Shown one piece after another: positions 1-64,000 of a stretch of DNA of 64,000 nt. The notes under the pieces were generated by a model, which was given only the letters and a program-made list of their open reading frames with translations, ran no database searches and was not told the DNA's origin. Position 1 is the stretch's first letter. The number at the start of each line of letters is the position of its first letter. Made by a program: the position numbers and the translations under genes. This DNA comes from Candidatus Zixiibacteriota bacterium (GTDB lineage Bacteria; Zixibacteria; MSB-5A5; GN15; JACZUZ01): NCBI GenBank assembly GCA_024280775.1, contig JAJRPM010000004.1:327054-391053 (forward strand). Direction: 5' to 3'.

Positions 1-257
1 GGAAAGTTATCAAGCGCCTCGCGGATGAAGTCTTCTATCTGTTGCGCGGAGAAATTTGTCGGTAGACCCAAGGCTATGCGGGAATTCCCAAGACGAGCAA
101 GATGTTCTCTCAGGCGGAAGATGTACTTGTCTTCGGCAAGCAGGGTTTCAAAAACACCTAGACCGGCGAGCAAACCGCTGTCCAATACTGAAATCGACGC
201 CTCGGCTGGCGATACGATTTTTCCGTTGATTGATACAATCACTTGATTGTGGTTCAT
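1..257 (-). CDS. pabC: Aminotransferase class IV (PabC-like), partial, runs off the window
   Basis: Reading the minus strand from the ATG at 257 gives an open frame to the window edge. It carries an N-terminal pattern typical of fold-type IV PLP aminotransferases: a start like NGKIVSPAEASISVLDSG, then GLGVFETLL and an F-R-L-R-E-H-L-xR-L segment. The ATG overlaps the TGA of the upstream pabB gene by four bases (ATGA), so the two are probably translationally coupled. With PabB as neighbour, the best guess is 4-amino-4-deoxychorismate lyase, which releases pyruvate to give p-aminobenzoate for folate. A branched-chain or D-amino acid aminotransferase cannot be excluded, because the catalytic Lys lies outside the window. 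Confidence 0.8.
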   Translation of the reverse strand, partial: MNHNQVIVSINGKIVSPAEASISVLDSGLLAGLGVFETLLAEDKYIFRLREHLARLGNSRIALGLPTNFSAQQIEDFIREALDNF

Positions 258-1570
258 GGTAGAAGCTCAGGGTCTATGGCTTTTAGTAAATTGGAGACTT
301 TCAACGCCGCCTCCTCGAATTCGGATTCGGCGTCACTATCGGCTACGATTCCTCCTCCGGCCTGAGCGGTATAAATACCGCTGGCATGACATTCGGAACT
401 GGCTTTCGGCGCATAGGTCAGGGTGCGGATTGCGATATTGAGATCCAGCTCTGCGCCGTATTTGTAGCCAATACTCCCGGTGTATATCCCCCGGTTGCGG
501 TTTTCTATTTCGCGCAGGATACAAATAGCCCTCCGCTTGGGGGCGCCGGTAATTGAGCCACCGGGGAATACGGCATAGATTACCTCGGCGGTTGTGACAT
601 CGGAGCGCAATAGTCCCTTGATTTCCGATACCAAATGTATCACCGAAGAATACATCTCCGGGCGCCACATCACAGGTGTCTCCACACTTCCAGTCCCGCA
701 GACTTTTCCAATGTCATTGCGCAACAAATCCACTATCATCAACAATTCTGCGCGATCTTTTTCACTGCTCTGCAATTGGCGCAGGTTATCCTCGGTTTCC
801 CGAGATGTGTTTCCCTTGGCGATTGTGCCTTTGATGGGATTAGCAGTGATTTCTCTGTTGTTTACTGAAACCAGGCGCTCTGGTGAGGACGACAGAATTG
901 TATAGTCACCCAAATTGGCATAGGCGCCGTACTGGCAGGGATTTAGTTTTTGCAATCTACAGTATACATCCCAGGGAGGTGCGTCGGACTCGATTTGCCA
1001 TTTGGCAGTCAGGTTAGCCTGATAGATATCGCCTTCGTGAATGTGGTCTTTGATTTTTGCGAGATCATTGAGATACTTATCCCGGTCGGGTCTCGCAATA
1101 ATCCTCGCGGTGTTTGGACTTTTCCCAGCTAGAATTGACTGACCAACCGGTTCTACTCTATCGCATGAACTTTCGCCAAACCGCACATCTGAGTATTTGA
1201 GAACCAGCGCTTTGTATTCCCGGCTGGCGCCGTGATTATCCTCTGAGAGTCCGGCTACTATTTCAGAGCCGAATTCGTAGGAGAAAAACAAGACGTAGAA
1301 TGCCGACTCATCGGCCAAGAAAGAATCAAGTTGCTTAATCCAATCTGCTGGAATTCTCTGATCCGGCTCTATTACCCAGGAATCAACGGGATTAGTCGCG
1401 GCATAAGTCCTTGCTCCTCTTCCATAGGCTCTCAGAGAGGATTCCAGTAAGACTGAGCCGAAATCAGCGGCATAAGGCGCAAACCATGGCTGTATCTCCA
1501 AGAGATTCCCTTGGTTTCCGGGCGCTTTGCCAAACGGCTTCGGTCTCTCTAGTATCTCTTTCCGGCTCAT
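254..1570 (-). CDS. pabB: Aminodeoxychorismate synthase component I
   Basis: The 438-residue protein has the chorismate-binding fold of the TrpE/PabB/MenF family in its C-terminal two thirds. It contains PIKGT, where the Lys is the PabB-type nucleophile; anthranilate synthase has Ala there. It also contains ELLMIVDLLRND and the PGGSITGAPK and YTGSIGY blocks. The enzyme aminates chorismate to 4-amino-4-deoxychorismate, normally with ammonia from a PabA glutaminase; no pabA is visible here. The gene overlaps the downstream pabC-like gene by four bases. It is divergent from the sigma-factor operon, with a 370-bp intergenic region between them. Length is normal for a stand-alone component I. Confidence 0.93.
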   Translation of the reverse strand: MSRKEILERPKPFGKAPGNQGNLLEIQPWFAPYAADFGSVLLESSLRAYGRGARTYAATNPVDSWVIEPDQRIPADWIKQLDSFLADESAFYVLFFSYEFGSEIVAGLSEDNHGASREYKALVLKYSDVRFGESSCDRVEPVGQSILAGKSPNTARIIARPDRDKYLNDLAKIKDHIHEGDIYQANLTAKWQIESDAPPWDVYCRLQKLNPCQYGAYANLGDYTILSSSPERLVSVNNREITANPIKGTIAKGNTSRETEDNLRQLQSSEKDRAELLMIVDLLRNDIGKVCGTGSVETPVMWRPEMYSSVIHLVSEIKGLLRSDVTTAEVIYAVFPGGSITGAPKRRAICILREIENRNRGIYTGSIGYKYGAELDLNIAIRTLTYAPKASSECHASGIYTAQAGGGIVADSDAESEFEEAALKVSNLLKAIDPELLP

Positions 1571-1940
1571 AGGGCGACAATAGAGTCAGAGAAAGGAAAA
1601 GTCAATCTGTTGTAAATCGGCTCATCTTCGGTAAGTCATTGTAGGATAAGACAAACCAGTGGGAAAATAATCAAACTTTCTGGAACCTGCCGGGTGGTCG
1701 ATTGTATATATTACAACAAGGCGCGAATGCGTCAGCCCTGAAAGACAGAAGTCGCATCCGAACAGCTTGGTCCGACCAGCATAGTGAGGTTCGCGACAGA
1801 GGAAAACGGAAAACCCACAGGAGTTCTATTTGAACCCAAGCTCATGAAGAATCGCTGAAATATAGCTTTACTATTTCGAGATTCAGCGCACATGATTTCC
1901 GTCTTTATGTCACCAAACCAGGAGGGGGCGAACCCATATT
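1571..1940. other. Divergent intergenic region with possible ECF promoter elements and a long leader
   Basis: No convincing gene lies in these 370 bases between pabB and the sigma gene. A GGAAC at 1682-1686 matches the -35 box typical of ECF-sigma promoters, which would suggest autoregulation, but no clear -10 follows. A short perfect dyad, TTGTA-TATAT-TACAA, sits at 1702-1716. If transcription starts near there, the sigma mRNA has a leader of over 200 bases. That leader includes nested hairpin potential around 1852-1890 (CGCTGAA paired with TTCAGCG). Function is unproven. Confidence 0.35.
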
Positions 1941-2627
1941 ATGATGAAAAGCAAACCAAAGCCGACTAGCGCGGCAAAGAGTAACGCCAAGAAAAGCGGC
2001 GAACCTGCAGTTACGGCAAAGCTCGACAAGAGCGAGACAATCAAGGCCAAAGATTTTGCTATTATGCGTCGCATTCAAGACGGTGATATGGTGGCCTTCA
2101 ATGAGATGGTTAACAACTACAAAGACCGCCTGATGAATGTAATCGGTCGGATGCTTTCCAGTACAGAAGAGGCTGAGGATGTCGTGCAGGAGGCTTTTGT
2201 GCGGGTTTTTCAGCATCGTCAGTCATTTGATTTCAAACATTGTTTTTCGACCTGGATTTACACTATCGCGCTGAATTTGGCTCGTAATGAGTTACGTAAA
2301 CGGAAACGTTTCAAATTCCAGGATATATTCGAAATGCAGGGCAATGAAGCTGAGATTTCAGTTGAGATGAAGTTGCCGTCACGTTTGGGACCGACACTTG
2401 AGCGAGAAATACAGTCATTGCCTGAGAAATATAAAGCCGCATTTGTTTTGCGTGATGTTCAGGAAATGTCCTATGAAGAAGTTTCACAGGTGATGTCAGT
2501 TCCTTTGGGAACAGTGAAATCTCGCGTTAATCGCGCCCGCGCAATTTTGCGTGAAAAACTTTTGCCGAAAGTGGAGGAACAGCATGCGTTGTCACAAACT
2601 ACGCTCCTTGCTACCGGCGTACTGTAA
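1941..2627 (+). CDS. ECF-family RNA polymerase sigma factor (RpoE-like)
   Basis: The 228-residue protein begins with a Lys-rich tail (residues 1-40). Sigma region 2 follows at about 47-120, with the EEAEDVVQEAFVRVF core and the FSTWIYTIALNLARNELRKRKR block. Region 4 is at about 155-207, with the LPEKYKAAFVLRDVQEMS and PLGTVKSRVNRAR helix-turn-helix. It directs RNA polymerase to a dedicated promoter set. A GGAGGGGG ribosome-binding site at 1921-1928 precedes two adjacent ATGs (1941 and 1944). The stop overlaps the start of the anti-sigma gene by 44 bases, which is typical of a coupled sigma/anti-sigma pair. The downstream envelope genes suggest an envelope-stress regulon. Confidence 0.93.
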   Translation: MMKSKPKPTSAAKSNAKKSGEPAVTAKLDKSETIKAKDFAIMRRIQDGDMVAFNEMVNNYKDRLMNVIGRMLSSTEEAEDVVQEAFVRVFQHRQSFDFKHCFSTWIYTIALNLARNELRKRKRFKFQDIFEMQGNEAEISVEMKLPSRLGPTLEREIQSLPEKYKAAFVLRDVQEMSYEEVSQVMSVPLGTVKSRVNRARAILREKLLPKVEEQHALSQTTLLATGVL

Positions 2628-3627
2628 TCGCGAGCTCAAGACTTCGGTGACCTCGGTCATGGAACGTCATTTTCATGAGTGCGAAAAGTGCCGTGAGGAC
2701 CTTGCCGCACATCGTTTGATTGCAACAACTATCACTACCTTGGCTGATTCTGCGCCTAATGAGAATCATGCTGAAACCCTTTCTTCGGCTGAGAGACTTA
2801 CTGAGAGCAAATCTTTGCTATCAGTTGAGCATCCTTTTGAAGAATCTTTTAAGTCACAATCTACCTTTGAGTCACAAACTATGAGTACCCCTAGTTTCAA
2901 ACCCCTACAAGTCTCCGCTGATTTTAATAACAAGTTGATGGAGCGTATTGCTCAGGAGCGTTTTGCTGAGACCCGCTCAAATGCGCGCTCTAAAGCATTT
3001 TTGCCGCAAAAAGCTCCGAGTTTTGTCTTTCGCCGTTTAGTTCCGGCTTTGGCATCCGTCACTGCGGTGGCGGCTTTGGCTGTTGTATCATTGCAACAAG
3101 GGGTCTTTGATAACGCTGATTCTAATAATCAATTCGCTGCAAATGATCCGACCCCGATGGCTTTTATCGCTGACAATCAGGCGCTTAACGCTCCGGCAAT
3201 TGGTAAGCCAATCGGGTTGAGTGAAGAATATATGACCGCGCAACCTATAGATAATCCGCTGTATGACCGTAGTCTGATTCCCGCTGGTAATTTGTCAGCG
3301 CCCTCATCGGCTCAGGGCGCTACTATGGTCTCGGCCACTAGTCCACGTCAGCTTTCGAGCTCTCGTCGCTGGCACTTTGCGCGAGATTATGCGCGCGCGC
3401 GAAGAATAATAAGTATTTCCAATGCGCTGTGTCGGCGCGGGGCTTATTTCAAGGTTGTGCAATTCGACGCCAATGGCGCTCCGATTGGGACAGGCAGTAT
3501 CGTATTCTGCGGCCCGTCCTCGAATAACCGTGTAGCTGGGTCTCCGCAGATTATTGTTCAGCCCATACCCAATGCTCCGGTTCGTAATCAGGCTCCGCAA
3601 GGGCGTATGGTTCGCGGTTCATTCTAA
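2584..3627 (+). CDS. Zinc-finger anti-sigma factor (zf-HC2), single-pass membrane protein
   Basis: The start is set at the ATG at 2584, preceded by GGAGG at 2573-2577. An earlier in-frame ATG at 2551 lacks such a site and would deepen the overlap with the sigma gene. The N-terminus shows the zinc-binding anti-sigma pattern: C3, then H29-x3-C33-x2-C36. After a Ser/Thr-rich linker comes one hydrophobic segment at about residues 152-172 (LASVTAVAALAVV), then a long extracytoplasmic part of roughly 170 residues with no domain I recognise. The product should hold the sigma factor at the membrane until a signal triggers release. A strong terminator follows at 3656. Confidence 0.88.
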   Translation: MRCHKLRSLLPAYCNRELKTSVTSVMERHFHECEKCREDLAAHRLIATTITTLADSAPNENHAETLSSAERLTESKSLLSVEHPFEESFKSQSTFESQTMSTPSFKPLQVSADFNNKLMERIAQERFAETRSNARSKAFLPQKAPSFVFRRLVPALASVTAVAALAVVSLQQGVFDNADSNNQFAANDPTPMAFIADNQALNAPAIGKPIGLSEEYMTAQPIDNPLYDRSLIPAGNLSAPSSAQGATMVSATSPRQLSSSRRWHFARDYARARRIISISNALCRRGAYFKVVQFDANGAPIGTGSIVFCGPSSNNRVAGSPQIIVQPIPNAPVRNQAPQGRMVRGSF

Positions 3628-3655
3628 TCTTACCAGCCTCAAGCTAAGCTATTCT

Positions 3656-3686
3656 AAGACAACACTATCGGTGTTGTCTTTTTTTT
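3656..3686 (+). terminator. Intrinsic terminator after the anti-sigma gene
   Basis: AAGACAACAC and GTGTTGTCTT form a perfect 10-bp stem around a five-base loop, followed at once by a run of T. It lies 28 bases past the anti-sigma stop codon, so the sigma/anti-sigma pair is largely separated from the HtrA-like gene downstream. Confidence 0.9.
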
Positions 3687-3783
3687 GCTTAGCGCTCAGA
3701 TTTCTACCAAAATATCAGATTACTGTAGCACGTCTTCGTCCGATTTAGCCGCTTTAGTGTATACGGTTAAGAGAGGATTGATA

Positions 3784-5118
3784 GTGGATAACCTTACAAG
3801 AGATTCTAAGACGAGACAAAACACAGGAGCCTGCGCGATACTAGTGGCGCTGGCTCTTGCATCGATATTAGCCTCTGGGCCACTAGTCAAAGCCGGAGAA
3901 CAAAACCCCGCGGCTTCGGAAACAGCCCATACCGAGCAACTCGCGGCATCCAACCTAAGCGCTTTGTCTTCTGCTCGGCTACTGGATATGCAAATCCAGC
4001 AATTGGTCAAAACTCTCTCGCAATCGTTAGTTACTGTTCAAATAGCTTCGCTCACTTCACCATTTCAATCCACGATGCCCCCTAGAACAACAGCAGGGGC
4101 TTCACCGCCGATTTATCTGCGCAATATCTCCGCGATAGCAGTTGATAGTGGCGGTTACTTGATTTGCGCGGCCTCTCTGCTTTCGGATAAGGACAGTCTT
4201 TGGCTGATTCGAAACGGAGAACGTTATGCTGTCGAGAGAATAGGCATTGACTACAGATCGGGAATGGCTTTGTTGAAAACTTCGGCTCCGGGACTAGTCC
4301 CGGCAAACTATATTCATGAAAGACCGGCAACCGGGGCGCTGGCTCTGTTTTTGAAATCAGCGGGGCCTGAGACTGTTGAGCCGACTCTGACATTTGCTTG
4401 CGGAGCCTCGGCAGTTGATGGTTATCTGGAGTTTACTGGCCCAGTGGGTTCAGGGACAGTTGGCGGGGGCTTTTTCAATATGGACGGACAGTTTCTAGGG
4501 CTGGCGCTTGGCTCGCTCTCTCGTGACGGGTCGTCAAACCGGGTCTATGTGTTACCGGTCTCGCGGATTGAGCCGATTGTTACTCGCTTGAAATGTTGCG
4601 GAGATCGTGAGGCTGGATATTTGGGTATTCAGGTGGTAAACACTGTGATTCGAGGCTTGAACCCGAATCATGGCAGACCCTATGGAGAGAAACCCGACGG
4701 AGAATCGCTGACTAAATATGCCGCCGGTGGAGATAATAGTTCAGGTGAGTCTGAATTGACCAACGGAGCTCTCGTGACAATCGTTGAACCTAAGTCACCG
4801 GCTCAAAAAGCCGGTTTGCTGGTGGGAGATGTGGTATTTCGCTACAACAATCTACCGGTCGCCACCGCTGATGCGCTTCGTGACTTTGTCAGAGGCTGTG
4901 CGCCGGATTCTGTGATTTCGCTTACATTTTTGCGAGGAAATCGACAGCGTGAAGTTCAGGCGCTTCTTACAAATGCTCCACTCTCTGTGGTGGTAGCTGA
5001 AAACCGCGCTTCGTCAGAATCAACTACACTTAATCCCGATAAGGGCGATTATCGGGCCTTGATAAACCGAATCCGGCAACTTGAAGAGCGTCTGCGAACT
5101 CTTGAAGACAATCGCTAG
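3784..5118 (+). CDS. Secreted HtrA/DegP-like protein with PDZ domain and no catalytic triad
   Basis: The frame is open from 3685, but that start lies in the terminator. GTG at 3784 has a GAGAGG site seven bases upstream and is followed directly by a signal-peptide-like stretch (ACAILVALALASILA). A trypsin-like S1C domain spans about residues 100-270 and a PDZ domain about 275-400 (GALVTIVEPKSPAQKAGLLVGDVVF). A short charged coiled-coil tail ends the 444-residue protein. Against DegP, the catalytic His position is Ser131 (GYLICAASLL), the Asp position is Gly160 (DYRSGMALLK), and the Ser position is Val226 (GTVGGG). It should therefore be proteolytically inactive. A chaperone, scaffold or regulatory role in the envelope is inference. 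Confidence 0.82.
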   Translation: MDNLTRDSKTRQNTGACAILVALALASILASGPLVKAGEQNPAASETAHTEQLAASNLSALSSARLLDMQIQQLVKTLSQSLVTVQIASLTSPFQSTMPPRTTAGASPPIYLRNISAIAVDSGGYLICAASLLSDKDSLWLIRNGERYAVERIGIDYRSGMALLKTSAPGLVPANYIHERPATGALALFLKSAGPETVEPTLTFACGASAVDGYLEFTGPVGSGTVGGGFFNMDGQFLGLALGSLSRDGSSNRVYVLPVSRIEPIVTRLKCCGDREAGYLGIQVVNTVIRGLNPNHGRPYGEKPDGESLTKYAAGGDNSSGESELTNGALVTIVEPKSPAQKAGLLVGDVVFRYNNLPVATADALRDFVRGCAPDSVISLTFLRGNRQREVQALLTNAPLSVVVAENRASSESTTLNPDKGDYRALINRIRQLEERLRTLEDNR

Positions 5119-5282
5119 GATTCCCCCCCCAAATATAAAGCTCCCCCTCCTAGCAAGTTTCCTCAAATCTACCGTCCCGCCATCATTTTCTACTGTAATG
5201 TAACTTAGCGTTGCTCTTGCGAATAGGACTCCGTACTTTTGCCAAAGTGATTCCTCAGCCTCAAGATTGTGTCTGAGGACAG
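5119..5282. other. Short intergenic gap
   Basis: These 164 bases hold a run of eight C at 5123-5130 and a second C-rich stretch. I see no clear promoter, terminator or gene. Confidence 0.3.
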
Positions 5283-6005
5283 GTGATTAGTCAATGCGCC
5301 AAAGCGGCAACAATTATGAGCGAAACAAAAAACATAGCCAGTGAATCCGAGGCGCTTGGTTCGGCAATTGCCGCATCAAGCAGTGAGTCGGTAGCTTTGG
5401 GTATTTTCTCGGGCCTGATTGCCAATGCTGAGAGTTTTCTGACCAAACGCGGTATTGAATCTCTAGTAAAACGAAACGTCTCACCGGCAAAGATTCATGA
5501 AGTTGTGTTGCAAAGTTATTTGTTTTGCGGCTTTCCTAGAATGCTCGATGCGCTATTTGACTTGGCGGCGCTTATCGCCCCCAAGGAATACTCCTCGGGT
5601 GAATCGATTGACTGCTCAAAGCTGGCGTACTCTGAGGATGAATCTAAGGCCTACGAGCTTCGGGGGCGTGAGTTGATTCGTCAGATTTACGGAAAGCGCT
5701 ATGATAAACTTGAACGAGCTATTGTCGATATGTCACCTGATGCTTTTCAATTGATGATTATGGAGGGCTATGGCAAGACTCTCTCGCGTCCGGGTTTGGA
5801 TGTTCAGGCGCGCGAGTTGGCGGTGATTGCGGCGCTAACAGTTGATAGGCGTCCGAGACAATTGCGCGCGCATCTCTTTGGAGCCAGAAATGTTGGAGTG
5901 TCCGTTGAGGATATTGTTGAATTACTAGGCGCGCTAACTACATTCACGTCTGAAGCTAATACTTCATTGGCGAATAACCTGCTTAGTGAGGTATTCTCCG
6001 AATAA
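5283..6005 (+). CDS. Carboxymuconolactone decarboxylase (CMD/AhpD-fold) family protein
   Basis: The 240-residue protein has two CMD-like helical repeats. The first, at about residues 60-100, holds HEVVLQSYLFCGFPRMLDAL. The second, at about 175-225, holds RELAVIAALTVDRRPRQLRAHLFGARNVG, which matches the CMD core. The CxxC redox pair of AhpD peroxidase-reductases is absent, so a peroxidase-reductant role is unlikely. Two starts are possible: GTG at 5283 with GAGG close upstream, or ATG at 5316 with a weak site. The stop overlaps the tamB start by one base (TAATG), so it belongs to the envelope operon. The substrate is unknown. Confidence 0.75.
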   Translation: MISQCAKAATIMSETKNIASESEALGSAIAASSSESVALGIFSGLIANAESFLTKRGIESLVKRNVSPAKIHEVVLQSYLFCGFPRMLDALFDLAALIAPKEYSSGESIDCSKLAYSEDESKAYELRGRELIRQIYGKRYDKLERAIVDMSPDAFQLMIMEGYGKTLSRPGLDVQARELAVIAALTVDRRPRQLRAHLFGARNVGVSVEDIVELLGALTTFTSEANTSLANNLLSEVFSE

Positions 6006-9000
6006 TGCGTGGCTTTCTAATAACTTTAACCAAGGTTGGCGCCTGGATAGTCTTCGCGGCTGTTATGGCTTTGGTAATTATCTTTGTTGGAGTTTTTAAT
6101 TTCGGGTTTCTTGAATTCGGTATCAACCGTCAACTCAATGAGATGGTAGGCAAGAACACACCGCTGGAAGTGAGTATCGGAACTATTGAGGGTGATTTTT
6201 TCAACACCCTGCATATTACTGATGTAAGCATACGCTACACAACTGACAGTTCATCCTATCCTATAGCAGAAATCCCATCGATTCGCGCCTCATATTCACT
6301 AGCGGATATTTGGCGAGGCCGATTCGATATAAACGTTTTGGGGATTGACTCGGCGCGTTTCACTATTCGACAGGATTCCACCGGTGAATGGCTCTTACCG
6401 AAACCCCAAAGTCCAACTACTTCTCCCGGCACAAAAATTCCTGAGTTCTCGGCAAGCCTTGTATCGCTAACCAATGCCAGCATTCGGGTCTTTGGTCGTG
6501 ATTCCACTTGGAACATTGATAGCCTGAATTTGACAGCGGGAGTAGTGTCAGCTGACGGAGCTTATGCGCTGGACTTGCGAAGTTTTGGTTTCGTCTCTGA
6601 TTTTCGCAAGACTCATTTGCGCTCTGCCTCCGGTAAGATAACTTATTCCAACAATCGCCTGGTTTTCAAAGATCTGAGTGTTGCGCTACCTACTATCGGT
6701 GTGGCTGGTGATGGTTGGATAGTCTTGCCCGATAGCGCTAGAGAGCTTAGTGGTCAGATTACCCTTGATACTCTACATGCGGACATGGAGTATCTAGGGG
6801 ATTTCTTCGGCAAGCATTTCACCGGTAAGCTGGGAGTGAATGGCTCTCTGGAACTGGGAGACTCTGAAATCTACGGAGCGCTCACGATTCAAGGCGGCTT
6901 TCAGGGACGGACTTTTGAGAGTCTGCACACTAAAATTCGATATCGAGAAAACACTCTTAGCGCTGATACAGTATATGGCGTTATTCTGGGTGGTTGCTCT
7001 GTCGCGGGTAAATTCGAATTGGATTTGGCCAATCCTGATATTGCATACCAGTTTGAAGGGGTCATTGACAGTCTCAACGTCGCCAACATCGCCAATGGAG
7101 CGATGACAACCGCAATCTCCGGTAAAGTAAAACTCGACGGAAGCGGTCTTACCGGCGCCAGTATGAAAATTCACACTGACGTAGAGCTTGGTGAGTCATT
7201 CATGGATATTTTCCATGTGCATAGCGCTAGCGGAGAGCTTGATATTTACACTGACAGTTTGCGCCTGGAGCCGGGTTTCGGTGTCAGCTATTATGAAAAC
7301 TCATTCAGCGCCAGCGGGCTGATTTTGTTTTCGGGGCCGATTGACATCAGAGGAGCTGCGGAACTTCAACGATTATCTCGCTTCGAGGGACAAACATTTA
7401 TTGAAGAATTGGGCGGAAGAGGTCAGGCCACATTTTCTCTGAACGGCACAGCAACCGACCCGGACATAAGTGGCAAATTTTATAGTGACAGTGTTTGGTT
7501 TTACCAAATGTACGCCGAGCGCGCCTGGTATGAGTTCGATGTGCAACGTTTCCTGACCCGCAGAAGCGGGAATATTAGTGTCAGGCTGGGAGCAGTTGAC
7601 GCCTGGGAGTTTCCACTGGACAGTATCAGCGCTGAAATGCGAATTGATTCGAATATGCTTTACTTTGATACGCTCACTGCGTTCAGTGGAGAAGCGCAAT
7701 TATCCACCGCCGCGACCGTTGACTATCTCGCCGAACCGCAGCCAATAAAGATGTTTGATGTCACACTGGCGTTTAGGTCTAATTCTTACCATGAGCGGGA
7801 CACCGCATTGTTGCTGTTTGACACTACAGGAATTGAGTTTGTTAAAGCTGAATTCGCAAGCTCGAGAACCCGAACAGGCGCTAACGGAAGTTATGAATCA
7901 TTCAGCTTCAGAGGTAGAGCGGGGTTTGATAATAATCTGACATTTGATCTTGATTTGAATAATATTGATCTAGCGCCCTGGATGCGACTACTTCCCAACG
8001 CCCCTGCTGTTTCCGGTCGACTTTCAGTGGCTGGCGATATGACGGCCAATGGCGATACATTGAGGTTTGACGCGGAGGGGCAAATAGATTCGCTGGTGTA
8101 TCAGGAGTTGTACATCGGAGATATAGCGTCAGATTTCCGCTATGCGGACAAGACGCTGACTATTGACACCATGTACTTGCATACTTCAGGTGGTGAGCAC
8201 AGCTTGCATGGGACTATTCCACTGGACATTCGCTTTGGCGCTGAGGCTGACACACTGTTTCCGGGGCCTCAGCGGCTCGAGGCCCACTCAAGTGAGACTT
8301 CCTATGAATTTGTAAGCTACTTCTTGCCGCAAATTGAAGACCTCTCGGGTAAACTTGAAATCGACGCGACAATTAGCGGCACGCCGCTTCACCCGGCATT
8401 CGATGGCGCTGGAAAGCTAAGTGACGGAGCGCTAAAAATATATGAATTGGAGATTCCTGCTGAGTCACTAAATGTGGCGTTCACTATGCAGGACAGGCTG
8501 ATAACCATCACCGACGGCGCTTGCAGGTTTCCTCCCAAAGTGCGTAAGAACGGCAAGAACAAGAAGTATTCGACGCAAGAATATGGATACGTGACAATCA
8601 CATCTGGTTCGTTGGAGATTCTCAGCATTGACAGCATCGATTATGACATTGATTTGGAAGCCACGAATTTCCCCTTCAGGTATACACTCGGGGCTATCAA
8701 GGGCAAAGCAAACGCAAGAATTCGGGTAGCCGGTGTGACACCTCCGAAAATTACCGGTGAAATAAATCTGATTTCCGCTCTGTATGAGGATGAGTTTTTG
8801 GAAGAAGACGCCGGTTACCTTTTGCTGACTCAATTCGAACGTCCGGATTCGTGGGATATTGATGTTAATGTTTCTATTATCTCTAATGCTGTTATGCGCA
8901 ATAGTGAATTGGACGCCGAGTTCAAGGGCACTGCGCGAGCTATTAGAACCGATGGATTGTGGTCATATCTATATAATCTGGAAGTGATTCGCGGTCGTGT

Positions 9001-9625
9001 GTTTCTAACAACCAGTTCATTTCGTTTGGATCCGGCAGGGACAGTTATCAATGACGATGTGGCAGTCAATAATCCGCTGTTGAATCTTATTGCGCGAACA
9101 AAAGTGCGTGTGCCCAACCCAAGCGCTCCGGGAGAAACTTCAACAGGCACAAGGCAGGTTGAGGCCGCAATTAGTGTCACTGGCACGCTCGACGAACCGA
9201 TAATTTCATATTATGATGACCCATCTGTGAGCGATAATGACAAAATAAATGAAGACCAACTCTATACTCTGCTGGCTTTCGGTTATCAGGTTGGCAGGGC
9301 CGACCAGAACCAAACTACCATGTTGGGCAATAGAGGCGCTGAGATGTTGGCGACTTATCTTAGCTCTAACCTGACCCGCGCAGGCGCGCGCTCTATCGGG
9401 GTGGAGACATTTGAGATTGACCCTAGCGCTGATGTTGAGCAAACCGAAGTAACGCTAGGATTGTATGTGCTTCCGGGGTTATACACTTATGGTAAATCGG
9501 ATATTGCCGCAACCGGGCAGGAAGTGGGTTTCGAGTATTACCTCGGTAAGCATTTGTTGATACAGGGTAAACGTGACGAAAACGACCAGTATTTTCTATT
9601 TCTGAATCTCGGGTGGGATTATTAA
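6005..9625 (+). CDS. tamB: TamB-like translocation and assembly module protein (DUF490/AsmA-like)
   Basis: This is a 1206-residue protein with one N-terminal membrane anchor (about residues 12-32). It then consists of very long beta-rich repeats of the AsmA/TamB type: alternating hydrophobic strands and many D-S/D-T turns. The C-terminal 250 residues resemble the DUF490 domain (DPAGTVINDDVAVNNPLLNL, then the final barrel-interacting region ending FLFLNLGWDY). TamB proteins span the periplasm and bind the Omp85 partner TamA, helping outer-membrane protein or lipid transport. The partner gene follows immediately (TAA then GTG at 9626). The start ATG overlaps the previous stop by one base. Size is normal for the family. 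Confidence 0.88.
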   Translation: MRGFLITLTKVGAWIVFAAVMALVIIFVGVFNFGFLEFGINRQLNEMVGKNTPLEVSIGTIEGDFFNTLHITDVSIRYTTDSSSYPIAEIPSIRASYSLADIWRGRFDINVLGIDSARFTIRQDSTGEWLLPKPQSPTTSPGTKIPEFSASLVSLTNASIRVFGRDSTWNIDSLNLTAGVVSADGAYALDLRSFGFVSDFRKTHLRSASGKITYSNNRLVFKDLSVALPTIGVAGDGWIVLPDSARELSGQITLDTLHADMEYLGDFFGKHFTGKLGVNGSLELGDSEIYGALTIQGGFQGRTFESLHTKIRYRENTLSADTVYGVILGGCSVAGKFELDLANPDIAYQFEGVIDSLNVANIANGAMTTAISGKVKLDGSGLTGASMKIHTDVELGESFMDIFHVHSASGELDIYTDSLRLEPGFGVSYYENSFSASGLILFSGPIDIRGAAELQRLSRFEGQTFIEELGGRGQATFSLNGTATDPDISGKFYSDSVWFYQMYAERAWYEFDVQRFLTRRSGNISVRLGAVDAWEFPLDSISAEMRIDSNMLYFDTLTAFSGEAQLSTAATVDYLAEPQPIKMFDVTLAFRSNSYHERDTALLLFDTTGIEFVKAEFASSRTRTGANGSYESFSFRGRAGFDNNLTFDLDLNNIDLAPWMRLLPNAPAVSGRLSVAGDMTANGDTLRFDAEGQIDSLVYQELYIGDIASDFRYADKTLTIDTMYLHTSGGEHSLHGTIPLDIRFGAEADTLFPGPQRLEAHSSETSYEFVSYFLPQIEDLSGKLEIDATISGTPLHPAFDGAGKLSDGALKIYELEIPAESLNVAFTMQDRLITITDGACRFPPKVRKNGKNKKYSTQEYGYVTITSGSLEILSIDSIDYDIDLEATNFPFRYTLGAIKGKANARIRVAGVTPPKITGEINLISALYEDEFLEEDAGYLLLTQFERPDSWDIDVNVSIISNAVMRNSELDAEFKGTARAIRTDGLWSYLYNLEVIRGRVFLTTSSFRLDPAGTVINDDVAVNNPLLNLIARTKVRVPNPSAPGETSTGTRQVEAAISVTGTLDEPIISYYDDPSVSDNDKINEDQLYTLLAFGYQVGRADQNQTTMLGNRGAEMLATYLSSNLTRAGARSIGVETFEIDPSADVEQTEVTLGLYVLPGLYTYGKSDIAATGQEVGFEYYLGKHLLIQGKRDENDQYFLFLNLGWDY

Positions 9626-9943
9626 GTGAGCGCAACAATAACTGCCATCATAGGGCGCTATGAAGGAATCTCGCTACGACTACTTGTGTTTGTTGCGTTG
9701 ATTTCCTGCATTGTTGTTTCTATCTCACCTTCTGCGGCAAATGCGCAATTCGATAGAGCGACACTTCGCTGGATAAACAACAAGCCCAAGATTCGCGAGA
9801 TACACATAAGCGGTAACCATTTCTTTACCAGCCCCGAGATACGCAACCGGCTTTTTAGCCATGAGTATTCATTCCTCAGCAATTTGAAAAACTCTCGCAA
9901 TGTGGTTCTTCACAGAGAAACAATTGTGCGTGACACCTCTTAA
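9626..9943 (+). CDS. tamA: TamA/Omp85-family protein, N-terminal fragment (signal peptide and first POTRA)
   Basis: This 105-residue frame starts with GTG directly after the tamB stop. It carries a signal peptide (VFVALISCIVVSISPSAANA) and the beginning of a POTRA domain (IREIHISGNHFFTSPEIRNRL). It ends at an in-frame TAA (9941-9943). The sequence beyond the TAA continues in the same frame with the rest of the POTRA (VKAMYLREGYLAVRV), so one codon separates two halves of one gene. A single CAA, GAA or AAA to TAA change, or a base-call error, would explain it. As it stands, translation yields only a short exported fragment unless the stop is read through. Confidence 0.82.
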   Translation: MSATITAIIGRYEGISLRLLVFVALISCIVVSISPSAANAQFDRATLRWINNKPKIREIHISGNHFFTSPEIRNRLFSHEYSFLSNLKNSRNVVLHRETIVRDTS

Positions 9944-9952
9944 GTAAAAGCA

Positions 9953-11587
9953 ATGTATCTTCGCGAGGGCTACTTGGCTGTCAGAGTTATGGAGTCATTC
10001 GAGATGCTGGAAGACTCCAGCGCTCGAATAAGAATTGAAGTTATCGAGGGGATTCGATTCATGCTGGGTCCGGTAGATTATTTGGGCGATATTCCAAACA
10101 ATCTCCGCAAACAGCTCGGCAATCCTACGAAACTGATGCGCCGTAAGGGGCCGGTTAATCTGTTTCACTTGCGTCGGGTTCGGAGCAACTTAAAGGAGCT
10201 ATTTGCCAATAATGGCTATCCCTTTGCCCTGATCGATTATCTTGTCGATACTGCGCAAGCAATCGGCGAACAACACTTCACGCCAATTCATTTCAACATA
10301 GTGACTGATTCACTGGTCCACTTCGGCTCGGTAGAAATTACAGGCGCAAAAGTTTTTGGCGAAGGAGTAGCCGCACGTGAATTGAAGATCAAGCCCGGAG
10401 CGCTGTATCGTAGAAAGGACATTCAGGATTCACAACGAAGGTTACTGCGATCGGGATATTTTACCACTATTCGCTTGAGAGTTAAGGACTCAAGCGAAAC
10501 CGGCTCGAAATATAATCGCCTGCGTCCTGATTTCAGCATCCGGGTAAAGGAGAAACGTCCGCAATTTGTTACGTTACGTGGCGGTGTGGCGCAGGACTCA
10601 GTGCGGGATTTGGTTTGGGAGCAATCTATCGGTTGGGGCAAGCGTAATCTATTCGGCTCCAGGCGGATTGAGCTGTCGGCCGAAGGTGTGTTTGTTCCGC
10701 ATGACGAGGTGTTACTCTCACACACTTACCGGGTGCGCTATGTAGAGCCTTGGTTTCTTCATATCCGTATGCCGCTATCTCTATCGGCAGAACTAGAACC
10801 GGGAGTAAAGTCACAATTGCAACCATTCCGTATTCAGCGCTGGCGAATTGACGCAGAAACACGTTTTGAGAAACGGCGCAAACTTCGCGCGGTTTTGGGC
10901 GCCCAGTATGAAGCGGTGAAGGTATTCGATATTGAACCTGCGGCGCTCGCGGATTTTCGTGAGCAGGAAGGAATCTCTGTGCGTCGCAAACTCTATGGAT
11001 CAATTCGACGAGATTCGCGTGATGATTTCTTTGTGCCGCATCGCGGCACAGTTACCGAAGGTAAGGTGGATTTCTTCGGCGGATTCCTCGGCGGCGACGC
11101 TAACTTTGTGCGCATCGAGGGAAGCTGGGCTAAGTTCCAGCCATTTTGGAAATCGGTCATACGCGCGACCAGAATAAAATTCGGTTTTGCCGAACCACTG
11201 AATCTTGGTGAAGAAGTACCGGCGATTGATAGATTCTTTATCGGCGGCGCCAATACTATCCGTGGTTTTTCCACTGACGAGCTGGGACCACGGTCGGATT
11301 CGGCGGATGTTTCTCGCGGTTCTGAGTTCTATTTGATCTTCAATGAGGAGTTGCGTTTCCCTATTTTCAAGAAATTCTGGGGAAGTATGTTCTTCGATGC
11401 CGGCAATGGCTGGGAGGGACTCGATGATCCGAAAATCTCTTTCAAACAAGCGGCCTATTCCTATGGAGTCGGGATACAATACCTCTCCCCCGCCGGACCG
11501 CTCAGGATTGACTATGCGCGACGAATTAGAACTCGTGGAATCCCGTTCAACGACCGCCTGCATCTCACTATCCTGTATGCCTTTTAG
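9953..11587 (+). CDS. tamA: TamA/Omp85-family outer membrane protein, main part (POTRA repeats and barrel)
   Basis: The frame is the same as the upstream fragment and is separated from it only by the TAA at 9941. It holds the end of POTRA 1 (YLREGYLAVRV), further POTRA segments to about residue 195 (FGSVEITGAKVFGEGVAARE and RSGYFTTIRLRV), then a 16-strand-type Omp85 barrel. The diagnostic loop-6 motif is present as GGANTIRGFS, and the C-terminal strand ends in LHLTILYAF. Re-initiation at ATG 9953 is possible, but the product would lack a signal peptide and could not reach the outer membrane. TamA works with TamB, which lies immediately upstream. Confidence 0.85.
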   Translation: MYLREGYLAVRVMESFEMLEDSSARIRIEVIEGIRFMLGPVDYLGDIPNNLRKQLGNPTKLMRRKGPVNLFHLRRVRSNLKELFANNGYPFALIDYLVDTAQAIGEQHFTPIHFNIVTDSLVHFGSVEITGAKVFGEGVAARELKIKPGALYRRKDIQDSQRRLLRSGYFTTIRLRVKDSSETGSKYNRLRPDFSIRVKEKRPQFVTLRGGVAQDSVRDLVWEQSIGWGKRNLFGSRRIELSAEGVFVPHDEVLLSHTYRVRYVEPWFLHIRMPLSLSAELEPGVKSQLQPFRIQRWRIDAETRFEKRRKLRAVLGAQYEAVKVFDIEPAALADFREQEGISVRRKLYGSIRRDSRDDFFVPHRGTVTEGKVDFFGGFLGGDANFVRIEGSWAKFQPFWKSVIRATRIKFGFAEPLNLGEEVPAIDRFFIGGANTIRGFSTDELGPRSDSADVSRGSEFYLIFNEELRFPIFKKFWGSMFFDAGNGWEGLDDPKISFKQAAYSYGVGIQYLSPAGPLRIDYARRIRTRGIPFNDRLHLTILYAF

Positions 11588-11604
11588 CTGATATTCACTA
11601 TCTC

Positions 11605-11632
11605 TTGACATTGGAGCGCCCCTCAGTATACT
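11605..11632 (+). promoter_or_regulatory. Sigma-70-type promoter upstream of the cysteine desulfurase gene
   Basis: TTGACA (11605-11610) and TATACT (11627-11632) are separated by 16 bases, close to consensus. Transcription would start near 11640, giving a leader of about 150 bases. The -35/-10 spacer contains GCGCCCC, and GGGGCGC follows near 11665, so a 7-bp inverted pair brackets the -10 and start site. An iron-sulphur or other operator here is speculative. Confidence 0.65.
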
Positions 11633-11789
11633 ACCTGCAGGGACGTACCCGGTTAGGGGGGCGCGCCGACGCCAGGTCTTGACGCATTTCATCGCTATCG
11701 TCATTACTATCGTCGTTGCGATTCGCTTCAATTCTTCCGTTGTAGACTAACCCCATTGATAACTTAGTTTCTTAGAATCGGCTTTGATC

Positions 11790-12986
11790 ATGAAACAGAT
11801 ATATTTAGACAATAACGCAACCACTCAAGTGGCCTCTGATGTCCTCGAGGCGATGATTCCCTATTTTTCTGACTATTTTGGCAATGCCAGCTCGGTGCAT
11901 GCATTCGGAAGAGATGCAAAAGTCGGGCTTGAAAACGCGCGAGAAACCTGCGCTGAGATTCTGGACGCCGAGCCGTCTGAGATTGTGTTTTGTAGCGGTG
12001 GCACCGAGGCGGATAACCTTTGCCTCAAAGGCGCCGCACATGCGCTTAAGGCCAAACGTAATCGTATTGTAATCTCCCCAACCGAACATAGCGCGATTTT
12101 GCAGTCGGCCGAGCAATTGGAGCGTGAGGGATTTGAGGTTCGATTCGTCGAGGTCTCACCTATCGGAATTGTCACTACCGAGGCGCTGGCGAAAGTTGTC
12201 AATGAGAACACTGCAGTCGTTTCTATTATGCAGGCCAATAATGAGATTGGGACGGTGCAGAACATCGCTGAGCTGGTTGAAGTAGCGCATGACAAAGGCG
12301 CTCTGTTTCATACCGATGCGGTGCAGGCTTTCGGGAAAATCCCGGTGTCGGTAGAGTCTCTGGGAGTGGATATGCTCTCACTTTCGGCGCACAAGATATA
12401 TGGCCCCAAAGGAACCGGGCTGGCGTTTGTTCGGAGCGGAGTTAAGATTGAGTCTTTGGTTCAAGGCGGCAGTCATGAGAAATCACGTCGCCCGGGGACA
12501 GAGAACGTTCCCGGAATTATCGGTCTGGCAAAGGCTATGGAGAGTTCCGTCGCCCTGGTTCAGAGTGAGTACACTCGTCTGAATGAATTATCGAGTACAT
12601 TTGCGAAGAATATGCTGGAGCGTATTGCAGATGTAACTCTCAATGGTCCGGAGTTCACTGAAGGCGCTATTCCATCACTACCGATTCGCACACCTCAGAC
12701 TGTGAATCTGTCATTTGCCGGAGCCGAGGGCGAGGCGATTATTCTGTCATTGGACCTTGAGGGTATTGCGGTTTCTTCAGGCTCAGCATGTAGCTCCGGG
12801 GCGGTTGATCCATCAGCGGTTTTGTTGGCGATTGGTCAAACACCGGAGCTGGCAAAATCCTCAATCCGTTTTTCTTTGGGCCGTCACACAACAGCTGACG
12901 ACATAAATCACGTAAGCGAAGTTTTACCAAAGATAATCGAACGCCTGCGAAGCATGTCACCTGCATACGCCAAAGCCAGGCGTTAA
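11790..12986 (+). CDS. Cysteine desulfurase (NifS/IscS family)
   Basis: The 398-residue PLP enzyme removes sulfur from cysteine to give alanine and a protein persulfide for Fe-S clusters and tRNA thiolation. YLDNNATT opens the protein. The PLP Lys is K202 in SAHKIYGPKG, and the sulfur-accepting Cys is C334 in SSGSACSSG, with the loop length of the IscS/NifS group. The ATG at 11790 is preferred to an in-frame TTG two codons earlier. No IscU, SufU or IscR gene is adjacent. The next gene is mnmA, so supply of sulfur for 2-thiouridine is the most direct contextual role. Confidence 0.94.
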   Translation: MKQIYLDNNATTQVASDVLEAMIPYFSDYFGNASSVHAFGRDAKVGLENARETCAEILDAEPSEIVFCSGGTEADNLCLKGAAHALKAKRNRIVISPTEHSAILQSAEQLEREGFEVRFVEVSPIGIVTTEALAKVVNENTAVVSIMQANNEIGTVQNIAELVEVAHDKGALFHTDAVQAFGKIPVSVESLGVDMLSLSAHKIYGPKGTGLAFVRSGVKIESLVQGGSHEKSRRPGTENVPGIIGLAKAMESSVALVQSEYTRLNELSSTFAKNMLERIADVTLNGPEFTEGAIPSLPIRTPQTVNLSFAGAEGEAIILSLDLEGIAVSSGSACSSGAVDPSAVLLAIGQTPELAKSSIRFSLGRHTTADDINHVSEVLPKIIERLRSMSPAYAKARR

Positions 12987-13009
12987 ACCATACACTTTTC
13001 CAACTTAGC

Positions 13010-14131
13010 ATGAATCAAGTCAAACCAAATAGTAAAGGTCGTGTATTAGTAGCGCTTTCGGGTGGAGTGGATTCATCTGTGGCGTTGTATTTGTTGCGTG
13101 AACAGGGCTATGAGGTAATCGGAGCTCACATGAAATTGTGGGATTTTTCTGAAGTTGGCGGCGAGATGAAGAAAGACGGACGCTGCTGCACTCTTGAGTC
13201 TATTGATGACTGCCGCAGCCTTTGCGCAAAAATTGATGCGCCGTTCTATGTGCTTAACCTGGTCGATAAGTTTCGCGAAGAGGTCATCGAAAACTTTGTT
13301 TCAGAATATCGCATTGGGCGCACTCCGAATCCGTGTGTTGTGTGTAACACACGTTTGAAGTGGGAGTCTTTTTTGCAACGCGCCAGAGAATTGGGTTGCA
13401 ACTATATGGCCACCGGTCACTATTCCTCTATTAAGCGTTATGAAGAAACCGGGAGATATTATCTAGTTCCCGGTGAGGATGTCACTCGCGACCAATCCTA
13501 TGCGCTATGGGGGCTCTCTCAGGATGCGCTGGCTCATACGCTTCTGCCGCTGGGCGAGATGGAAAAATCATTAGTGCGCGAGAAGGCCCGTGAACATGGA
13601 GTCCGCACCGCTGAGAAACCGGAGTCACGTGAGATTTGTTTTGTAACTGATGATAACTACCGACGGTTCTTGCGTGAGTGGGAAGAAAAACGTGGCAGGG
13701 ACTTTGAGAGTGGCGAAATCGTCAATGAAGACGGCGAGGTCATCGGTGAGCATAAGGGGTTGTCATTCTATACAGTTGGCCAGCGTAAGGGCCTGGGGAT
13801 TTATCAACCTAAGCCGGTGTATGTAAAAGAGCTAGACCCTGAGAACAATCGTATTGTGGTAAGTAACGCTGAAAATCTCGATGAATGCGAAGTCGATGTA
13901 TCTGAGATTAACTGGATGGCGATTGAAAGACCTGATGAGGCTTTCACGGCTAAAGTCAAGATTCGCTATCTGCACAAAGCCGCCAGCGCCACTGTCACTC
14001 CAATCGATAGAGAAACAGTGCGTATTAGGTTTCAGGAAAAACAACGCGCTATTACGCCCGGGCAATCCGCGGTTTTTTATCGCGATGATGTTGTTCTTGG
14101 CGGGGGTATAATAAGCAAAGTCGGCAAGTAG
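13010..14131 (+). CDS. mnmA: tRNA-specific 2-thiouridylase MnmA
   Basis: MnmA adenylates and thiolates U34 of tRNAs for Lys, Glu and Gln. The 373-residue protein has the PP-loop SGGVDSS near residue 17. The two catalytic cysteines are C112 (in NPCVVCN) and C210 (in SREICFV). The C-terminal region has the usual beta-barrel tail (TVGQRKGLGI, then QRAITPGQSAVFY). It lies 23 bases after the cysteine desulfurase gene and is probably co-transcribed with it, giving a sulfur-donor/thiolase pair. A GTCGGCA/TGCCGAC hairpin covers the stop codon. Confidence 0.96.
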   Translation: MNQVKPNSKGRVLVALSGGVDSSVALYLLREQGYEVIGAHMKLWDFSEVGGEMKKDGRCCTLESIDDCRSLCAKIDAPFYVLNLVDKFREEVIENFVSEYRIGRTPNPCVVCNTRLKWESFLQRARELGCNYMATGHYSSIKRYEETGRYYLVPGEDVTRDQSYALWGLSQDALAHTLLPLGEMEKSLVREKAREHGVRTAEKPESREICFVTDDNYRRFLREWEEKRGRDFESGEIVNEDGEVIGEHKGLSFYTVGQRKGLGIYQPKPVYVKELDPENNRIVVSNAENLDECEVDVSEINWMAIERPDEAFTAKVKIRYLHKAASATVTPIDRETVRIRFQEKQRAITPGQSAVFYRDDVVLGGGIISKVGK

Positions 14132-14143
14132 TAACCTGCCGAC
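14120..14143 (+). terminator. Hairpin at the mnmA stop codon, weak terminator
   Basis: GTCGGCA and TGCCGAC form a 7-bp stem around the stop codon. No proper T tract follows, only a T-rich stretch about 15 bases on. It may be a weak or factor-assisted terminator. Confidence 0.35.
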
Positions 14144-14197
14144 TCTGCCAATTCATTTTATTGCCAATACATTACTGCGCTCTTTGGGCTACTCGCC

Positions 14198-14848
14198 CTA
14201 TTTGACTCTTTTGAATTCTACCTCAATAACTTTGTAATCATCACCGGCGTGCAAATCCATCAATTCCAGTTTGATTGTGTCATCATCCGGGAAACTGTAA
14301 ATATATTTGACCATCCTGCCGGTAACGCTTAACATCGGCTCGTCCATCTCGCCATACAAGGTGATATTACCGGTTTTCGGATTACGCTGCCCGGTCATCG
14401 AAAGCAGAGCTGTGCCCATTGAACTGGCATAGGAAGCGGTGTAGAGATTGCGGTAGTTGTCATAACCAAGTAGCATAATCTCATCCATCGGCTGGCCCAT
14501 CATTTGACCTGTAGTTGTAAATTCTACAAACCGGTTTCCGAGAATCCATTTCGCGGAGGTGGTTCCTTCGGATTCGGTAGGTAGTGAATCCGGTCCGGTC
14601 ATCCAAATGCGGGTGATGGTTTTCCAGTCTCCAACAAACTTCGCTAGAAACTTATGATGTTTCCCGGGGATAAGTGAGTTGAGATACTGCTTCATCTGCT
14701 TGGGAGTCATGCCACCGGGGCTCTCCATGGTCATTTCGCCATGTGGATTGGCGCCGGCTTTTGCTTTTTGCTGATGCGGATCACTTTGCGCCTGCGTAAC
14801 AGTCGCCGCTAGCAGCAGGATTGAGAAAATGTGACTAAGGTATTTCAT
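14198..14848 (-). CDS. Secreted DUF1579-family protein
   Basis: The 216-residue protein has a signal peptide (LSHIFSILLLAATVTQAQS) and a Gln/Lys/Met-rich linker. From about residue 60 the DUF1579 domain follows, recognisable by FVGDWKTITRIW, the repeated G-N-R-F-V/GYDN blocks and the closing beta strands. The family is a calycin-like beta barrel of unknown function, common in secreted proteins of environmental bacteria. The start ATG has an AGGAA site upstream on the minus strand. The gene converges on mnmA and stands alone. Confidence 0.85.
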   Translation of the reverse strand: MKYLSHIFSILLLAATVTQAQSDPHQQKAKAGANPHGEMTMESPGGMTPKQMKQYLNSLIPGKHHKFLAKFVGDWKTITRIWMTGPDSLPTESEGTTSAKWILGNRFVEFTTTGQMMGQPMDEIMLLGYDNYRNLYTASYASSMGTALLSMTGQRNPKTGNITLYGEMDEPMLSVTGRMVKYIYSFPDDDTIKLELMDLHAGDDYKVIEVEFKRVK

Positions 14849-15434
14849 CTGTTTGGTTCCTATGGTTATCTCTTGTTTATTTATTCATAGGCAAAATGGT
14901 AAGCCAAGTAACCAAGATTCGCAAGGTACAAGCGCAATCTTGAGAAACTTCTTGATGAACTTCTTGAAAGTGAGAAAACAGTGAGAAAACTTCGCAACAA
15001 AACCGTCAACTCTGCGAATACTAACTTGAACTAACGCGCTCACAGCGTCTGTCTGGCAGCATTTGGGCTGGCGGGGTAAGCGTATAACTAGTATAGGGCT
15101 TTATGAGCAGAAAGGACGGTGAATGAATACACAATACCAGTTTCACAACTGTACACCAGGCCGCATCAAGGCGGTCTTCAAGTTTGAGCGGAAGAAAGAA
15201 TAATCTAAGGTTGGCTCACTAGCTTTTTTGAGGCGCTTTCGAGATCATCGAGCCCCTCTGTTTTTCCCCTTCCTGTAGTACAATTCCTTCTTCTGCTCAA
15301 TACATTTTTTCTAATCAACATTGTTCGGCTGTTGCAGTACTTCTTTTGCTTAGCCGGAGGGCTACTCTATTGTGTAGCAGAACACTCACTCTGCGAAACG
15401 TATTGTTGACAGTGAGTTAAGAAAGGATTCACCA
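14849..15434. other. Intergenic region with paired tandem repeats and a possible small ORF
   Basis: These 586 bases separate the divergent DUF1579 and TPR genes. They hold two short tandem pairs side by side: AACTTCTTGA at 14946-14955 and 14958-14967, and GTGAGAAAAC at 14970-14979 and 14981-14990. A 26-codon ORF with a good ribosome-binding site is listed separately. An ACTCACT/AGTGAGT pair at about 15384-15417 flanks TTGTTGAC just upstream of the TPR gene. I see no tRNA. Confidence 0.35.
15123..15203 (+). CDS. Possible 26-residue small protein
   Basis: The ATG at 15123 follows AAAGGACGGTGA, a good ribosome-binding site at suitable spacing. It opens a frame of 26 codons ending in TAA, encoding a basic peptide with one Cys (MNTQYQFHNC, then a Lys/Arg-rich end). 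It is too short for compositional tests and I know no homologue. An upstream 7-codon frame ends across the same start. It could be chance. Confidence 0.25.
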   Translation: MNTQYQFHNCTPGRIKAVFKFERKKE

Positions 15435-15914
15435 GTGGATTTTTTGGCGAAGCGCCGTAAGCGTCGCTTGCTCAAAGCGCTGACTAAGGCGCAGGAGTTG
15501 TATAACTCCAATAAATATCTCAAGGCGATTCGCCTCTATGAGCTTGTTCTCGATTTGATTGACGAGTCCGAGACTCGTCGTCAGGTTAGCGCCTATGAGA
15601 AAATCGGTGAAATGTATGCCGAGCTGGATCTATATCTAGATGCCAGGGAAGCCTATCAGGCCGCGGTTGCGGCTGATCCGAACCGAGGCGACTTGCGTTT
15701 CTCTCTGGCTGTGTGTCACAAGGAATTGCAGGAATCTGATGAGGCGAAGTCTGAGTTTGCGCATGCATTTTGGTTGAACTCGGATGATGCCTATGTTTTG
15801 CGTCGCGGGGCCAGCTATTTGAAGAGCAACGGCTTTGCCGATATCGCCGAGAATTGGACCGAACGGGCTGAGAAACTCGACAGTCAGGAGTCATGGTCTG
15901 ATGAGAGAGAGTAA
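15435..15914 (+). CDS. Tetratricopeptide-repeat (TPR) protein
   Basis: The 159-residue protein starts at GTG 15435 with AAAGGA upstream. After a basic N-terminus (FLAKRRKRRLLKAL) come about three TPR-like helical pairs. Examples are AQELYNSNKYLKAIRLYELV, EMYAELDLYLDAREAYQAAV and LAVCHKELQESDEAKSEFAHA. TPR proteins are protein-interaction scaffolds. There is no signal peptide, so it is probably cytoplasmic. Neighbours give no clear partner, so the role is unknown. Confidence 0.8.
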   Translation: MDFLAKRRKRRLLKALTKAQELYNSNKYLKAIRLYELVLDLIDESETRRQVSAYEKIGEMYAELDLYLDAREAYQAAVAADPNRGDLRFSLAVCHKELQESDEAKSEFAHAFWLNSDDAYVLRRGASYLKSNGFADIAENWTERAEKLDSQESWSDERE

Positions 15915-15920
15915 GCGCGC

Positions 15921-15999
15921 AATATGTACTGTCATGGCCGGAAACGTGTCATCCATCCTGTATAGAGTGAGTGAGCGGCGCCCGGCCATGACAAATATT
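15921..15999. repeat. Long inverted repeat after the TPR gene
   Basis: TGTCATGGCCGG (15930-15941) and CCGGCCATGACA (15982-15993) are perfect 12-base inverted arms. Outer arms CAATAT and ATATTG extend the pairing after a short mismatch. The 40-base interior is unpaired at first sight. The TGTCAT...ATGACA ends resemble those of the other MITE-like repeats in this window. There is no T tract, so a simple terminator is less likely than a mobile or structured repeat. Confidence 0.6.
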
Positions 16000-16070
16000 G
16001 TATTGGTATAATGCAAGTCTATTGAGCCTGTGGAATTGGCTCTGAGAATTGAATCTAGAATTAGGCAGGA

Positions 16071-16382
16071 TTAGAGTGGTGTAAAACTGTCGCCTTCTTC
16101 TTTGATGACTTGTTTCAAGAACTTACACCCCAAGCAGGTTAGTTGTTTTTCGGCGAATGAGCCTTGAATCTCTCCGTTGCAGAAAGTTCCGGCAACTGTC
16201 CAACACATTCGTCCGGCATTGACTCCGCCATTTCGTCCATCATGAACATGCCAAATTGCCACCGGACATACCCCTAATTCAAATACACGAGAACCATCCG
16301 GCTCGCGACCGCATTCCATTACTTCCCAACAGTTCTTCTGTTGCAAGGCGGATCCTTTGGAGTCTCTTTTAATCTCTGACAA
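16071..16382 (-). CDS. Small cysteine-rich two-CW domain protein
   Basis: The frame is open from an ATG at 16409, but that start would lie in front of a GGAGG site that sits seven bases ahead of TTG at 16382. The TTG start is therefore preferred, giving 103 residues. The protein shows the conserved layout of the small two-CW family: N-C-W-E-V-M-E-C-G-R-E, then CPVA, NGGVNAGRMCWTVAGTFC and CLGCKFLKQV. Several invariant Cys and Trp suggest metal or redox binding. The family often occurs next to signalling genes, but here it stands alone. Function is unknown. Confidence 0.78.
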   Translation of the reverse strand: MSEIKRDSKGSALQQKNCWEVMECGREPDGSRVFELGVCPVAIWHVHDGRNGGVNAGRMCWTVAGTFCNGEIQGSFAEKQLTCLGCKFLKQVIKEEGDSFTPL

Positions 16383-16841
16383 TTTCCTACCTCCCCCCCG
16401 GAGTATCATGATTCTTATTCAAAATATCGGCACAAGAAGGTATTGTTCTTGCGCAAAAGAAGCTAGTTCCCGAAGTTTGTGCAGACTTTGGGCTAGGATT
16501 ATTCGCTTGAACCTGGCCTCCAACACGAAACACATGTACCTCAAGATGTCACATCCGGCAGAATTCTCTTTACAGTCACAGACATGGCCCTTACATTGTA
16601 TTTAGGTCAGGTTGAGCATAGTCTAAAGCACGCGACTATTAATCGTGTCCTCTGGCGCCTTTTTTCGGCGCAGTCTCTATTGGCGCCTATTCTCTCACAA
16701 GGCTAGAGCCGACAATTACTTATAAGTTCTGTAGCCTCCGGCAAGGACCATTTCGCTCTGTTTTGGCGACTGGTAATCTTGTCTCTCTAATAGACTGCTA
16801 TCAAACCGTATTACTAACAGAACCAGCACGGGAAAAACCTT
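16383..16841. other. Divergent intergenic region, no gene seen
   Basis: This region lies between the two-CW gene (minus) and the propeller gene (plus). It contains repeated GGCGCC-type short palindromes around 16657-16690 (GGCGCC, GGCGC, GGCGCC). No strong promoter, tRNA or ORF with coding character is apparent. Confidence 0.3.
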
Positions 16842-19388
16842 ATGAACAGACGAATCATGCTCATGGCAGCCTTACTCCTTATTGGCGGGACGATACTGGG
16901 CGTTCGCCAGATTATTGACACAACTCCTGACAACAAACAACTGGCTCTAAGTGAACCAGCGGAAAAATATCCTAAACCACCCGGTAAGCGCCCTAGCGAT
17001 TGGTTCTACCTGCAACGCTCATTTCCCTACGACACACTCTCACAGGAAAAACGCACCGCGAGTCTGCAATTTGCCAACGCTGAACTTGCAAAACTCAAAC
17101 TACAAAGAAACGCCTCACCTCCTCCGGTTTGGACACCGGCGGGCCCGACAAATATCCCGGGTCGCATTGTCGATGTTGAAGCAGTCGCAGGAGACATTGC
17201 TACTGTTTACGCAGGAAGCGCCGCTGGCGGAGTTTTCAAATCAGCAGATAGCGGTAAGACATGGTCACAGATATTTGACAATTATGGGAGCTACTCTGTC
17301 GGTGATATTGCTATTGACCCTAATAACTCATCTGTAATCTACGTAGGAACAGGTGAGTCTAATCCGGCTTTTGACACTTATGAGGGAGACGGGATCTACA
17401 AGTCAACTGACGGCGGAGCCACATTCACCAATGTCGGCTTGTCCGATAGCCGACGTATTGCGCGTATTGTGATCGACCCTAACAACTCTAACCGCATTTT
17501 TGTAGCAGTCGGCGGTCAACACTTTGGTGGCGGCAATGGAGCTGGCGGTGTGTATCGCTCCGATGACGGCGGCGTTAGTTGGACGAATAAACTATTTGTT
17601 TCAGATACCACTGGCTGTATTGATGTTGTCTTGTTTCCATCTACTGGTGTAGTTCTTGCGGCGATGTGGGAACGTGTGAGATTCGTTGATAATCCATCCC
17701 GACTAGGTGGAATAACTACCGGTGTTTATCGCTCCGCCGACTTTGGTGAAACATGGTCCTTGCTGACTTCAACCGAGGGACTACCCGATGCAGCGGACAC
17801 TCTCGGTAGAATCGGCCTAACTGCGGTTTCTAACGGCATAACGGCCTACGCGCTGTATGCAACGAGCAAAGGAGCATACAATGGTTTCTACAGAAGTGTC
17901 GACCAAGGGTTGACTTGGAGTCGTACTTCTGACGCTGACTTGGTCAATGCGCCATTAAACGCCAGTTGGGGCGGCGGTTGGTATTTTGGCCAGACACGAG
18001 TAGCGCCAAGTAATTCCTCGATTGTATATGCGCTCGGGTTGAATATATACCACACAAACAACTCCGGCGATCTTTGGGATTGGCGCTCTGCTGGAATTCA
18101 CGTAGACCAACATGCACTTTGGATAGACCCGGCAAATCCACAAGTAATGTATTCGGGGTGTGACGGCGGCGTAAACTTCTCATCCGATGGCGGTCTTACT
18201 TGGGAGCCTAGAATAAATCAAGCATCGACACAATTCTATGCTATCACTATTGACCCGTCAAATCCTGAACGTCTCTATGGCGGAACACAAGACAATGGAA
18301 CACTACGCACACTGACAGGTGCTACAGGCGACTGGACCAGAATCTGGGGAGGCGACGGGTTCTATGTCATAGTCGACCCTACCGATCCTGATGTAATCTA
18401 TGCTGAGAGTCAGAACGGATGGCTGGTTAAGACTATCAATGGAGCGATTACCTGGTCCTCGGCGCGAAATGGTATTGATTACAACAATGAACGTCACGCA
18501 TGGAGCACACCTATCGCGATGGACCCGAGCGACAACCTCACCCTTTACTATGGTTCAAACCTTCTCTACAAAACCACTGACGGCGCCTCCAATTGGGTCG
18601 CTATCAGCCCGGATTTAACAGATGCGCCTCATCCGCGTAGTAGTTTTGGAGTAATTACCACTATTTCTCCAGCGAAAACTGACAATCAAGTGGTGTATGT
18701 CGGCACTGATGACGGCAACGTCTGGGTTACTCAAAACGCAGGGGCGAACTGGACACAAATAGACGCAGCCCTTCCCGACCGCTGGATTACACGTGTTGCC
18801 GCTGACCCACGTCATGCGAATATCGCCTATGTCACTGTTTCAGGTTATCTATCAGGCTCTTCGTTGTCACATATTTTCCGTACTGAGGATTTTGGCGCGA
18901 CCTGGACGGATATCAGCGGTAATTTTCCGGATGCTCCGGTTAATGATATTATCCCGTCGCCGTATGACTCATTAGCGCTGCTCATAGGCACAGATATCGG
19001 GGTGTATGAAAGCGCGGACCTTGGAGCCAGCTGGACACCGCTGGGAACCGGCCTGCCGATTTTGCCGATACATGATATTGATTTACATGTGCCAACAGGT
19101 AAACTAGTTGCCGGGACTCATGGGCGCTCAATGTATTCAACATCGATCCCTGCGCCGCCAATAGGATGTTGCAATGACGCTGGCGACTACAATAATGACG
19201 GTTCATTCAATATCGCAGATGTCACAGCGGGTATCGCCCGGATTTTCAACTCCGGACCTGCGCCGGCCTGTCAAGACGAGGCTGACGCTAATGGTGATAA
19301 TTCGTTCAATATCGCAGATGTGACATATGGCATAGCCCGGATATTCAATTCGGGCCCCGCGCCATTATGCGGCTCGACTGGCTCATAG
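16842..19388 (+). CDS. Secreted sortilin/BNR-type beta-propeller protein with dockerin-like C-terminus
   Basis: The 848-residue protein starts with a signal peptide (LMAALLLIGGTILGV). About eight Asp-box/BNR motifs of the S-x-D-x-G-x-T-W type follow (SADSGKTWS, STDGGATFT, SDDGGVSWT, SADFGETWS and others). They are spread over residues 140-760, as in VPS10/sortilin-like propellers. The last 70 residues hold two calcium-loop/helix repeats (YNNDGSFNIADVTAGIARIF and ANGDNSFNIADVTYGIARIF) of the dockerin type. Such propellers bind or act on extracellular ligands, but no catalytic residues can be assigned. It is followed by a gene with a near-identical C-terminal repeat, and the two probably form one unit. 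Confidence 0.85.
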   Translation: MNRRIMLMAALLLIGGTILGVRQIIDTTPDNKQLALSEPAEKYPKPPGKRPSDWFYLQRSFPYDTLSQEKRTASLQFANAELAKLKLQRNASPPPVWTPAGPTNIPGRIVDVEAVAGDIATVYAGSAAGGVFKSADSGKTWSQIFDNYGSYSVGDIAIDPNNSSVIYVGTGESNPAFDTYEGDGIYKSTDGGATFTNVGLSDSRRIARIVIDPNNSNRIFVAVGGQHFGGGNGAGGVYRSDDGGVSWTNKLFVSDTTGCIDVVLFPSTGVVLAAMWERVRFVDNPSRLGGITTGVYRSADFGETWSLLTSTEGLPDAADTLGRIGLTAVSNGITAYALYATSKGAYNGFYRSVDQGLTWSRTSDADLVNAPLNASWGGGWYFGQTRVAPSNSSIVYALGLNIYHTNNSGDLWDWRSAGIHVDQHALWIDPANPQVMYSGCDGGVNFSSDGGLTWEPRINQASTQFYAITIDPSNPERLYGGTQDNGTLRTLTGATGDWTRIWGGDGFYVIVDPTDPDVIYAESQNGWLVKTINGAITWSSARNGIDYNNERHAWSTPIAMDPSDNLTLYYGSNLLYKTTDGASNWVAISPDLTDAPHPRSSFGVITTISPAKTDNQVVYVGTDDGNVWVTQNAGANWTQIDAALPDRWITRVAADPRHANIAYVTVSGYLSGSSLSHIFRTEDFGATWTDISGNFPDAPVNDIIPSPYDSLALLIGTDIGVYESADLGASWTPLGTGLPILPIHDIDLHVPTGKLVAGTHGRSMYSTSIPAPPIGCCNDAGDYNNDGSFNIADVTAGIARIFNSGPAPACQDEADANGDNSFNIADVTYGIARIFNSGPAPLCGSTGS

Positions 19389-19437
19389 AGCTTTTGGATT
19401 CGGCTTTGCAACTAAGCCGCTCGTGGATTAACCAAAT

Positions 19438-20748
19438 ATGAAGAAGCAACTCAGAACAGCCCTTTTTCTCTCGGCGCTTCTTTGCGTGAATGCTACGTTT
19501 GCGCAAGCCGAATGGACGAAACAGGGGACAACTCCTGTCTTAGCCAAGTCGAACGAAGCTGTTGGCTGGGACATATTCGCAGCGGCTGACCCCAGTGTTC
19601 TCAGAGATGGTGACACTCTAAAAATCTGGTATTCTGCCGGCGGAATTGTTCCTGGTGATACAACCGCACAAGTCAGAATTGGCCTTGCATGGTCTCTCGA
19701 TGGAATAAATTGGACAAAACACCCCAACAACCCGGTATTTTCTCCAACTCCGGGAACATGGGACTCACTGGGCACAGAAACTGTTACAGTACTCAAAGAC
19801 ACTACCGCCTCTGCCGCTGAACGTTATCGTATGTGGTATGCTGGCTCAAGTGACTCGGGTCCGCTGGGATTGTACAGCTTAGGTTATGCCTTCTCCGCCG
19901 ATGGCATTAACTGGACAAAGCATAGCGCCAATCCTGTCCTACTTGCAGGTTCTGAATCTTCCTGGGAAAACGCCGGCCCAGAAGGACCAACTGTCATAAA
20001 GGATGGTGACACATTGAAGATGTGGTACATGGGGCTGGATACCGTCTTTAATGGTCAAATCACTGACTTCCATGGCTCCATCGGCTACGCATGGTCACTT
20101 GATGGAGTCAACTGGACGAAACACACCAACAACCCTGTGCTCATAGTTGGCAGCGCTGGCTCCTGGGATGCGGCAAACATCCAGGATCCATTTGCAATGA
20201 AAATCGGCAATACTTACCATCTATGGTATTCAGGCCATCCGGCATGGATTAACGGCGCTACTATTAACGGTGATGTCGAGATCGGCTATGCACAATCATT
20301 AGACGGAACCAATTGGACAAAGTATGCAAACAATCCTGTGCTATTGCGCGGCGCTGCAGGCGCCTGGGATCATGGGGTCACAGGATTCCCGACCATTATT
20401 CTGGATGACACACTCTTGCGAATGTGGTACACCGGCCTTGACACAATTTTTATTCCACCATGGCCGGCTCCCTATTTTTGGGATATTGGATATGCTACAG
20501 CGCCTCTAAGCAGTATTCAGCCCGGTTGTTGTAATACCCCCGGTGATGCAAACCATGACGGCACATTCAACATCGCCGATATCACCGCAGGTATCTCGCA
20601 TATCTTTTCCGGAGGGCCTGCGGCAATCTGTCAAGATGAGGCTGACGCTAATGGTGATAATTCATTCAACATCGCGGATGTGACTTATGGTATAGCGCGA
20701 ATCTTCAATTCCGGCCCGGTTCCGGTGTGTGGCACGACTGGACTATAG
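19438..20748 (+). CDS. Secreted five-bladed propeller (GH43/GH130-like fold) with dockerin-like C-terminus
   Basis: The 436-residue protein has a signal peptide (ALFLSALLCVNATFAQA). It then has five similar blades of about 65-70 residues, each with a K-x-W-Y-S/M-G segment and a S-x-D-G-x-N-W-T-K-H-x-N-N-P-V segment. This is the pattern of the five-bladed glycosidase-like propellers (GH43/GH32/GH130 superfamily). Catalytic acids cannot be assigned with confidence, so it could be a carbohydrate-binding or degrading enzyme. The last 65 residues are two dockerin-like repeats, nearly identical at DNA level to those of the gene before (AGGCTGACGCTAATGGTGAT in both). A strong terminator follows. Confidence 0.8.
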   Translation: MKKQLRTALFLSALLCVNATFAQAEWTKQGTTPVLAKSNEAVGWDIFAAADPSVLRDGDTLKIWYSAGGIVPGDTTAQVRIGLAWSLDGINWTKHPNNPVFSPTPGTWDSLGTETVTVLKDTTASAAERYRMWYAGSSDSGPLGLYSLGYAFSADGINWTKHSANPVLLAGSESSWENAGPEGPTVIKDGDTLKMWYMGLDTVFNGQITDFHGSIGYAWSLDGVNWTKHTNNPVLIVGSAGSWDAANIQDPFAMKIGNTYHLWYSGHPAWINGATINGDVEIGYAQSLDGTNWTKYANNPVLLRGAAGAWDHGVTGFPTIILDDTLLRMWYTGLDTIFIPPWPAPYFWDIGYATAPLSSIQPGCCNTPGDANHDGTFNIADITAGISHIFSGGPAAICQDEADANGDNSFNIADVTYGIARIFNSGPVPVCGTTGL

Positions 20749-20807
20749 CGCAATACTTAAGTTGAGCTGGGCTTTAGTTAAGCGAGTGTCATATCTTCAA
20801 TCAACAA

Positions 20808-20841
20808 AAAGGCGCCAGACCAATTTTGGTCTGGCGCCTTT
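20808..20841. terminator. Bidirectional intrinsic terminator
   Basis: AAAGGCGCCAGACC and GGTCTGGCGCCTTT are perfect 14-base arms around AATTTT. Flanking A and T tracts serve both strands. It sits between two convergent genes, the propeller (plus) and the oxidoreductase (minus). Confidence 0.93.
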
Positions 20842-20871
20842 CTTATTGGGCAAGCAATATGATTGTAAGAA

Positions 20872-22536
20872 CTAACTCTGTGGTTTTAGGACACCGGCTA
20901 GTTCCTGCAATGTGTGCCAGTTCTTCAAGCGGTCGTCCTGTGACTTTAACAAGGTCTCTGAAGGATTGCCGTCTTTGTCGAACTGTTTGGAGAAACGTCC
21001 TTCGGAGCGTGCGAACCATACAAAATCCTGTGTGATTCTCTCACCGGTTTTTTCGTCAACGTGCCAGTCCTTTTTGTAGGAAGGATTGGCTTTCAATTCG
21101 AGACGCTCTTTGAATGACTCGCCTTTACGCGGATCATAGACATACAGAGGAAATGCGCGGCTGTTCACCACTGAGAGCCCCTGCTGGAAAGTCATATGAT
21201 CTGCGATTTGATGTTCGGGAGTGCAGGCCGAGTAGGCTATCAAAACTGACGGCCCTGGATATTCCAAGGCTTCGAGAACAGTCTTGAGATAGTGATTGTA
21301 GTACGATGGCGAAATCTGCGCCACGAATACATCTGGGTGGTTCATCGCTATCAGGCCCAGCTCTTTGCGCCTATCCATTTTGCCAGGGATTTCTGAGCCA
21401 TGCACGCTCATCTTGGCGTTTTGCCCCATATAGGTAGCAGTCGAGGCCTGCCCGCCGGTGTTGGAATACGCCTGAGTATCGAGCACTAAGACATTGATAT
21501 TCATACTGGAGGTCAACAAGCGAGAAAGCGCTTGAAAACCAATATCGAACATTGCGCCATCACCACCAAAGACCCACAGCTTGGTGTCCTCTTTGCCTTC
21601 TTGGTCGAGGCGCATCCGAACACCCATCGCGGTGGTCGGGCCATTCTCAAAGAGTGAGTTGGTCCAAGGAACATCGAAGATGTTGTACGGATAGGTCGAA
21701 CTGTAGACAGTGTTGCAACCTGTTGAGGCCACAATCGCCATGTTCTTGCCGTATTTGATGGAAGTGGCAGTCAGGGCCATATTGATGGCGCTAATTTCGC
21801 CGCAACCGGCGCAGGAACCAGCGCCACCATCACTAACCCAACAACTTTCCTGCATGTATTTGTCAGTAAGACGTTTCTCGCTAATATACTCCTGCGGAGT
21901 AGGCGGGAATTCCTGTTTGACGAAGTTAACGCCCTCGGCGTAGCTCTCCATTTGCTCAGGACTTTTCTCGCGCATACTCAAAGCGTTGCGCGAGCCGCAA
22001 ACTTCGACACACACCCCGCACCCCTTACACCTATCAGGGTCAATCCACAGTGAAAAATACGCCGGCTCTTCGCCCTTTTTCTCGAATGACTTCCATAGCT
22101 TGCGTGTTTTGACAAACTGCTTGCGCATGCCATCACGAGCGCCATCATCGGGGAGGTTATTCAAAGAGGCTTCAAGTTTCTCCTCGGTGACACCTCGCGA
22201 ACGAATTGCAATATCCGGACAGATGATGATACACTCCATACAAGCCACACAATTCTCGGCGTGTACTGTCGGAATCTCTGAGCCGACAAAAGCAAAACTT
22301 CGCTGCGCTGCCGTGTTTGGTGGAATTAGTGAACGCGCCGCTAATTCATCGGCGACTACTCCGTGATCAGCCTGACCATCAAGGTATTGGTCCAAAACCT
22401 GCGATTGGAACTTGTCCATATCACGGGATTTGTCGTCAATCGCCTGACTCTTCTGGTCATGGGCCGGGCCTGCTAACTCTTCCCGAGTTGGCTTTCCTGG
22501 TGTTTCGCTTCTAGGTGTTTCTGTTCTAGTTGCCAT
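20872..22536 (-). CDS. Pyruvate:ferredoxin oxidoreductase, fused ferredoxin and TPP (delta-beta) chain
   Basis: The start is ATG 22536, two bases after the stop of the upstream chain, with AAGGGGG as ribosome-binding site inside that gene's end. The roughly 554-residue protein has a 4Fe-4S pair (CVACMECIIICP and CKGCGVCVEVCG) at about residues 85-185. A cluster-ligating C-A-G-C-G and the TPP-binding region (GGDGAMFDIGFQALSRLL with N-T-G-G-Q-A-S) follow. Together with the preceding gene it makes up the domains of a NifJ-type enzyme, which oxidises pyruvate and CoA to acetyl-CoA and CO2 while reducing ferredoxin. In NifJ these domains form one polypeptide; here they are in two. Confidence 0.9.
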   Translation of the reverse strand: MATRTETPRSETPGKPTREELAGPAHDQKSQAIDDKSRDMDKFQSQVLDQYLDGQADHGVVADELAARSLIPPNTAAQRSFAFVGSEIPTVHAENCVACMECIIICPDIAIRSRGVTEEKLEASLNNLPDDGARDGMRKQFVKTRKLWKSFEKKGEEPAYFSLWIDPDRCKGCGVCVEVCGSRNALSMREKSPEQMESYAEGVNFVKQEFPPTPQEYISEKRLTDKYMQESCWVSDGGAGSCAGCGEISAINMALTATSIKYGKNMAIVASTGCNTVYSSTYPYNIFDVPWTNSLFENGPTTAMGVRMRLDQEGKEDTKLWVFGGDGAMFDIGFQALSRLLTSSMNINVLVLDTQAYSNTGGQASTATYMGQNAKMSVHGSEIPGKMDRRKELGLIAMNHPDVFVAQISPSYYNHYLKTVLEALEYPGPSVLIAYSACTPEHQIADHMTFQQGLSVVNSRAFPLYVYDPRKGESFKERLELKANPSYKKDWHVDEKTGERITQDFVWFARSEGRFSKQFDKDGNPSETLLKSQDDRLKNWHTLQELAGVLKPQS

Positions 22537-22538
22537 AA

Positions 22539-24497
22539 TTATTCGCCCCCTTGGAAGTCTGGTGAATTCAGCGGAACTTCGATGACATCCTGGTATCCTT
22601 TGCGAATACAAGTCATGTTGTCCTCTACGGCTTGTTCGCCGCGTTTGCCAAAATACTTTCTGACAATATCTTCCACGCCACTTAGCACATGTTCTTCGTC
22701 CAGCCCTTTTTCTTTAGCTAGCGGGGTTACTTTCAAGAATATCCCCAACAGAACAATACCTTGCATACGGTGGATTAGATCCGGGTTACGCGCGATATCA
22801 CGCGCGATCTTTGTAGCATCCAGCCCAAATAGTCGGACTTGCTTACGCTTCATCTCCTCACGCGCAGAGGCCGGAAGCGCTTTCCAGATTTCTTCGGGAG
22901 AAGTGTACTTAGTCTGCAAGAAAACAGCGCCGCCGTCACTTAGTCCGGTCAGCGGGTTGCCACTGTGAAATACATTGATGTCATTTATCGCGACAAAGTC
23001 GACAAGTTTCAATTCCTGATGACTTTCAATATGGCTATTACTAACCGCCAGAAAGTACATCGTCGGCATGCCTTTTTTCTCAGCTCCGTATTTGGGATAG
23101 GCTTGAACACTCAATCCGAACAAATCAGCGCACATCGAAGCGATAATCTTGTTGGTGGTGATTGAGCCATAGCCGCCGATTGAATAGCCTCGCATCGCGA
23201 AATATCCTTCGGTGCGCAGATCAACTTCCTCTTTCGGAGGTGTCAACGCATCATCATGACGAATACCAATACAATAGCGAATGGTGCCCTCTTTGCCGCG
23301 TTCCATATTTTTCACAATCGCTTGAAAATCACCAGCGCGAACGTCGAAACTTCCCAGGCCACCTGAGCCATGCTGAAGAATCGGAATCCGATCTATAGCG
23401 GGGTATTCATTATGTCCCCAGATTGCATCGGCGAAAGCGGCCTTGATGTCCCGCGCAAGGGGATTCTCAGGAGCCGCTGAATCGTCCATGCGCTCCAGAA
23501 CTGAGATAACCTCAACATCCTTTAGCGCTTCGACCAGCTCCGGTCCGGGGAAGGGACGATATGAGCGCACCGTCACCACTCCGACTTTGACATCCGAGTT
23601 GCGCCTGATGGCGTCAATTGTCGCTCGCGCGGTTTCCATATAGGAGCCCATGCCGACAATCGCGTACTTCGCATCTTCCATCCGATAAGTCTCAATCAGA
23701 TTGTACTTACGTCCAGTTAGGCGATAGAATTCATCAAAATTCGCTTTGAGGTTGTCCTTGATTTGCGCGTAGTAGGCGCGTTGGGCGACTTTGCCACGCA
23801 TATAGGCGTCCTGATTCTGCACCGTACCGCTCATCAGCGGGTTATCAGGATCGATGAGACTCACCAAGGCGTCTTTGGGAGATTTCAGGAAGGTTTTGAT
23901 AAGCTCCGGTTCAGGCAGAAGCATATCCTCGACTGTGTGTGTGGTCAGGAATCCGTCCTGCACATTGAAGAACGGCGTGTGCGACTCTTCGGCGGTGCGA
24001 CGTGAAATCAGACAAAGGTCGGCGGCCTCTTGGGCGTTGCATCCAAATATCATGCCCCAACCGCAATCAGCGACACCCATCACGTCGTCATGCCCGGCAT
24101 GGACATTCAGCGACTGAACTGTCATTGCTCTGGCGCCAATGTTGTAAACCATCGGCAGACGTTTACCGGCGATGGTATATAGCACCTCTTTCATCAGGAT
24201 TAGCCCCTGACCGGATGTGAAATTGACTACTCGTCCACCTGCGGCGGCATAGCCCTCACAGACACTAGCGGCAGAGTGTTCGCTCTCCGGCTCCAAAAAT
24301 ACGAGCTTATCGCCCCAAAGATTGGTCTTACCATTAGCGACCGCTACCTGGTATCCGGCGCCCATCGAACTTGAAGGCGTTATTGGATAGCTTGCGGCGC
24401 CTGTCGACGCCTGTGTTTCAACCCAGACAACCGCTTCACTGCCATCGCGTGTGGCTGATGTCCCGGGAAATGGTGGTTTCAAAGTTGCTGTAGACAT
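22539..24497 (-). CDS. Pyruvate:ferredoxin oxidoreductase, fused alpha-gamma chain
   Basis: ATG at 24497 is preferred over a TTG three codons earlier, with GGGGGAC upstream. The protein of about 652 residues begins with PFOR domain I (SYPITPSSSMG, EPESEHSAA, FTSGQGLILM). Domain II follows at about 265-390 (VGMGSYMETARATIDA, VRSYRPFPGPELVEAL). The gamma-type domain starts near residue 415 (RGYSIGGYGSITTNK, AVSNSHI). It matches the N-terminal half of NifJ-type pyruvate:ferredoxin oxidoreductase. A different 2-oxoacid substrate is possible. It is the first gene of a two-gene unit and is divergent from the ferredoxin-korAB operon. Confidence 0.9.
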   Translation of the reverse strand: MSTATLKPPFPGTSATRDGSEAVVWVETQASTGAASYPITPSSSMGAGYQVAVANGKTNLWGDKLVFLEPESEHSAASVCEGYAAAGGRVVNFTSGQGLILMKEVLYTIAGKRLPMVYNIGARAMTVQSLNVHAGHDDVMGVADCGWGMIFGCNAQEAADLCLISRRTAEESHTPFFNVQDGFLTTHTVEDMLLPEPELIKTFLKSPKDALVSLIDPDNPLMSGTVQNQDAYMRGKVAQRAYYAQIKDNLKANFDEFYRLTGRKYNLIETYRMEDAKYAIVGMGSYMETARATIDAIRRNSDVKVGVVTVRSYRPFPGPELVEALKDVEVISVLERMDDSAAPENPLARDIKAAFADAIWGHNEYPAIDRIPILQHGSGGLGSFDVRAGDFQAIVKNMERGKEGTIRYCIGIRHDDALTPPKEEVDLRTEGYFAMRGYSIGGYGSITTNKIIASMCADLFGLSVQAYPKYGAEKKGMPTMYFLAVSNSHIESHQELKLVDFVAINDINVFHSGNPLTGLSDGGAVFLQTKYTSPEEIWKALPASAREEMKRKQVRLFGLDATKIARDIARNPDLIHRMQGIVLLGIFLKVTPLAKEKGLDEEHVLSGVEDIVRKYFGKRGEQAVEDNMTCIRKGYQDVIEVPLNSPDFQGGE

Positions 24498-25303
24498 AAT
24501 ATACAAAGTCCCCCATTCAGAAATAAAGAGATTCGCCTTGTGGAAGATTCAGCTTCCATTCGGCTCACTACTACATGCTCACTTACTACATATAGGGCGA
24601 CTCTGATATTCTATCGTTGCCAAATACAATTACTGTAAGCTACGGTATTTGCCAGCAACGCTAACGGGAATCGATTCAATCAACTTCAGATCAATCATGA
24701 CAATTCAACCAAATAAGATGGTCATATAATCAACTATTATCGGATCTAGTCCCCTAACTGGATATCGCCCAATCCCCTACATTTTCAATTTAGTAGAGGC
24801 TCCATTACTCCAATCCTTCTTACAAACCAGCTTAACAAAAGCCTATCGAGTTTCGGCGAATCATCACTTGATTTGCGGAAACTTCGTCTAATCTACGCAA
24901 ATTCTCCCGGTTTACAAGTTTTTGAGGCCGCAATGCTTGACCAATACTGTTTCTATCGGCCTCTCTATACTTCCTGATAATTGGAACCACAGCTTTTCGG
25001 TTGAAGTTCCGATATATAGATGTGAGGTCTAAATGACCAAACGTCCAATTAAAAACGTCGCCTACCGCGAAAGAGCTGATGAATACCGCTAGAAAGACCG
25101 AAAATAAGTTGAGAGTACAGCCATCAATTACTTAGCATAAATCTTCTGATTTATTGCCATCGATGGTGACAAAGTAGCTAGATATATGTACAATGTCCGT
25201 TGGTTTTCCACTTCCAGATAGTTAAGGGGGTGGACGTAACGCTAAAGAAGCGCTATACAACTATGGCACGTGGCTACACGCCACAGGATAGGAGCAAGAA
25301 ACC
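24498..25303. other. Long divergent intergenic region between two oxidoreductase operons
   Basis: About 800 AT-rich bases without a convincing gene. An imperfect hairpin lies at 24615-24660: CGTTG and CAACG outside, CAAATAC and GTATTTG inside, with an unequal internal loop. It is about 120 bases upstream of the PFOR start. On the other side, a good promoter at 25166 drives the ferredoxin gene. Its leader holds a GTGGC-TACAC-GCCAC hairpin near 25268-25282 just ahead of the ribosome-binding site. No tRNA or known riboswitch was recognised. Confidence 0.4.
25166..25194 (+). promoter_or_regulatory. Sigma-70-type promoter for the ferredoxin-korAB (and possibly nuo) operon
   Basis: GTGACA (25166-25171) and TACAAT (25189-25194) each match consensus at five of six positions, with an ideal 17-base spacer. 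The predicted start is near 25201, about 100 bases before the ferredoxin ATG. Confidence 0.6.
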
Positions 25304-25591
25304 ATGGCTTATATCATCACTGACGAATGCAACCTTTGCGACAAATGTGTCGACCCCTGCCCGAATGAGGCGATCACCGAAGGCGACGACATTTACATTA
25401 TTGACCCGGACAAATGCACCGAGTGTGTGGGCTTCTTTGACACACCGCAGTGCGCCGATGTCTGCCCAGTAGATTCTTGTGTTACTGACCCAGACAGGGT
25501 TGAGGCGGAACCAATTCTTTTGGCTCGCGCCAGGCAAATACATCCAGATAAGGAAATACCTACAGAGTATCCTTCACACTTCAGAAACTGA
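25304..25591 (+). CDS. YfhL-type 2[4Fe-4S] ferredoxin
   Basis: The 95-residue protein has CNLCDKCVDPCP at residues 9-20. The second cluster motif has the insertion typical of the YfhL/Alvin-type ferredoxins (CTECVGFFDTPQCADVCP). These low-potential ferredoxins accept electrons from 2-oxoacid oxidoreductases. AGGAG lies upstream of the ATG. The gene is first in the unit, directly before korA, so it is likely the electron acceptor or an associated subunit of the KorAB enzyme. Length is normal. Confidence 0.93.
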   Translation: MAYIITDECNLCDKCVDPCPNEAITEGDDIYIIDPDKCTECVGFFDTPQCADVCPVDSCVTDPDRVEAEPILLARARQIHPDKEIPTEYPSHFRN

Positions 25592-25652
25592 CACTTCAGA
25601 AACCAGCAATTAGGAAACCGATTGCCAATCAACATTAGCGAGCTACAGACAG

Positions 25653-27554
25653 ATGCAAAAAGAAGTCAGCGCCAAAAAGGCGCCGGACAAGTCTTCGTCT
25701 ATTGACGAAGATAGACGCTCGAATGCGCCTGAAGAACTAGACATAACAACCATTCGTTTCGCCGGTGACTCCGGTGACGGTATGCAGTTGTTGGGCACAC
25801 GATTCGCCAATACCTCAGCGGTATTCGGGGAAGACGTAATGACTCTCGCCGAATATCCGGCGGAAATCCGCGCTCCTGCCGGCACTATCGCAGGAGTTTC
25901 GGGCTTCCAACTATCGATGGGCCCGCAGGATATTTACACTGCCGGTGATATGGTGGATGTATTGGTGGCGATGAACCCCGCGGCGCTTAAGAGTAATCTA
26001 GAGCATGTTCGCAAAGACGGTATTCTAATTGTCAACGAAGACACCTTTACTGAGAAGAATCTCAAAAAAGTTGGCTACGAAGAGAATCCTTTAGAGAACA
26101 GCGCTCTGGCTGGTTATCGGGTTTTTCCAGTAGGTATCTCCAAGATGACCGCGACAGCTCTAGAGCCGTTGGGTGTCGAGCGCGAGCAAATTGGTAAATC
26201 CAAGAATCTCTTTGCGCTGGGTCTTATTTGCTGGCTATTTAATATGCCGCTGGACAACACGCTGAACTGGCTCAAAACCAAGTTCAGTAAGAAGCCAGAA
26301 GTTATCAAAGCCAACACAGAGGCTTTGATGGCCGGCAATAAGTATGGCGATAGCAATGAGCTTTTTGTCACCAGCTATATTATCAAGCAACCCGAACATA
26401 AGAAACAACCAGGCACTTATCGCTATCTCAATGGCAATTCCGCCCTGTCTATGGGTCTGATTACTGCCGCTGAGCAAGCGGGGTTGCACCTATTTTTGGG
26501 ATCTTATCCTATTACTCCGGCTTCGGATGTGCTTCATGAGTTAAGTCGTCACAAGGAATTTCCAGTGACAACTTTTCAGGCTGAGGACGAGATTGCGGCG
26601 ATTGGCGCGGCAATCGGAGCTTCATACGCAGGCTCATTAGCAATCACCAGCACTTCCGGTCCGGGAATGGCCTTGAAAACCGAGTTTCTCGGCCTTGCGG
26701 TTTCGGTGGAGCTGCCTTTGGTAGTCATCAATGTGATGCGTGGCGGGCCTTCTACCGGCCTTCCAACCAAGATGGAACAATCCGACCTTTTCCAGGCTTT
26801 GTGGTCCAGACCCGGCGAATCTCCGTTGATTGTCTTGGCGGCAAATTCACCGAAGGATTGCTTTGATACCGCTATTGAGGCCTGTCGTTTAACTTTGAAA
26901 TACATGACCCCGGTTATCATTCTTAGTGATGGCTATATTGCCAATGGCTCAGAGGCCTGGCGTATCCCGTCTCTGGATGAGCTTCCTGAGATGAAAGCCC
27001 AATTCCATACCGATGCAGAAAAGTTTCATCCATATCAGCGAGACCCCAAGACGCTAGCTAGGCCTTGGGCAATCCCGGGAACAGCTGGCCTGGAACACAG
27101 AGTCGGGGGACTTGAGAAGGAAGACATCACTGGTGGAGTCGACCAAAGTCCGGAGAATCATGAAAAAATGGTTCACTACCGGGCAGAAAAAGTCCGCCGG
27201 GTTTGTGCGGATATCCCGCCACTGGAAATTGAAGGGAATCCTGTCGCCGACCTGCTGGTTGTCGGATGGGGAAGCTCTTACGGCGCGATTACCCGGGCAG
27301 TGATGAACTCTAATAACGATGGAGTTCCGGTTGCGAGTGTGCATATTAAGCATTTGAGCCCGCTACCGCAGGACCTGGGAGATATTCTCAAGCGTTACAA
27401 GAAAGTCCTTATTGTCGAGAACAATCTCGGCCAGCTTTGGACATTGTTGCGCTCTATCTATTTGGTGGACGCCAAGCTTTTGAGCAAGGTCAACGGCGTT
27501 CCGTTCAAAATCAGTGAAGTTGAAAACAAGATTCGTGAAATGGTGAAGGGCTAA
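25653..27554 (+). CDS. korA: 2-oxoacid:ferredoxin oxidoreductase, fused gamma-alpha subunit (2-oxoglutarate type)
   Basis: The 633-residue protein has an N-terminal gamma domain (about residues 30-215, with FAGDSGDGMQLLGTRF and EYPAEIRAPAGT). The alpha domain starts near 255 (SYPITPASDVLHEL, FQAEDEIAAIGAAIGASYAG, TSGPGMALKTE). This gamma-alpha fusion with a separate TPP-binding beta chain is the layout of 2-oxoglutarate:ferredoxin oxidoreductase. That enzyme converts 2-oxoglutarate and CoA to succinyl-CoA with reduced ferredoxin. Substrate preference cannot be proven from sequence alone. The gene lies between the ferredoxin and korB, three bases from korB. Confidence 0.92.
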   Translation: MQKEVSAKKAPDKSSSIDEDRRSNAPEELDITTIRFAGDSGDGMQLLGTRFANTSAVFGEDVMTLAEYPAEIRAPAGTIAGVSGFQLSMGPQDIYTAGDMVDVLVAMNPAALKSNLEHVRKDGILIVNEDTFTEKNLKKVGYEENPLENSALAGYRVFPVGISKMTATALEPLGVEREQIGKSKNLFALGLICWLFNMPLDNTLNWLKTKFSKKPEVIKANTEALMAGNKYGDSNELFVTSYIIKQPEHKKQPGTYRYLNGNSALSMGLITAAEQAGLHLFLGSYPITPASDVLHELSRHKEFPVTTFQAEDEIAAIGAAIGASYAGSLAITSTSGPGMALKTEFLGLAVSVELPLVVINVMRGGPSTGLPTKMEQSDLFQALWSRPGESPLIVLAANSPKDCFDTAIEACRLTLKYMTPVIILSDGYIANGSEAWRIPSLDELPEMKAQFHTDAEKFHPYQRDPKTLARPWAIPGTAGLEHRVGGLEKEDITGGVDQSPENHEKMVHYRAEKVRRVCADIPPLEIEGNPVADLLVVGWGSSYGAITRAVMNSNNDGVPVASVHIKHLSPLPQDLGDILKRYKKVLIVENNLGQLWTLLRSIYLVDAKLLSKVNGVPFKISEVENKIREMVKG

Positions 27555-27557
27555 ATC

Positions 27558-28571
27558 ATGGCTGAAGCGTTAGTACGTAAAGATTATGTGAGTGACGTAG
27601 AAGTCCGCTGGTGCGTCGGTTGTGGAGACTATGGTATCCTCAAAGCCTTCACAGTCGCGATGGCGAAACTACAGTTGCCTAGAGAGAAAGTTGTGATTGT
27701 ATCCGGAATTGGATGCTCCTCGCGCTTTCCATACTATGTAGACACCTATGGATTCCACAGTGTGCATGGCAGAGCGCCTTCAGTTGCCACTGGCGTCAAA
27801 CTCACCCAACCTGACCTTTCGGTCTGGATTGTTACCGGTGATGGTGATGCGCTTTCAATCGGTGGAAACCATTTTATTCATTTGATGCGCCGCAACCCGG
27901 ACATCAATATGCTTCTCTTTAACAACCAGATTTACGGCCTGACCAAAGGCCAGGCTTCGCCGACTTCGCCGCAGGGTAAGATTACCAAGTCCACCCCATT
28001 TGGCTTAATCGATGGGCCGATGCACCCACTGCCAATGGCTCTGACTGCCGGGGCGACCTTTGTGGCCCGGGTTCCGGACACCGACAACGCCATGATTACT
28101 GATGTTCTCATTCAGGCTCATAAGCACAAGGGCGTTTCGTTTGTAGAGATTATGCAGAATTGCAATATCTTCAACGATGGAGCCTGGTTCCCGATAGCCA
28201 AGAAGGCAAATCGCGCGGAGAACAGTATTGTGCTCAAACATGGCGAGCCTATGACTTTTGGAGAGAATAACTCCAAAGGGTTCCGTCTCAAAGGGATGGA
28301 TATTGAAATAGTGGATATGGAAAAAGACGGAGTTGATGTCTCTGAGTTGCTGGTGCATGATATGTATAGTAAAGACGCTACTTTGGCTTTCAAACTTGCC
28401 AACCTGCAACATCCTGAGTTTCCTTACCCACTAGGCGTATTCCGGCAAATTGAAGCGCCGGTTTATGAAAGCGGAGTAAGCAAGCAAGAGCATGACGTGG
28501 CCGAAAAGCTCGGACGCGGAGATGTTAAGAAGATGTTGCACTCTGGAGAGACCTGGGAAGTCAGCGTCTAG
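27558..28571 (+). CDS. korB: 2-oxoacid:ferredoxin oxidoreductase, beta (TPP) subunit
   Basis: The 337-residue protein shows the KorB signature: W-C-V-G-C-G-D-Y-G, GIGCSSRFPYYVDTYGFHS and the TPP motif TGDGDALSIGGNHF with NNQIYGLTKGQASPTS. The conserved Cys residues (CVGC and a later C) would bind its 4Fe-4S cluster. It completes the KorAB heterodimer. The 229 bases that follow, before nuoA, show no terminator, so transcription may run into the nuo genes. Confidence 0.94.
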   Translation: MAEALVRKDYVSDVEVRWCVGCGDYGILKAFTVAMAKLQLPREKVVIVSGIGCSSRFPYYVDTYGFHSVHGRAPSVATGVKLTQPDLSVWIVTGDGDALSIGGNHFIHLMRRNPDINMLLFNNQIYGLTKGQASPTSPQGKITKSTPFGLIDGPMHPLPMALTAGATFVARVPDTDNAMITDVLIQAHKHKGVSFVEIMQNCNIFNDGAWFPIAKKANRAENSIVLKHGEPMTFGENNSKGFRLKGMDIEIVDMEKDGVDVSELLVHDMYSKDATLAFKLANLQHPEFPYPLGVFRQIEAPVYESGVSKQEHDVAEKLGRGDVKKMLHSGETWEVSV

Positions 28572-28800
28572 AGGATAGTTGTAGCAAATGCAGTAATCTA
28601 ACATCTAGATTGCCGCGTCCCATATTTTTGATAAATGGGCTCCTCGCATTGACGATTATTACTGTTTCAATATCGCGTAGCGATTTTCATGTTTTAACCG
28701 GTTTCTATCCGGGGGCTAATATCAATCATTTAGCGGTAACAACCGTGACAAACATTGTAACAACCGCAGCAATAACCGCAGCAACAACTGAAGCGTGGCT
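28572..28800. other. Intergenic region between korB and nuoA, with a fragment of a genomic repeat
   Basis: AGATTGCCGCGTC at 28607-28619 matches the end of the GTCATTGCGAGG...GCGGCAATC repeat seen at 33519 and 54072. Just before nuoA (28735-28797) there is a low-complexity stretch of AACAACCG/AACCGCAGC units. There is no terminator. An open frame through it is hydrophobic and Thr-rich but has no ribosome-binding site. Confidence 0.4.
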
Positions 28801-29151
28801 ATGGATTATTTCTTTGTAGCATTATTTGTCGGGATGGCATTCGCTCTCGTTGGCGGCGGCTTGGCTATTTCTTATTTAGTCGCGCCAAATCGCCCTAACA
28901 AAGTAAAATCCCAACCTTATGAATGTGGTGAACACACTGTGGGCCCATCCTGGGTGCATTTCAATGTCGGATACTACCTGTTTGCCTTGCTGTTTTTGGT
29001 ATTTGATGTTGAAGCGGCGTTTTTGTATCCCTGGGCGCTGGTTTTCCGTGAGTTTGGCTTGATAGCCCTCTTTGAAGTTGGCATATTTATAGTAATCTTG
29101 TTATTTGCCTTAGTCTACGCTTGGAAAAAAGGAGTTCTCGAATGGGTTTAG
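28801..29151 (+). CDS. nuoA: NADH-quinone oxidoreductase subunit A
   Basis: The 116-residue protein has three membrane helices and the conserved loop [20 protein letters not shown], followed by [14 protein letters not shown]. This is the NuoA loop that contacts the quinone site. ATG 28801 is chosen over a GTG two codons earlier. It is the first gene of an A-B-C-D-H-I-J-K-L-M-N series. The stop overlaps the nuoB start by 10 bases. Confidence 0.95.
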
Positions 29152-29804
29152 CGACTGAAAAAGCGCCAGAATATATCGAACGTATGCCGGGTGGCTCTTT
29201 CATGCTCACTCGCATGGATCAAGTGATAAATTTGGCGCGGGCCAATAGCCTTTGGCCGCTGACATTTGGCACCAGTTGTTGCGCTATTGAAATGATGATG
29301 GCCACCGGGGCATCCAGGCATGATATCGCCCGATTCGGGGCCGAGGTCGCTCGTCCTTCTCCCCGTCAGGCGGATTTGATTATCATCGCCGGCACAATTG
29401 TTAAACGCATGGCTCCACGTCTGCGGACACTATACGAGCAGATGGCCGAGCCGCGCTATGTTATTGCCACCGGCGCCTGCACTATCTCCGGCGGGCCGTT
29501 CATTTATCATTCCTATACCACAATCCGCGGGGCTGATGAAATTATTCCGGTTGATGTGTATGTGCCAGGTTGTCCTCCCAGGCCGGAAGCGCTTTTCTAC
29601 GGCTTGCTGACTTTACAGAAAATGATTAAGAGCGGTGAAACTGTTCGCAAACCGGGAATTCGCAAGAAACCAGTTCTCAGCGCCCTGCCGCCGGATGTTT
29701 CTATGAAAGAAATTGAAGCGCAAATGCAGGAAGCGCTGGAGAAAGACTCCGAAGTTGATGTGGAGAAAACCCGCCAAGGGCTCAAGTGGCCTACCGGAAT
29801 TTGA
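29142..29804 (+). CDS. nuoB: NADH-quinone oxidoreductase subunit B
   Basis: The 220-residue subunit carries the N2 cluster ligands: the CC pair in [11 protein letters not shown] in GACTISGG and C in [12 protein letters not shown] 29142 has AAAGGAG eight bases upstream, inside the end of nuoA. A longer frame from 29121 would remove this site. The C-terminal 45 residues are a charged extension with no family counterpart that I recognise. Confidence 0.95.
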
Positions 29805-29841
29805 TTTTCAAGTAGCACAAGAAGGATGATTAAAAAACACT

Positions 29842-30450
29842 GTGACTGACGAAGCCTCACCAGATAATAAACAACCAGAATCGACTCCCCCGCCGGCGCC
29901 GACACCTAAGCCTGCCCCTGCTTCACCTGCTCCTGCGCCCCAAGCGCAAGAAGAACAGGTCGAAAAAGAGCCGGAGCTTCCTAAGTTGGTTGTTGATGTA
30001 TGCGCGACTATTGGTGAGTTGAAACCGTATGCTTCGGAGTCAGACACTCCGGCGGTTGAAGTTGCGCCAGCGGATTTGGTGAAGTCTTTGACCACATTGC
30101 GTGATAATCCGGACTTTGCATTCTCTATGTTGATGGACCACACCGCTATTGACAGGATTGATGACGGTCAGTTTGAATTGGTGTATCGGCTTTATTCGAT
30201 TTCCACTCTTTCAATGTTGCTGGTCTCCACCAAAATCCCTCGCGACAATCCTGTGATTCCCACTGTTTGTGAGGTTTGGGATATCGCCGAATGGCAGGAG
30301 CGCGAGGTCTATGATCTATTTGGTGTGCTCTATGACAATCACCCGGATTTGCGACGTGTTTTTCTTGAGGATGACTGGAAGGGTTTTCCACTTCGTAAGG
30401 ACTACGAGGACGATTTCATGCTGACATTGGATGTAGATAAGCTCAGGTAG
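29842..30450 (+). CDS. nuoC: NADH-quinone oxidoreductase subunit C with Pro/Ala-rich N-terminal extension
   Basis: The 202-residue protein starts at GTG 29842; AAGGA is rather far upstream (about 15 bases). Residues 1-48 form a Pro/Ala/Glu-rich tail (PPPAPTPKPAPASPAPAP) not normal for NuoC. The 30-kDa subunit domain follows, with CEVWDIAEWQEREVYDLFGV and GFPLRKDYE. It forms part of the peripheral arm with NuoD. NuoC and NuoD are separate here, unlike the fused form of E. coli. Confidence 0.93.
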   Translation: MTDEASPDNKQPESTPPPAPTPKPAPASPAPAPQAQEEQVEKEPELPKLVVDVCATIGELKPYASESDTPAVEVAPADLVKSLTTLRDNPDFAFSMLMDHTAIDRIDDGQFELVYRLYSISTLSMLLVSTKIPRDNPVIPTVCEVWDIAEWQEREVYDLFGVLYDNHPDLRRVFLEDDWKGFPLRKDYEDDFMLTLDVDKLR

Positions 30451-30470
30451 TCTGAGAGATACTGGTAATT

Positions 30471-31634
30471 ATGGCAGTCAAAGTCTCCACACTCGACGAA
30501 CGAATTAAGCTTACTGATTCTGCGGATAGTCCGCTAGACACTCAGGAATACTTTATCAATATGGGCCCACAGCATCCGGCCACGCATGGTGTTTTGCGCC
30601 TGATGCTAAAACTCGATGGCGAAACAGTGCGTGAAGTTATTCCGGTGCTGGGTTATATTCATCGGGGAATTGAAAAAATTGGTGAGCATTCTACTTACAG
30701 GCAATTTGTGCATCTCACCGACAGATGTGACTACCTCTCGGCTATGATGAATAACTGGGCGGTTTCGCTGATGGTCGAAAAGGCTCTCAAAGTCGAGCTC
30801 AATGATAGAATCGAGTATATCAGGACCATCATGGCCGAACTTGAGCGCATTCAGAGCCATATGCTCTGGTGGGGCGTGCTGGGCATGGACCTCGGGGCAT
30901 TCACTCCCTTCCTCTACGGCTTTCGTGACCGTGAATTGATTACGGACATTTTCGAAGAAACCATTGGTTGCCGTCTGACAATGAATTATATCCAACCCGG
31001 CGGTGTGATGGATGACATCCATCCCAATTTTGTCGATAGGGTCAAAAAAGTTATTGAATACGCCAAGCCCAAAATCGACGAATATGAAGAACTGCTAAGT
31101 GGCAATGTGATTATCCAGGAGCGCTTGCGTAATGTTGGCGTCTTAAGCGCAGATAAAGCAACATCGCTGGGTGTCACTGGCCCGGTTTTGCGCGCTAGTG
31201 GTGTTCCGCTGGATTTACGCCGAGTTGCCCCCTACGGTGTTTATGATAAAGTTAATTTTGAAGTTGCGGTGGGCAGTGTCGGTGATTGTTGGGACAGGTA
31301 TTGGGTTCGTATCGAGGAGATTCGTCAGTCGATGAGCATGATTGAGCAACTTATCGACAATATCCCCGCAGGCAAGACTATGCTAATGAAACCGGCCAAG
31401 AAAACTGTTCTACCAGAAGGTAGTCATTATGCCCAACTGGAAACTGCGCGCGGGATTCTCGGTATTTATGCGGTTTCTGACGGAGTCTCGGATAAGCCGG
31501 TGCGAATTCACATGCGCAGTCCGAATTACAATAACGTATGGTCCGCCGATGAGATGACACGGGATTCACGAATCGGTGATTTGGTGGCTAACGTTTCTTC
31601 AATTGATATAGTTGTGCCGGATATTGATAGATAG
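30471..31634 (+). CDS. nuoD: NADH-quinone oxidoreductase subunit D
   Basis: The 387-residue 49-kDa subunit has the conserved GPQHPATHGVLRL start, the quinone-site YIHRGIEK and H-L-T-D-R-C-D-Y blocks. It also has YIQPGGVMDDIHPNF and the C-terminal MRSPNYNNVWSADEM and DIVVPDIDR. It lines the quinone cavity with NuoB. It sits 20 bases after nuoC. Confidence 0.96.
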   Translation: MAVKVSTLDERIKLTDSADSPLDTQEYFINMGPQHPATHGVLRLMLKLDGETVREVIPVLGYIHRGIEKIGEHSTYRQFVHLTDRCDYLSAMMNNWAVSLMVEKALKVELNDRIEYIRTIMAELERIQSHMLWWGVLGMDLGAFTPFLYGFRDRELITDIFEETIGCRLTMNYIQPGGVMDDIHPNFVDRVKKVIEYAKPKIDEYEELLSGNVIIQERLRNVGVLSADKATSLGVTGPVLRASGVPLDLRRVAPYGVYDKVNFEVAVGSVGDCWDRYWVRIEEIRQSMSMIEQLIDNIPAGKTMLMKPAKKTVLPEGSHYAQLETARGILGIYAVSDGVSDKPVRIHMRSPNYNNVWSADEMTRDSRIGDLVANVSSIDIVVPDIDR

Positions 31635-31664
31635 TTACAGTGAGCGCTTCACAAAGATAATGTT

Positions 31665-32783
31665 ATGCTAGATTTCTTGTTTGGACAATTAGTTGCGACT
31701 CATGCTACTTTTGATGTAGTGACACTATCGGATAGGACCACTCAGGCTCTCGCTGAGGATCCCTGGCTGGCGGCAGGCTATGCGCTACTGGGTTTAGCCG
31801 GGGTTGGCGGGTTTTTGAGCTTACTGGGTATGGCTTTGATATATGTAGAGCGTAAGGTTGCGGCGCATTTTCAATGTCGGCTTGGGCCGATGCGTGTCGG
31901 GTGGCATGGAATGTTGCAGTCGGTGGCTGATGCAATCAAGTTGCTTCTCAAGGAAGACATCATTCCCGATAGAGCGGACCGTGTTTTGTTTTTGATTGCT
32001 CCGGTATTCAGCATTATTGCTACAACTTTGGGGTTGATACTGATTCCAATGAGTCCATCGTTGCAAGTTGTCGATCTTAATATTGGTGTCATTTTTATCT
32101 CTGCTGTCAGTAGCTTCGGGGTTCTCGGAATCCTGCTTGCCGGTTGGAGTTCCAATAATAAATGGTCACTTCTAGGCGCTATGCGCGCCGGAGCGCAGTT
32201 TATTTCCTATGAGATTTCTGTTACACTCTCACTTTTAGTGGTAACACTATTTGCCGGCTCTTTACAGCTTTCAGAAATAGTCCAGAGTCAGCAGGACGGC
32301 TGGTGGATTTGGCGCGGTCATATTGTAGGTCTTGTGGCGTTCTTCGTCTTCCTAATTGCCTCCACCGCCGAGTTGAACCGTCCTCCGTTTGATTTGCCTG
32401 AAGCCGAAAGTGAACTCACTGGCGGCTTCCACACTGAATACTCAGGACTCCGATTTTCGTTCTTCTTCTTAGCGGAGTTTATCAATATGTTCATCGCCTC
32501 GGCTCTAGCGGCGACGCTCTTTTTGGGCGGCTGGATGCCATTCCATATTGGTGGGCTACATACATTCAACGGCCTAATGGATCTCATTCCTCCCGGACTC
32601 TGGTTCGCAGGAAAAACCACATTCATAATATTTCTAATCATGTGGGTGCGCTGGACATTCCCGCGTCTGCGAGTCGATCAGCTAATGCGTCTCGAATGGA
32701 AATTCCTGTTGCCGGTTGGATTTATCAATTTATTCGCCGCCGCTACACTAGTGATAACTAAACTGTATTTCTTTCCCTGGTAG
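31665..32783 (+). CDS. nuoH: NADH-quinone oxidoreductase subunit H
   Basis: The 372-residue membrane subunit has about eight helices and the two NuoH signatures: ERKVAAHFQCRLGPMRVG, and PPFDLPEAESELTGGFHTEYSG shown here in part as FDLPEAESELTGGF. The Glu-rich loop begins the proton path near the quinone site. It links the peripheral arm to the antiporter-like subunits. Confidence 0.96.
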   Translation: MLDFLFGQLVATHATFDVVTLSDRTTQALAEDPWLAAGYALLGLAGVGGFLSLLGMALIYVERKVAAHFQCRLGPMRVGWHGMLQSVADAIKLLLKEDIIPDRADRVLFLIAPVFSIIATTLGLILIPMSPSLQVVDLNIGVIFISAVSSFGVLGILLAGWSSNNKWSLLGAMRAGAQFISYEISVTLSLLVVTLFAGSLQLSEIVQSQQDGWWIWRGHIVGLVAFFVFLIASTAELNRPPFDLPEAESELTGGFHTEYSGLRFSFFFLAEFINMFIASALAATLFLGGWMPFHIGGLHTFNGLMDLIPPGLWFAGKTTFIIFLIMWVRWTFPRLRVDQLMRLEWKFLLPVGFINLFAAATLVITKLYFFPW

Positions 32784-32796
32784 AGCCTGATAGTCT

Positions 32797-33498
32797 ATGA
32801 GTTATATTGACCCAAAGAAAAGTTCACGTAGCGCGATTGAAGTCGGTGGTGTTCCTGTGAATATCGTAGTCGCTCCGCGTGGCGCCACCGGCGATAAGCG
32901 CGAGGGACTGCTCACTATTTTCTACAAGAGCGTCAAATCACTGCTTACTGGCATGAAAGTCACAATCGGATATTTGGTACGTCCGTCAACTGTAGTTACT
33001 CAGCAATACCCTGAGAATCGCGAGACATTGAAAATGTTCGAGCGTTTTCGCGGTCAACTTCGTTTGGTCAAAGATGAAAACGGTTATATGAATTGCAATG
33101 GATGCGATTTTTGCGAGAAGGCCTGTCCGAATGGAAGCATAATCCTACAAGATCGACGTAACTCAGTCAGTGGGAAAAGCGAATTAGAGCGCTATCTTTG
33201 GCGCTTGGACTCCTGCACATTTTGCAACGCCTGTATTCAGGCTTGCCCGCATGATGCGCTGGAATGGTCTGATGGGTTCGAGGCCGCAGTTTACGACCGA
33301 CGGCTTCTGGTGTATACTCTCAACGATTATGCTGGTCCACCGGTGAATCATATCAAACGTTTCAAGAAAAAAGCCGGAACACCAGAGGACAGGGTGGAAG
33401 AACTTTTGGCGACCATGGAGCCGCGCCATCAATACGGCGGACCGACTCCACTCTCAGGCAAAGGAATGCCCGGTGTGCCGCCGCTGAAAACCGATTAG
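32797..33498 (+). CDS. nuoI: NADH-quinone oxidoreductase subunit I (2[4Fe-4S])
   Basis: The 233-residue protein has two cluster motifs, CNGCDFCEKACP and CTFCNACIQACP, at about residues 100-155, as in NuoI. It is longer than typical: the N-terminal 55 residues and a C-terminal tail of about 55 residues are extra. In complexes without NuoEFG, the NuoI/NuoB face is where ferredoxin is thought to deliver electrons. A MITE-like repeat piece follows in the gap to nuoJ. Confidence 0.9.
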   Translation: MSYIDPKKSSRSAIEVGGVPVNIVVAPRGATGDKREGLLTIFYKSVKSLLTGMKVTIGYLVRPSTVVTQQYPENRETLKMFERFRGQLRLVKDENGYMNCNGCDFCEKACPNGSIILQDRRNSVSGKSELERYLWRLDSCTFCNACIQACPHDALEWSDGFEAAVYDRRLLVYTLNDYAGPPVNHIKRFKKKAGTPEDRVEELLATMEPRHQYGGPTPLSGKGMPGVPPLKTD

Positions 33499-33518
33499 GG
33501 ATTTAGAGGGGTAAAGCA

Positions 33519-33552
33519 GTCATTGCGAGGAGCAAAGCGACGCGGCAATCCC
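33519..33552. repeat. MITE-like repeat fragment between nuoI and nuoJ
   Basis: This 34-base stretch reads GTCATTGCGAGGAGCAAAGC and then GACGCGGCAATCCC. It matches one end of the inverted-repeat family that is complete at 54072-54176. Such GTCATTGCGAGG repeats occur in many environmental bacterial genomes. It lies inside the nuo operon without an open reading frame. Confidence 0.75.
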
Positions 33553-33588
33553 GAAGATACGAAGAATACAATACATTGGACGTAGATA

Positions 33589-34149
33589 TTGGATATAACC
33601 TTGAACCCAGCTGACCTGACACATACAATCGCCTTCTACACGCTAGCGCTTACTTCGATAGTCGCGGCGCTGATAGTAGTCACCGCCAAGCGGATTTTCC
33701 GCGCCGCAGTGGCTTTGGCGGTGGTTCTGATTTGCGGCGCCGGGTTCTATATTCTACTGAATTATGATTTTATTGCCGGTGTACAGCTACTGGTCTATGT
33801 GGGTGGCATTGTGATTCTGATTGTCTTCGCCGTGATGCTCACCAGTTCACTCGAGAGCATCGAAGAGCCACCGTCACTGGGTAGAAAAGCTCTAGGACTG
33901 TTCTCATCTCTAGCATTTCTTGCCACAGCTGTGATAGCCTTTTCAGAAACAAAATTCCCGCTAAGCTCAATCAGCGCAGAACAACCAAAGGATGTTGCCA
34001 AGGCGGTTGGGAGAAAACTTTTGGACTACGGAGCCGGTGGCTATGTATTGCCGTTTGAGGTTATCTCATTGCTCTTGCTGGCTTCAGTGATTGGGGCAAT
34101 TGTCGTAGCTAGAAATCCAAAGCGGAAGAATGAGGGGAGCGCCACATGA
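33589..34149 (+). CDS. nuoJ: NADH-quinone oxidoreductase subunit J
   Basis: The 186-residue protein has five hydrophobic helices and the NuoJ core AGVQLLVYVGGIVILIVFAVML. The frame starts with TTG at 33589, with only GGA about eight bases upstream; no ATG is available. The stop overlaps the nuoK start by four bases (ATGA). Confidence 0.93.
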   Translation: MDITLNPADLTHTIAFYTLALTSIVAALIVVTAKRIFRAAVALAVVLICGAGFYILLNYDFIAGVQLLVYVGGIVILIVFAVMLTSSLESIEEPPSLGRKALGLFSSLAFLATAVIAFSETKFPLSSISAEQPKDVAKAVGRKLLDYGAGGYVLPFEVISLLLLASVIGAIVVARNPKRKNEGSAT

Positions 34150-34463
34150 GTTTTTCTCCTGAGTTACATCACTGGCTGATTCTCTCAACTATTCTATTCT
34201 CAATAGGCATATACGGAGTATTGACTCGAAGGAACGCTGTTGGAGTGCTGATGTCGGTGGAGTTATTACTAAACTCTGCGGCGATGAATTTTCTGATTTT
34301 CAACCACTATGCGTCAAAGCCGTTTATCGATGGCGCTATTATGGCGCTGTTTATTATCGCCGTGGCCGCCGCAGAAGCGGTAATTGCTATGGCGCTGTTT
34401 GTGGCGATATTCCGAAGCCGCAAAACTGTTGATGTTACACAAATCAACACACTCAAAGGTTAG
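34146..34463 (+). CDS. nuoK: NADH-quinone oxidoreductase subunit K
   Basis: The 105-residue protein has three helices and the NuoK pattern: LSTILFSIGIYGVLTRRNAV, MSVELLLNSAAMNFL with its conserved Glu, and a second Glu in AAAEAVIAMAL. It belongs to the proton-pumping membrane arm. Its ATG overlaps the nuoJ stop. Confidence 0.96.
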   Translation: MSFSPELHHWLILSTILFSIGIYGVLTRRNAVGVLMSVELLLNSAAMNFLIFNHYASKPFIDGAIMALFIIAVAAAEAVIAMALFVAIFRSRKTVDVTQINTLKG

Positions 34464-34497
34464 TTGTAGAATAATTGAAGTATGGCTTTAACAGCTC

Positions 34498-36459
34498 ATG
34501 AACGAATTAGCTAACAGTTTCGCATTCAATAACGCCTGGCTGATACCTGCGCTACCGTTTTTCTCTTTCTTAGTGGTGGGGCTATTTATCAGACCAGTGT
34601 CTGATAAACTGGCGGGTATAGTCGCTACACTGTCAGTTGCCACAGCGGCCTTTCTTTCTATTTGGCTGGCGTTTGATTATTTCAGCGCTTTTCCGGCTGG
34701 CGCCGAACATCCGGGTCTGATTTCCTGGAGCTTTGAATGGTTACGCTATGAGGAGCATCTAGCGGTGAATGTAGGCGTGCTGGTTGATTCACTATCGATA
34801 CTTTTGATGGTTGTCGTAACATTTGTCAGCTCGTTGGTGCATTTGTACTCTATCGGCTATATGAAAGGCGAGGACGGCTACGGGCGCTACTTCACTTATT
34901 TGAATCTCTTTACTTTCAGCATGCTAGGGCTGGTAGTCGCCCCGAATATCTTGCAAACTTATGTGTTCTGGGAATTGGTCGGAGTTAGCTCGTTCTTGCT
35001 GATTGGATTCTATTACACCAAACCCAGCGCTGTTTCTGCATCGAAAAAAGCGTTCATTGTCACGCGCTTTGCGGATTTGTTTTTCCTTATCGGTGTCTTG
35101 CTGATCGCAGTCGTCGGTTACAACGCTATGTCGATGTTCGGCGCTCCGGGGAGTTTGCCGGATAACGTTTCAGCATTTGACTTCAGCTACCTGACTTCAT
35201 CCGGGGTTTCAATAATGATGAACAACCTCGGCTTGCTTACTCCGGCGATGATTTTGATTTTCATTGGGGCCGCAGGTAAGAGCGCGCTCTTCCCACTCCA
35301 TATTTGGCTACCGGATGCAATGGAAGGCCCCACTCCGGTTTCGGCTTTGATTCATGCGGCAACTATGGTTGTCGCCGGTGTCTATTTGGTGGCGCGTTTG
35401 TTTATGCCATTCGCGGCCTCGGGCACAGCGCTACTTGTCGCTGGATATGTAGGCGCCTTTACCTGCCTGTTTGCGGCGGTAATAGCCTGCACACAGGACG
35501 ACATCAAGCGCGTGCTGGCCTATTCCACTCTAAGCCAAATCGGCTATATGATATTCGCGCTGGGAGTCGCCAGCGCTACAGAGACACTGGGCTACACCGC
35601 TTCGCTGTTTCATCTCTTCACCCACGCCTTCTTCAAAGCCCTCTTGTTCCTTGGCGCAGGCGCGGTGATTCATGCAGTCCATACCAACAACATTTGGAAC
35701 ATGGGCGGGCTGGCCAAGAAAATGCCTATCACCAACATAACCTTCCTGATAGCGACACTGGCTATATCAGGTGTGTGGCCGTTTGCGGGATTTTTCTCCA
35801 AAGATGAAATCATCGCCTCAGCATTTGGAACTCATCACTATGTAATATTCGCAGTAGGACTATTAGTCGCTGGAATCACTGCGTTCTATATGTTCCGTAT
35901 CTATATAGTGACGTTTCTGGGTAAAGCCCGTTCAGAAGCAGTGAACAAAGCGCATGAAGCGCCAATGACTATGACTATTCCGCTTATAATACTGGCGGCG
36001 CTATCAGCGGTAGCCGGATTCGTGCATTTCGGTGACTTCGTCAGTGTTGGCGCTGAATCCGGACATGCTGAAGGCGGATTCCCGATTTGGATTCCAGCCC
36101 TGCTATCGGGTTTGTCGGGTATTGCAATTGCCTGGTTCATCTATGCAGGTAACAGCGAGCGTTCGAAAGCGCTCACTGAGCGACTAGGCGCTATCTATCG
36201 AGTTATCTATGCAAAATTCTATATCGACGAAATCTATTTGTTCGTCACGCACAAAATTATTTTCCGTTTCATCTCCGCGCCAATCGCCTGGTTTGATAAG
36301 CGAATTGTAGATGGCGGAGTGGATTTAACCGGTTGGATGACTCGCCGTGGCGGAGCGGTTTTCAGCCGCTTACAAACAGGACAGGCGCAAACTTATACGA
36401 CATGGATGGTCAATGGTGTAATCGCAGTTGCGGTACTTATTTGGATCTTTGTTAGTTAA
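34498..36459 (+). CDS. nuoL: NADH-quinone oxidoreductase subunit L
   Basis: The 653-residue antiporter-like subunit has the typical 14-helix core plus a long C-terminal amphipathic helix and final membrane segment. Conserved blocks include YGRYFTYLNLFTFSM, FWELVGVSSFLLIGFY, AAGKSALFPLHIWLPDAMEG, STLSQIGYM and FTHAFFKALLFLGAG. The Lys and Glu residues of the proton channel are intact. Confidence 0.96.
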   Translation: MNELANSFAFNNAWLIPALPFFSFLVVGLFIRPVSDKLAGIVATLSVATAAFLSIWLAFDYFSAFPAGAEHPGLISWSFEWLRYEEHLAVNVGVLVDSLSILLMVVVTFVSSLVHLYSIGYMKGEDGYGRYFTYLNLFTFSMLGLVVAPNILQTYVFWELVGVSSFLLIGFYYTKPSAVSASKKAFIVTRFADLFFLIGVLLIAVVGYNAMSMFGAPGSLPDNVSAFDFSYLTSSGVSIMMNNLGLLTPAMILIFIGAAGKSALFPLHIWLPDAMEGPTPVSALIHAATMVVAGVYLVARLFMPFAASGTALLVAGYVGAFTCLFAAVIACTQDDIKRVLAYSTLSQIGYMIFALGVASATETLGYTASLFHLFTHAFFKALLFLGAGAVIHAVHTNNIWNMGGLAKKMPITNITFLIATLAISGVWPFAGFFSKDEIIASAFGTHHYVIFAVGLLVAGITAFYMFRIYIVTFLGKARSEAVNKAHEAPMTMTIPLIILAALSAVAGFVHFGDFVSVGAESGHAEGGFPIWIPALLSGLSGIAIAWFIYAGNSERSKALTERLGAIYRVIYAKFYIDEIYLFVTHKIIFRFISAPIAWFDKRIVDGGVDLTGWMTRRGGAVFSRLQTGQAQTYTTWMVNGVIAVAVLIWIFVS

Positions 36460-36489
36460 GAGAAAAGAAATACCTCTGAGATAGTTATA

Positions 36490-38031
36490 ATGGGATTAGT
36501 TAGCTGGCTTTTTGTACTTCCGTTTGCAACGGCAATCGCAGTAATTCTCACCCCGGCGGGTATGCCGAAGATGGTGAAGAAAATTGCGCTTGCCGGTACG
36601 TCTTTGCATTTGGCGCTTACTGCCTTTGTTACTTACAAATTTGTTCAAGTTGCGGCATTCTCCGGTGATGCGGTCAAAGACGCTCTCATCACCCATTTGT
36701 ATCTCGTGGAAAAAGTTCCGTGGTTCGAGAGTCTCGGGATTCAGTATTTTGTCGGTCTTGACGGCATTTCAATGTTCATGGTCATTCTGACCTCGATAGT
36801 GATTTTCACTGGTGTACTTGCCAGTTGGACTGTCACTGAGCGTCCCAAGGAGTTTTTTGCGTTACTGCTTATTCTAGTCTCCGGGGTTTTCGGAGTTTTT
36901 GTCAGCTTCGATTTGTTCTTGTTCTTCCTGTTCTATGAAGTTGCTGTATTACCCATGTATCTGCTTATCGGAATTTGGGGAACCGGACCGAAAGAGTATT
37001 CGGCGATGAAACTCACTATGATGCTGATGGCATCTTCCGCGCTGATACTTGTCGGGTTTCTAGCGCTATATCAAGGAAGCGGCAAAGAGACCTTTGACCT
37101 AATCGAAATCTCAAAAGTTCATTTCCCGATTGTTTTCCAGAACTGGGTCTTTCCGGTTATTTTTATCGGCTTTGGTGTCATCGGGGCGCTCTATCCATTC
37201 CATACCTGGTCACCCGATGGACATTCCTCAGCGCCGACTGCTGTATCTATGCTCCATGCCGGGGTGCTGATGAAACTTGGCGGCTATGGCGCATTGCGTA
37301 TTGGCCTTTATCTACTGCCGGAGGGCGCACAAAATTGGGCGCTGTTCTTCATGGGCCTCACGACTATCAACATCATCTACGGCGCCTTTGCGGCTATCAA
37401 ACAAAAAGACCTGAAGTTTTTCACCGCCTATTCTTCTGTGAGTCATTGCGGTTTTGTGCTTTTCGGAATTGTCACTTTGAATATGATTGGTGTCAAGGGC
37501 GCAGTTATTCAAATGTTCTCACATGGCATAATGACCGCGCTATTTTTCGGACTTATCGGCATGGTTTACGGACGCACTAAAACTCGTATCGTCACCGACA
37601 TGGGCGGCCTTGCAAAGGTCATGCCCTGGCTGGCGGTGTGTTTCTATATCGCAGGACTTGCATCACTTGGTCTACCGGGATTGGCTGGCTTTATCGCTGA
37701 ATCGCATATTTTCCTGGGAGGTTTTGTGGGCAACCAATGGGCTGATGCGACAACGATGCGAATACTGACTGTAATCGCCACTATGTCGATTGTGGTAACC
37801 GCAGTTTATGTTCTGCGGGGTTTGGCGAATGTTTTCCAGGGACCGCTTAAAGAGCAGTTCAAAACTCTCACTGACGCTACTCTGACCGAGAAAATTAGTA
37901 CCGGCATTTTGGTAGTGACACTTGCGATAGTCGGTATGGCGCCCTGGTATTTTATTGACCTGATTGAAGCAGCTGTTTATCCAATGATTAACCGACTGGG
38001 ACTTACCGCCAGCAACTGGATGGTCTTCTAA
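36490..38031 (+). CDS. nuoM: NADH-quinone oxidoreductase subunit M (first copy)
   Basis: The 513-residue antiporter-like subunit has FYEVAVLPMYLLIGIWG with its functional Glu, the YPFHTWSPDGHSSAPTAVSM block, LKFFTAYSSVSHCGFVLFG and FSHGIMTALFFGLIGM. It is followed one base later by nuoN. A second, partial nuoM lies at the right end of the window. Confidence 0.95.
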   Translation: MGLVSWLFVLPFATAIAVILTPAGMPKMVKKIALAGTSLHLALTAFVTYKFVQVAAFSGDAVKDALITHLYLVEKVPWFESLGIQYFVGLDGISMFMVILTSIVIFTGVLASWTVTERPKEFFALLLILVSGVFGVFVSFDLFLFFLFYEVAVLPMYLLIGIWGTGPKEYSAMKLTMMLMASSALILVGFLALYQGSGKETFDLIEISKVHFPIVFQNWVFPVIFIGFGVIGALYPFHTWSPDGHSSAPTAVSMLHAGVLMKLGGYGALRIGLYLLPEGAQNWALFFMGLTTINIIYGAFAAIKQKDLKFFTAYSSVSHCGFVLFGIVTLNMIGVKGAVIQMFSHGIMTALFFGLIGMVYGRTKTRIVTDMGGLAKVMPWLAVCFYIAGLASLGLPGLAGFIAESHIFLGGFVGNQWADATTMRILTVIATMSIVVTAVYVLRGLANVFQGPLKEQFKTLTDATLTEKISTGILVVTLAIVGMAPWYFIDLIEAAVYPMINRLGLTASNWMVF

Positions 38032-38032
38032 T

Positions 38033-39463
38033 ATGAATGCTCTAGCCCCTGAAATTATTGTAGCAGTCACCGGCTTTGTGGTATTGCTGGCTGACCTGTT
38101 TCTCGCAGAAAAGCGGAAACACATTCTCGGGCCATTGGCTTTGGTAGGATTAGTGGTGGGCGGTGTTGCGGTTTTCAACCTGATGCCCCAAACAGTAGAG
38201 GCGCTGGGCGGACGATTTGTCTTTAACCCGGTAGCTGGATGGTTCAAGCTATTGTTCATTCTTGCCGGAGCATTTACGGCAATTTTCTGCTGGCAGTCAC
38301 GAGCCAAGGAGAAACTGGAGTCCGACGGTGAATTCTATTCGGTGATGCTCTTCACGTTAGTCGGGATGATGTTCCTGATTTCCGCGACAGACCTTATCAC
38401 ATTGTATATCAGCCTGGAGTTGGCAACAATTCCGTTATTTGCGTTGGCGGCCTGGAAAAAGGGTGACCCGCTCTCCGGTGAGGCCGGATTGAAATATGTC
38501 ATCTTCGGAGCGTTGGCTTCGGGGCTGTTGCTCTATGGGTTAGGACTGCTCTATGGCTTAGCTGGAAGCGCCGATTTGCAGACAATCCGTGAGACCATCA
38601 CCGCATCACCTGCGCTATGGTTAGCCGCTGGCATAATTACCGCCGGTATTGGGTTCAAAATCACTATGGTGCCGTTCCACATGTGGGCGGCGGATGTGTA
38701 TCAAGGCGCCCCGACTACTGTCACCGCCTACCTCTCAGTGGCTTCCAAGAGCGCAGGAATTGCTTTCATGTTCCAAATGTTTTTCGGAATTTTCGGAGCG
38801 CAATTGAGTGAATGGGGCTGGTTGATTGCCGGACTTGCGACTGTGACTATGACACTCGGAAACCTTGTTGCGATAGTGCAGAACAATATCAAACGCTTCA
38901 TGGCCTTCAGCGCTATCTCGCAGGCCGGGTATATCATCCTTGGATTCCTCGGACCGTTTTCTGAGAGTGTGCCGTCGATGTTGTACTATTTATTTATCTA
39001 TGTCTTCACTAACATGGCGGTCTTCGGTGTGATCATCTATTACAATGACACCACCGGCAAAGAAAACATCGACGACTACAAAGGCCTCTCGCGCACCAAT
39101 CCGGTCATCGCTTTGGTGATGATGCTCGGGCTTTTCAGTTTGGCGGGTATCCCGCCACTATCAGGTTTCGTGGGGAAATTTTTCCTCTTCAACATAGCCG
39201 CCAAAGCCGGCTACCACTGGCTAGTAGCAGTAGCGGCGCTAAACTCCACCATCTCGCTATATTACTATCTAAGAATAGTACGGCAGATGTATATGGAGCC
39301 CCCCACCGCAGACGCCAAGAGCCTATCAATGTCAAAAGCGCTGGCGTTCACATTTCTGATTCTTACCATAGGTGTGACGCTATTCGGAGTGATTCCGGGG
39401 ATTTATGAGACGATCAACGCACAGACTTCCGGGTGGTTGTCTGCGTTGCAGTTGTTTCCGTAA
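38033..39463 (+). CDS. nuoN: NADH-quinone oxidoreductase subunit N (first copy)
   Basis: The 476-residue subunit has the NuoN/antiporter core: YISLELATIPLFALAAW, FKITMVPFHMWAADVYQGAP, NNIKRFMAFSAISQAGYI and SLAGIPPLSGFVGKFFLF. It closes an 11-gene set A-D and H-N. No nuoE, nuoF or nuoG is present, and the gene is followed 13 bases later by a convergent restriction-modification-like gene. Confidence 0.95.
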   Translation: MNALAPEIIVAVTGFVVLLADLFLAEKRKHILGPLALVGLVVGGVAVFNLMPQTVEALGGRFVFNPVAGWFKLLFILAGAFTAIFCWQSRAKEKLESDGEFYSVMLFTLVGMMFLISATDLITLYISLELATIPLFALAAWKKGDPLSGEAGLKYVIFGALASGLLLYGLGLLYGLAGSADLQTIRETITASPALWLAAGIITAGIGFKITMVPFHMWAADVYQGAPTTVTAYLSVASKSAGIAFMFQMFFGIFGAQLSEWGWLIAGLATVTMTLGNLVAIVQNNIKRFMAFSAISQAGYIILGFLGPFSESVPSMLYYLFIYVFTNMAVFGVIIYYNDTTGKENIDDYKGLSRTNPVIALVMMLGLFSLAGIPPLSGFVGKFFLFNIAAKAGYHWLVAVAALNSTISLYYYLRIVRQMYMEPPTADAKSLSMSKALAFTFLILTIGVTLFGVIPGIYETINAQTSGWLSALQLFP

Positions 39464-39476
39464 CCTGCGATTCTGC

Positions 39477-42400
39477 TCATAATCGCTCTTTCAAGGTTGA
39501 GAATATTTTCTCTTGAAGATCTTCGTCTGAAGTTCGTTCAGCAACAAGTTCTCTCAGTTTCTTGTCGCGACGTTTGATGAATCGCTCATACTCTTTACAC
39601 ACTCTTTCACACTCTTCTGAGTCGTATGGAACGCGTTGTAAACTCCGGAGTCCATCTTCTGTTAGCAAGGAAATCAAATTGTCTTGTGCAGTATTCCTAG
39701 TCTTCAAATGCCCGGTATTGCGCTTATTGCCTTTGACAAATGTCAGTACATTTCCATTGAACATATCGGCAGATTTCTCAGGGGCGCCTTCTTCTGGAAT
39801 GTCGTAGGTGTCATAAAGTTCGTCGGTGTCAATGAAGTCAGGATCATACTGTTGGAAAAGCCATTTCTCCGCTGATTGAATCTCTTCAAAAATCTGATCT
39901 GCGATATCAGTGAAACTCTGACGCCCACGACGCTTGGTGAGATTCTTGTTTGCGATGGCTTTTTCTTCTTTTTGCCTGGTATTCTCGAAATGCTCCCCTA
40001 AGAAAGCATACAATCTACCGACGAGTTCTTTCCGATACTTTTTGCTCTTTACACCCAACATTCCAAGTGTGGCTTCGTCAAGTTCTCGTCGATCAGGCAT
40101 ATCAAGTTCTGTATCAGTATCAAGATTGAGCAGTTCCTTCTCCTTACCGGCTCGACTATACGCCATTTCTCGCAGTCTTCGCTCGGAAAGAAATGGTATT
40201 ACTTTCCGGCTCATCATTTTCTTGTACGGCTTTAGTATAGCGTCTCTTGCGGCTTGTGGCGCTTTGAAAGGATCAGGCACTAGCATCATGTTCACATCTA
40301 CAACCATTGTGCTCCAGTTCCCCTCATTACCCATCGGGCGACCATACTGCAAGGATGAAAGCAAGCACCAAGAAGAATTCAATAGCGCCCCCCACAAATC
40401 AGGATCGTTGAATTTCTCTGGGGAATGGATTTCATACAGCCTGCAGTTCGCAATAAGTCTGTCGTGATTTGCCGGAGCTACATGTCGATACTGCCTCTCT
40501 TTAGGCCACAAACATGGCGCGCGTCGATGGCCCGTCACGTCGAACCACTCTCGGTTCTCCGAAACCCTCGCGGCGCAGGTACTGCCCCGGTGGAAACCTT
40601 GACTTTCTCCCCACTTTATGTACTTGTAGCACCAAGTATTCTTTGGAATCTTCGGAGAAGATGGAGCTAGTAATACCATTCGGTTACAATCGGTTCCATT
40701 GACTGAAAACTTTGAGACTTCCATCAAGCTGTGAATCTCTGGTTCAAGAAAACGTGTTTCAATAGGCTTAATCTCTGCCTGTTTCTCTCCGCAGGAGACC
40801 AAAGCGATTCTACCACTCTTACACAAATCTCGTTTCACGCCAAATGTTTGCTCGAACTCTACTGGATCTGCATGGTCACTTAGGCAACTGCCTGTAATAT
40901 CTCGTACATAGAAGAAGTCGTCGCATCCAGAAGTTAGACCACGCCTAACATCTGCGATATTTCCAAGAGGACCCCATTTATTCGCGGTCAATTCAAGAAG
41001 TTCGAACCAAAGGTCAGGCGCCCGAAGGTGCACACCCCACTTGCCACCGTAGTATTTGCCATCAGTCTTGCCTAAGACGCTCCCAAGCTCTACGCCTGCG
41101 TTCCACAATTCCTCCTGCCGTACCAGACGCGAGCGGTACCGTTCGTTGACGGTGTTCTCGGTTGTCGATAATATCTCATCACGGAATTCGTCGGCGGCTA
41201 GAATAGCGCCTGCAACAGTTCCGTCATTGGCCAGGATTTCGCCCATTGGTCTACGTAGTTGGACGAATCTGACAGTATTCTTCATTCGCTTGGATTCATC
41301 TGTTTGTCGCTTGAGAATAGTCACTGTAGTAGCTACTCGTGCGCCGACAAACCACGGCTCATCTATGCTTTCAAATATCGCATGGATTTCAAAATTTCTA
41401 AGAATCCACTCTTGCAACTTGAATCCATATTCCACATCCAGCCATTGACTCGATGTCAAGAGACACAAGTATCCGTCTTTCTTTAAGAAAGTCGTAGCAT
41501 GCGGCCAAAAGTAGCAATGAATGTCGCTTCTTCCTGACAGTGTAACACTTGATTCCTTTTGGACAAGCTCCTTGTACCACGGTTTCTTGGCTTTTGGGAT
41601 TTCTTCCTGCCGAATGTAAGGGGGATTGCCGATGATCGCATCCAGCTCTGGTGTCTTTACGTCTCTTTGTTGAACTTTCCCTAACCCCCCGGATTTGACT
41701 TTTCGTGGAAGGGTCGCAAAAACTTTGTCGGATTGTACATCAAAAAAATCGCTACGCACTATCTGGGGATAGTTTTCATCATCAATCAAATCTCGTACCG
41801 CAAGATTGATAGTGGTCAGATGTGTAGCGAAATCCATTATGTCCACACCAAAGAGATTCTTCAAAATCTCACCATGAGCTTGTCCAGGCATGAGCGCTCT
41901 CATTCTAGCGTATGCCCTGACCAGGAAAGTACCACCTCCACATGAGGGATCCATCACTTTTTCGTTACCATTGCGAATACAGAAACTATTGATGAGATCA
42001 ACAATTTCGACACGTGTGTAGTATTGGCCGTACTTATGGCGCTCTTCCGGCGATAACAGGCGTTCAAACAAAGAGCCAATAACCTCATGGTCTAGCTTTG
42101 AAAAATCGAAGTCGTGGATCTCATCTATCAACGTTCGCCAATGTGGCACAGCTTCGTCAGAATGAAAAGGTATTCTATTTCCAACTGATATATGCTTTTC
42201 ACCAAAGACAGTCTCATAGTCGCCTGTGACTTTGATGGCGGCCTTAAAATCCTTCTCTAAATGCGCCCAAAGTTTTTCACCGGTATCGATATGTTCTGGT
42301 ACGCGAAGTTTCTTGAGACGTCTACCATACCTCCTTAGTAAGGCCTCGTGGAACACTAGCTTATTGACCAGCGCATAGCAGGCAAAGCGCGATGCACGAT

Positions 42401-43073
42401 CGAGATTTTCTCTAATGCCATCCGGGTCAGCGTATATTATCCATCCTTGATCCTCACGCATCCACTTGTCAATTCTAGCTCGCTCTCTTTTCCTTTGATA
42501 GAGCCGGTCAAGCTCATCGTAACAAAACTGAATCGGCGTTCTAAGGGATGATTCAAGAGCGTCAATGAATTTCTCGTCAGGCGGCTTTCTTCCTATTTTT
42601 GCTGTACCTTCAAGAATTTGAGCCACGGCATGAAGAAATTTGACCAACCAATCTCTGATATCTTCTTCTGTAGCTCTGTGCTCAAGTTGAGTCTCGTTGT
42701 GGACGCTAGTTACTGTCCAAACTTTGTAATCCTGTCCCAACTTTGACGGATCTGCCGGATCAGTTTCCCACAGAACACATTCGTTGACATTCCATGTGAA
42801 AAAGAAACGTGCTTTGGCGCGGCGGGCCTTCTTGCGGGCGTCTTTTACAACCTTACTTATGTACGGACTATTCCCGTCGGCACGATACGGAAGCTTAATT
42901 TCTCCCGTAAGGATCGGGCGCCTACTCTTATCTAGAATCGAAAGGTCACGTCGTTTTTGACTACCCGAGCCAGTTTGCTCGATTTTCGCTTGTTTGAAAG
43001 GAGGGATCGGAGTCCTGTCCAACAACTGATTTATCCAGCTACTTACATCACCTGTGAATTCCCACTCATTCAT
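39477..43073 (-). CDS. Single-chain restriction-modification-like enzyme (N6-adenine methylase with PD-(D/E)xK-like N-terminus)
   Basis: The 1198-residue protein starts with a possible PD-(D/E)xK nuclease core (D43 in RRDLSILDK, then E58-x-K60 in TGEIK). It continues with a helical linker and then an adenine-specific methylase: the SAM motif DPSCGGGTFLVRAYARM at about 374-392 and the catalytic NPPYIRQEE at about 484. The region from about 640 to 1000 resembles TaqI-like target recognition. This order matches Eco57I-like type IIG enzymes. No partner defence gene (helicase, specificity subunit, BREX or DISARM) is adjacent. The gene is convergent to nuoN with a 13-base gap. Confidence 0.8.
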   Translation of the reverse strand: MNEWEFTGDVSSWINQLLDRTPIPPFKQAKIEQTGSGSQKRRDLSILDKSRRPILTGEIKLPYRADGNSPYISKVVKDARKKARRAKARFFFTWNVNECVLWETDPADPSKLGQDYKVWTVTSVHNETQLEHRATEEDIRDWLVKFLHAVAQILEGTAKIGRKPPDEKFIDALESSLRTPIQFCYDELDRLYQRKRERARIDKWMREDQGWIIYADPDGIRENLDRASRFACYALVNKLVFHEALLRRYGRRLKKLRVPEHIDTGEKLWAHLEKDFKAAIKVTGDYETVFGEKHISVGNRIPFHSDEAVPHWRTLIDEIHDFDFSKLDHEVIGSLFERLLSPEERHKYGQYYTRVEIVDLINSFCIRNGNEKVMDPSCGGGTFLVRAYARMRALMPGQAHGEILKNLFGVDIMDFATHLTTINLAVRDLIDDENYPQIVRSDFFDVQSDKVFATLPRKVKSGGLGKVQQRDVKTPELDAIIGNPPYIRQEEIPKAKKPWYKELVQKESSVTLSGRSDIHCYFWPHATTFLKKDGYLCLLTSSQWLDVEYGFKLQEWILRNFEIHAIFESIDEPWFVGARVATTVTILKRQTDESKRMKNTVRFVQLRRPMGEILANDGTVAGAILAADEFRDEILSTTENTVNERYRSRLVRQEELWNAGVELGSVLGKTDGKYYGGKWGVHLRAPDLWFELLELTANKWGPLGNIADVRRGLTSGCDDFFYVRDITGSCLSDHADPVEFEQTFGVKRDLCKSGRIALVSCGEKQAEIKPIETRFLEPEIHSLMEVSKFSVNGTDCNRMVLLAPSSPKIPKNTWCYKYIKWGESQGFHRGSTCAARVSENREWFDVTGHRRAPCLWPKERQYRHVAPANHDRLIANCRLYEIHSPEKFNDPDLWGALLNSSWCLLSSLQYGRPMGNEGNWSTMVVDVNMMLVPDPFKAPQAARDAILKPYKKMMSRKVIPFLSERRLREMAYSRAGKEKELLNLDTDTELDMPDRRELDEATLGMLGVKSKKYRKELVGRLYAFLGEHFENTRQKEEKAIANKNLTKRRGRQSFTDIADQIFEEIQSAEKWLFQQYDPDFIDTDELYDTYDIPEEGAPEKSADMFNGNVLTFVKGNKRNTGHLKTRNTAQDNLISLLTEDGLRSLQRVPYDSEECERVCKEYERFIKRRDKKLRELVAERTSDEDLQEKIFSTLKERL

Positions 43074-43127
43074 CCGAACAATATCCGTAATTGTTGCCCG
43101 TTACCCAAGCACAAATAAGTTGGGCGC

Positions 43128-44876
43128 TTACAGGCTCTCAATTAGCTTGCGGTTGTAGCGTTGCAGGAGTTTTTCCTGGCGGATTACTCCCAATATTTTT
43201 GCGGATTCTTTGTTCTCTACCACTGGCAATAGAGACAAACCCTTTCCGGCCATTAGTTTTTGGGCGGTTTCCAATGAGTCTGATTTTGTCACTGTCAAAG
43301 GCAAAGAGGCGATGTCCTGCGCGATGATTAAGTTTACAACGGTATCGGCGGCTAACGCGCGATGTAAATCGCTGAAAGTTAACACACCAGTTAGAGCGCC
43401 GTTATAGTCGACTACCATGAAGTATGTTTCCCCGGAATCCGATGCGTGTTGCATAATCTGAGGCAAGGTCGCCGACGCCGGCACCAACGTCACATTCTCA
43501 TCCATCGCATCAGCAACGGTCAGGTTACGCAAAATATCGATGTCCTTACCGGCTTTGAGATTTATCCCGCGCTTGGCAAGTTTGATAGTGTAAATCGATT
43601 CTTTATTGAGCTTTTGCGCCAATAAGGTTGTGAATACAACGGCAACCATCAGCGGCAGAATGATTCTGTAGTCACTTGTCATCTCAAAAATTATCAAAAT
43701 CGCTGTCATCGGCGCATGGGTAGTCCCGCTCACCAAACAGGCCATCCCAACGAGAGCATAAGCCCCCGGACTCACACCCAATCCCGGAAAGACTGCATCC
43801 ACCAAAAAGCCAAAAGCTCCACCGGCCATAGCCCCCATAAATAGCGCCGGCGCGAAAATTCCGCCGGAAGAGCCGGAGCCGAGTGTTAAAGAAGTAGCGA
43901 CAATTTTCAGGAAGATAAGGATAATTAACAGCCGCAAAACCATGTGTCCTTCGAGAGCTTGAGTTACTGATTCATATCCATCGGCGAAAACCTGCGGGTA
44001 AAAAAGCCCGATGAAACCAAGAAACAATCCACCGAATGCCGGTTTCAAGTAGGGAGAGATTTTCAGGTTGTCCCAAAAATCCTCCGACCAATCAAGTGTC
44101 TTGGTGAAGCCAACCGCTACAAACGCTAGAACCAAACCCATAACCGCATAAATAGGAATCTCCCAGGAAGAAACCAGTTCATAAGGCGGAACAATAAAGG
44201 CTGGATTGTTTCCCATCAGCGAGCGCGATACCACCGAAGCCACCACCGAGCTAATTAGCACCGGCGAGAATGTCTTGATTGCGAAGTCACCGAGAATGAC
44301 CTCCAGTGAGAAAAACACGCCGGCTATCGGCGCATTAAAGACCGCCGAGATTCCCGCCGCGGCTCCACAACCCACTAATATCCGAACTCTGTCAGTGGAG
44401 AGTTTGAACACCTGGCCGATTGTTGAGCCAATTGCCGATCCAATTTGCACAATCGGCCCTTCACGCCCCGCCGAGCCTCCCGAGCCAATACAAATCGCAG
44501 AGGCGACAGTCTTGACCACTGCCACTCGCGGACGTATCACACCGCATTCACGGGCCACAGCATTCATGACCTCTGGAACCCCATGCCCTTTGGCTTCCTT
44601 GGCAAAACGAATAATCAACGGCGCTGATAGCAAGCCGCCAATGAATGGAATCAAGGGTATCCAATATAGCCGGTCGGTGGAAAGGCCATAGACTGTAGTA
44701 TCGCCAAGGTCAACGAATAATCCGGTGAAAAAGGTTATGAGCTTGATAAAGGCATAGGCTCCAAGTCCTGTCGAGGCTCCGACAATCACAGAGAAGATTA
44801 TCAGGATTTGAGTTTGTGACAGATGAAGTATCGGAGCTAGGAAGCGAACAACGCGATTTGAGCTGCTGAGTATCAT
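43128..44876 (-). CDS. ClC-family chloride channel/antiporter with C-terminal CBS pair
   Basis: The 582-residue membrane protein has the ClC selectivity motifs: GSGGSAGREGP with gating Glu139, GSGSSGGIFAPALF and the later segment LVGMACLVSGTTHAP. About residues 450-580 contain two CBS domains (ADAMDENVTLVPASATLPQI, and LPVVENKESAKILGVIR). It moves chloride, perhaps in exchange for protons. CBS domains may sense nucleotides. The gene stands alone between convergent and divergent neighbours. Confidence 0.92.
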   Translation of the reverse strand: MILSSSNRVVRFLAPILHLSQTQILIIFSVIVGASTGLGAYAFIKLITFFTGLFVDLGDTTVYGLSTDRLYWIPLIPFIGGLLSAPLIIRFAKEAKGHGVPEVMNAVARECGVIRPRVAVVKTVASAICIGSGGSAGREGPIVQIGSAIGSTIGQVFKLSTDRVRILVGCGAAAGISAVFNAPIAGVFFSLEVILGDFAIKTFSPVLISSVVASVVSRSLMGNNPAFIVPPYELVSSWEIPIYAVMGLVLAFVAVGFTKTLDWSEDFWDNLKISPYLKPAFGGLFLGFIGLFYPQVFADGYESVTQALEGHMVLRLLIILIFLKIVATSLTLGSGSSGGIFAPALFMGAMAGGAFGFLVDAVFPGLGVSPGAYALVGMACLVSGTTHAPMTAILIIFEMTSDYRIILPLMVAVVFTTLLAQKLNKESIYTIKLAKRGINLKAGKDIDILRNLTVADAMDENVTLVPASATLPQIMQHASDSGETYFMVVDYNGALTGVLTFSDLHRALAADTVVNLIIAQDIASLPLTVTKSDSLETAQKLMAGKGLSLLPVVENKESAKILGVIRQEKLLQRYNRKLIESL

Positions 44877-45161
44877 GACTGTATCTTATCTTTACTGTAT
44901 CAATCTTTCGAAAAAAGTCAGAAATGAAGGAATAGCCTGCGGCCTCCATCTAGAGAACGAAAGTAATCGAGTTTATCAGAATTACCAAGCCACAGACAGG
45001 AAACTTTGCAGGTTTTACGCCATTTACGGCGATTCAGAAACCAGCGAATCTGCAAAGGACCGAATCTGGACCAACGAGATACTTGACTTGAATCAGAGAG
45101 ACTCTGTACCTTACCCACCGCCGCAAAAACAGCATAGGCGCCCAATTAGAAACAGAGGAAT
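44877..45161. other. Divergent gap between the ClC and FAD-enzyme genes
   Basis: The 285 bases carry an open frame of 96 codons whose TGA overlaps the next ATG. Its composition is not protein-like and it has no ribosome-binding site, so it was not called. No clear promoter or hairpin stands out. Confidence 0.25.
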
Positions 45162-46325
45162 ATGAGCAAAACAGCAGATATAGTAATTGTGGGCGGCGGA
45201 GTCATCGGGCTTTCCTGCGCATTTTATATGGCCCGAGATATTTACGCAGGTAACGCCGCCGGTAAGATTGTGATAATCGAGAAAGAGCCGGTCACCGGCG
45301 CTGGCGCAACTGGCAAGAATGCCGGAGGGATTCGGGCGCAGTTTTCCAGCCCTGAGAATATCATTTTTTCTATTAGGTCAATTGAGGCTTTTGAGTCATT
45401 CGAAGAAGAAACCGGCAGTCCATTGGTTTTTAACCAATGCGGCTATTTGTTCCTCCAGTCGACTGAGGAGCAAGTGGCCAGGTTTGAGAAACAAGCCCAA
45501 CTACAGCGTTCACTGGGGGTAGACACTCAATTTCTGACACCGGATGAAATCCTGAAACTTGCTCCGGCCCTAAGGGTTGACGACTTGATTCGCGGCAACT
45601 TCTTTAATCGTGACGGCATAGCCGACCCGGGAGATTTGGCGATGGGGTATTACAATGCTGTTAAACGTCAGGGAGTTGAAGTCCTGACAAATACCACTGT
45701 GACAGGATTGGAATTGACCGACAATACAGTTTCTGCTGTTATCACTAATCGTGACACGATTCACTGCCAGAAAGTTATCAATGCCGCCGGTCCGTTCGCC
45801 GCTGAGATTGCAAAGATGGCGGGCTATGACCTTCCGGTTGCTCCAGTAAAACGTCAAATTGTGGTGTCCGGGCCTTTAGATTACATCAACGACGAATTTC
45901 CTATGGTGGTCGATGTATCCACCGGAGCATATTTTCACAAAGAGACTCCGGGGCTCCTGATGGGTTGGGCCGATCCCGCGACACAGCCGGGATATGATGA
46001 ATCCACCGATGATGACTACACTGATGAGATATTGATGCGCACATTGGAGCGCCTGCCACGTCTTGAAGACGCTGAGATTGGAACCGCCTGGGGAGGTCTC
46101 TATGAAACCACTCCTGACCACCAAGCGATTATCGGAGCGGCTCCGGGAATAGGCGGGCTTATTTTTGTAAACGGATTTTCAGGGCATGGACTAATGCATG
46201 CCCCGGCGGCCGGGATGGTTGTCGCAGATCTGGTTTCCGGCATTGCGCCGCGAATTGACTTGACTAACTTTTCCCCGGACAGATTTGCCAAAGGAGCGCT
46301 CATTCATGAAACAAATGTCATCTAG
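45162..46325 (+). CDS. FAD-dependent amine/amino acid oxidase-like protein (DAO family)
   Basis: The 387-residue protein has the dinucleotide-binding GGGVIGLSCAFYMARD at residues 9-24 and the E-K-E loop. It also has GATGKNAGGIRAQFSSPENI, as in sarcosine oxidase beta, and the C-terminal FAD motif VNGFSGHGLMHAPAAG. It likely oxidises a secondary or alpha amino group, but the substrate is not evident. AGAGGA precedes the ATG. Its end overlaps the next gene by 20 bases, though the products seem unrelated. Confidence 0.88.
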   Translation: MSKTADIVIVGGGVIGLSCAFYMARDIYAGNAAGKIVIIEKEPVTGAGATGKNAGGIRAQFSSPENIIFSIRSIEAFESFEEETGSPLVFNQCGYLFLQSTEEQVARFEKQAQLQRSLGVDTQFLTPDEILKLAPALRVDDLIRGNFFNRDGIADPGDLAMGYYNAVKRQGVEVLTNTTVTGLELTDNTVSAVITNRDTIHCQKVINAAGPFAAEIAKMAGYDLPVAPVKRQIVVSGPLDYINDEFPMVVDVSTGAYFHKETPGLLMGWADPATQPGYDESTDDDYTDEILMRTLERLPRLEDAEIGTAWGGLYETTPDHQAIIGAAPGIGGLIFVNGFSGHGLMHAPAAGMVVADLVSGIAPRIDLTNFSPDRFAKGALIHETNVI

Positions 46326-47130
46326 CAATTACTCGCGTGTCACTGTCGTCCTTTTGACTTTCGCTCTTTCCATAGGCGCTTTGTTTTGCTCTCCGACTTC
46401 CACGTTTGCCCAAGTAGACACCAGCTCCAGTCTCAAAAATCAACCCGGATGTGTCATGTTGCATGATAGCCTGCGACTGTGTTACACGTACCGCACCAAT
46501 CCGGCCAAGAAAGCTAAGGCGCTGGTTGTGACATTACCCATGCGCTCCCGCACTAGAGCCACCTACGGAAAAATCGATGATGTCCTGGCGGACAAGTTTC
46601 CTCAGCTATCATTTATAGATTTTGACCTGCGAGGTCATGGTGAGTCAATCTACGCTGGCAGTGACACTTTGGATTTTCGCTCTATGGGACGTGACGAATA
46701 CACGAAAATCCCACATGATATCAAAGAGGCCTTGCGTTTAATTCGTAATAAATACAAGAGTTTGAGACGTATTCCGATAGTGGTGATCGGCGCTTCAATC
46801 GGCGCTAACAGCGCAGGGATTCTCGCTAATATCGAAGATCGGGTGAAAGCGGTCGCTTTGCTTTCACCTGGAAAAGATTACCTGGGTTTGTTACCCGAGC
46901 CGCATTTGAAAATGACTGACGAAAAAGATGTGCTCTTTATGGTGGGCAAACAGGACACCTATTCTTTTGAATCCACCAATGAACTATTTGAGACCACTGA
47001 GGGTCGCAAGGTTCTTCATGTGTACAATTCGGCCAATCACGGCACAAACATCCCCAACAACAACGAGCAAGCGCTCAAAGATATTACTGACTGGATGCAA
47101 ACAGTTCTCACTAACCTGAAAAAGAAATAG
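46306..47130 (+). CDS. Secreted alpha/beta hydrolase
   Basis: ATG 46306 has AAAGGAG nine bases upstream and opens with a signal peptide (VTVVLLTFALSIGALFCS). An earlier frame start at 46285 would not. The 274-residue protein carries a complete triad: S164 in IGASIGANSAG, D217 in VGKQDTYS and H245 in NSANHGTNIP, with the oxyanion-loop DLRGHGES. It looks like a serine esterase or peptidase acting outside the cytoplasm. Substrate is unknown. Confidence 0.86.
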   Translation: MKQMSSSNYSRVTVVLLTFALSIGALFCSPTSTFAQVDTSSSLKNQPGCVMLHDSLRLCYTYRTNPAKKAKALVVTLPMRSRTRATYGKIDDVLADKFPQLSFIDFDLRGHGESIYAGSDTLDFRSMGRDEYTKIPHDIKEALRLIRNKYKSLRRIPIVVIGASIGANSAGILANIEDRVKAVALLSPGKDYLGLLPEPHLKMTDEKDVLFMVGKQDTYSFESTNELFETTEGRKVLHVYNSANHGTNIPNNNEQALKDITDWMQTVLTNLKKK

Positions 47131-47150
47131 AATCGTCATAGATTCTTCAG
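47115..47150. terminator. Hairpin between convergent genes, possible terminator
   Basis: AGAATC (47129-47134) and GATTCT (47141-47146) pair around a six-base loop, and CCTGAA and TTCAGG pair further out. It covers the stop of the hydrolase gene and the end of the M56 gene lies just beyond. There is no strong T tract. Confidence 0.35.
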
Positions 47151-47172
47151 GTACTTTGCGCGTAACTGTATC

Positions 47173-50100
47173 TTAATCCATTGCGCTCCCGCTACGCGAA
47201 CGTGCGCGCCGTGATGAGCGCTCAGCTTTGTACAATGCCGCAAGGACACTGTCCCGGTCATAGTCAGAATCAATACCGTCAACAACATCCATGAAAGCGT
47301 CATTGAGTGAATCGTCCTTTGAATAGAGCATGGCAATCTTCTTTAGAGCGCCGGCTTTTTCAAAGTCTGAATCAAACCCGTCAATGACGCCCAATACATC
47401 CAGCAGGACTTCCTTATCGGTTGACTCATCAACATCAAGTTTCGCTAAGACTCTGTGCTTTTCGTATTCAGAATCAATACCTCTAAGTGAGGCGATATAC
47501 GCCTTGCCGAAGTCACTGCGTCCTTCGTCGAATCGTGATAAGTCGATTAGTAATTCGGCTCTTTCATAGTCGGAGTCAATTGTCCCGGCAAGAGCTAGTA
47601 TCTTCAAAGCCAAAGCTTCGTTCATGGTTCTTCTATTCAATAGCTTCGTCAGGACGCGGCGTTTTTCATAATTTGAATCAATATCCACTATAGCGTCATA
47701 ATACGCCTGGGCGTACAAATCATCATCCTTAGTGTAACGTGACATGTCACTAAGTAACTCGGCGCGCTCGTAATCAGAGTCTATGTCTTTTGCCATTCTA
47801 AGAATAGCCAGAACTGTCTCACGGCTCAGGTCGCCTCTATCGGTTATGCCTTCGAGGGCGCGACGTTTTTCATAGTCCGAATCAATACCAGCGATTGCTT
47901 CTGCATACGCATCAACAACGTCATTGTCCGATAACCCGCTCTCGGAGAGACCGCGTAACAATTCTGCTCTCTCATAGTCCGAGTCAATCGACTCGGCCGC
48001 GCGCATCAATTCAAGCAAAACTCCTTTGGGCAAATCTTTTCGTGATAGAACAGTCCCTAGTGATTGTCTCTTGTCGTAATCTGAGTCAATAGTGTTGACG
48101 GCTTCGACATATGCCTTCAGAGTGGCGTCATCGTCTAGCTCATCTTCATCAATTGCCGAGAGAATCTGAGCTTTTTCATAATCAGAATCTATCTCACGTC
48201 CGATGGTTTTGACTGCTTCGCGCATTTGTTCGGAACTCATTTTTCCGCTCTCAAATAGCGCGCTATAGTAGGCCCGCTTAACATAGTCGGATTCCATTAA
48301 CCCGATCTCTTTAAGTACTCCTTCTGCTCCATCGTTATCCAGAATACGATCTACGCGCTCCTTAGCTCCAATATTGGAGTTACGCAGAACAAACAGAATT
48401 GTCTCATGTATCCACTCTTTGGCGTCATCATCAATGTCACTCCTGCGGCCGTCTTGGTAATATGTCTTATCCAGTTCGCCATCTTCATCGGAGAGAACTT
48501 CGTATTCTCGTTCGACACCGCGACCACGTTCACGGATTGTAAAGAAACCTTCATCGGAAACCGACTTGATATCCGTTTCGTCGTCTGTGAATTCAAATTC
48601 ACCTTGGGCGCGAACTCTGATTTTGTGACGACCGTCGGACCAATTGTAACTATACTCACCATCGTCATTACTGAAACTCCAGTCTCCATCATCTCCAATA
48701 GTAAAACTAGGAACGGCGATGTTAATGCCGCTGTTCCTCCGTGAGCTGGAGACCCGCGGAGCATCTACAATTACAACTGGATTCACAGGCTTCACAGTCA
48801 CTAGCGGAGCGGCGACATCGGGCGCGGCATAAGAATAGGAGTACAAGTAGCCATCTCTATCGGCCCTTGGCGCAACTGAAACTGCAACCGGCGTCGAAGG
48901 AGAAGCTGGAAACCTTGGGGTAGCAACAAAATCCGACCCAGTCGATACGCGGGCGTTATACGCTCGGTTACTTCGTGAATGTCTCTCAAGCGATCTGTTG
49001 ATCCGTTCCAATTCATGCTCATATTCTCTCAGCGCATCCTTGTAATAGTCGAGCCTATCACGCACATCGGGTGTGATGCGCTGGTTCTTTGCCTTGAAAT
49101 CTCTCATAGCTGACTTCAAGGCCTTTATTTTCTCTTTGGCGCTACGGCTTTGCTCTTTGTACTTGCGATAGCTCCGCTTGTTATTTGAATCATCACTGAC
49201 ATGCGAATACTCAACCCTATCGATTGGAACAATTCTTGGCGCTGATTCCACCTCATTGCTACGAGGCTCTTCGACAGCAACCACAGCCGGAATCAAAGTG
49301 AATTGCGCCAACGCAAGTAGCAACAATACGAACGTGGCGCTGACTGTCACTCTTGTTGAGCGCGAGCTACCGAATGAAGCGCTATTGAGCAAGCGCTCTA
49401 CCCGCGCGACCAGACGATTCTTTCTGATGAATGTCCCAGCCACCAAAGCGCTATGACGAGGCGCAGTAGATAGCTCGGCTAAACGCGCCAGACAGGCGGC
49501 GTATTTTTTAGGTGAACCGATGAATGACACAACTTCATTGTCGCAAGCCAATTCGCGTTCGAAATCCATCCGACGCGCAATCCAAATGGTGGCGGGGTTA
49601 ACAAAAAACAGAGCCTGAGCGGCTTGTTGCCAGAATACACTCCAATCGTCACGACGTTTCAAATGCGCCAACTCATGCACAAACACTAAGTCAAATTCAT
49701 CATCAGAGAGGCTGGCGAGGATAGTCTGAGGAATTATCACCGCCGGTGAACCAAAACCTACTGCCAACGGAACAGTAATATCGCTCGATACCAGCAGGCG
49801 GACATCGCGGGTAATTTTCTGGCGATGCATCCAATGTGCGAATCTTCTCTGAAGAGCCTCTGGCGCTTCAACTGCCGCGGCTTGCAGTGATTGCAATGAC
49901 CAATAGCTATAAGCCAGTCGAAGGATTAGCGCCATTGATATTATGAGCCAAATGCCCAAGAACAAGAATGCCCCTGACCTGCTAAGCACAAACGAAAACA
50001 CTGCATTGCCTGGCGAGTCAGATAATTGTGACAAACTCGTCAAAGGTAGTTTCGGAGAATTGTCGGCCTTTGAGGCGTCCCCAATGGTTGCTCTGTTGAG

Positions 50101-50559
50101 TGTACTGTCAGACTGTCTCGTCTTTGACGGTGTCAATCCATCGTTTATGAGTAGGAGTGTCGCGAGATTCCTGGTGGATGACAATCCTACCACAGGCGCT
50201 TTAATAAGCTTCTGTGGAGAATCGGGAAAGTTATCTGCCCACTTCGCACTATGATTCGAATGATTGTGTGTTGCTTCCAGATGTTCTGTTGCGCGATACT
50301 CAGAATCATCCCCGGTGATAAAGTATTTAGCAATCACCGGCGGCAGGAGTTTTTGTCCGGTTACAAATGGCAAGCCGACAATCACTGCGAGAGTCGCCGC
50401 CCAAATCGCAAAACGTCCGCGCGGATGCAAACGCGGAGCTATCTTGACTAATGTCCAAATCACAACTGTCAGCGCTACTCCTTGCCACAGACCATTCAAC
50501 AGGGCCTCGACTGACATACGTGACGCCGCCTCTATGAATTCAATGAAATTCGTAAACAT
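47173..50559 (-). CDS. BlaR1/MecR1-like M56 membrane metalloprotease with a repeat-rich C-terminal region
   Basis: ATG 50559 lies four bases after the blaI-type stop, with GGGGAG as ribosome-binding site. The N-terminal 420 residues have several membrane helices and a zincin core: HELAH near residue 293 and ERELACDNEVV as third-ligand region. This is the M56 family that cleaves itself and a repressor. After a membrane helix near 420 comes a Lys-rich coiled region, an acidic beta-rich region (about 640-740), then 11 copies of an I-D-S-D-Y-E-K/R unit spaced about 35-37 residues (helical, HEAT-like). The penicillin-binding sensor of BlaR1 is absent. The signal it senses is unknown. Confidence 0.85.
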   Translation of the reverse strand: MFTNFIEFIEAASRMSVEALLNGLWQGVALTVVIWTLVKIAPRLHPRGRFAIWAATLAVIVGLPFVTGQKLLPPVIAKYFITGDDSEYRATEHLEATHNHSNHSAKWADNFPDSPQKLIKAPVVGLSSTRNLATLLLINDGLTPSKTRQSDSTLNRATIGDASKADNSPKLPLTSLSQLSDSPGNAVFSFVLSRSGAFLFLGIWLIISMALILRLAYSYWSLQSLQAAAVEAPEALQRRFAHWMHRQKITRDVRLLVSSDITVPLAVGFGSPAVIIPQTILASLSDDEFDLVFVHELAHLKRRDDWSVFWQQAAQALFFVNPATIWIARRMDFERELACDNEVVSFIGSPKKYAACLARLAELSTAPRHSALVAGTFIRKNRLVARVERLLNSASFGSSRSTRVTVSATFVLLLLALAQFTLIPAVVAVEEPRSNEVESAPRIVPIDRVEYSHVSDDSNNKRSYRKYKEQSRSAKEKIKALKSAMRDFKAKNQRITPDVRDRLDYYKDALREYEHELERINRSLERHSRSNRAYNARVSTGSDFVATPRFPASPSTPVAVSVAPRADRDGYLYSYSYAAPDVAAPLVTVKPVNPVVIVDAPRVSSSRRNSGINIAVPSFTIGDDGDWSFSNDDGEYSYNWSDGRHKIRVRAQGEFEFTDDETDIKSVSDEGFFTIRERGRGVEREYEVLSDEDGELDKTYYQDGRRSDIDDDAKEWIHETILFVLRNSNIGAKERVDRILDNDGAEGVLKEIGLMESDYVKRAYYSALFESGKMSSEQMREAVKTIGREIDSDYEKAQILSAIDEDELDDDATLKAYVEAVNTIDSDYDKRQSLGTVLSRKDLPKGVLLELMRAAESIDSDYERAELLRGLSESGLSDNDVVDAYAEAIAGIDSDYEKRRALEGITDRGDLSRETVLAILRMAKDIDSDYERAELLSDMSRYTKDDDLYAQAYYDAIVDIDSNYEKRRVLTKLLNRRTMNEALALKILALAGTIDSDYERAELLIDLSRFDEGRSDFGKAYIASLRGIDSEYEKHRVLAKLDVDESTDKEVLLDVLGVIDGFDSDFEKAGALKKIAMLYSKDDSLNDAFMDVVDGIDSDYDRDSVLAALYKAERSSRRARSRSGSAMD

Positions 50560-50563
50560 TATC

Positions 50564-50941
50564 TCAATTCTCCCCTTCAATCAATCGCTTGATCTTATCA
50601 AGATCCGCCGGATTGATATCATCGCTCTCAATTATGTGCTGCGCCAAAAGTTCTGGTGAGTTGTTGAAAAAACGACTTAGCATATACTGCACCACATTGT
50701 TGCGCGCCTGGTCCTGGTCGACTATCGGTTTGAATACATGCGCGCGGCCTTCTTTGATATGATCAACATATTGCTTTTGCTCAAGTATGCGGAGAGTGGT
50801 TAGCACGGTGTTGTATGCCAGAGGTTCTGAATCCGGCAGGGCCGCAACCAAATCGCTAACTGAGCCGCTCCCTTTCTTCCAGAGGATATCCATCAAACGC
50901 AATTCTGCGTCAGTCAATGTCGGTGATTTCTTTCTAGCCAT
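50564..50941 (-). CDS. BlaI/MecI-family transcriptional repressor
   Basis: The 125-residue protein is a winged-helix repressor of the BlaI/MecI/CopY type: LTDAELRLMDILWKKG, YNTVLTTLRILEQKQYV and a C-terminal dimerisation part. It is normally inactivated by the neighbouring M56 protease. Together they make a two-gene sensing unit. Because the sensor region differs from BlaR1, the target is probably not beta-lactam resistance; no beta-lactamase is present. Confidence 0.94.
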   Translation of the reverse strand: MARKKSPTLTDAELRLMDILWKKGSGSVSDLVAALPDSEPLAYNTVLTTLRILEQKQYVDHIKEGRAHVFKPIVDQDQARNNVVQYMLSRFFNNSPELLAQHIIESDDINPADLDKIKRLIEGEN

Positions 50942-51254
50942 ATCCTTAGCTCTCCTTCAATCTATATCTCTTGGCTGTAACTCCGGCAGATTTGCCAGCG
51001 AGACCCTGTTTGTTTTGCGCTTGGTTTTCTGTTTTGCTCAATGAAGATCAATGTGCTCTAAACTTAACAATTAAGGAATTAGTATTTCCTATTATTGAGT
51101 ATACGCAAAAACCACAGAAAAGTTAACTAATTATATAGTTTTTAAGAAAAAAGTTGACGGCTACGGGACATTTCAGCAGTAAAACGATTGTAGGACAACA
51201 GATTAAAAGTAGGAGACGGAATGACTTACAGTGCGGGACAGATTGTTGCCGAGC
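50942..51254. promoter_or_regulatory. AT-rich upstream region of the BlaI-type operon with candidate operator dyads
   Basis: Two overlapping dyads lie about 120-150 bases upstream of the repressor start: CTTAA-CAA-TTAAG (51063-51075) and AGGAA-N7-TTCCT (51074-51090). BlaI-type repressors commonly bind such symmetric AT-rich sites at their own promoter, but these do not match the known TACA/TGTA boxes. No gene was seen here. Confidence 0.4.
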
Positions 51255-52064
51255 CTAATTCTGAGGGTCTTCTTTCGCAGGATCATCATCGGGGGTCTCA
51301 CCGAGATCAATCATTTGCTCATCACCGGCATAGTTGATTGAACGAGCTTCTGTGAGACGTAGTAGCCGCTGGGTTACGTCTCTAATCTGCATAGCTGATT
51401 TTTCGACAATCTCCAGCTTCCGGCGCACTTCGGGGGTAAGCTCATCACTCTTCATAAGGAGCAACTGGACATTGCCCAGAGCGGCGGTAAGCGGGTTGTT
51501 GATTTCGTGGTTGACAGTGACTGCGGTCTCCATCACGGCTTCCAGGCGGGCCTTGTCGATACGTTCCTGCTCGGTTCCTTCCCCGGCGGGAGCGGCCCCT
51601 AGATTGGCCACAACAGCTAGAGTAATTGAGGCGGCCAGCGACTCCAGGAAGTAATCCTCTCGGATAATGCCAGTTTCATTGGGCTTTACTCCAAAAGCGG
51701 CTCCCAGGAGCTTTTTGCCCTGAATAAGGGGTACAGTAAACGCCGAGAGCGGATTCTCACCGCCAAATGAGAGAAAGGCGCTACGTAGTTTGCGTTTCTT
51801 TCGCAGACCTTCAAAAAGGTCGTCTTCGAGTTCATTGAGAATAGAAAGCGATTGGTCGTCATCTGAATGATAGACATTCAAAGCCACCGCTCCGGTTTCG
51901 CCCCATAAGACAATCCGCACTGCAGAAAGACCGATCAAAGCGGCGGTATTCACCAAGGCCGCTTTGACGCTCCCGGGGAGATCGTTCCCTTGTGCGCCGG
52001 AAATTGCAATTTGCCGCAATATCTCAAAGCGGGCTAAACTGTTCGATTCGCTATTTTTATCCAC
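51255..52064 (-). CDS. GAF and HisKA-domain protein lacking an ATPase domain
   Basis: The 269-residue protein has a GAF-like domain at about residues 10-155 and a HisKA dimerisation helix with the H-box H186 in TVNHEINNPLTAAL. After the second helix (to about 240) the protein ends in an acidic tail. The HATPase_c domain (N, G1 and G2 boxes) that a histidine kinase needs is missing, and the downstream sequence does not supply it in any frame. It may be a phospho-acceptor, a heterodimer partner or a degenerate kinase. No response regulator is next to it. Confidence 0.8.
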   Translation of the reverse strand: MDKNSESNSLARFEILRQIAISGAQGNDLPGSVKAALVNTAALIGLSAVRIVLWGETGAVALNVYHSDDDQSLSILNELEDDLFEGLRKKRKLRSAFLSFGGENPLSAFTVPLIQGKKLLGAAFGVKPNETGIIREDYFLESLAASITLAVVANLGAAPAGEGTEQERIDKARLEAVMETAVTVNHEINNPLTAALGNVQLLLMKSDELTPEVRRKLEIVEKSAMQIRDVTQRLLRLTEARSINYAGDEQMIDLGETPDDDPAKEDPQN

Positions 52065-52586
52065 TACTTAGTTCAAATATAGATAGAGAGAAATTCTGGT
52101 AATGACCTGATACTCGTTGAAAGTCATCTGCATTGTCTCTGAGCAACTGCTGTGCCTTGAATCGAGTTCAGATAGTAATTATGGGCGCAATCCTCCACTA
52201 AATGGATGAATCGTGGTGTAGTTTTGCTTCTAAAGTGTTTGCTACTACGGTCACAGAGAAGGCAAGTAGTTTTCCTCTGCGCTGGCAGTTCTGAACGCGC
52301 TTATTTGAGTTTTTCGATAGGCGTCAGAAATGTTACTACAGTATAAGGCATACTTACAGGCTGGCAAGCTCACAAGAGCCAACTTCAGGTGATGAAACCT
52401 GGAGTTTATACCTGTAAATCGTGAAACCTGCCGACCGTTTTGCAGTACAGTTGCCAATCGGTATTCAATAGTGAAATCTCTTGCACATTATCTCTTGCAC
52501 TTTGATGACTTGACAGTCCCCTCTACACTCTGTTATTTGGCGCCTTCCGACGCAGGAACAACTCCGCGCTGGAATCGACACTTCTG
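52065..52586. promoter_or_regulatory. Upstream region of purF with direct repeats and a possible promoter
   Basis: ATCTCTTGCAC occurs twice in tandem at 52476-52486 and 52490-52500, 14 bases apart. A TTGACA (52510-52515) with TGTTAT (52531-52536) follows at a short 15-base spacing. The repeats are placed where a regulator would act. The rest of the 522 bases shows two similar GAAACCTG words near 52395 and 52423 but no gene or known riboswitch. Confidence 0.35.
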
Positions 52587-54005
52587 ATGACGCCTGAGGG
52601 TTTTTGCGGGGATAATGTGGATATGATGCACGACAAATGCGGAGTTTTTGGAGCGGTCGGTTTGTCCGACGCTTCACGCCTAACCTACTTCGGGCTATAC
52701 TCATTACAACATCGCGGACAGGAGTCCGCCGGGATTGTCACATCCGATGAAGGCGAAATCCACCTGCATCGCGGCATGGGACTGGTGAGTCGTGTCTTTC
52801 GTGATCCAGCGGTAATGGAGCGACTCTCCGGCTCGATTGCTATTGGTCACACGAGATACTCGACAACCGGCGCGTCATCGCTGACAAATATCCAACCCTT
52901 CCTGATTACCAACCGTCAGCGCAAACTGGCTTTGGCCCACAACGGCAATCTTACCAACAGCCGCACTTTGCGCACTGAATTGGAAGCCAAGGGTTCGATT
53001 TTCCAGACCACCTCTGATTCTGAGATTATCCTGCACCTGGTAGCGCGTTCACAAGCCGAAGAACCTCTTGAAGCAATTTGCGAAGCATTACAAACAGTCA
53101 CCGGCGCCTACTCGATTCTGTTTATGACCAAAGATTCGGTAATTGCTGCACGTGACCCGCAGGGTTTTCGCCCTTTGTGTTTGGGGCGCTTTAATGGCGG
53201 CTATGTTGTCGCATCGGAAACTTGCGCCTTCGATTTGGTTGGAGCCGAATACATTCGAGACATTGAACCCGGTGAGGTTCTGCAAATCACAAAAGACAAT
53301 CTCAAATCAGTTTTCCCCCACAAGAAACAAAAACATGCTTTCTGTATTTTCGAGTACATCTATTTCGCTAGACCTGATTCGAAAATCTTCGAAGAAAACG
53401 TAGATAAGATTCGTCGTCGTCTCGGGCGTCAGTTAGCTATCGAACATCCAGTTGAGGCGGACATTGTTATAGGTATTCCTGATTCGGCTAATACCGCGAC
53501 TCTTGGTTATTCGGAAGAGTCTGGTATACGTTTTGAAATTGGATTGATTCGCAATCATTATGTCGGACGGACCTTCATTGACCCGGATCAAAAAATACGC
53601 GATTTGGATGTGCGTGTGAAGTTCAACACCGTCAAAGGTGTGCTCGATGGCAAACGTGTGATTGTAGTTGATGATTCAATAGTGCGCGGAACAACTTCTA
53701 AGAAACTTATTAAGCTGATCCGTGAGGCCGGAGCTAAAGAAGTGCATTTCCGCGCCTCCTCGCCGCCGATTATGGCGCCCTGTTTTTATGGCATTGATAT
53801 GCCCACCAAAGAAGAGCTTATCGCCTCATCAAAAACTGTCGAAGAAATCCGCAAATATCTCGACGCCGATTCACTCGGATATCTCTCCGTCGATGGCATG
53901 TTGGGAATGAGCTCATTACCGGCAGAATCCTATTGTGTAGGTTGTTTCACCGGCAAATACCCGATTCCGGTCGAACCTCGTAATGGTAAGTTTTTCTTGG
54001 AATAA
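52587..54005 (+). CDS. purF: Amidophosphoribosyltransferase (Fe-S type)
   Basis: PurF starts purine synthesis by making phosphoribosylamine from PRPP and glutamine. The glutaminase Cys follows a short propeptide (DKCGVFGAVG). HRGQESAGIV and the PRPP loop VIVVDDSIVRGTTSKK are present. The four Cys ligands of the B. subtilis-type cluster are visible (HAFCIF, IMAPCFYG, ESYCVGCF). Several starts are possible: ATG 52587, GTG 52617 or ATG 52623, giving propeptides of 17, 7 or 5 residues. None has a decisive ribosome-binding site. The gene is transcribed alone. Confidence 0.95.
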   Translation: MTPEGFCGDNVDMMHDKCGVFGAVGLSDASRLTYFGLYSLQHRGQESAGIVTSDEGEIHLHRGMGLVSRVFRDPAVMERLSGSIAIGHTRYSTTGASSLTNIQPFLITNRQRKLALAHNGNLTNSRTLRTELEAKGSIFQTTSDSEIILHLVARSQAEEPLEAICEALQTVTGAYSILFMTKDSVIAARDPQGFRPLCLGRFNGGYVVASETCAFDLVGAEYIRDIEPGEVLQITKDNLKSVFPHKKQKHAFCIFEYIYFARPDSKIFEENVDKIRRRLGRQLAIEHPVEADIVIGIPDSANTATLGYSEESGIRFEIGLIRNHYVGRTFIDPDQKIRDLDVRVKFNTVKGVLDGKRVIVVDDSIVRGTTSKKLIKLIREAGAKEVHFRASSPPIMAPCFYGIDMPTKEELIASSKTVEEIRKYLDADSLGYLSVDGMLGMSSLPAESYCVGCFTGKYPIPVEPRNGKFFLE

Positions 54006-54071
54006 AACAACCAGCTCAGACTGTCACTAACAGTAGGACTGCAAAGCTAATTGACCAGCAGGACAATACTT

Positions 54072-54176
54072 GTCATTGCGAGCGAAGCGCGGCAATCCCG
54101 TCGACCCAAGATACCACAATCCTAATACGAGATTGCCGCGGACTCAGACGCAATGCGTCTGAGTCCGCCCAATGAC
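54072..54176. repeat. Complete MITE-like inverted-repeat element between purF and marC
   Basis: The element starts with GTCATTG and ends with CAATGAC. It contains GCGAGCGAAGCGCGGCAATC near the left end and GATTGCCGCG further right. An internal palindrome, GGACTCAGACGC-AAT-GCGTCTGAGTCC, lies at 54140-54166. There is no transposase. It belongs to the same family as the pieces at 33519 and 28607, and sits between two convergent genes. Confidence 0.8.
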
Positions 54177-54218
54177 TGCTAGTCTTGAACTTTAGCTTCG
54201 ATAGAGCGCTTTACATTA

Positions 54219-54848
54219 CTACGCGCCCAACCCCAGCTTCTTAACAAAATGCTGTAAACCGGCAAAGAAGAATTCCACGGCTATCATCATCAGGATTAGT
54301 CCCATCACTCTATCGAGCACATTGGAGCCGACAGGTCCCAGGAGTTTCATTATTCGGCGCGCATAAATAAGTAGGAACAACGTCACAGCCATCACACCGC
54401 AAATGACAACCAGCAACACGCCCTTATCTACAAAAGTCTCAGTCTGACTCATCAGAATCATCACAGTCGAAATAGCCCCGGGACCGGCTATCATCGGAAC
54501 ACCCAAAGGAGTGATAGCCATCTCATCTGCATCACTGGCGCCCTCGGCAGCCTGTGAGTTTGCCGGTTTTTTGCCCTTTAGCATATCATAGCCGACAATA
54601 AAGAACAGCACTCCGCCAACCAAACGCAATGCATCAACTGACACAGAAAAGAAATTAAGAATCAGGTGTCCGGCCACCGCAAAAAGACTCAACGCCGCCA
54701 GCGCGGCAAACGAAGCGCGCAACGCCATGCGTCGTCCGTCGGCTTCGCAGGCCGGAGACATCGCCAAATACACCGGCAGAGTCCCAAGAGGATTTACAAC
54801 TGTCAATAGTGACACAAAGGCCATCGCGGCAAATTTCAATTCTAACAT
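54219..54848 (-). CDS. marC: MarC/SNARE-like integral membrane protein
   Basis: ATG 54848 has GAGGAA ten bases upstream. A longer frame from 54932 would run back into the terminator. The 209-residue protein has six membrane helices and the MarC-family blocks VNPLGTLPVYLAMSP, GGVLFFIVGYDMLKGK and PLGVPMIAGPGAIST. The family is widespread but its substrate is not firmly known. It is preceded at short distance by a terminator hairpin (see 54887), which suggests regulation by attenuation. Confidence 0.9.
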   Translation of the reverse strand: MLELKFAAMAFVSLLTVVNPLGTLPVYLAMSPACEADGRRMALRASFAALAALSLFAVAGHLILNFFSVSVDALRLVGGVLFFIVGYDMLKGKKPANSQAAEGASDADEMAITPLGVPMIAGPGAISTVMILMSQTETFVDKGVLLVVICGVMAVTLFLLIYARRIMKLLGPVGSNVLDRVMGLILMMIAVEFFFAGLQHFVKKLGLGA

Positions 54849-54886
54849 TATTCTATTCCTCAATCCAAATTCCATAGACAACCACA

Positions 54887-54920
54887 ACAAAAAAAGGCCC
54901 CCCGTTTCACGGGAGGCCTT
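54887..54920 (-). terminator. Intrinsic terminator just upstream of marC
   Basis: On the minus strand, AAGGCC-TCCCGT, a short GAA loop and ACGGG-GGGCCTT form a stable stem followed by seven T. It ends about 40 bases before the marC start. It lies between the small ORF at 54955-55143 and marC, on the same strand. Confidence 0.9.
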
Positions 54921-54954
54921 CGATATATTCAATCGGATTTCTGTTACTTACATA

Positions 54955-55143
54955 CTATCCGCATTCTATTTCGATTCCACCCCGCACAGGTTCAGTAATT
55001 CGCATAAGGCTATGCCGAGACATTTGCATAGCATTATCCATCTGCCACATAGCCTGATGCACAACTTTCAAGCTACCGCGAGACGCCACTAGAGCGTCAA
55101 TTTGCGCGAAATATGCGGAATGTAAGTTTAGCTTCGAATTCAT
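54955..55143 (-). CDS. Small 62-residue protein in the leader of marC (candidate)
   Basis: An open frame of 62 codons starts at ATG 55143. AAAGG lies about 15 bases upstream, which is not ideal. The protein is Met/Gln-rich and amphipathic, with no recognisable domain. What speaks for it is its setting: a good minus-strand promoter at 55216-55243 and a strong terminator at 54887-54920 bracket it in one 320-base unit. The transcript could instead be a non-coding leader or a small RNA. Confidence 0.45.
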   Translation of the reverse strand: MNSKLNLHSAYFAQIDALVASRGSLKVVHQAMWQMDNAMQMSRHSLMRITEPVRGGIEIECG

Positions 55144-55215
55144 AGTCTTTACGCTTTACCTTTTGTCCTTCAAAAGGAATTCATGGTGAGTCCTGTTAGG
55201 TTACTCAACCGCTGG

Positions 55216-55243
55216 ATAGTATGGCTTTTGCAGTGGAAGTCAA
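55216..55243 (-). promoter_or_regulatory. Sigma-70-type promoter for the marC leader unit
   Basis: Read on the minus strand: TTGACT (55243-55238), a 16-base spacer, then TACTAT (55221-55216). The predicted start is near 55208. In the leader, CCTTTT-GAAGGAC-AAAAGG can form a small hairpin. Confidence 0.5.
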
Positions 55244-55479
55244 GCGGAATATGCATAAGAGGATTCTAGGGCCTACTTCTGGCAAACTTCCCCTTGGAAC
55301 TTCAAGAATCTTACGTATATTTGAGTGGCGCGGGATTTGCCATAATTGGTGTGCCTTTTGTCCTCGACGACGGTCTAACAAGACGAGTCTGTCAAGCCAA
55401 AAGCCCTCCGGCGCCGATACTTACCTATAGAGACCGACAACTGGCGCAACAAACCTCCTACGAGAGAAACTGTAGCAAA

Positions 55480-58230
55480 ATGAATCACTCAACATACAAT
55501 TCTAAATCCCTATTGAAGCTAATAATGATTCTGGCTTCCATCCTGATGCTGGCTCCGGCAACTCAACTTTTCTCTAAATCCAAAGAAGCCACCTCGCTCA
55601 GCGCCTGGCAGAATAAAAGTAAACTCGCTCCGAGGGCTATGCCAGTGAAGCCGTCGCAATCGCGAATCGGCTCAACCGCCAACATCGCCTACGTGGTAGT
55701 GAAATTCTCAGAGAATACACCAGTGCGTTTGCGCTCCGACGGTAATCTACGCTCGCTTTCCGAGCCGCTCGATGCGTCACTCAGTGGAGCGCTTCAAACT
55801 TACACGTCCCGCGCAAGACTAAAACGCCTGTTTGGCTCATTGCCAATCAACTCCCTCTCGCGCAGACAGGAATCACTGGAGAGCGCCGGACAAGTTCAGC
55901 TCGCCGATTTGAATAATTACTATCGCTTGTCAGTTGGTTCCGCGCAGGAAGCAGAGCGCCTGGTCAATGAATTGAATCAATATCCGCAGGTTGAAATCGC
56001 CTATGCCATGCCGCAAGTGGAGGTAGCAGGTGACATTGCCCCGCCTACTCCCGATTACATACCGACACAGGAATACTTGGACCCGGCGCCAGCGGGAATT
56101 GACGCGCACTTCGCACACACTGTCGCAGGCGGTGACGCATCAGGGGTGAAAATTATAGATATCGAATTCGCCTGGCGAACCACACATGAAGACCTCGATT
56201 CTGCGGCCAATCCGATTATTGAGTTTGGTAACACCGGCAGTGACAGGAATCACGGCACAGCAGTTATCGGTGAGCTAATCGGCGGAGACAACGGCTATGG
56301 CGTAACGGGCATCGCCCCCGGGGCTAGTATCGGAATGATCTCTGTGAGTCAAGTATCAGTCGCCGATGCTTTCCTGATGGCCGGAGAGAATCTTGGCGTG
56401 GGTGATGTCATGTTGATTGAATTACACACTCCGGGGCCACGATTCAATTTCTCAGCGCCCAATGGACAGCAGGGCTTTGTTTGCATGGAATATTTCCAAG
56501 CCGAGTTTGACGCAATCCAATATCTCTGGGCCAAAGGGATTATAGTAGTCGAAGCCGCCGGAAATGGCTCCGAGAATTTTGATGATCCAATTTATGAAAA
56601 CCGTTTTGACACTACAGTCCGTAACTCCCATGCGATAATAGTCGGCGCCGGAGCGCCGCCCAATGGCGCCTGGGGGGCTGACCGTTCACGTCTGGGGTTC
56701 AGTAACTATGGCGAAAGAGTCAACCTGCAAGGCTACGGACGAGACGTTGTCACTACCGGTTACGGTGATCTTTTCGCGCCCAACGGTGACGAAAACCAAC
56801 GCTACACCGCCACATTCTCCGGCACCTCCTCTGCCTCGCCGATTGTCACCGGTGCAGTGGCGTCTCTGCAAGGGGTCTATCGCACCGCAAATGGTGTCTC
56901 GCTGACAGCTGATATCGCGCGTGATATTCTGGTTGCCAGCGGCTCAGCTCAAACTGGCGCCAATGAACACATTGGCCCGCGTCCAAATCTAGCCGGAGCA
57001 ATCGCTATCTTGAACGCCCCTCCGTCACTATACACTAACCCCATTTTCCTGGATACTACCCTTCAGTTAGGAACTTCTGCAGTTAAGTCAGTTTGGTTGT
57101 TGAATCGTTCAGCGACTCAAGCGATAGATTATGCTGTCACCGGCAATGATTCATTGGCGCGAGCGCTTATTCCAGATTGGTTACAGGCGTCTCCGATTTC
57201 AGGTACGATTCCGGCGGCTGACTCGATTGAATTAACTGTGACTATTGACGCAAGTGTGCTGGTCGATAGAGTCGCCACTTACAAGGGAGCAATTGATATC
57301 AGCTGGGGAGTCTCAGGCGGAGCGCTTGATTCATTCTTGCAAGTCCCAACATTCTTGCAGGTGCCGTGTGAAGACACCAGCTATGTTGCGACTCCCTCCG
57401 ATAGCGTCGGGGGACCGGTGTTTTCATGGGAAGGGATTGTTGGCTCAGGACAGTTGATTCCGCATTCTCTGTATGGCAATAGTTCCAGCGCTCCTTTGGA
57501 TGACGGAACAGCCGGGCCGCTGACTATACCTTTTGATTTCCCATTTTTTGATACGACCTACAACCAAGTATGGGTTAGTGTCAATGGCGGGATTTCCTTC
57601 ACTGATTCCTCAGTCAGCTCCAATGGATTTTTCGGCGCATTCTCAATTCCCGGGGCGCCTTTCGCCAGCTTTGCACCGGTGTTTTGGAATGACCTGACAA
57701 TCGACCCCGCAGGCGGCGGACATGGTGATGTGTATTTCTCACCGTTATCCAATTTCCGCTATGCCATCACTTGGAACCAAATAGGCAATTTCAATTCTGC
57801 ATCTGATACCTTGGTGACCTTCCAGATAATTCTGAACAAGAATGGCGATGTTATCATGCAGTATCAGGACGTAGGAACAACCAATCTCGCCACCACCGCG
57901 CTAATTGGATTACAGGATTTCGATTGCTCCTATGAGTCGTTTTATGATGTAACTGTTCCGGCGTCGTTGGAAGTTGCCAGCGGTAGCGCAGTGAGGTTCG
58001 AGTATACCGGAGTGGTTCTGGAGATGGCCGGTGATGTCGACCGCTCAGGTAGCATAAATATCGCTGATGTTACATTTATGATTGCTACTATTTTCAATGG
58101 CGGGCCATTTCCTGATCCGCCCGGCTCAGGGGATGTGAATTGCTCCGGTAGTTTCAATATCGCCGATGTTACTTTTCTGATTGACCGTATTTTCAATGCC
58201 GGCCCGGCTCCCTGCTCATATCAGCTTTAA
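55480..58230 (+). CDS. Secreted subtilisin-like serine protease (S8) with dockerin-like C-terminus
   Basis: ATG 55480 is chosen because the signal peptide (LLKLIMILASILMLAPATQL) follows it; the frame is open from 55294. The 916-residue protein has a propeptide, then the S8 domain with D227 (KIIDIEF), H258 (RNHGTAVIG), the oxyanion Asn in VEAAGNGS and S450 in SGTSSASP. A beta-rich region and a domain with VNGGISFTDSS follow. The last 70 residues are two dockerin-like repeats (DVDRSGSINIADVTFMIATI, DVNCSGSFNIADVTFLIDRI), as in the proteins at 16842 and 19438. It should act outside the cell. Confidence 0.9.
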   Translation: MNHSTYNSKSLLKLIMILASILMLAPATQLFSKSKEATSLSAWQNKSKLAPRAMPVKPSQSRIGSTANIAYVVVKFSENTPVRLRSDGNLRSLSEPLDASLSGALQTYTSRARLKRLFGSLPINSLSRRQESLESAGQVQLADLNNYYRLSVGSAQEAERLVNELNQYPQVEIAYAMPQVEVAGDIAPPTPDYIPTQEYLDPAPAGIDAHFAHTVAGGDASGVKIIDIEFAWRTTHEDLDSAANPIIEFGNTGSDRNHGTAVIGELIGGDNGYGVTGIAPGASIGMISVSQVSVADAFLMAGENLGVGDVMLIELHTPGPRFNFSAPNGQQGFVCMEYFQAEFDAIQYLWAKGIIVVEAAGNGSENFDDPIYENRFDTTVRNSHAIIVGAGAPPNGAWGADRSRLGFSNYGERVNLQGYGRDVVTTGYGDLFAPNGDENQRYTATFSGTSSASPIVTGAVASLQGVYRTANGVSLTADIARDILVASGSAQTGANEHIGPRPNLAGAIAILNAPPSLYTNPIFLDTTLQLGTSAVKSVWLLNRSATQAIDYAVTGNDSLARALIPDWLQASPISGTIPAADSIELTVTIDASVLVDRVATYKGAIDISWGVSGGALDSFLQVPTFLQVPCEDTSYVATPSDSVGGPVFSWEGIVGSGQLIPHSLYGNSSSAPLDDGTAGPLTIPFDFPFFDTTYNQVWVSVNGGISFTDSSVSSNGFFGAFSIPGAPFASFAPVFWNDLTIDPAGGGHGDVYFSPLSNFRYAITWNQIGNFNSASDTLVTFQIILNKNGDVIMQYQDVGTTNLATTALIGLQDFDCSYESFYDVTVPASLEVASGSAVRFEYTGVVLEMAGDVDRSGSINIADVTFMIATIFNGGPFPDPPGSGDVNCSGSFNIADVTFLIDRIFNAGPAPCSYQL

Positions 58231-58310
58231 CACCATACCTCCCAAAACAATATCCTCTCGCATTTCTCCCCGGAACTTGACGCGCGACATTTTGCGCCCA
58301 TATTGGCGGT

Positions 58311-58856
58311 ATGAAACTGATGCTAATAGTCGGAGCGCTTTCGCTTGTCTTTGGATTAGCCCTGGGGGCGTTCTTGCGCTGGCGCGGTGTGCGAGGCGGA
58401 ACTGTCTCAATGGTACTAGCGCTGGTCACTTTGTTAGCCGGAGGCCTGTTGTTGCCATATTCAGCGCCGGAGATAAACGCCGAAATCGAAAGCAGAGCCT
58501 GGCCTCATACTGAGGGAGTCATCAGTGACACAACCCGCGTTGGCCAACGCGCGATTCTGCCTTTGATAACATATAGCTATCAGGTCGACGGCGTCACCTA
58601 TACCGACTCAACTGATCTCTCAGTTCCAGGTTTCGGAAGCAAACGCTATCGCGGCCAAACCGCCAGCAAAATCCTGGCAGCCTACCCTCCCGGGAAAACC
58701 GTAAAAGTGCGCTACAATCCCGACAACCCCAAAGAATCCGCCCTACGCCCCGGCCTACGCTGGGCCCCCCTAATGCGCCTAACACTAGGCGCAATGCTAC
58801 TGATGACTTTCGGCGCAATCACCCCAATCGCCCGCTGGAAAAAGCCGCAGTCCTAA
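58311..58856 (+). CDS. DUF3592 membrane protein
   Basis: The 181-residue protein has two N-terminal membrane helices. A DUF3592 beta-rich domain follows at about residues 60-145 (WPHTEGVISDTT, LITYSYQVDGVTYTDST, GKTVKVRYNPDNPKES), then a final helix. The family is of unknown function. The gene lies 80 bases after the subtilase with no strong terminator between, so it may be co-transcribed. Confidence 0.85.
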   Translation: MKLMLIVGALSLVFGLALGAFLRWRGVRGGTVSMVLALVTLLAGGLLLPYSAPEINAEIESRAWPHTEGVISDTTRVGQRAILPLITYSYQVDGVTYTDSTDLSVPGFGSKRYRGQTASKILAAYPPGKTVKVRYNPDNPKESALRPGLRWAPLMRLTLGAMLLMTFGAITPIARWKKPQS

Positions 58857-58868
58857 CATCTCAAGTAG

Positions 58869-58895
58869 GTCAAGTCCCCTTCTTAGGGACTTGAC
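58869..58895 (+). terminator. Perfect hairpin after the DUF3592 gene
   Basis: GTCAAGTCCC and GGGACTTGAC form a 10-bp stem around CTTCTTA, 12 bases past the stop codon. No T tract follows, so termination efficiency is uncertain. Confidence 0.5.
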
Positions 58896-59013
58896 AATAT
58901 GCGGTTGCTTTTCCCTAGCATATACAGCTATATTGACGCAAGGCGCACAAGAACAATCAATCATGTTGACGCCTACCTTAGCTTATGGACAATAGCAAAT
59001 GAGGAACACTGCG

Positions 59014-60933
59014 ATGTCATCAAATTACATTTCTTTCAGGAAATCAGGATTGTTTTTCGCAACTGGCCTCCTTCTCTTGCTATCTAGTTGCCCTGAATCT
59101 CAGACTGTCGGCCCCATTCTTGGTCCACCAGCGCCGGCAGGATGGAAATGGCAACACCCAATGCCTACCGCTCAAAACCTGACGGCAGTAAGTTTTGTAA
59201 ACAAAGATGTTGCCGTAGCTGTAGGTGGCTATGGACACGTCTTTCGTTCAATTGATGGCGGAGGCAACTGGGCCATACAAGAAACAGGTCTAAATGATAA
59301 CTTCATGGATGTGTGTTTCACTAACGCGAGCGTCGGAACAGCCGTCGGCGCCAATGGGGCTATAGTTCGTACAATTGACGGGGGCGAAACTTGGTCTATT
59401 CAAAAGAATAACATGAATGTAGATCTACATGCTGTCTATTTCATTAACGAAAAAGTAGGAACGGTTGTAGGTGAAAATGGCATTATTCTGCGGACGACCG
59501 ATGGGGGTATTTCCTGGCTCCCCCAACAAAGCGCATCTTCCGCAGTTCTAACAGACATACATTTTTGGAACTTTGATATCGGTACAGCAGTTGGTACTCG
59601 AGGCGAAATACTCAGGACAATTGATGGCGGTCGCCACTGGACGAAACAAAGCAGTGGTACAAATATTGACCTCTTAGGTGTATTCCTTACCGATTCCATA
59701 ACCGCCATAGCTGTAGGCGGACGCCCTGCGCAAGATGAAAACGTAGTACTAAGAACGACAGACGGAGGTGAGACTTGGGTCAGCCTACACAGCGGTACAA
59801 CAGGGATGCTTGCCGGTGTTGAGTTCGGCGATACAAATAACGGTGTAATAATTGGAAATTACGGACGAATTCTCATAACCAACGATGGTGGCCAAAAATG
59901 GGGTCTTACAAACACTTTCGGGGGGCAACCACTCAAGGGTGTCAGTTTCTATGACGCAGACCATGGCATGATTGTAGACGGATTGGGCCAGATTCACACA
60001 ACTTCAATTGGTGGACTTGCTTGGAACAGCCCAAACGATCGAATATTAGATAGCCTCTACGACATCGATTTAGTAGATGCGAACATCGGTATAGCTGTCG
60101 GACGAAACGGCACAATTCTGGGAACAACGGATGGTGGCGCCACATGGACAAGTCGAGTCAGTGGAGTCAAAGATCATCTCCTGGGAGTGAGCTTTGCGGA
60201 CGCTAACAACGGACTTGTAGTCGGAAGCAAATCGCTGGTAAAACCAGGCTTTCCCATTCGAAAACTTACAGTCGGGATGATCATGAAAACTGCCGATGGC
60301 GGAAACACCTGGACACCCATAACAATTGATACCGTGCATGTTCTCAACTCAGTATGCTTCATAGATGTAAATACCGCTACTGCCGTTGGAAATGGAGGTC
60401 TCATACTGCGCTCCAACGACGGAGGTCTTAGTTGGACGAAACAAAACAGCGGCACAACCGAACCTCTCGGTGGAGTCTCTTTCACAGATGCAAATACAGG
60501 GACAGCAGTCGGAGGGTTCCGTCAAGGCGCAATCTTGCGTACAACAGACGGTGGCTCCACCTGGACACCTCAACTTGACAGCACATCGGACCTGCCAAAT
60601 AGCGTAAGCTTCGTAGATGCAAGTATCGGGACGGCTGTCGGATGGCAGGGATTGATCTTGAGGACAACAGATGGCGGATCTAGTTGGACCAGGCAGAGCA
60701 GTGGAACAAGAATATGGCTAAAGGATGTCAGCTTTTCCGACGCGAGTAATGGCTCTATAGTCGGAGAATTTGGGACTATTCTCCGCACGACAGATGGAGG
60801 GACTACCTGGATGATGCAGGAAAGTAACATTTTTCAACCGCTTTTCGGTGTGGATTTTGTCAATAACAGGATTGGAACGGTAGTAGGCGGGCTAGGCTCT
60901 ATCCTGCGAACTTCTAACGGCGGCGGGATGTAA
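59014..60933 (+). CDS. Lipoprotein with YCF48/HCF136-like repeat propeller
   Basis: ATG 59014 has GAGGA eight bases upstream; a frame start five codons earlier does not. A lipoprotein signal ends in LSSC with Cys26. The remaining roughly 610 residues are about 14 repeats of 42-45 residues, each with a G-x-A-V-G-x-x-G segment and an R-T-x-D-G-G-x-T-W motif. Such propellers are structural or assembly factors in other systems (HCF136) and are common in secreted proteins of this kind of bacterium. There is no dockerin-like end here, unlike the other propellers in the window. Confidence 0.85.
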   Translation: MSSNYISFRKSGLFFATGLLLLLSSCPESQTVGPILGPPAPAGWKWQHPMPTAQNLTAVSFVNKDVAVAVGGYGHVFRSIDGGGNWAIQETGLNDNFMDVCFTNASVGTAVGANGAIVRTIDGGETWSIQKNNMNVDLHAVYFINEKVGTVVGENGIILRTTDGGISWLPQQSASSAVLTDIHFWNFDIGTAVGTRGEILRTIDGGRHWTKQSSGTNIDLLGVFLTDSITAIAVGGRPAQDENVVLRTTDGGETWVSLHSGTTGMLAGVEFGDTNNGVIIGNYGRILITNDGGQKWGLTNTFGGQPLKGVSFYDADHGMIVDGLGQIHTTSIGGLAWNSPNDRILDSLYDIDLVDANIGIAVGRNGTILGTTDGGATWTSRVSGVKDHLLGVSFADANNGLVVGSKSLVKPGFPIRKLTVGMIMKTADGGNTWTPITIDTVHVLNSVCFIDVNTATAVGNGGLILRSNDGGLSWTKQNSGTTEPLGGVSFTDANTGTAVGGFRQGAILRTTDGGSTWTPQLDSTSDLPNSVSFVDASIGTAVGWQGLILRTTDGGSSWTRQSSGTRIWLKDVSFSDASNGSIVGEFGTILRTTDGGTTWMMQESNIFQPLFGVDFVNNRIGTVVGGLGSILRTSNGGGM

Positions 60934-61197
60934 CTCTTGAGCGTCACCCCATGCCGCGCGCAATAGAAAGCGTTCCACCTTCCCTTACAAGCTTTAAGTA
61001 TTTCTCCGCTACAGAATCACTACAAATACTCCCTTTAATGCGATACAACCCATTGACAGTGGGACGATGTATCAGTGACACTCTAAACCGGAGCAAACCA
61101 ACAAAAAAACTACAACATCGCCATCGCGCATACCCCAATATTCCGAACGAACCCATTTGGGGGCTGACAGTTTGATGTTTTCTCGGCCAAGAAGGAA

Positions 61198-61286
61198 TGT
61201 CATGCTGAGCGTAGCGAAGTATCTTGCCCGGTATATAGGCGGCACAAAAACCCGAGAGTAGATTCTTCGCTGTGCGCAGAATGACA
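61198..61286. repeat. MITE-like inverted-repeat element (TGTCATGC type)
   Basis: The element begins TGTCATGCTGAGCGTAGCGA and ends with the inverted counterpart (TTCGCTGTGCGCAGAATGACA in part: TTCGC, then AGAATGACA). The 89-base unit has no coding sequence. Elements of the TGTCAT-CTGAGCG type occur in many bacterial genomes. Confidence 0.7.
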
Positions 61287-61290
61287 GATT

Positions 61291-61314
61291 GAAAAAGGCA
61301 CAGCGCGCTGTGCC
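61291..61314 (-). terminator. Intrinsic terminator of the second nuo locus
   Basis: The 18-base perfect palindrome GGCACAGCGCGCTGTGCC (61297-61314) is followed on the minus strand by five T. It lies 54 bases after the stop of the second nuoN. Confidence 0.75.
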
Positions 61315-61367
61315 TCTACTATGCGAATGGGGCTTGAAAGACTTGAAAGATCGGGACTGCTCTTCCT

Positions 61368-62813
61368 CTAGAGGAATGACGCGAAGGCTTGGCGGGATAG
61401 GTCTATCCAGCTTGAAGGGAAGAGTCCCAGGCCCAGGGCGCCGACGGCGGTGATTATCAGGGCCAGCGCTAAGTAGGGGTTCATTGCTACTTGCTGGAAG
61501 GGGTGGTCGGCTTTGGTGAAGAAGCAGGCGACCACTACGCGCAGGTAATAATAGACTGAGACGAAACTTGTCATCACGCCGATTATCGCCAGCCAAATGA
61601 AGCCTCCCTCCACTGCGCCGGAGAAAATGTACAGCTTGCCGAAGAATCCGGCGGTCGGCGGGAATCCAGCCAATGAGAACATGAAGATTGCCAGCAAGGT
61701 TGCCAAAAACGGATGGCGTGAGGCCATGCCGGTTAGTTCTGAGAAACGTGAATCTGTTCCATCACGAGTATCGAGAATAGTCAGGATTGCAAAAGCGCCT
61801 AGATTGAAGAAAGTGTAGCCCAGCAAGTAATACAATCCAGAGGCCACAGCGCCTTCTCCGCCTACAGTCAGCGCCACGAGGATGTATCCGGCGTGGGCGA
61901 TTGATGAATAGGCCAACATGCGTTTGATATTGTCCTGGAAAAGCGCCAGGATATTACCGACTGCCATAGTCAGTACTGCTAGAATCCATAGTACCGATTG
62001 GATCTCATCCATGCTGTCAAATCCGAAATCAAGAATGCGCATCAACGCCGCAAAACCGGCGGCCTTTGGTCCAACAGAGAAGAACGCAGTCACGGGAGTC
62101 GGCGCTCCCTGATAGACATCTGGCGCCCACATGTGGAACGGCACAGCGCCGACTTTGAAGCCAAAGCCGATTAGAATCAATGCAACTCCGGCGTAGAGTA
62201 GCAGTGGCGCTTGTTGGGCCATGCTGTGGTAGTTTGCGGCAATCAGACGTAAGTCGGTTGTCGCTCCCGCTCCGTAGACCAAGGCTATGCCATAGAGCAG
62301 GAATCCCGATGCAAAAGCGCCTATGATAAAATACTTGATACCGGCTTCATTGGATTTTGGATTGAAGCGATGGAATCCCGCCAGGACATAGAGCGGAATT
62401 GACATTATCTCCAGGCCAATGAAGATGATTATCAAATCATAACTGGAGGCCATGACCATCATACCGAGGATGGAAAACAAAACCAGGGCATAATACTCAG
62501 GCTTGTCGATTTTCTTGGCGCGCAAATAAGTCTGCGCGATTAGGAGCGAGATAATCCCCGCCAGCAGGAAGATGATATTATACAGTGAAGAGAAACCATC
62601 CTTGGTTACCATACCGAAAAAGCCGGTTTCGAGAGTCCCCCATTGCTGGACGGTAAACGCCAGCGCGGCGATTAGTCCGAAGAGCCCCAGTCCGAAACCG
62701 AAATCCTTGCCGCGTTTGGTAACACCTAGCAATAGAATGGCAAAGCCACAAATCGCCAGCGAAATTTCCGGCAATAGCAGGGTGAAATCAATATTTGCGC
62801 CACTGAGATTCAT
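61368..62813 (-). CDS. nuoN: NADH-quinone oxidoreductase subunit N (second copy)
   Basis: The 481-residue protein has IFIGLEIMSIPLYVLAGF, FKVGAVPFHMWAPDVYQGAP, DNIKRMLAYSSIAHAGYI and SLAGFPPTAGFFGKLYIF, the NuoN core. It clearly differs in sequence from the first nuoN and so is not a recent duplicate. It ends the second nuo locus, with a glutaredoxin-like gene between it and nuoM. Confidence 0.95.
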   Translation of the reverse strand: MNLSGANIDFTLLLPEISLAICGFAILLLGVTKRGKDFGFGLGLFGLIAALAFTVQQWGTLETGFFGMVTKDGFSSLYNIIFLLAGIISLLIAQTYLRAKKIDKPEYYALVLFSILGMMVMASSYDLIIIFIGLEIMSIPLYVLAGFHRFNPKSNEAGIKYFIIGAFASGFLLYGIALVYGAGATTDLRLIAANYHSMAQQAPLLLYAGVALILIGFGFKVGAVPFHMWAPDVYQGAPTPVTAFFSVGPKAAGFAALMRILDFGFDSMDEIQSVLWILAVLTMAVGNILALFQDNIKRMLAYSSIAHAGYILVALTVGGEGAVASGLYYLLGYTFFNLGAFAILTILDTRDGTDSRFSELTGMASRHPFLATLLAIFMFSLAGFPPTAGFFGKLYIFSGAVEGGFIWLAIIGVMTSFVSVYYYLRVVVACFFTKADHPFQQVAMNPYLALALIITAVGALGLGLFPSSWIDLSRQAFASFL

Positions 62814-62904
62814 GCTTCTTCTACTTTCACTATTACTTCATATACATTCGCGTAAACTTAAGATATTCTAGTGATGACACACGGTCATCGGGTTACTAGA
62901 ATCC

Positions 62905-63129
62905 TCACGAACCGCCGAAGCCCAGCTTCACTTCTCCGTTCTCGACAATCACCGGAACAACTTTTGAGCCTTTAGCCAGCTCTGCAGCTTTCGCGGCGGC
63001 TGTGTCATCGGACTTTACGTCAAATTCGGTGAAGGAGATTCCTTCATTATTGTAATGCTGCTTTGCCGCGGCGCAATAGGGGCATCCGGGCTTGGTGTAG
63101 ATTGTTACATCAGTTGTGACATCTGACAT
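62905..63129 (-). CDS. Glutaredoxin-like protein
   Basis: The 74-residue protein has the active-site CPYC in YTKPGCPYCAAAKQHY and the cis-Pro region KVVPVIVENGEVKLGFGG of the glutaredoxin/NrdH fold. It is short for the family but complete. It lies between nuoM and nuoN of the second locus, nine bases from nuoM, so it is very likely co-transcribed with complex I genes. A thiol-redox role there is unexplained. Confidence 0.88.
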   Translation of the reverse strand: MSDVTTDVTIYTKPGCPYCAAAKQHYNNEGISFTEFDVKSDDTAAAKAAELAKGSKVVPVIVENGEVKLGFGGS

Positions 63130-63138
63130 CGCGACCTC

Positions 63139-64000
63139 CTACTTGGGTGAGTGGTTATCTGTACCTTGAGTTACTGCGGTCCCGCCCACCGTTACCGCTA
63201 TGTTTTCTTGCTTTGATACATTTCCTGCCAAAGTTGGAAAAACTTTTTCATCCTGCGCACGGAAGAACTCCGGTGCGTTGTCAGCCTGACGGACAATGTG
63301 TAGAATATTTGCCACTGCAGGTTCCATGCGTTTGAACATGGCATTCGGAGCCAGGCCAATCCAGAAGATCAATACTACCAAGGGGATTAGGACTGCTTTT
63401 TCCAAAGTGGTTAAATCTGTGAGGTTTTCGTTTTCTTTGTGTGTCACTTTGCCCCAGACAACTCTTTGGAACATCCAAAGCATGTAAATAGCGGCAAGAA
63501 TCACACCAGTTGCCGCGAGGGTTCCGTAAATCCAATTAGCTTTGAATGCTCCCAGCAGAATCATGAACTCACCAACGAAGCCGTTAGTTAGCGGCAAACC
63601 AATTGATGAAAGCGTAGCTATCAGGAAGAATGTGGCGAAAACAGGCATGACTTTAGCGAGTCCGCCGAAATCGGCAATCATGCGAGTGTGTCTGCGTTCG
63701 TAAATCATACCTACAATCAGGAACAGAGCGCCGGTTGAAATACCGTGGTTTATCATTTGTAGCACGGCGCCCTCAAGGCCCTGTGTATTCAGAGCGAACA
63801 TACCAAGCATTACAAAGCCGAGATGTGACACCGACGAGAACGCTACCAGTGACTTGATGTCTTTTTGTACCATGGCCACTAACGCTCCGTAGATGATTCC
63901 AATAATTGCCAATGTTACCATCAGGGGGGCATAGTGAATAGTAGCCTCGGGGAACATGGGTAAGCAGATGCGCAAGAAACCGTAGGTACCCATCTTCAAT
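63139..64000 (-). CDS. nuoM: NADH-quinone oxidoreductase subunit M (second copy), partial
   Basis: The reading frame enters from beyond the right edge, and 287 codons are visible. They show the C-terminal half of NuoM: IKSLVAFSSVSHLGFVMLGM, INHGISTGALFLIVGMIYER, FGGLAKVMPVFATFFLIATL and SSIGLPLTNGFVGEF. It is distinct from the first nuoM at 36490. The gene order M, glutaredoxin, N marks a second nuo operon, most of which is outside the window. Confidence 0.93.
   Translation of the reverse strand, partial: LKMGTYGFLRICLPMFPEATIHYAPLMVTLAIIGIIYGALVAMVQKDIKSLVAFSSVSHLGFVMLGMFALNTQGLEGAVLQMINHGISTGALFLIVGMIYERRHTRMIADFGGLAKVMPVFATFFLIATLSSIGLPLTNGFVGEFMILLGAFKANWIYGTLAATGVILAAIYMLWMFQRVVWGKVTHKENENLTDLTTLEKAVLIPLVVLIFWIGLAPNAMFKRMEPAVANILHIVRQADNAPEFFRAQDEKVFPTLAGNVSKQENIAVTVGGTAVTQGTDNHSPK

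Follow-up and report, generated by a model that had tools for sequence, protein, structure and literature searches.

In the TamAB module, TamA is distinguished by a signal peptide, POTRA domains and an Omp85 barrel, and its gene adjoins tamB. Mutants of Escherichia coli in tamA and in tamB grow, yet the function of TamB needs TamA (PMC8593681), which agrees with the expectation, voiced in the preliminary description of the present locus, that TamA is normally required together with TamB.

Selenocysteine insertion at UGA is a case in which a stop codon is decoded in frame. Dual-use UAR codes, in which in-frame UAA and UAG stand at Gln/Glu-type positions and the same codons also terminate translation, occur in protists, including Condylostoma. 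In Blastocrithidia, another such protist, UAR encodes Glu while UAA also serves as the stop (PMC12153298). In bacteria, all stop reassignments reported to date involve UGA, and screens for reassignment are known to pick up pseudogenes with in-frame stops as false positives (PMC8629427). Uncurated metagenome-assembled genomes (MAGs) also contain local assembly errors, 13 of which were reported in a single 1.1-Mb genome (PMC7111523).

The window, which denotes the whole analysed stretch of 64,000 nucleotides, belongs to a genome of 3.17 Mb in 17 contigs that is 97.5% complete. Its tamA shares the signal peptide, POTRA domains, Omp85 barrel and adjoining tamB of the TamAB module and differs in that the consensus has a stop within POTRA 1. 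A single frame at 9626-11587 on the forward strand constitutes the gene, which begins with GTG immediately after the end of tamB at 9625, contains a lone internal TAA at codon 106 in translation, and closes with a normal TAG at 11585-11587. The features of the locus are as follows:

6005..9625, forward strand: tamB, intact, 1206 aa (PF04357, 84.1 bits), the sole TamB in the genome
9626..9943, forward strand: 5' piece of tamA, with GTG start, signal-peptide-like segment and the beginning of POTRA 1, ending at the TAA (translation; hydropathy)
9785..10051, forward strand: POTRA 1, interrupted by the stop (PF07244, residues 54-142 of the joined protein)
9941..9943, forward strand: in-frame TAA, codon 106 (translation); a sense codon in all other aligned tamA
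9944..11587, forward strand: 3' piece of tamA, with the remainder of POTRA 1, a further POTRA region and the Omp85 barrel (translation, domain search)
10319..10510, forward strand: membrane-proximal POTRA (PF07244, joined residues 232-295)
10721..11533, forward strand: Omp85 beta-barrel (PF01103, joined residues 366-636, E 2.9e-46)

The stop leaves 105 aa on its 5' side and 547 codons on its 3' side, and the next in-frame ATG lies at 9953. When the two pieces are joined, POTRA 1 is matched across the stop (PF07244, E 3.7e-8), while neither piece searched separately gives a PF07244 match above the cut-off in that region. The preliminary description was therefore right in placing one in-frame TAA between two pieces in register inside the first POTRA domain, and its account of an intact tamB upstream, a signal peptide in the first piece and a barrel in the second holds as well: the signal-peptide-like stretch (residues 19-34, the hydropathy maximum) occurs exclusively in the 5' piece, and the 3' piece contains a further POTRA domain together with the barrel and has no signal peptide. 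The joined protein matches BamA and TamA structures, e.g. 4c00 and 8us1. In all, it possesses the PF01103 barrel and two PF07244 stretches beside an adjoining tamB, and lacks an uninterrupted frame with a signal peptide. An intact tamA elsewhere, which was named in that description as evidence against its interpretation, was searched for and not found in this 97.5%-complete genome, so an intact second copy is ruled out.

The closest relative, a congeneric Candidatus Zixiibacteriota MAG (JAJRPJ010000010.1, isolate Dive100_bin1.50), and further members of the order allowed the interrupted codon to be compared, as had been proposed. A strong tamA match was present in 55 of the 59 relatives searched, and all other tamA genes aligned from the order have a sense codon in the stop column, nearly always Glu, with Ala in G003 and Asn in G015; among 46 more distant relatives, at least 96% have Glu. 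This column is one of 75 that are near-invariant among those 46; the window TamA shows one conservative change at the remaining 74, and the congener shows one change in 75. The 547 codons following the TAA remain open and share 79% identity with the congener, which excludes a frame open by chance. Downstream of the stop, the two congeners are similarly close to two outgroups (318 and 305 of 544; 286 and 289 of 543), and neither acceleration nor any further lesion was seen. This full constraint rules out an old pseudogene, and relaxed constraint or additional lesions, by which a pseudogene would be recognised, are absent, although a very recent mutation would look identical. Since tamA is otherwise undecayed, its stop either arose very recently, is not real, or is read through. 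Recurrent interruption of tamA among relatives was also considered and rejected, because the stops flagged in G017 and G054 sit upstream of the start.

The same kind of lesion was encountered elsewhere in the genome. About half of it (1.63 Mb) was scanned in stretches by eye for adjacent open frames in the same register with a single stop between them, a procedure that replaced a nonsense scan based on codon bias alone, which had overlooked the stop in smc; the resulting set is not exhaustive. At least ten further single in-frame stops were found in otherwise intact conserved genes, giving at least 11 with tamA, all of them TAA or TAG:

L067:9688-13578, forward strand: smc, TAA at 10309-10311 with an ATG directly after it; Gln in 12/12 relatives
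L162:10144-11463, reverse strand: secY of the spc operon, TAA at 10726-10728; Gln in 6/6 relatives; essential gene
L171, reverse strand: murF, TAG at 9948-9950; essential gene
L165, reverse strand: GAF/PAS sensor kinase (TAA and TAG) and spermidine-synthase-like gene (TAG), stops at 9732-9734, 10644-10646 and 17366-17368, within 8 kb
L182 18786-18788 (forward), L183 6424-6426 (forward), L184 5840-5842 (reverse) and L188 9855-9857 (reverse): stops in two sensor kinases (TAA), an AAA regulator (TAG) and narG (TAG)

Matches to the curated SecY and MurF models extend through the stop, and the stops of secY, murF and smc are flanked on both sides by conserved sequence. Wherever an interrupted gene could be compared, its counterpart in the sister genome is intact, so that each such stop is private to one assembly. 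An orthologue-based scan, which is independent of inspection by eye and from which hits at gene ends or in spurious antisense frames were excluded, yielded four stops (two TAA, two TAG) in 3 of 144 orthologues together with one frameshift, and no credible in-frame TGA among the 144. The stops are clustered, with four pairs within 8 kb (P 0.003, or P 0.06 with the twice-struck gene counted once). A DUF1801-like gene (L148:2149-2564) is frameshifted relative to the congener. In a control stretch of 260 kb (G034:C4), no interrupted conserved gene was seen, the scan being noisy there at high GC. Comparison of the two tuf copies as an estimate of error was uninformative, as they differ at 80 sites that are almost all synonymous.

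The congener contains four in-frame TAA codons of its own, in genes other than those interrupted in the window genome:

L036 1157-1159, forward strand: TAA in a multihaem cytochrome
L038 12147-12149, forward strand: TAA in an isoprenylcysteine-methyltransferase-like gene
L079 2604-2606, forward strand: TAA in methylmalonyl-CoA mutase
L088 19638-19640, reverse strand: TAA in a cytochrome c gene

Further observations were made across the order. In the smc of G016 (L229), an in-frame TAA takes the place of a Glu codon of relatives, and rpoC is interrupted in two fragmented MAGs of one genus, by TAA (G023:C190:11156-15151) and by TAG (G035:C347:3422-6229). The congener rpoB (G001:C16:4277-7983) appears as two overlapping pieces in different frames, an apparent frameshift in an essential gene; an in-frame stop in rpoB was found in none of 125 genomes.

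The only two in-frame TGA codons found resemble selenocysteine sites, and the same genome encodes a tRNA-Sec (L202). The likely selenoproteins, each with a hairpin after the TGA, are:

L063 15865-15867, reverse strand: thioredoxin-like protein with the motif UTYC
L160 10952-10954, reverse strand: DUF3179 protein with the motif WUPLC

Selenocysteine thus exemplifies a stop decoded in frame in this very genome; the codon of tamA differs in being TAA rather than TGA, at a site that is Glu and not Cys in relatives, and selenocysteine insertion there is rejected.

All 18 non-selenocysteine stops in the order (11 in the window genome, 4 in the congener, 3 elsewhere) are TAA or TAG. A TGA share of about 0.24 would be expected, and its absence has a P of 0.004-0.02 for 15-18 sites, the counts being post hoc and made partly by eye. 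The residues that relatives carry at 14 stop sites are Gln (4), Glu (6), Lys (1), Ser (2) and Asp (1); Tyr, Leu and Trp, expected at about one third of random nonsense sites, occur at 0 of these 14, again in a post hoc and partly by-eye count.

SecY and MurF are indispensable to the cell, so their stops must be either absent from the living population or decoded. The most economical account of the whole class, to which tamA probably belongs, is that these stops represent single-base consensus errors or unfixed minority variants in a metagenome consensus, to which a probability of roughly one half is assigned, because two of them fall in essential single-copy genes in which dead copies are not credible. 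Apart from one nonsense base in the consensus, the tamA of the window would then be intact and under constraint, and the cell would most likely produce normal full-length TamA, acting together with TamB; we infer that the TAA base is absent from the living population. Also counted in favour are the absence of any other lesion in tamA, the frameshifts in a window-genome orthologue and in the congener rpoB, which are lesions of other kinds, the rpoC stops in fragmented MAGs, and the clustering of the stops. The published errors of uncurated MAGs (PMC7111523) are comparable in being isolated lesions in otherwise intact genes, essential ones included; the present cases differ in being clean single bases that give only TAA or TAG, which counts against an error, as messy local misassembly is not what is seen. 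The absence of TGA and of Tyr, Leu and Trp sites is likewise poorly explained by random errors. Moreover, Dive100, the source of the congener, is an Illumina-sequenced metagenome from a Southwest Indian Ridge vent (PMC9769843), and consensus substitutions should be rare in such data. A methylation-type basecalling motif was sought, and no motif common to the stops emerged.

A real and very recent nonsense mutation, by which the sampled strain lost TamA, is a possible but rather unlikely explanation. The 105-residue exported fragment and the unexported barrel fragment would both be useless, and TamB would work with BamA or be redundant with other AsmA-like proteins. Such a loss would be survivable, since E. 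coli mutants in either gene grow, tamA and tamB being individually dispensable, and BamA can serve as the partner of TamB when there is no TamA (PMC8593681). A BamA-like protein (C7:201051) and additional Omp85 proteins are encoded in the window genome, and four stops in three genes plus one frameshift per 144 orthologues amount to an ordinary pseudogene load. Against a loss stand the unrelaxed constraint after the stop, the prevalence of tamA among the relatives, and the fact that secY and murF contain such stops too, which there cannot mean loss of function. Assembly error, fresh pseudogene and readthrough, the three options originally proposed, thus all survive with unequal weight, as the stops of secY, murF and smc in the same assembly shift weight from loss of tamA to a wrong or unfixed base and turn readthrough into a genome-wide question.

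Partial decoding of UAA and UAG, probably in a Gln-like manner, would render tamA, secY, murF, smc and others full length even though UAR ends most genes; it is regarded as improbable. Its attraction lies in the restriction of gene-interrupting stops to UAR, in the Gln/Glu bias of the residues in relatives, and in the full-length, constrained and partly essential nature of the interrupted genes. However, a UUA or CUA anticodon was found in none of 43 tRNAs and tRNA-Sec (pattern scan of two genomes, ARAGORN on 1.63 Mb), the anticodon stems of the Gln and Glu tRNAs are of the ordinary 5-bp type, with no 4-bp stems found, and the release factors look normal, with the PAT/GGQ motifs of RF1 and SPF/GGQ of RF2 intact. 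About three quarters of genes terminate in TAA or TAG, without enrichment of backup stops after them, and the lack of in-frame stops in rpoB across 125 genomes and the uneven clustering of stops also speak against decoding. No sequence context is common to the 11 stops, and a programmed readthrough signal is rejected; the only hairpin noted, a weak one (z -1.8) about 50 nt 3' of the stop in tamA, is too distant, and no Rfam family was found in the 64-kb window. Still more doubtful is the wider proposition that UAA and UAG are ambiguous throughout the order, usually acting as stops and being read as Gln-like at a few dozen sites per genome, SecY and MurF included, with no cognate suppressor tRNA. 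The protist dual-use codes share the in-frame UAR at Gln/Glu-type positions and the terminating use of the same codons; here, by contrast, a cognate suppressor tRNA was not found and in-frame stops are far fewer. Among the papers listed for Zixibacteria with stop codons or the genetic code, none reports altered stop decoding in the group in its title or abstract.

Finally, termination followed by restart at the ATG after the stop, giving two cooperating polypeptides, is highly improbable despite the nearby ATG at 9953 and the ATG abutting the TAA in smc, because the 3' piece without a signal peptide would remain cytoplasmic, POTRA 1 would be severed mid-domain, and no relative shows such a split.

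Whether the stops are errors or are real and tolerated, loss of tamA should not be inferred from the present sequence. If they are single-base consensus errors, even a MAG of 17 contigs and 97% completeness can show false gene losses. If they are real and tolerated, they would represent the first natural dual-use UAA/UAG code in bacteria, for which secY and murF provide sharp single-residue tests of UAR decoding.
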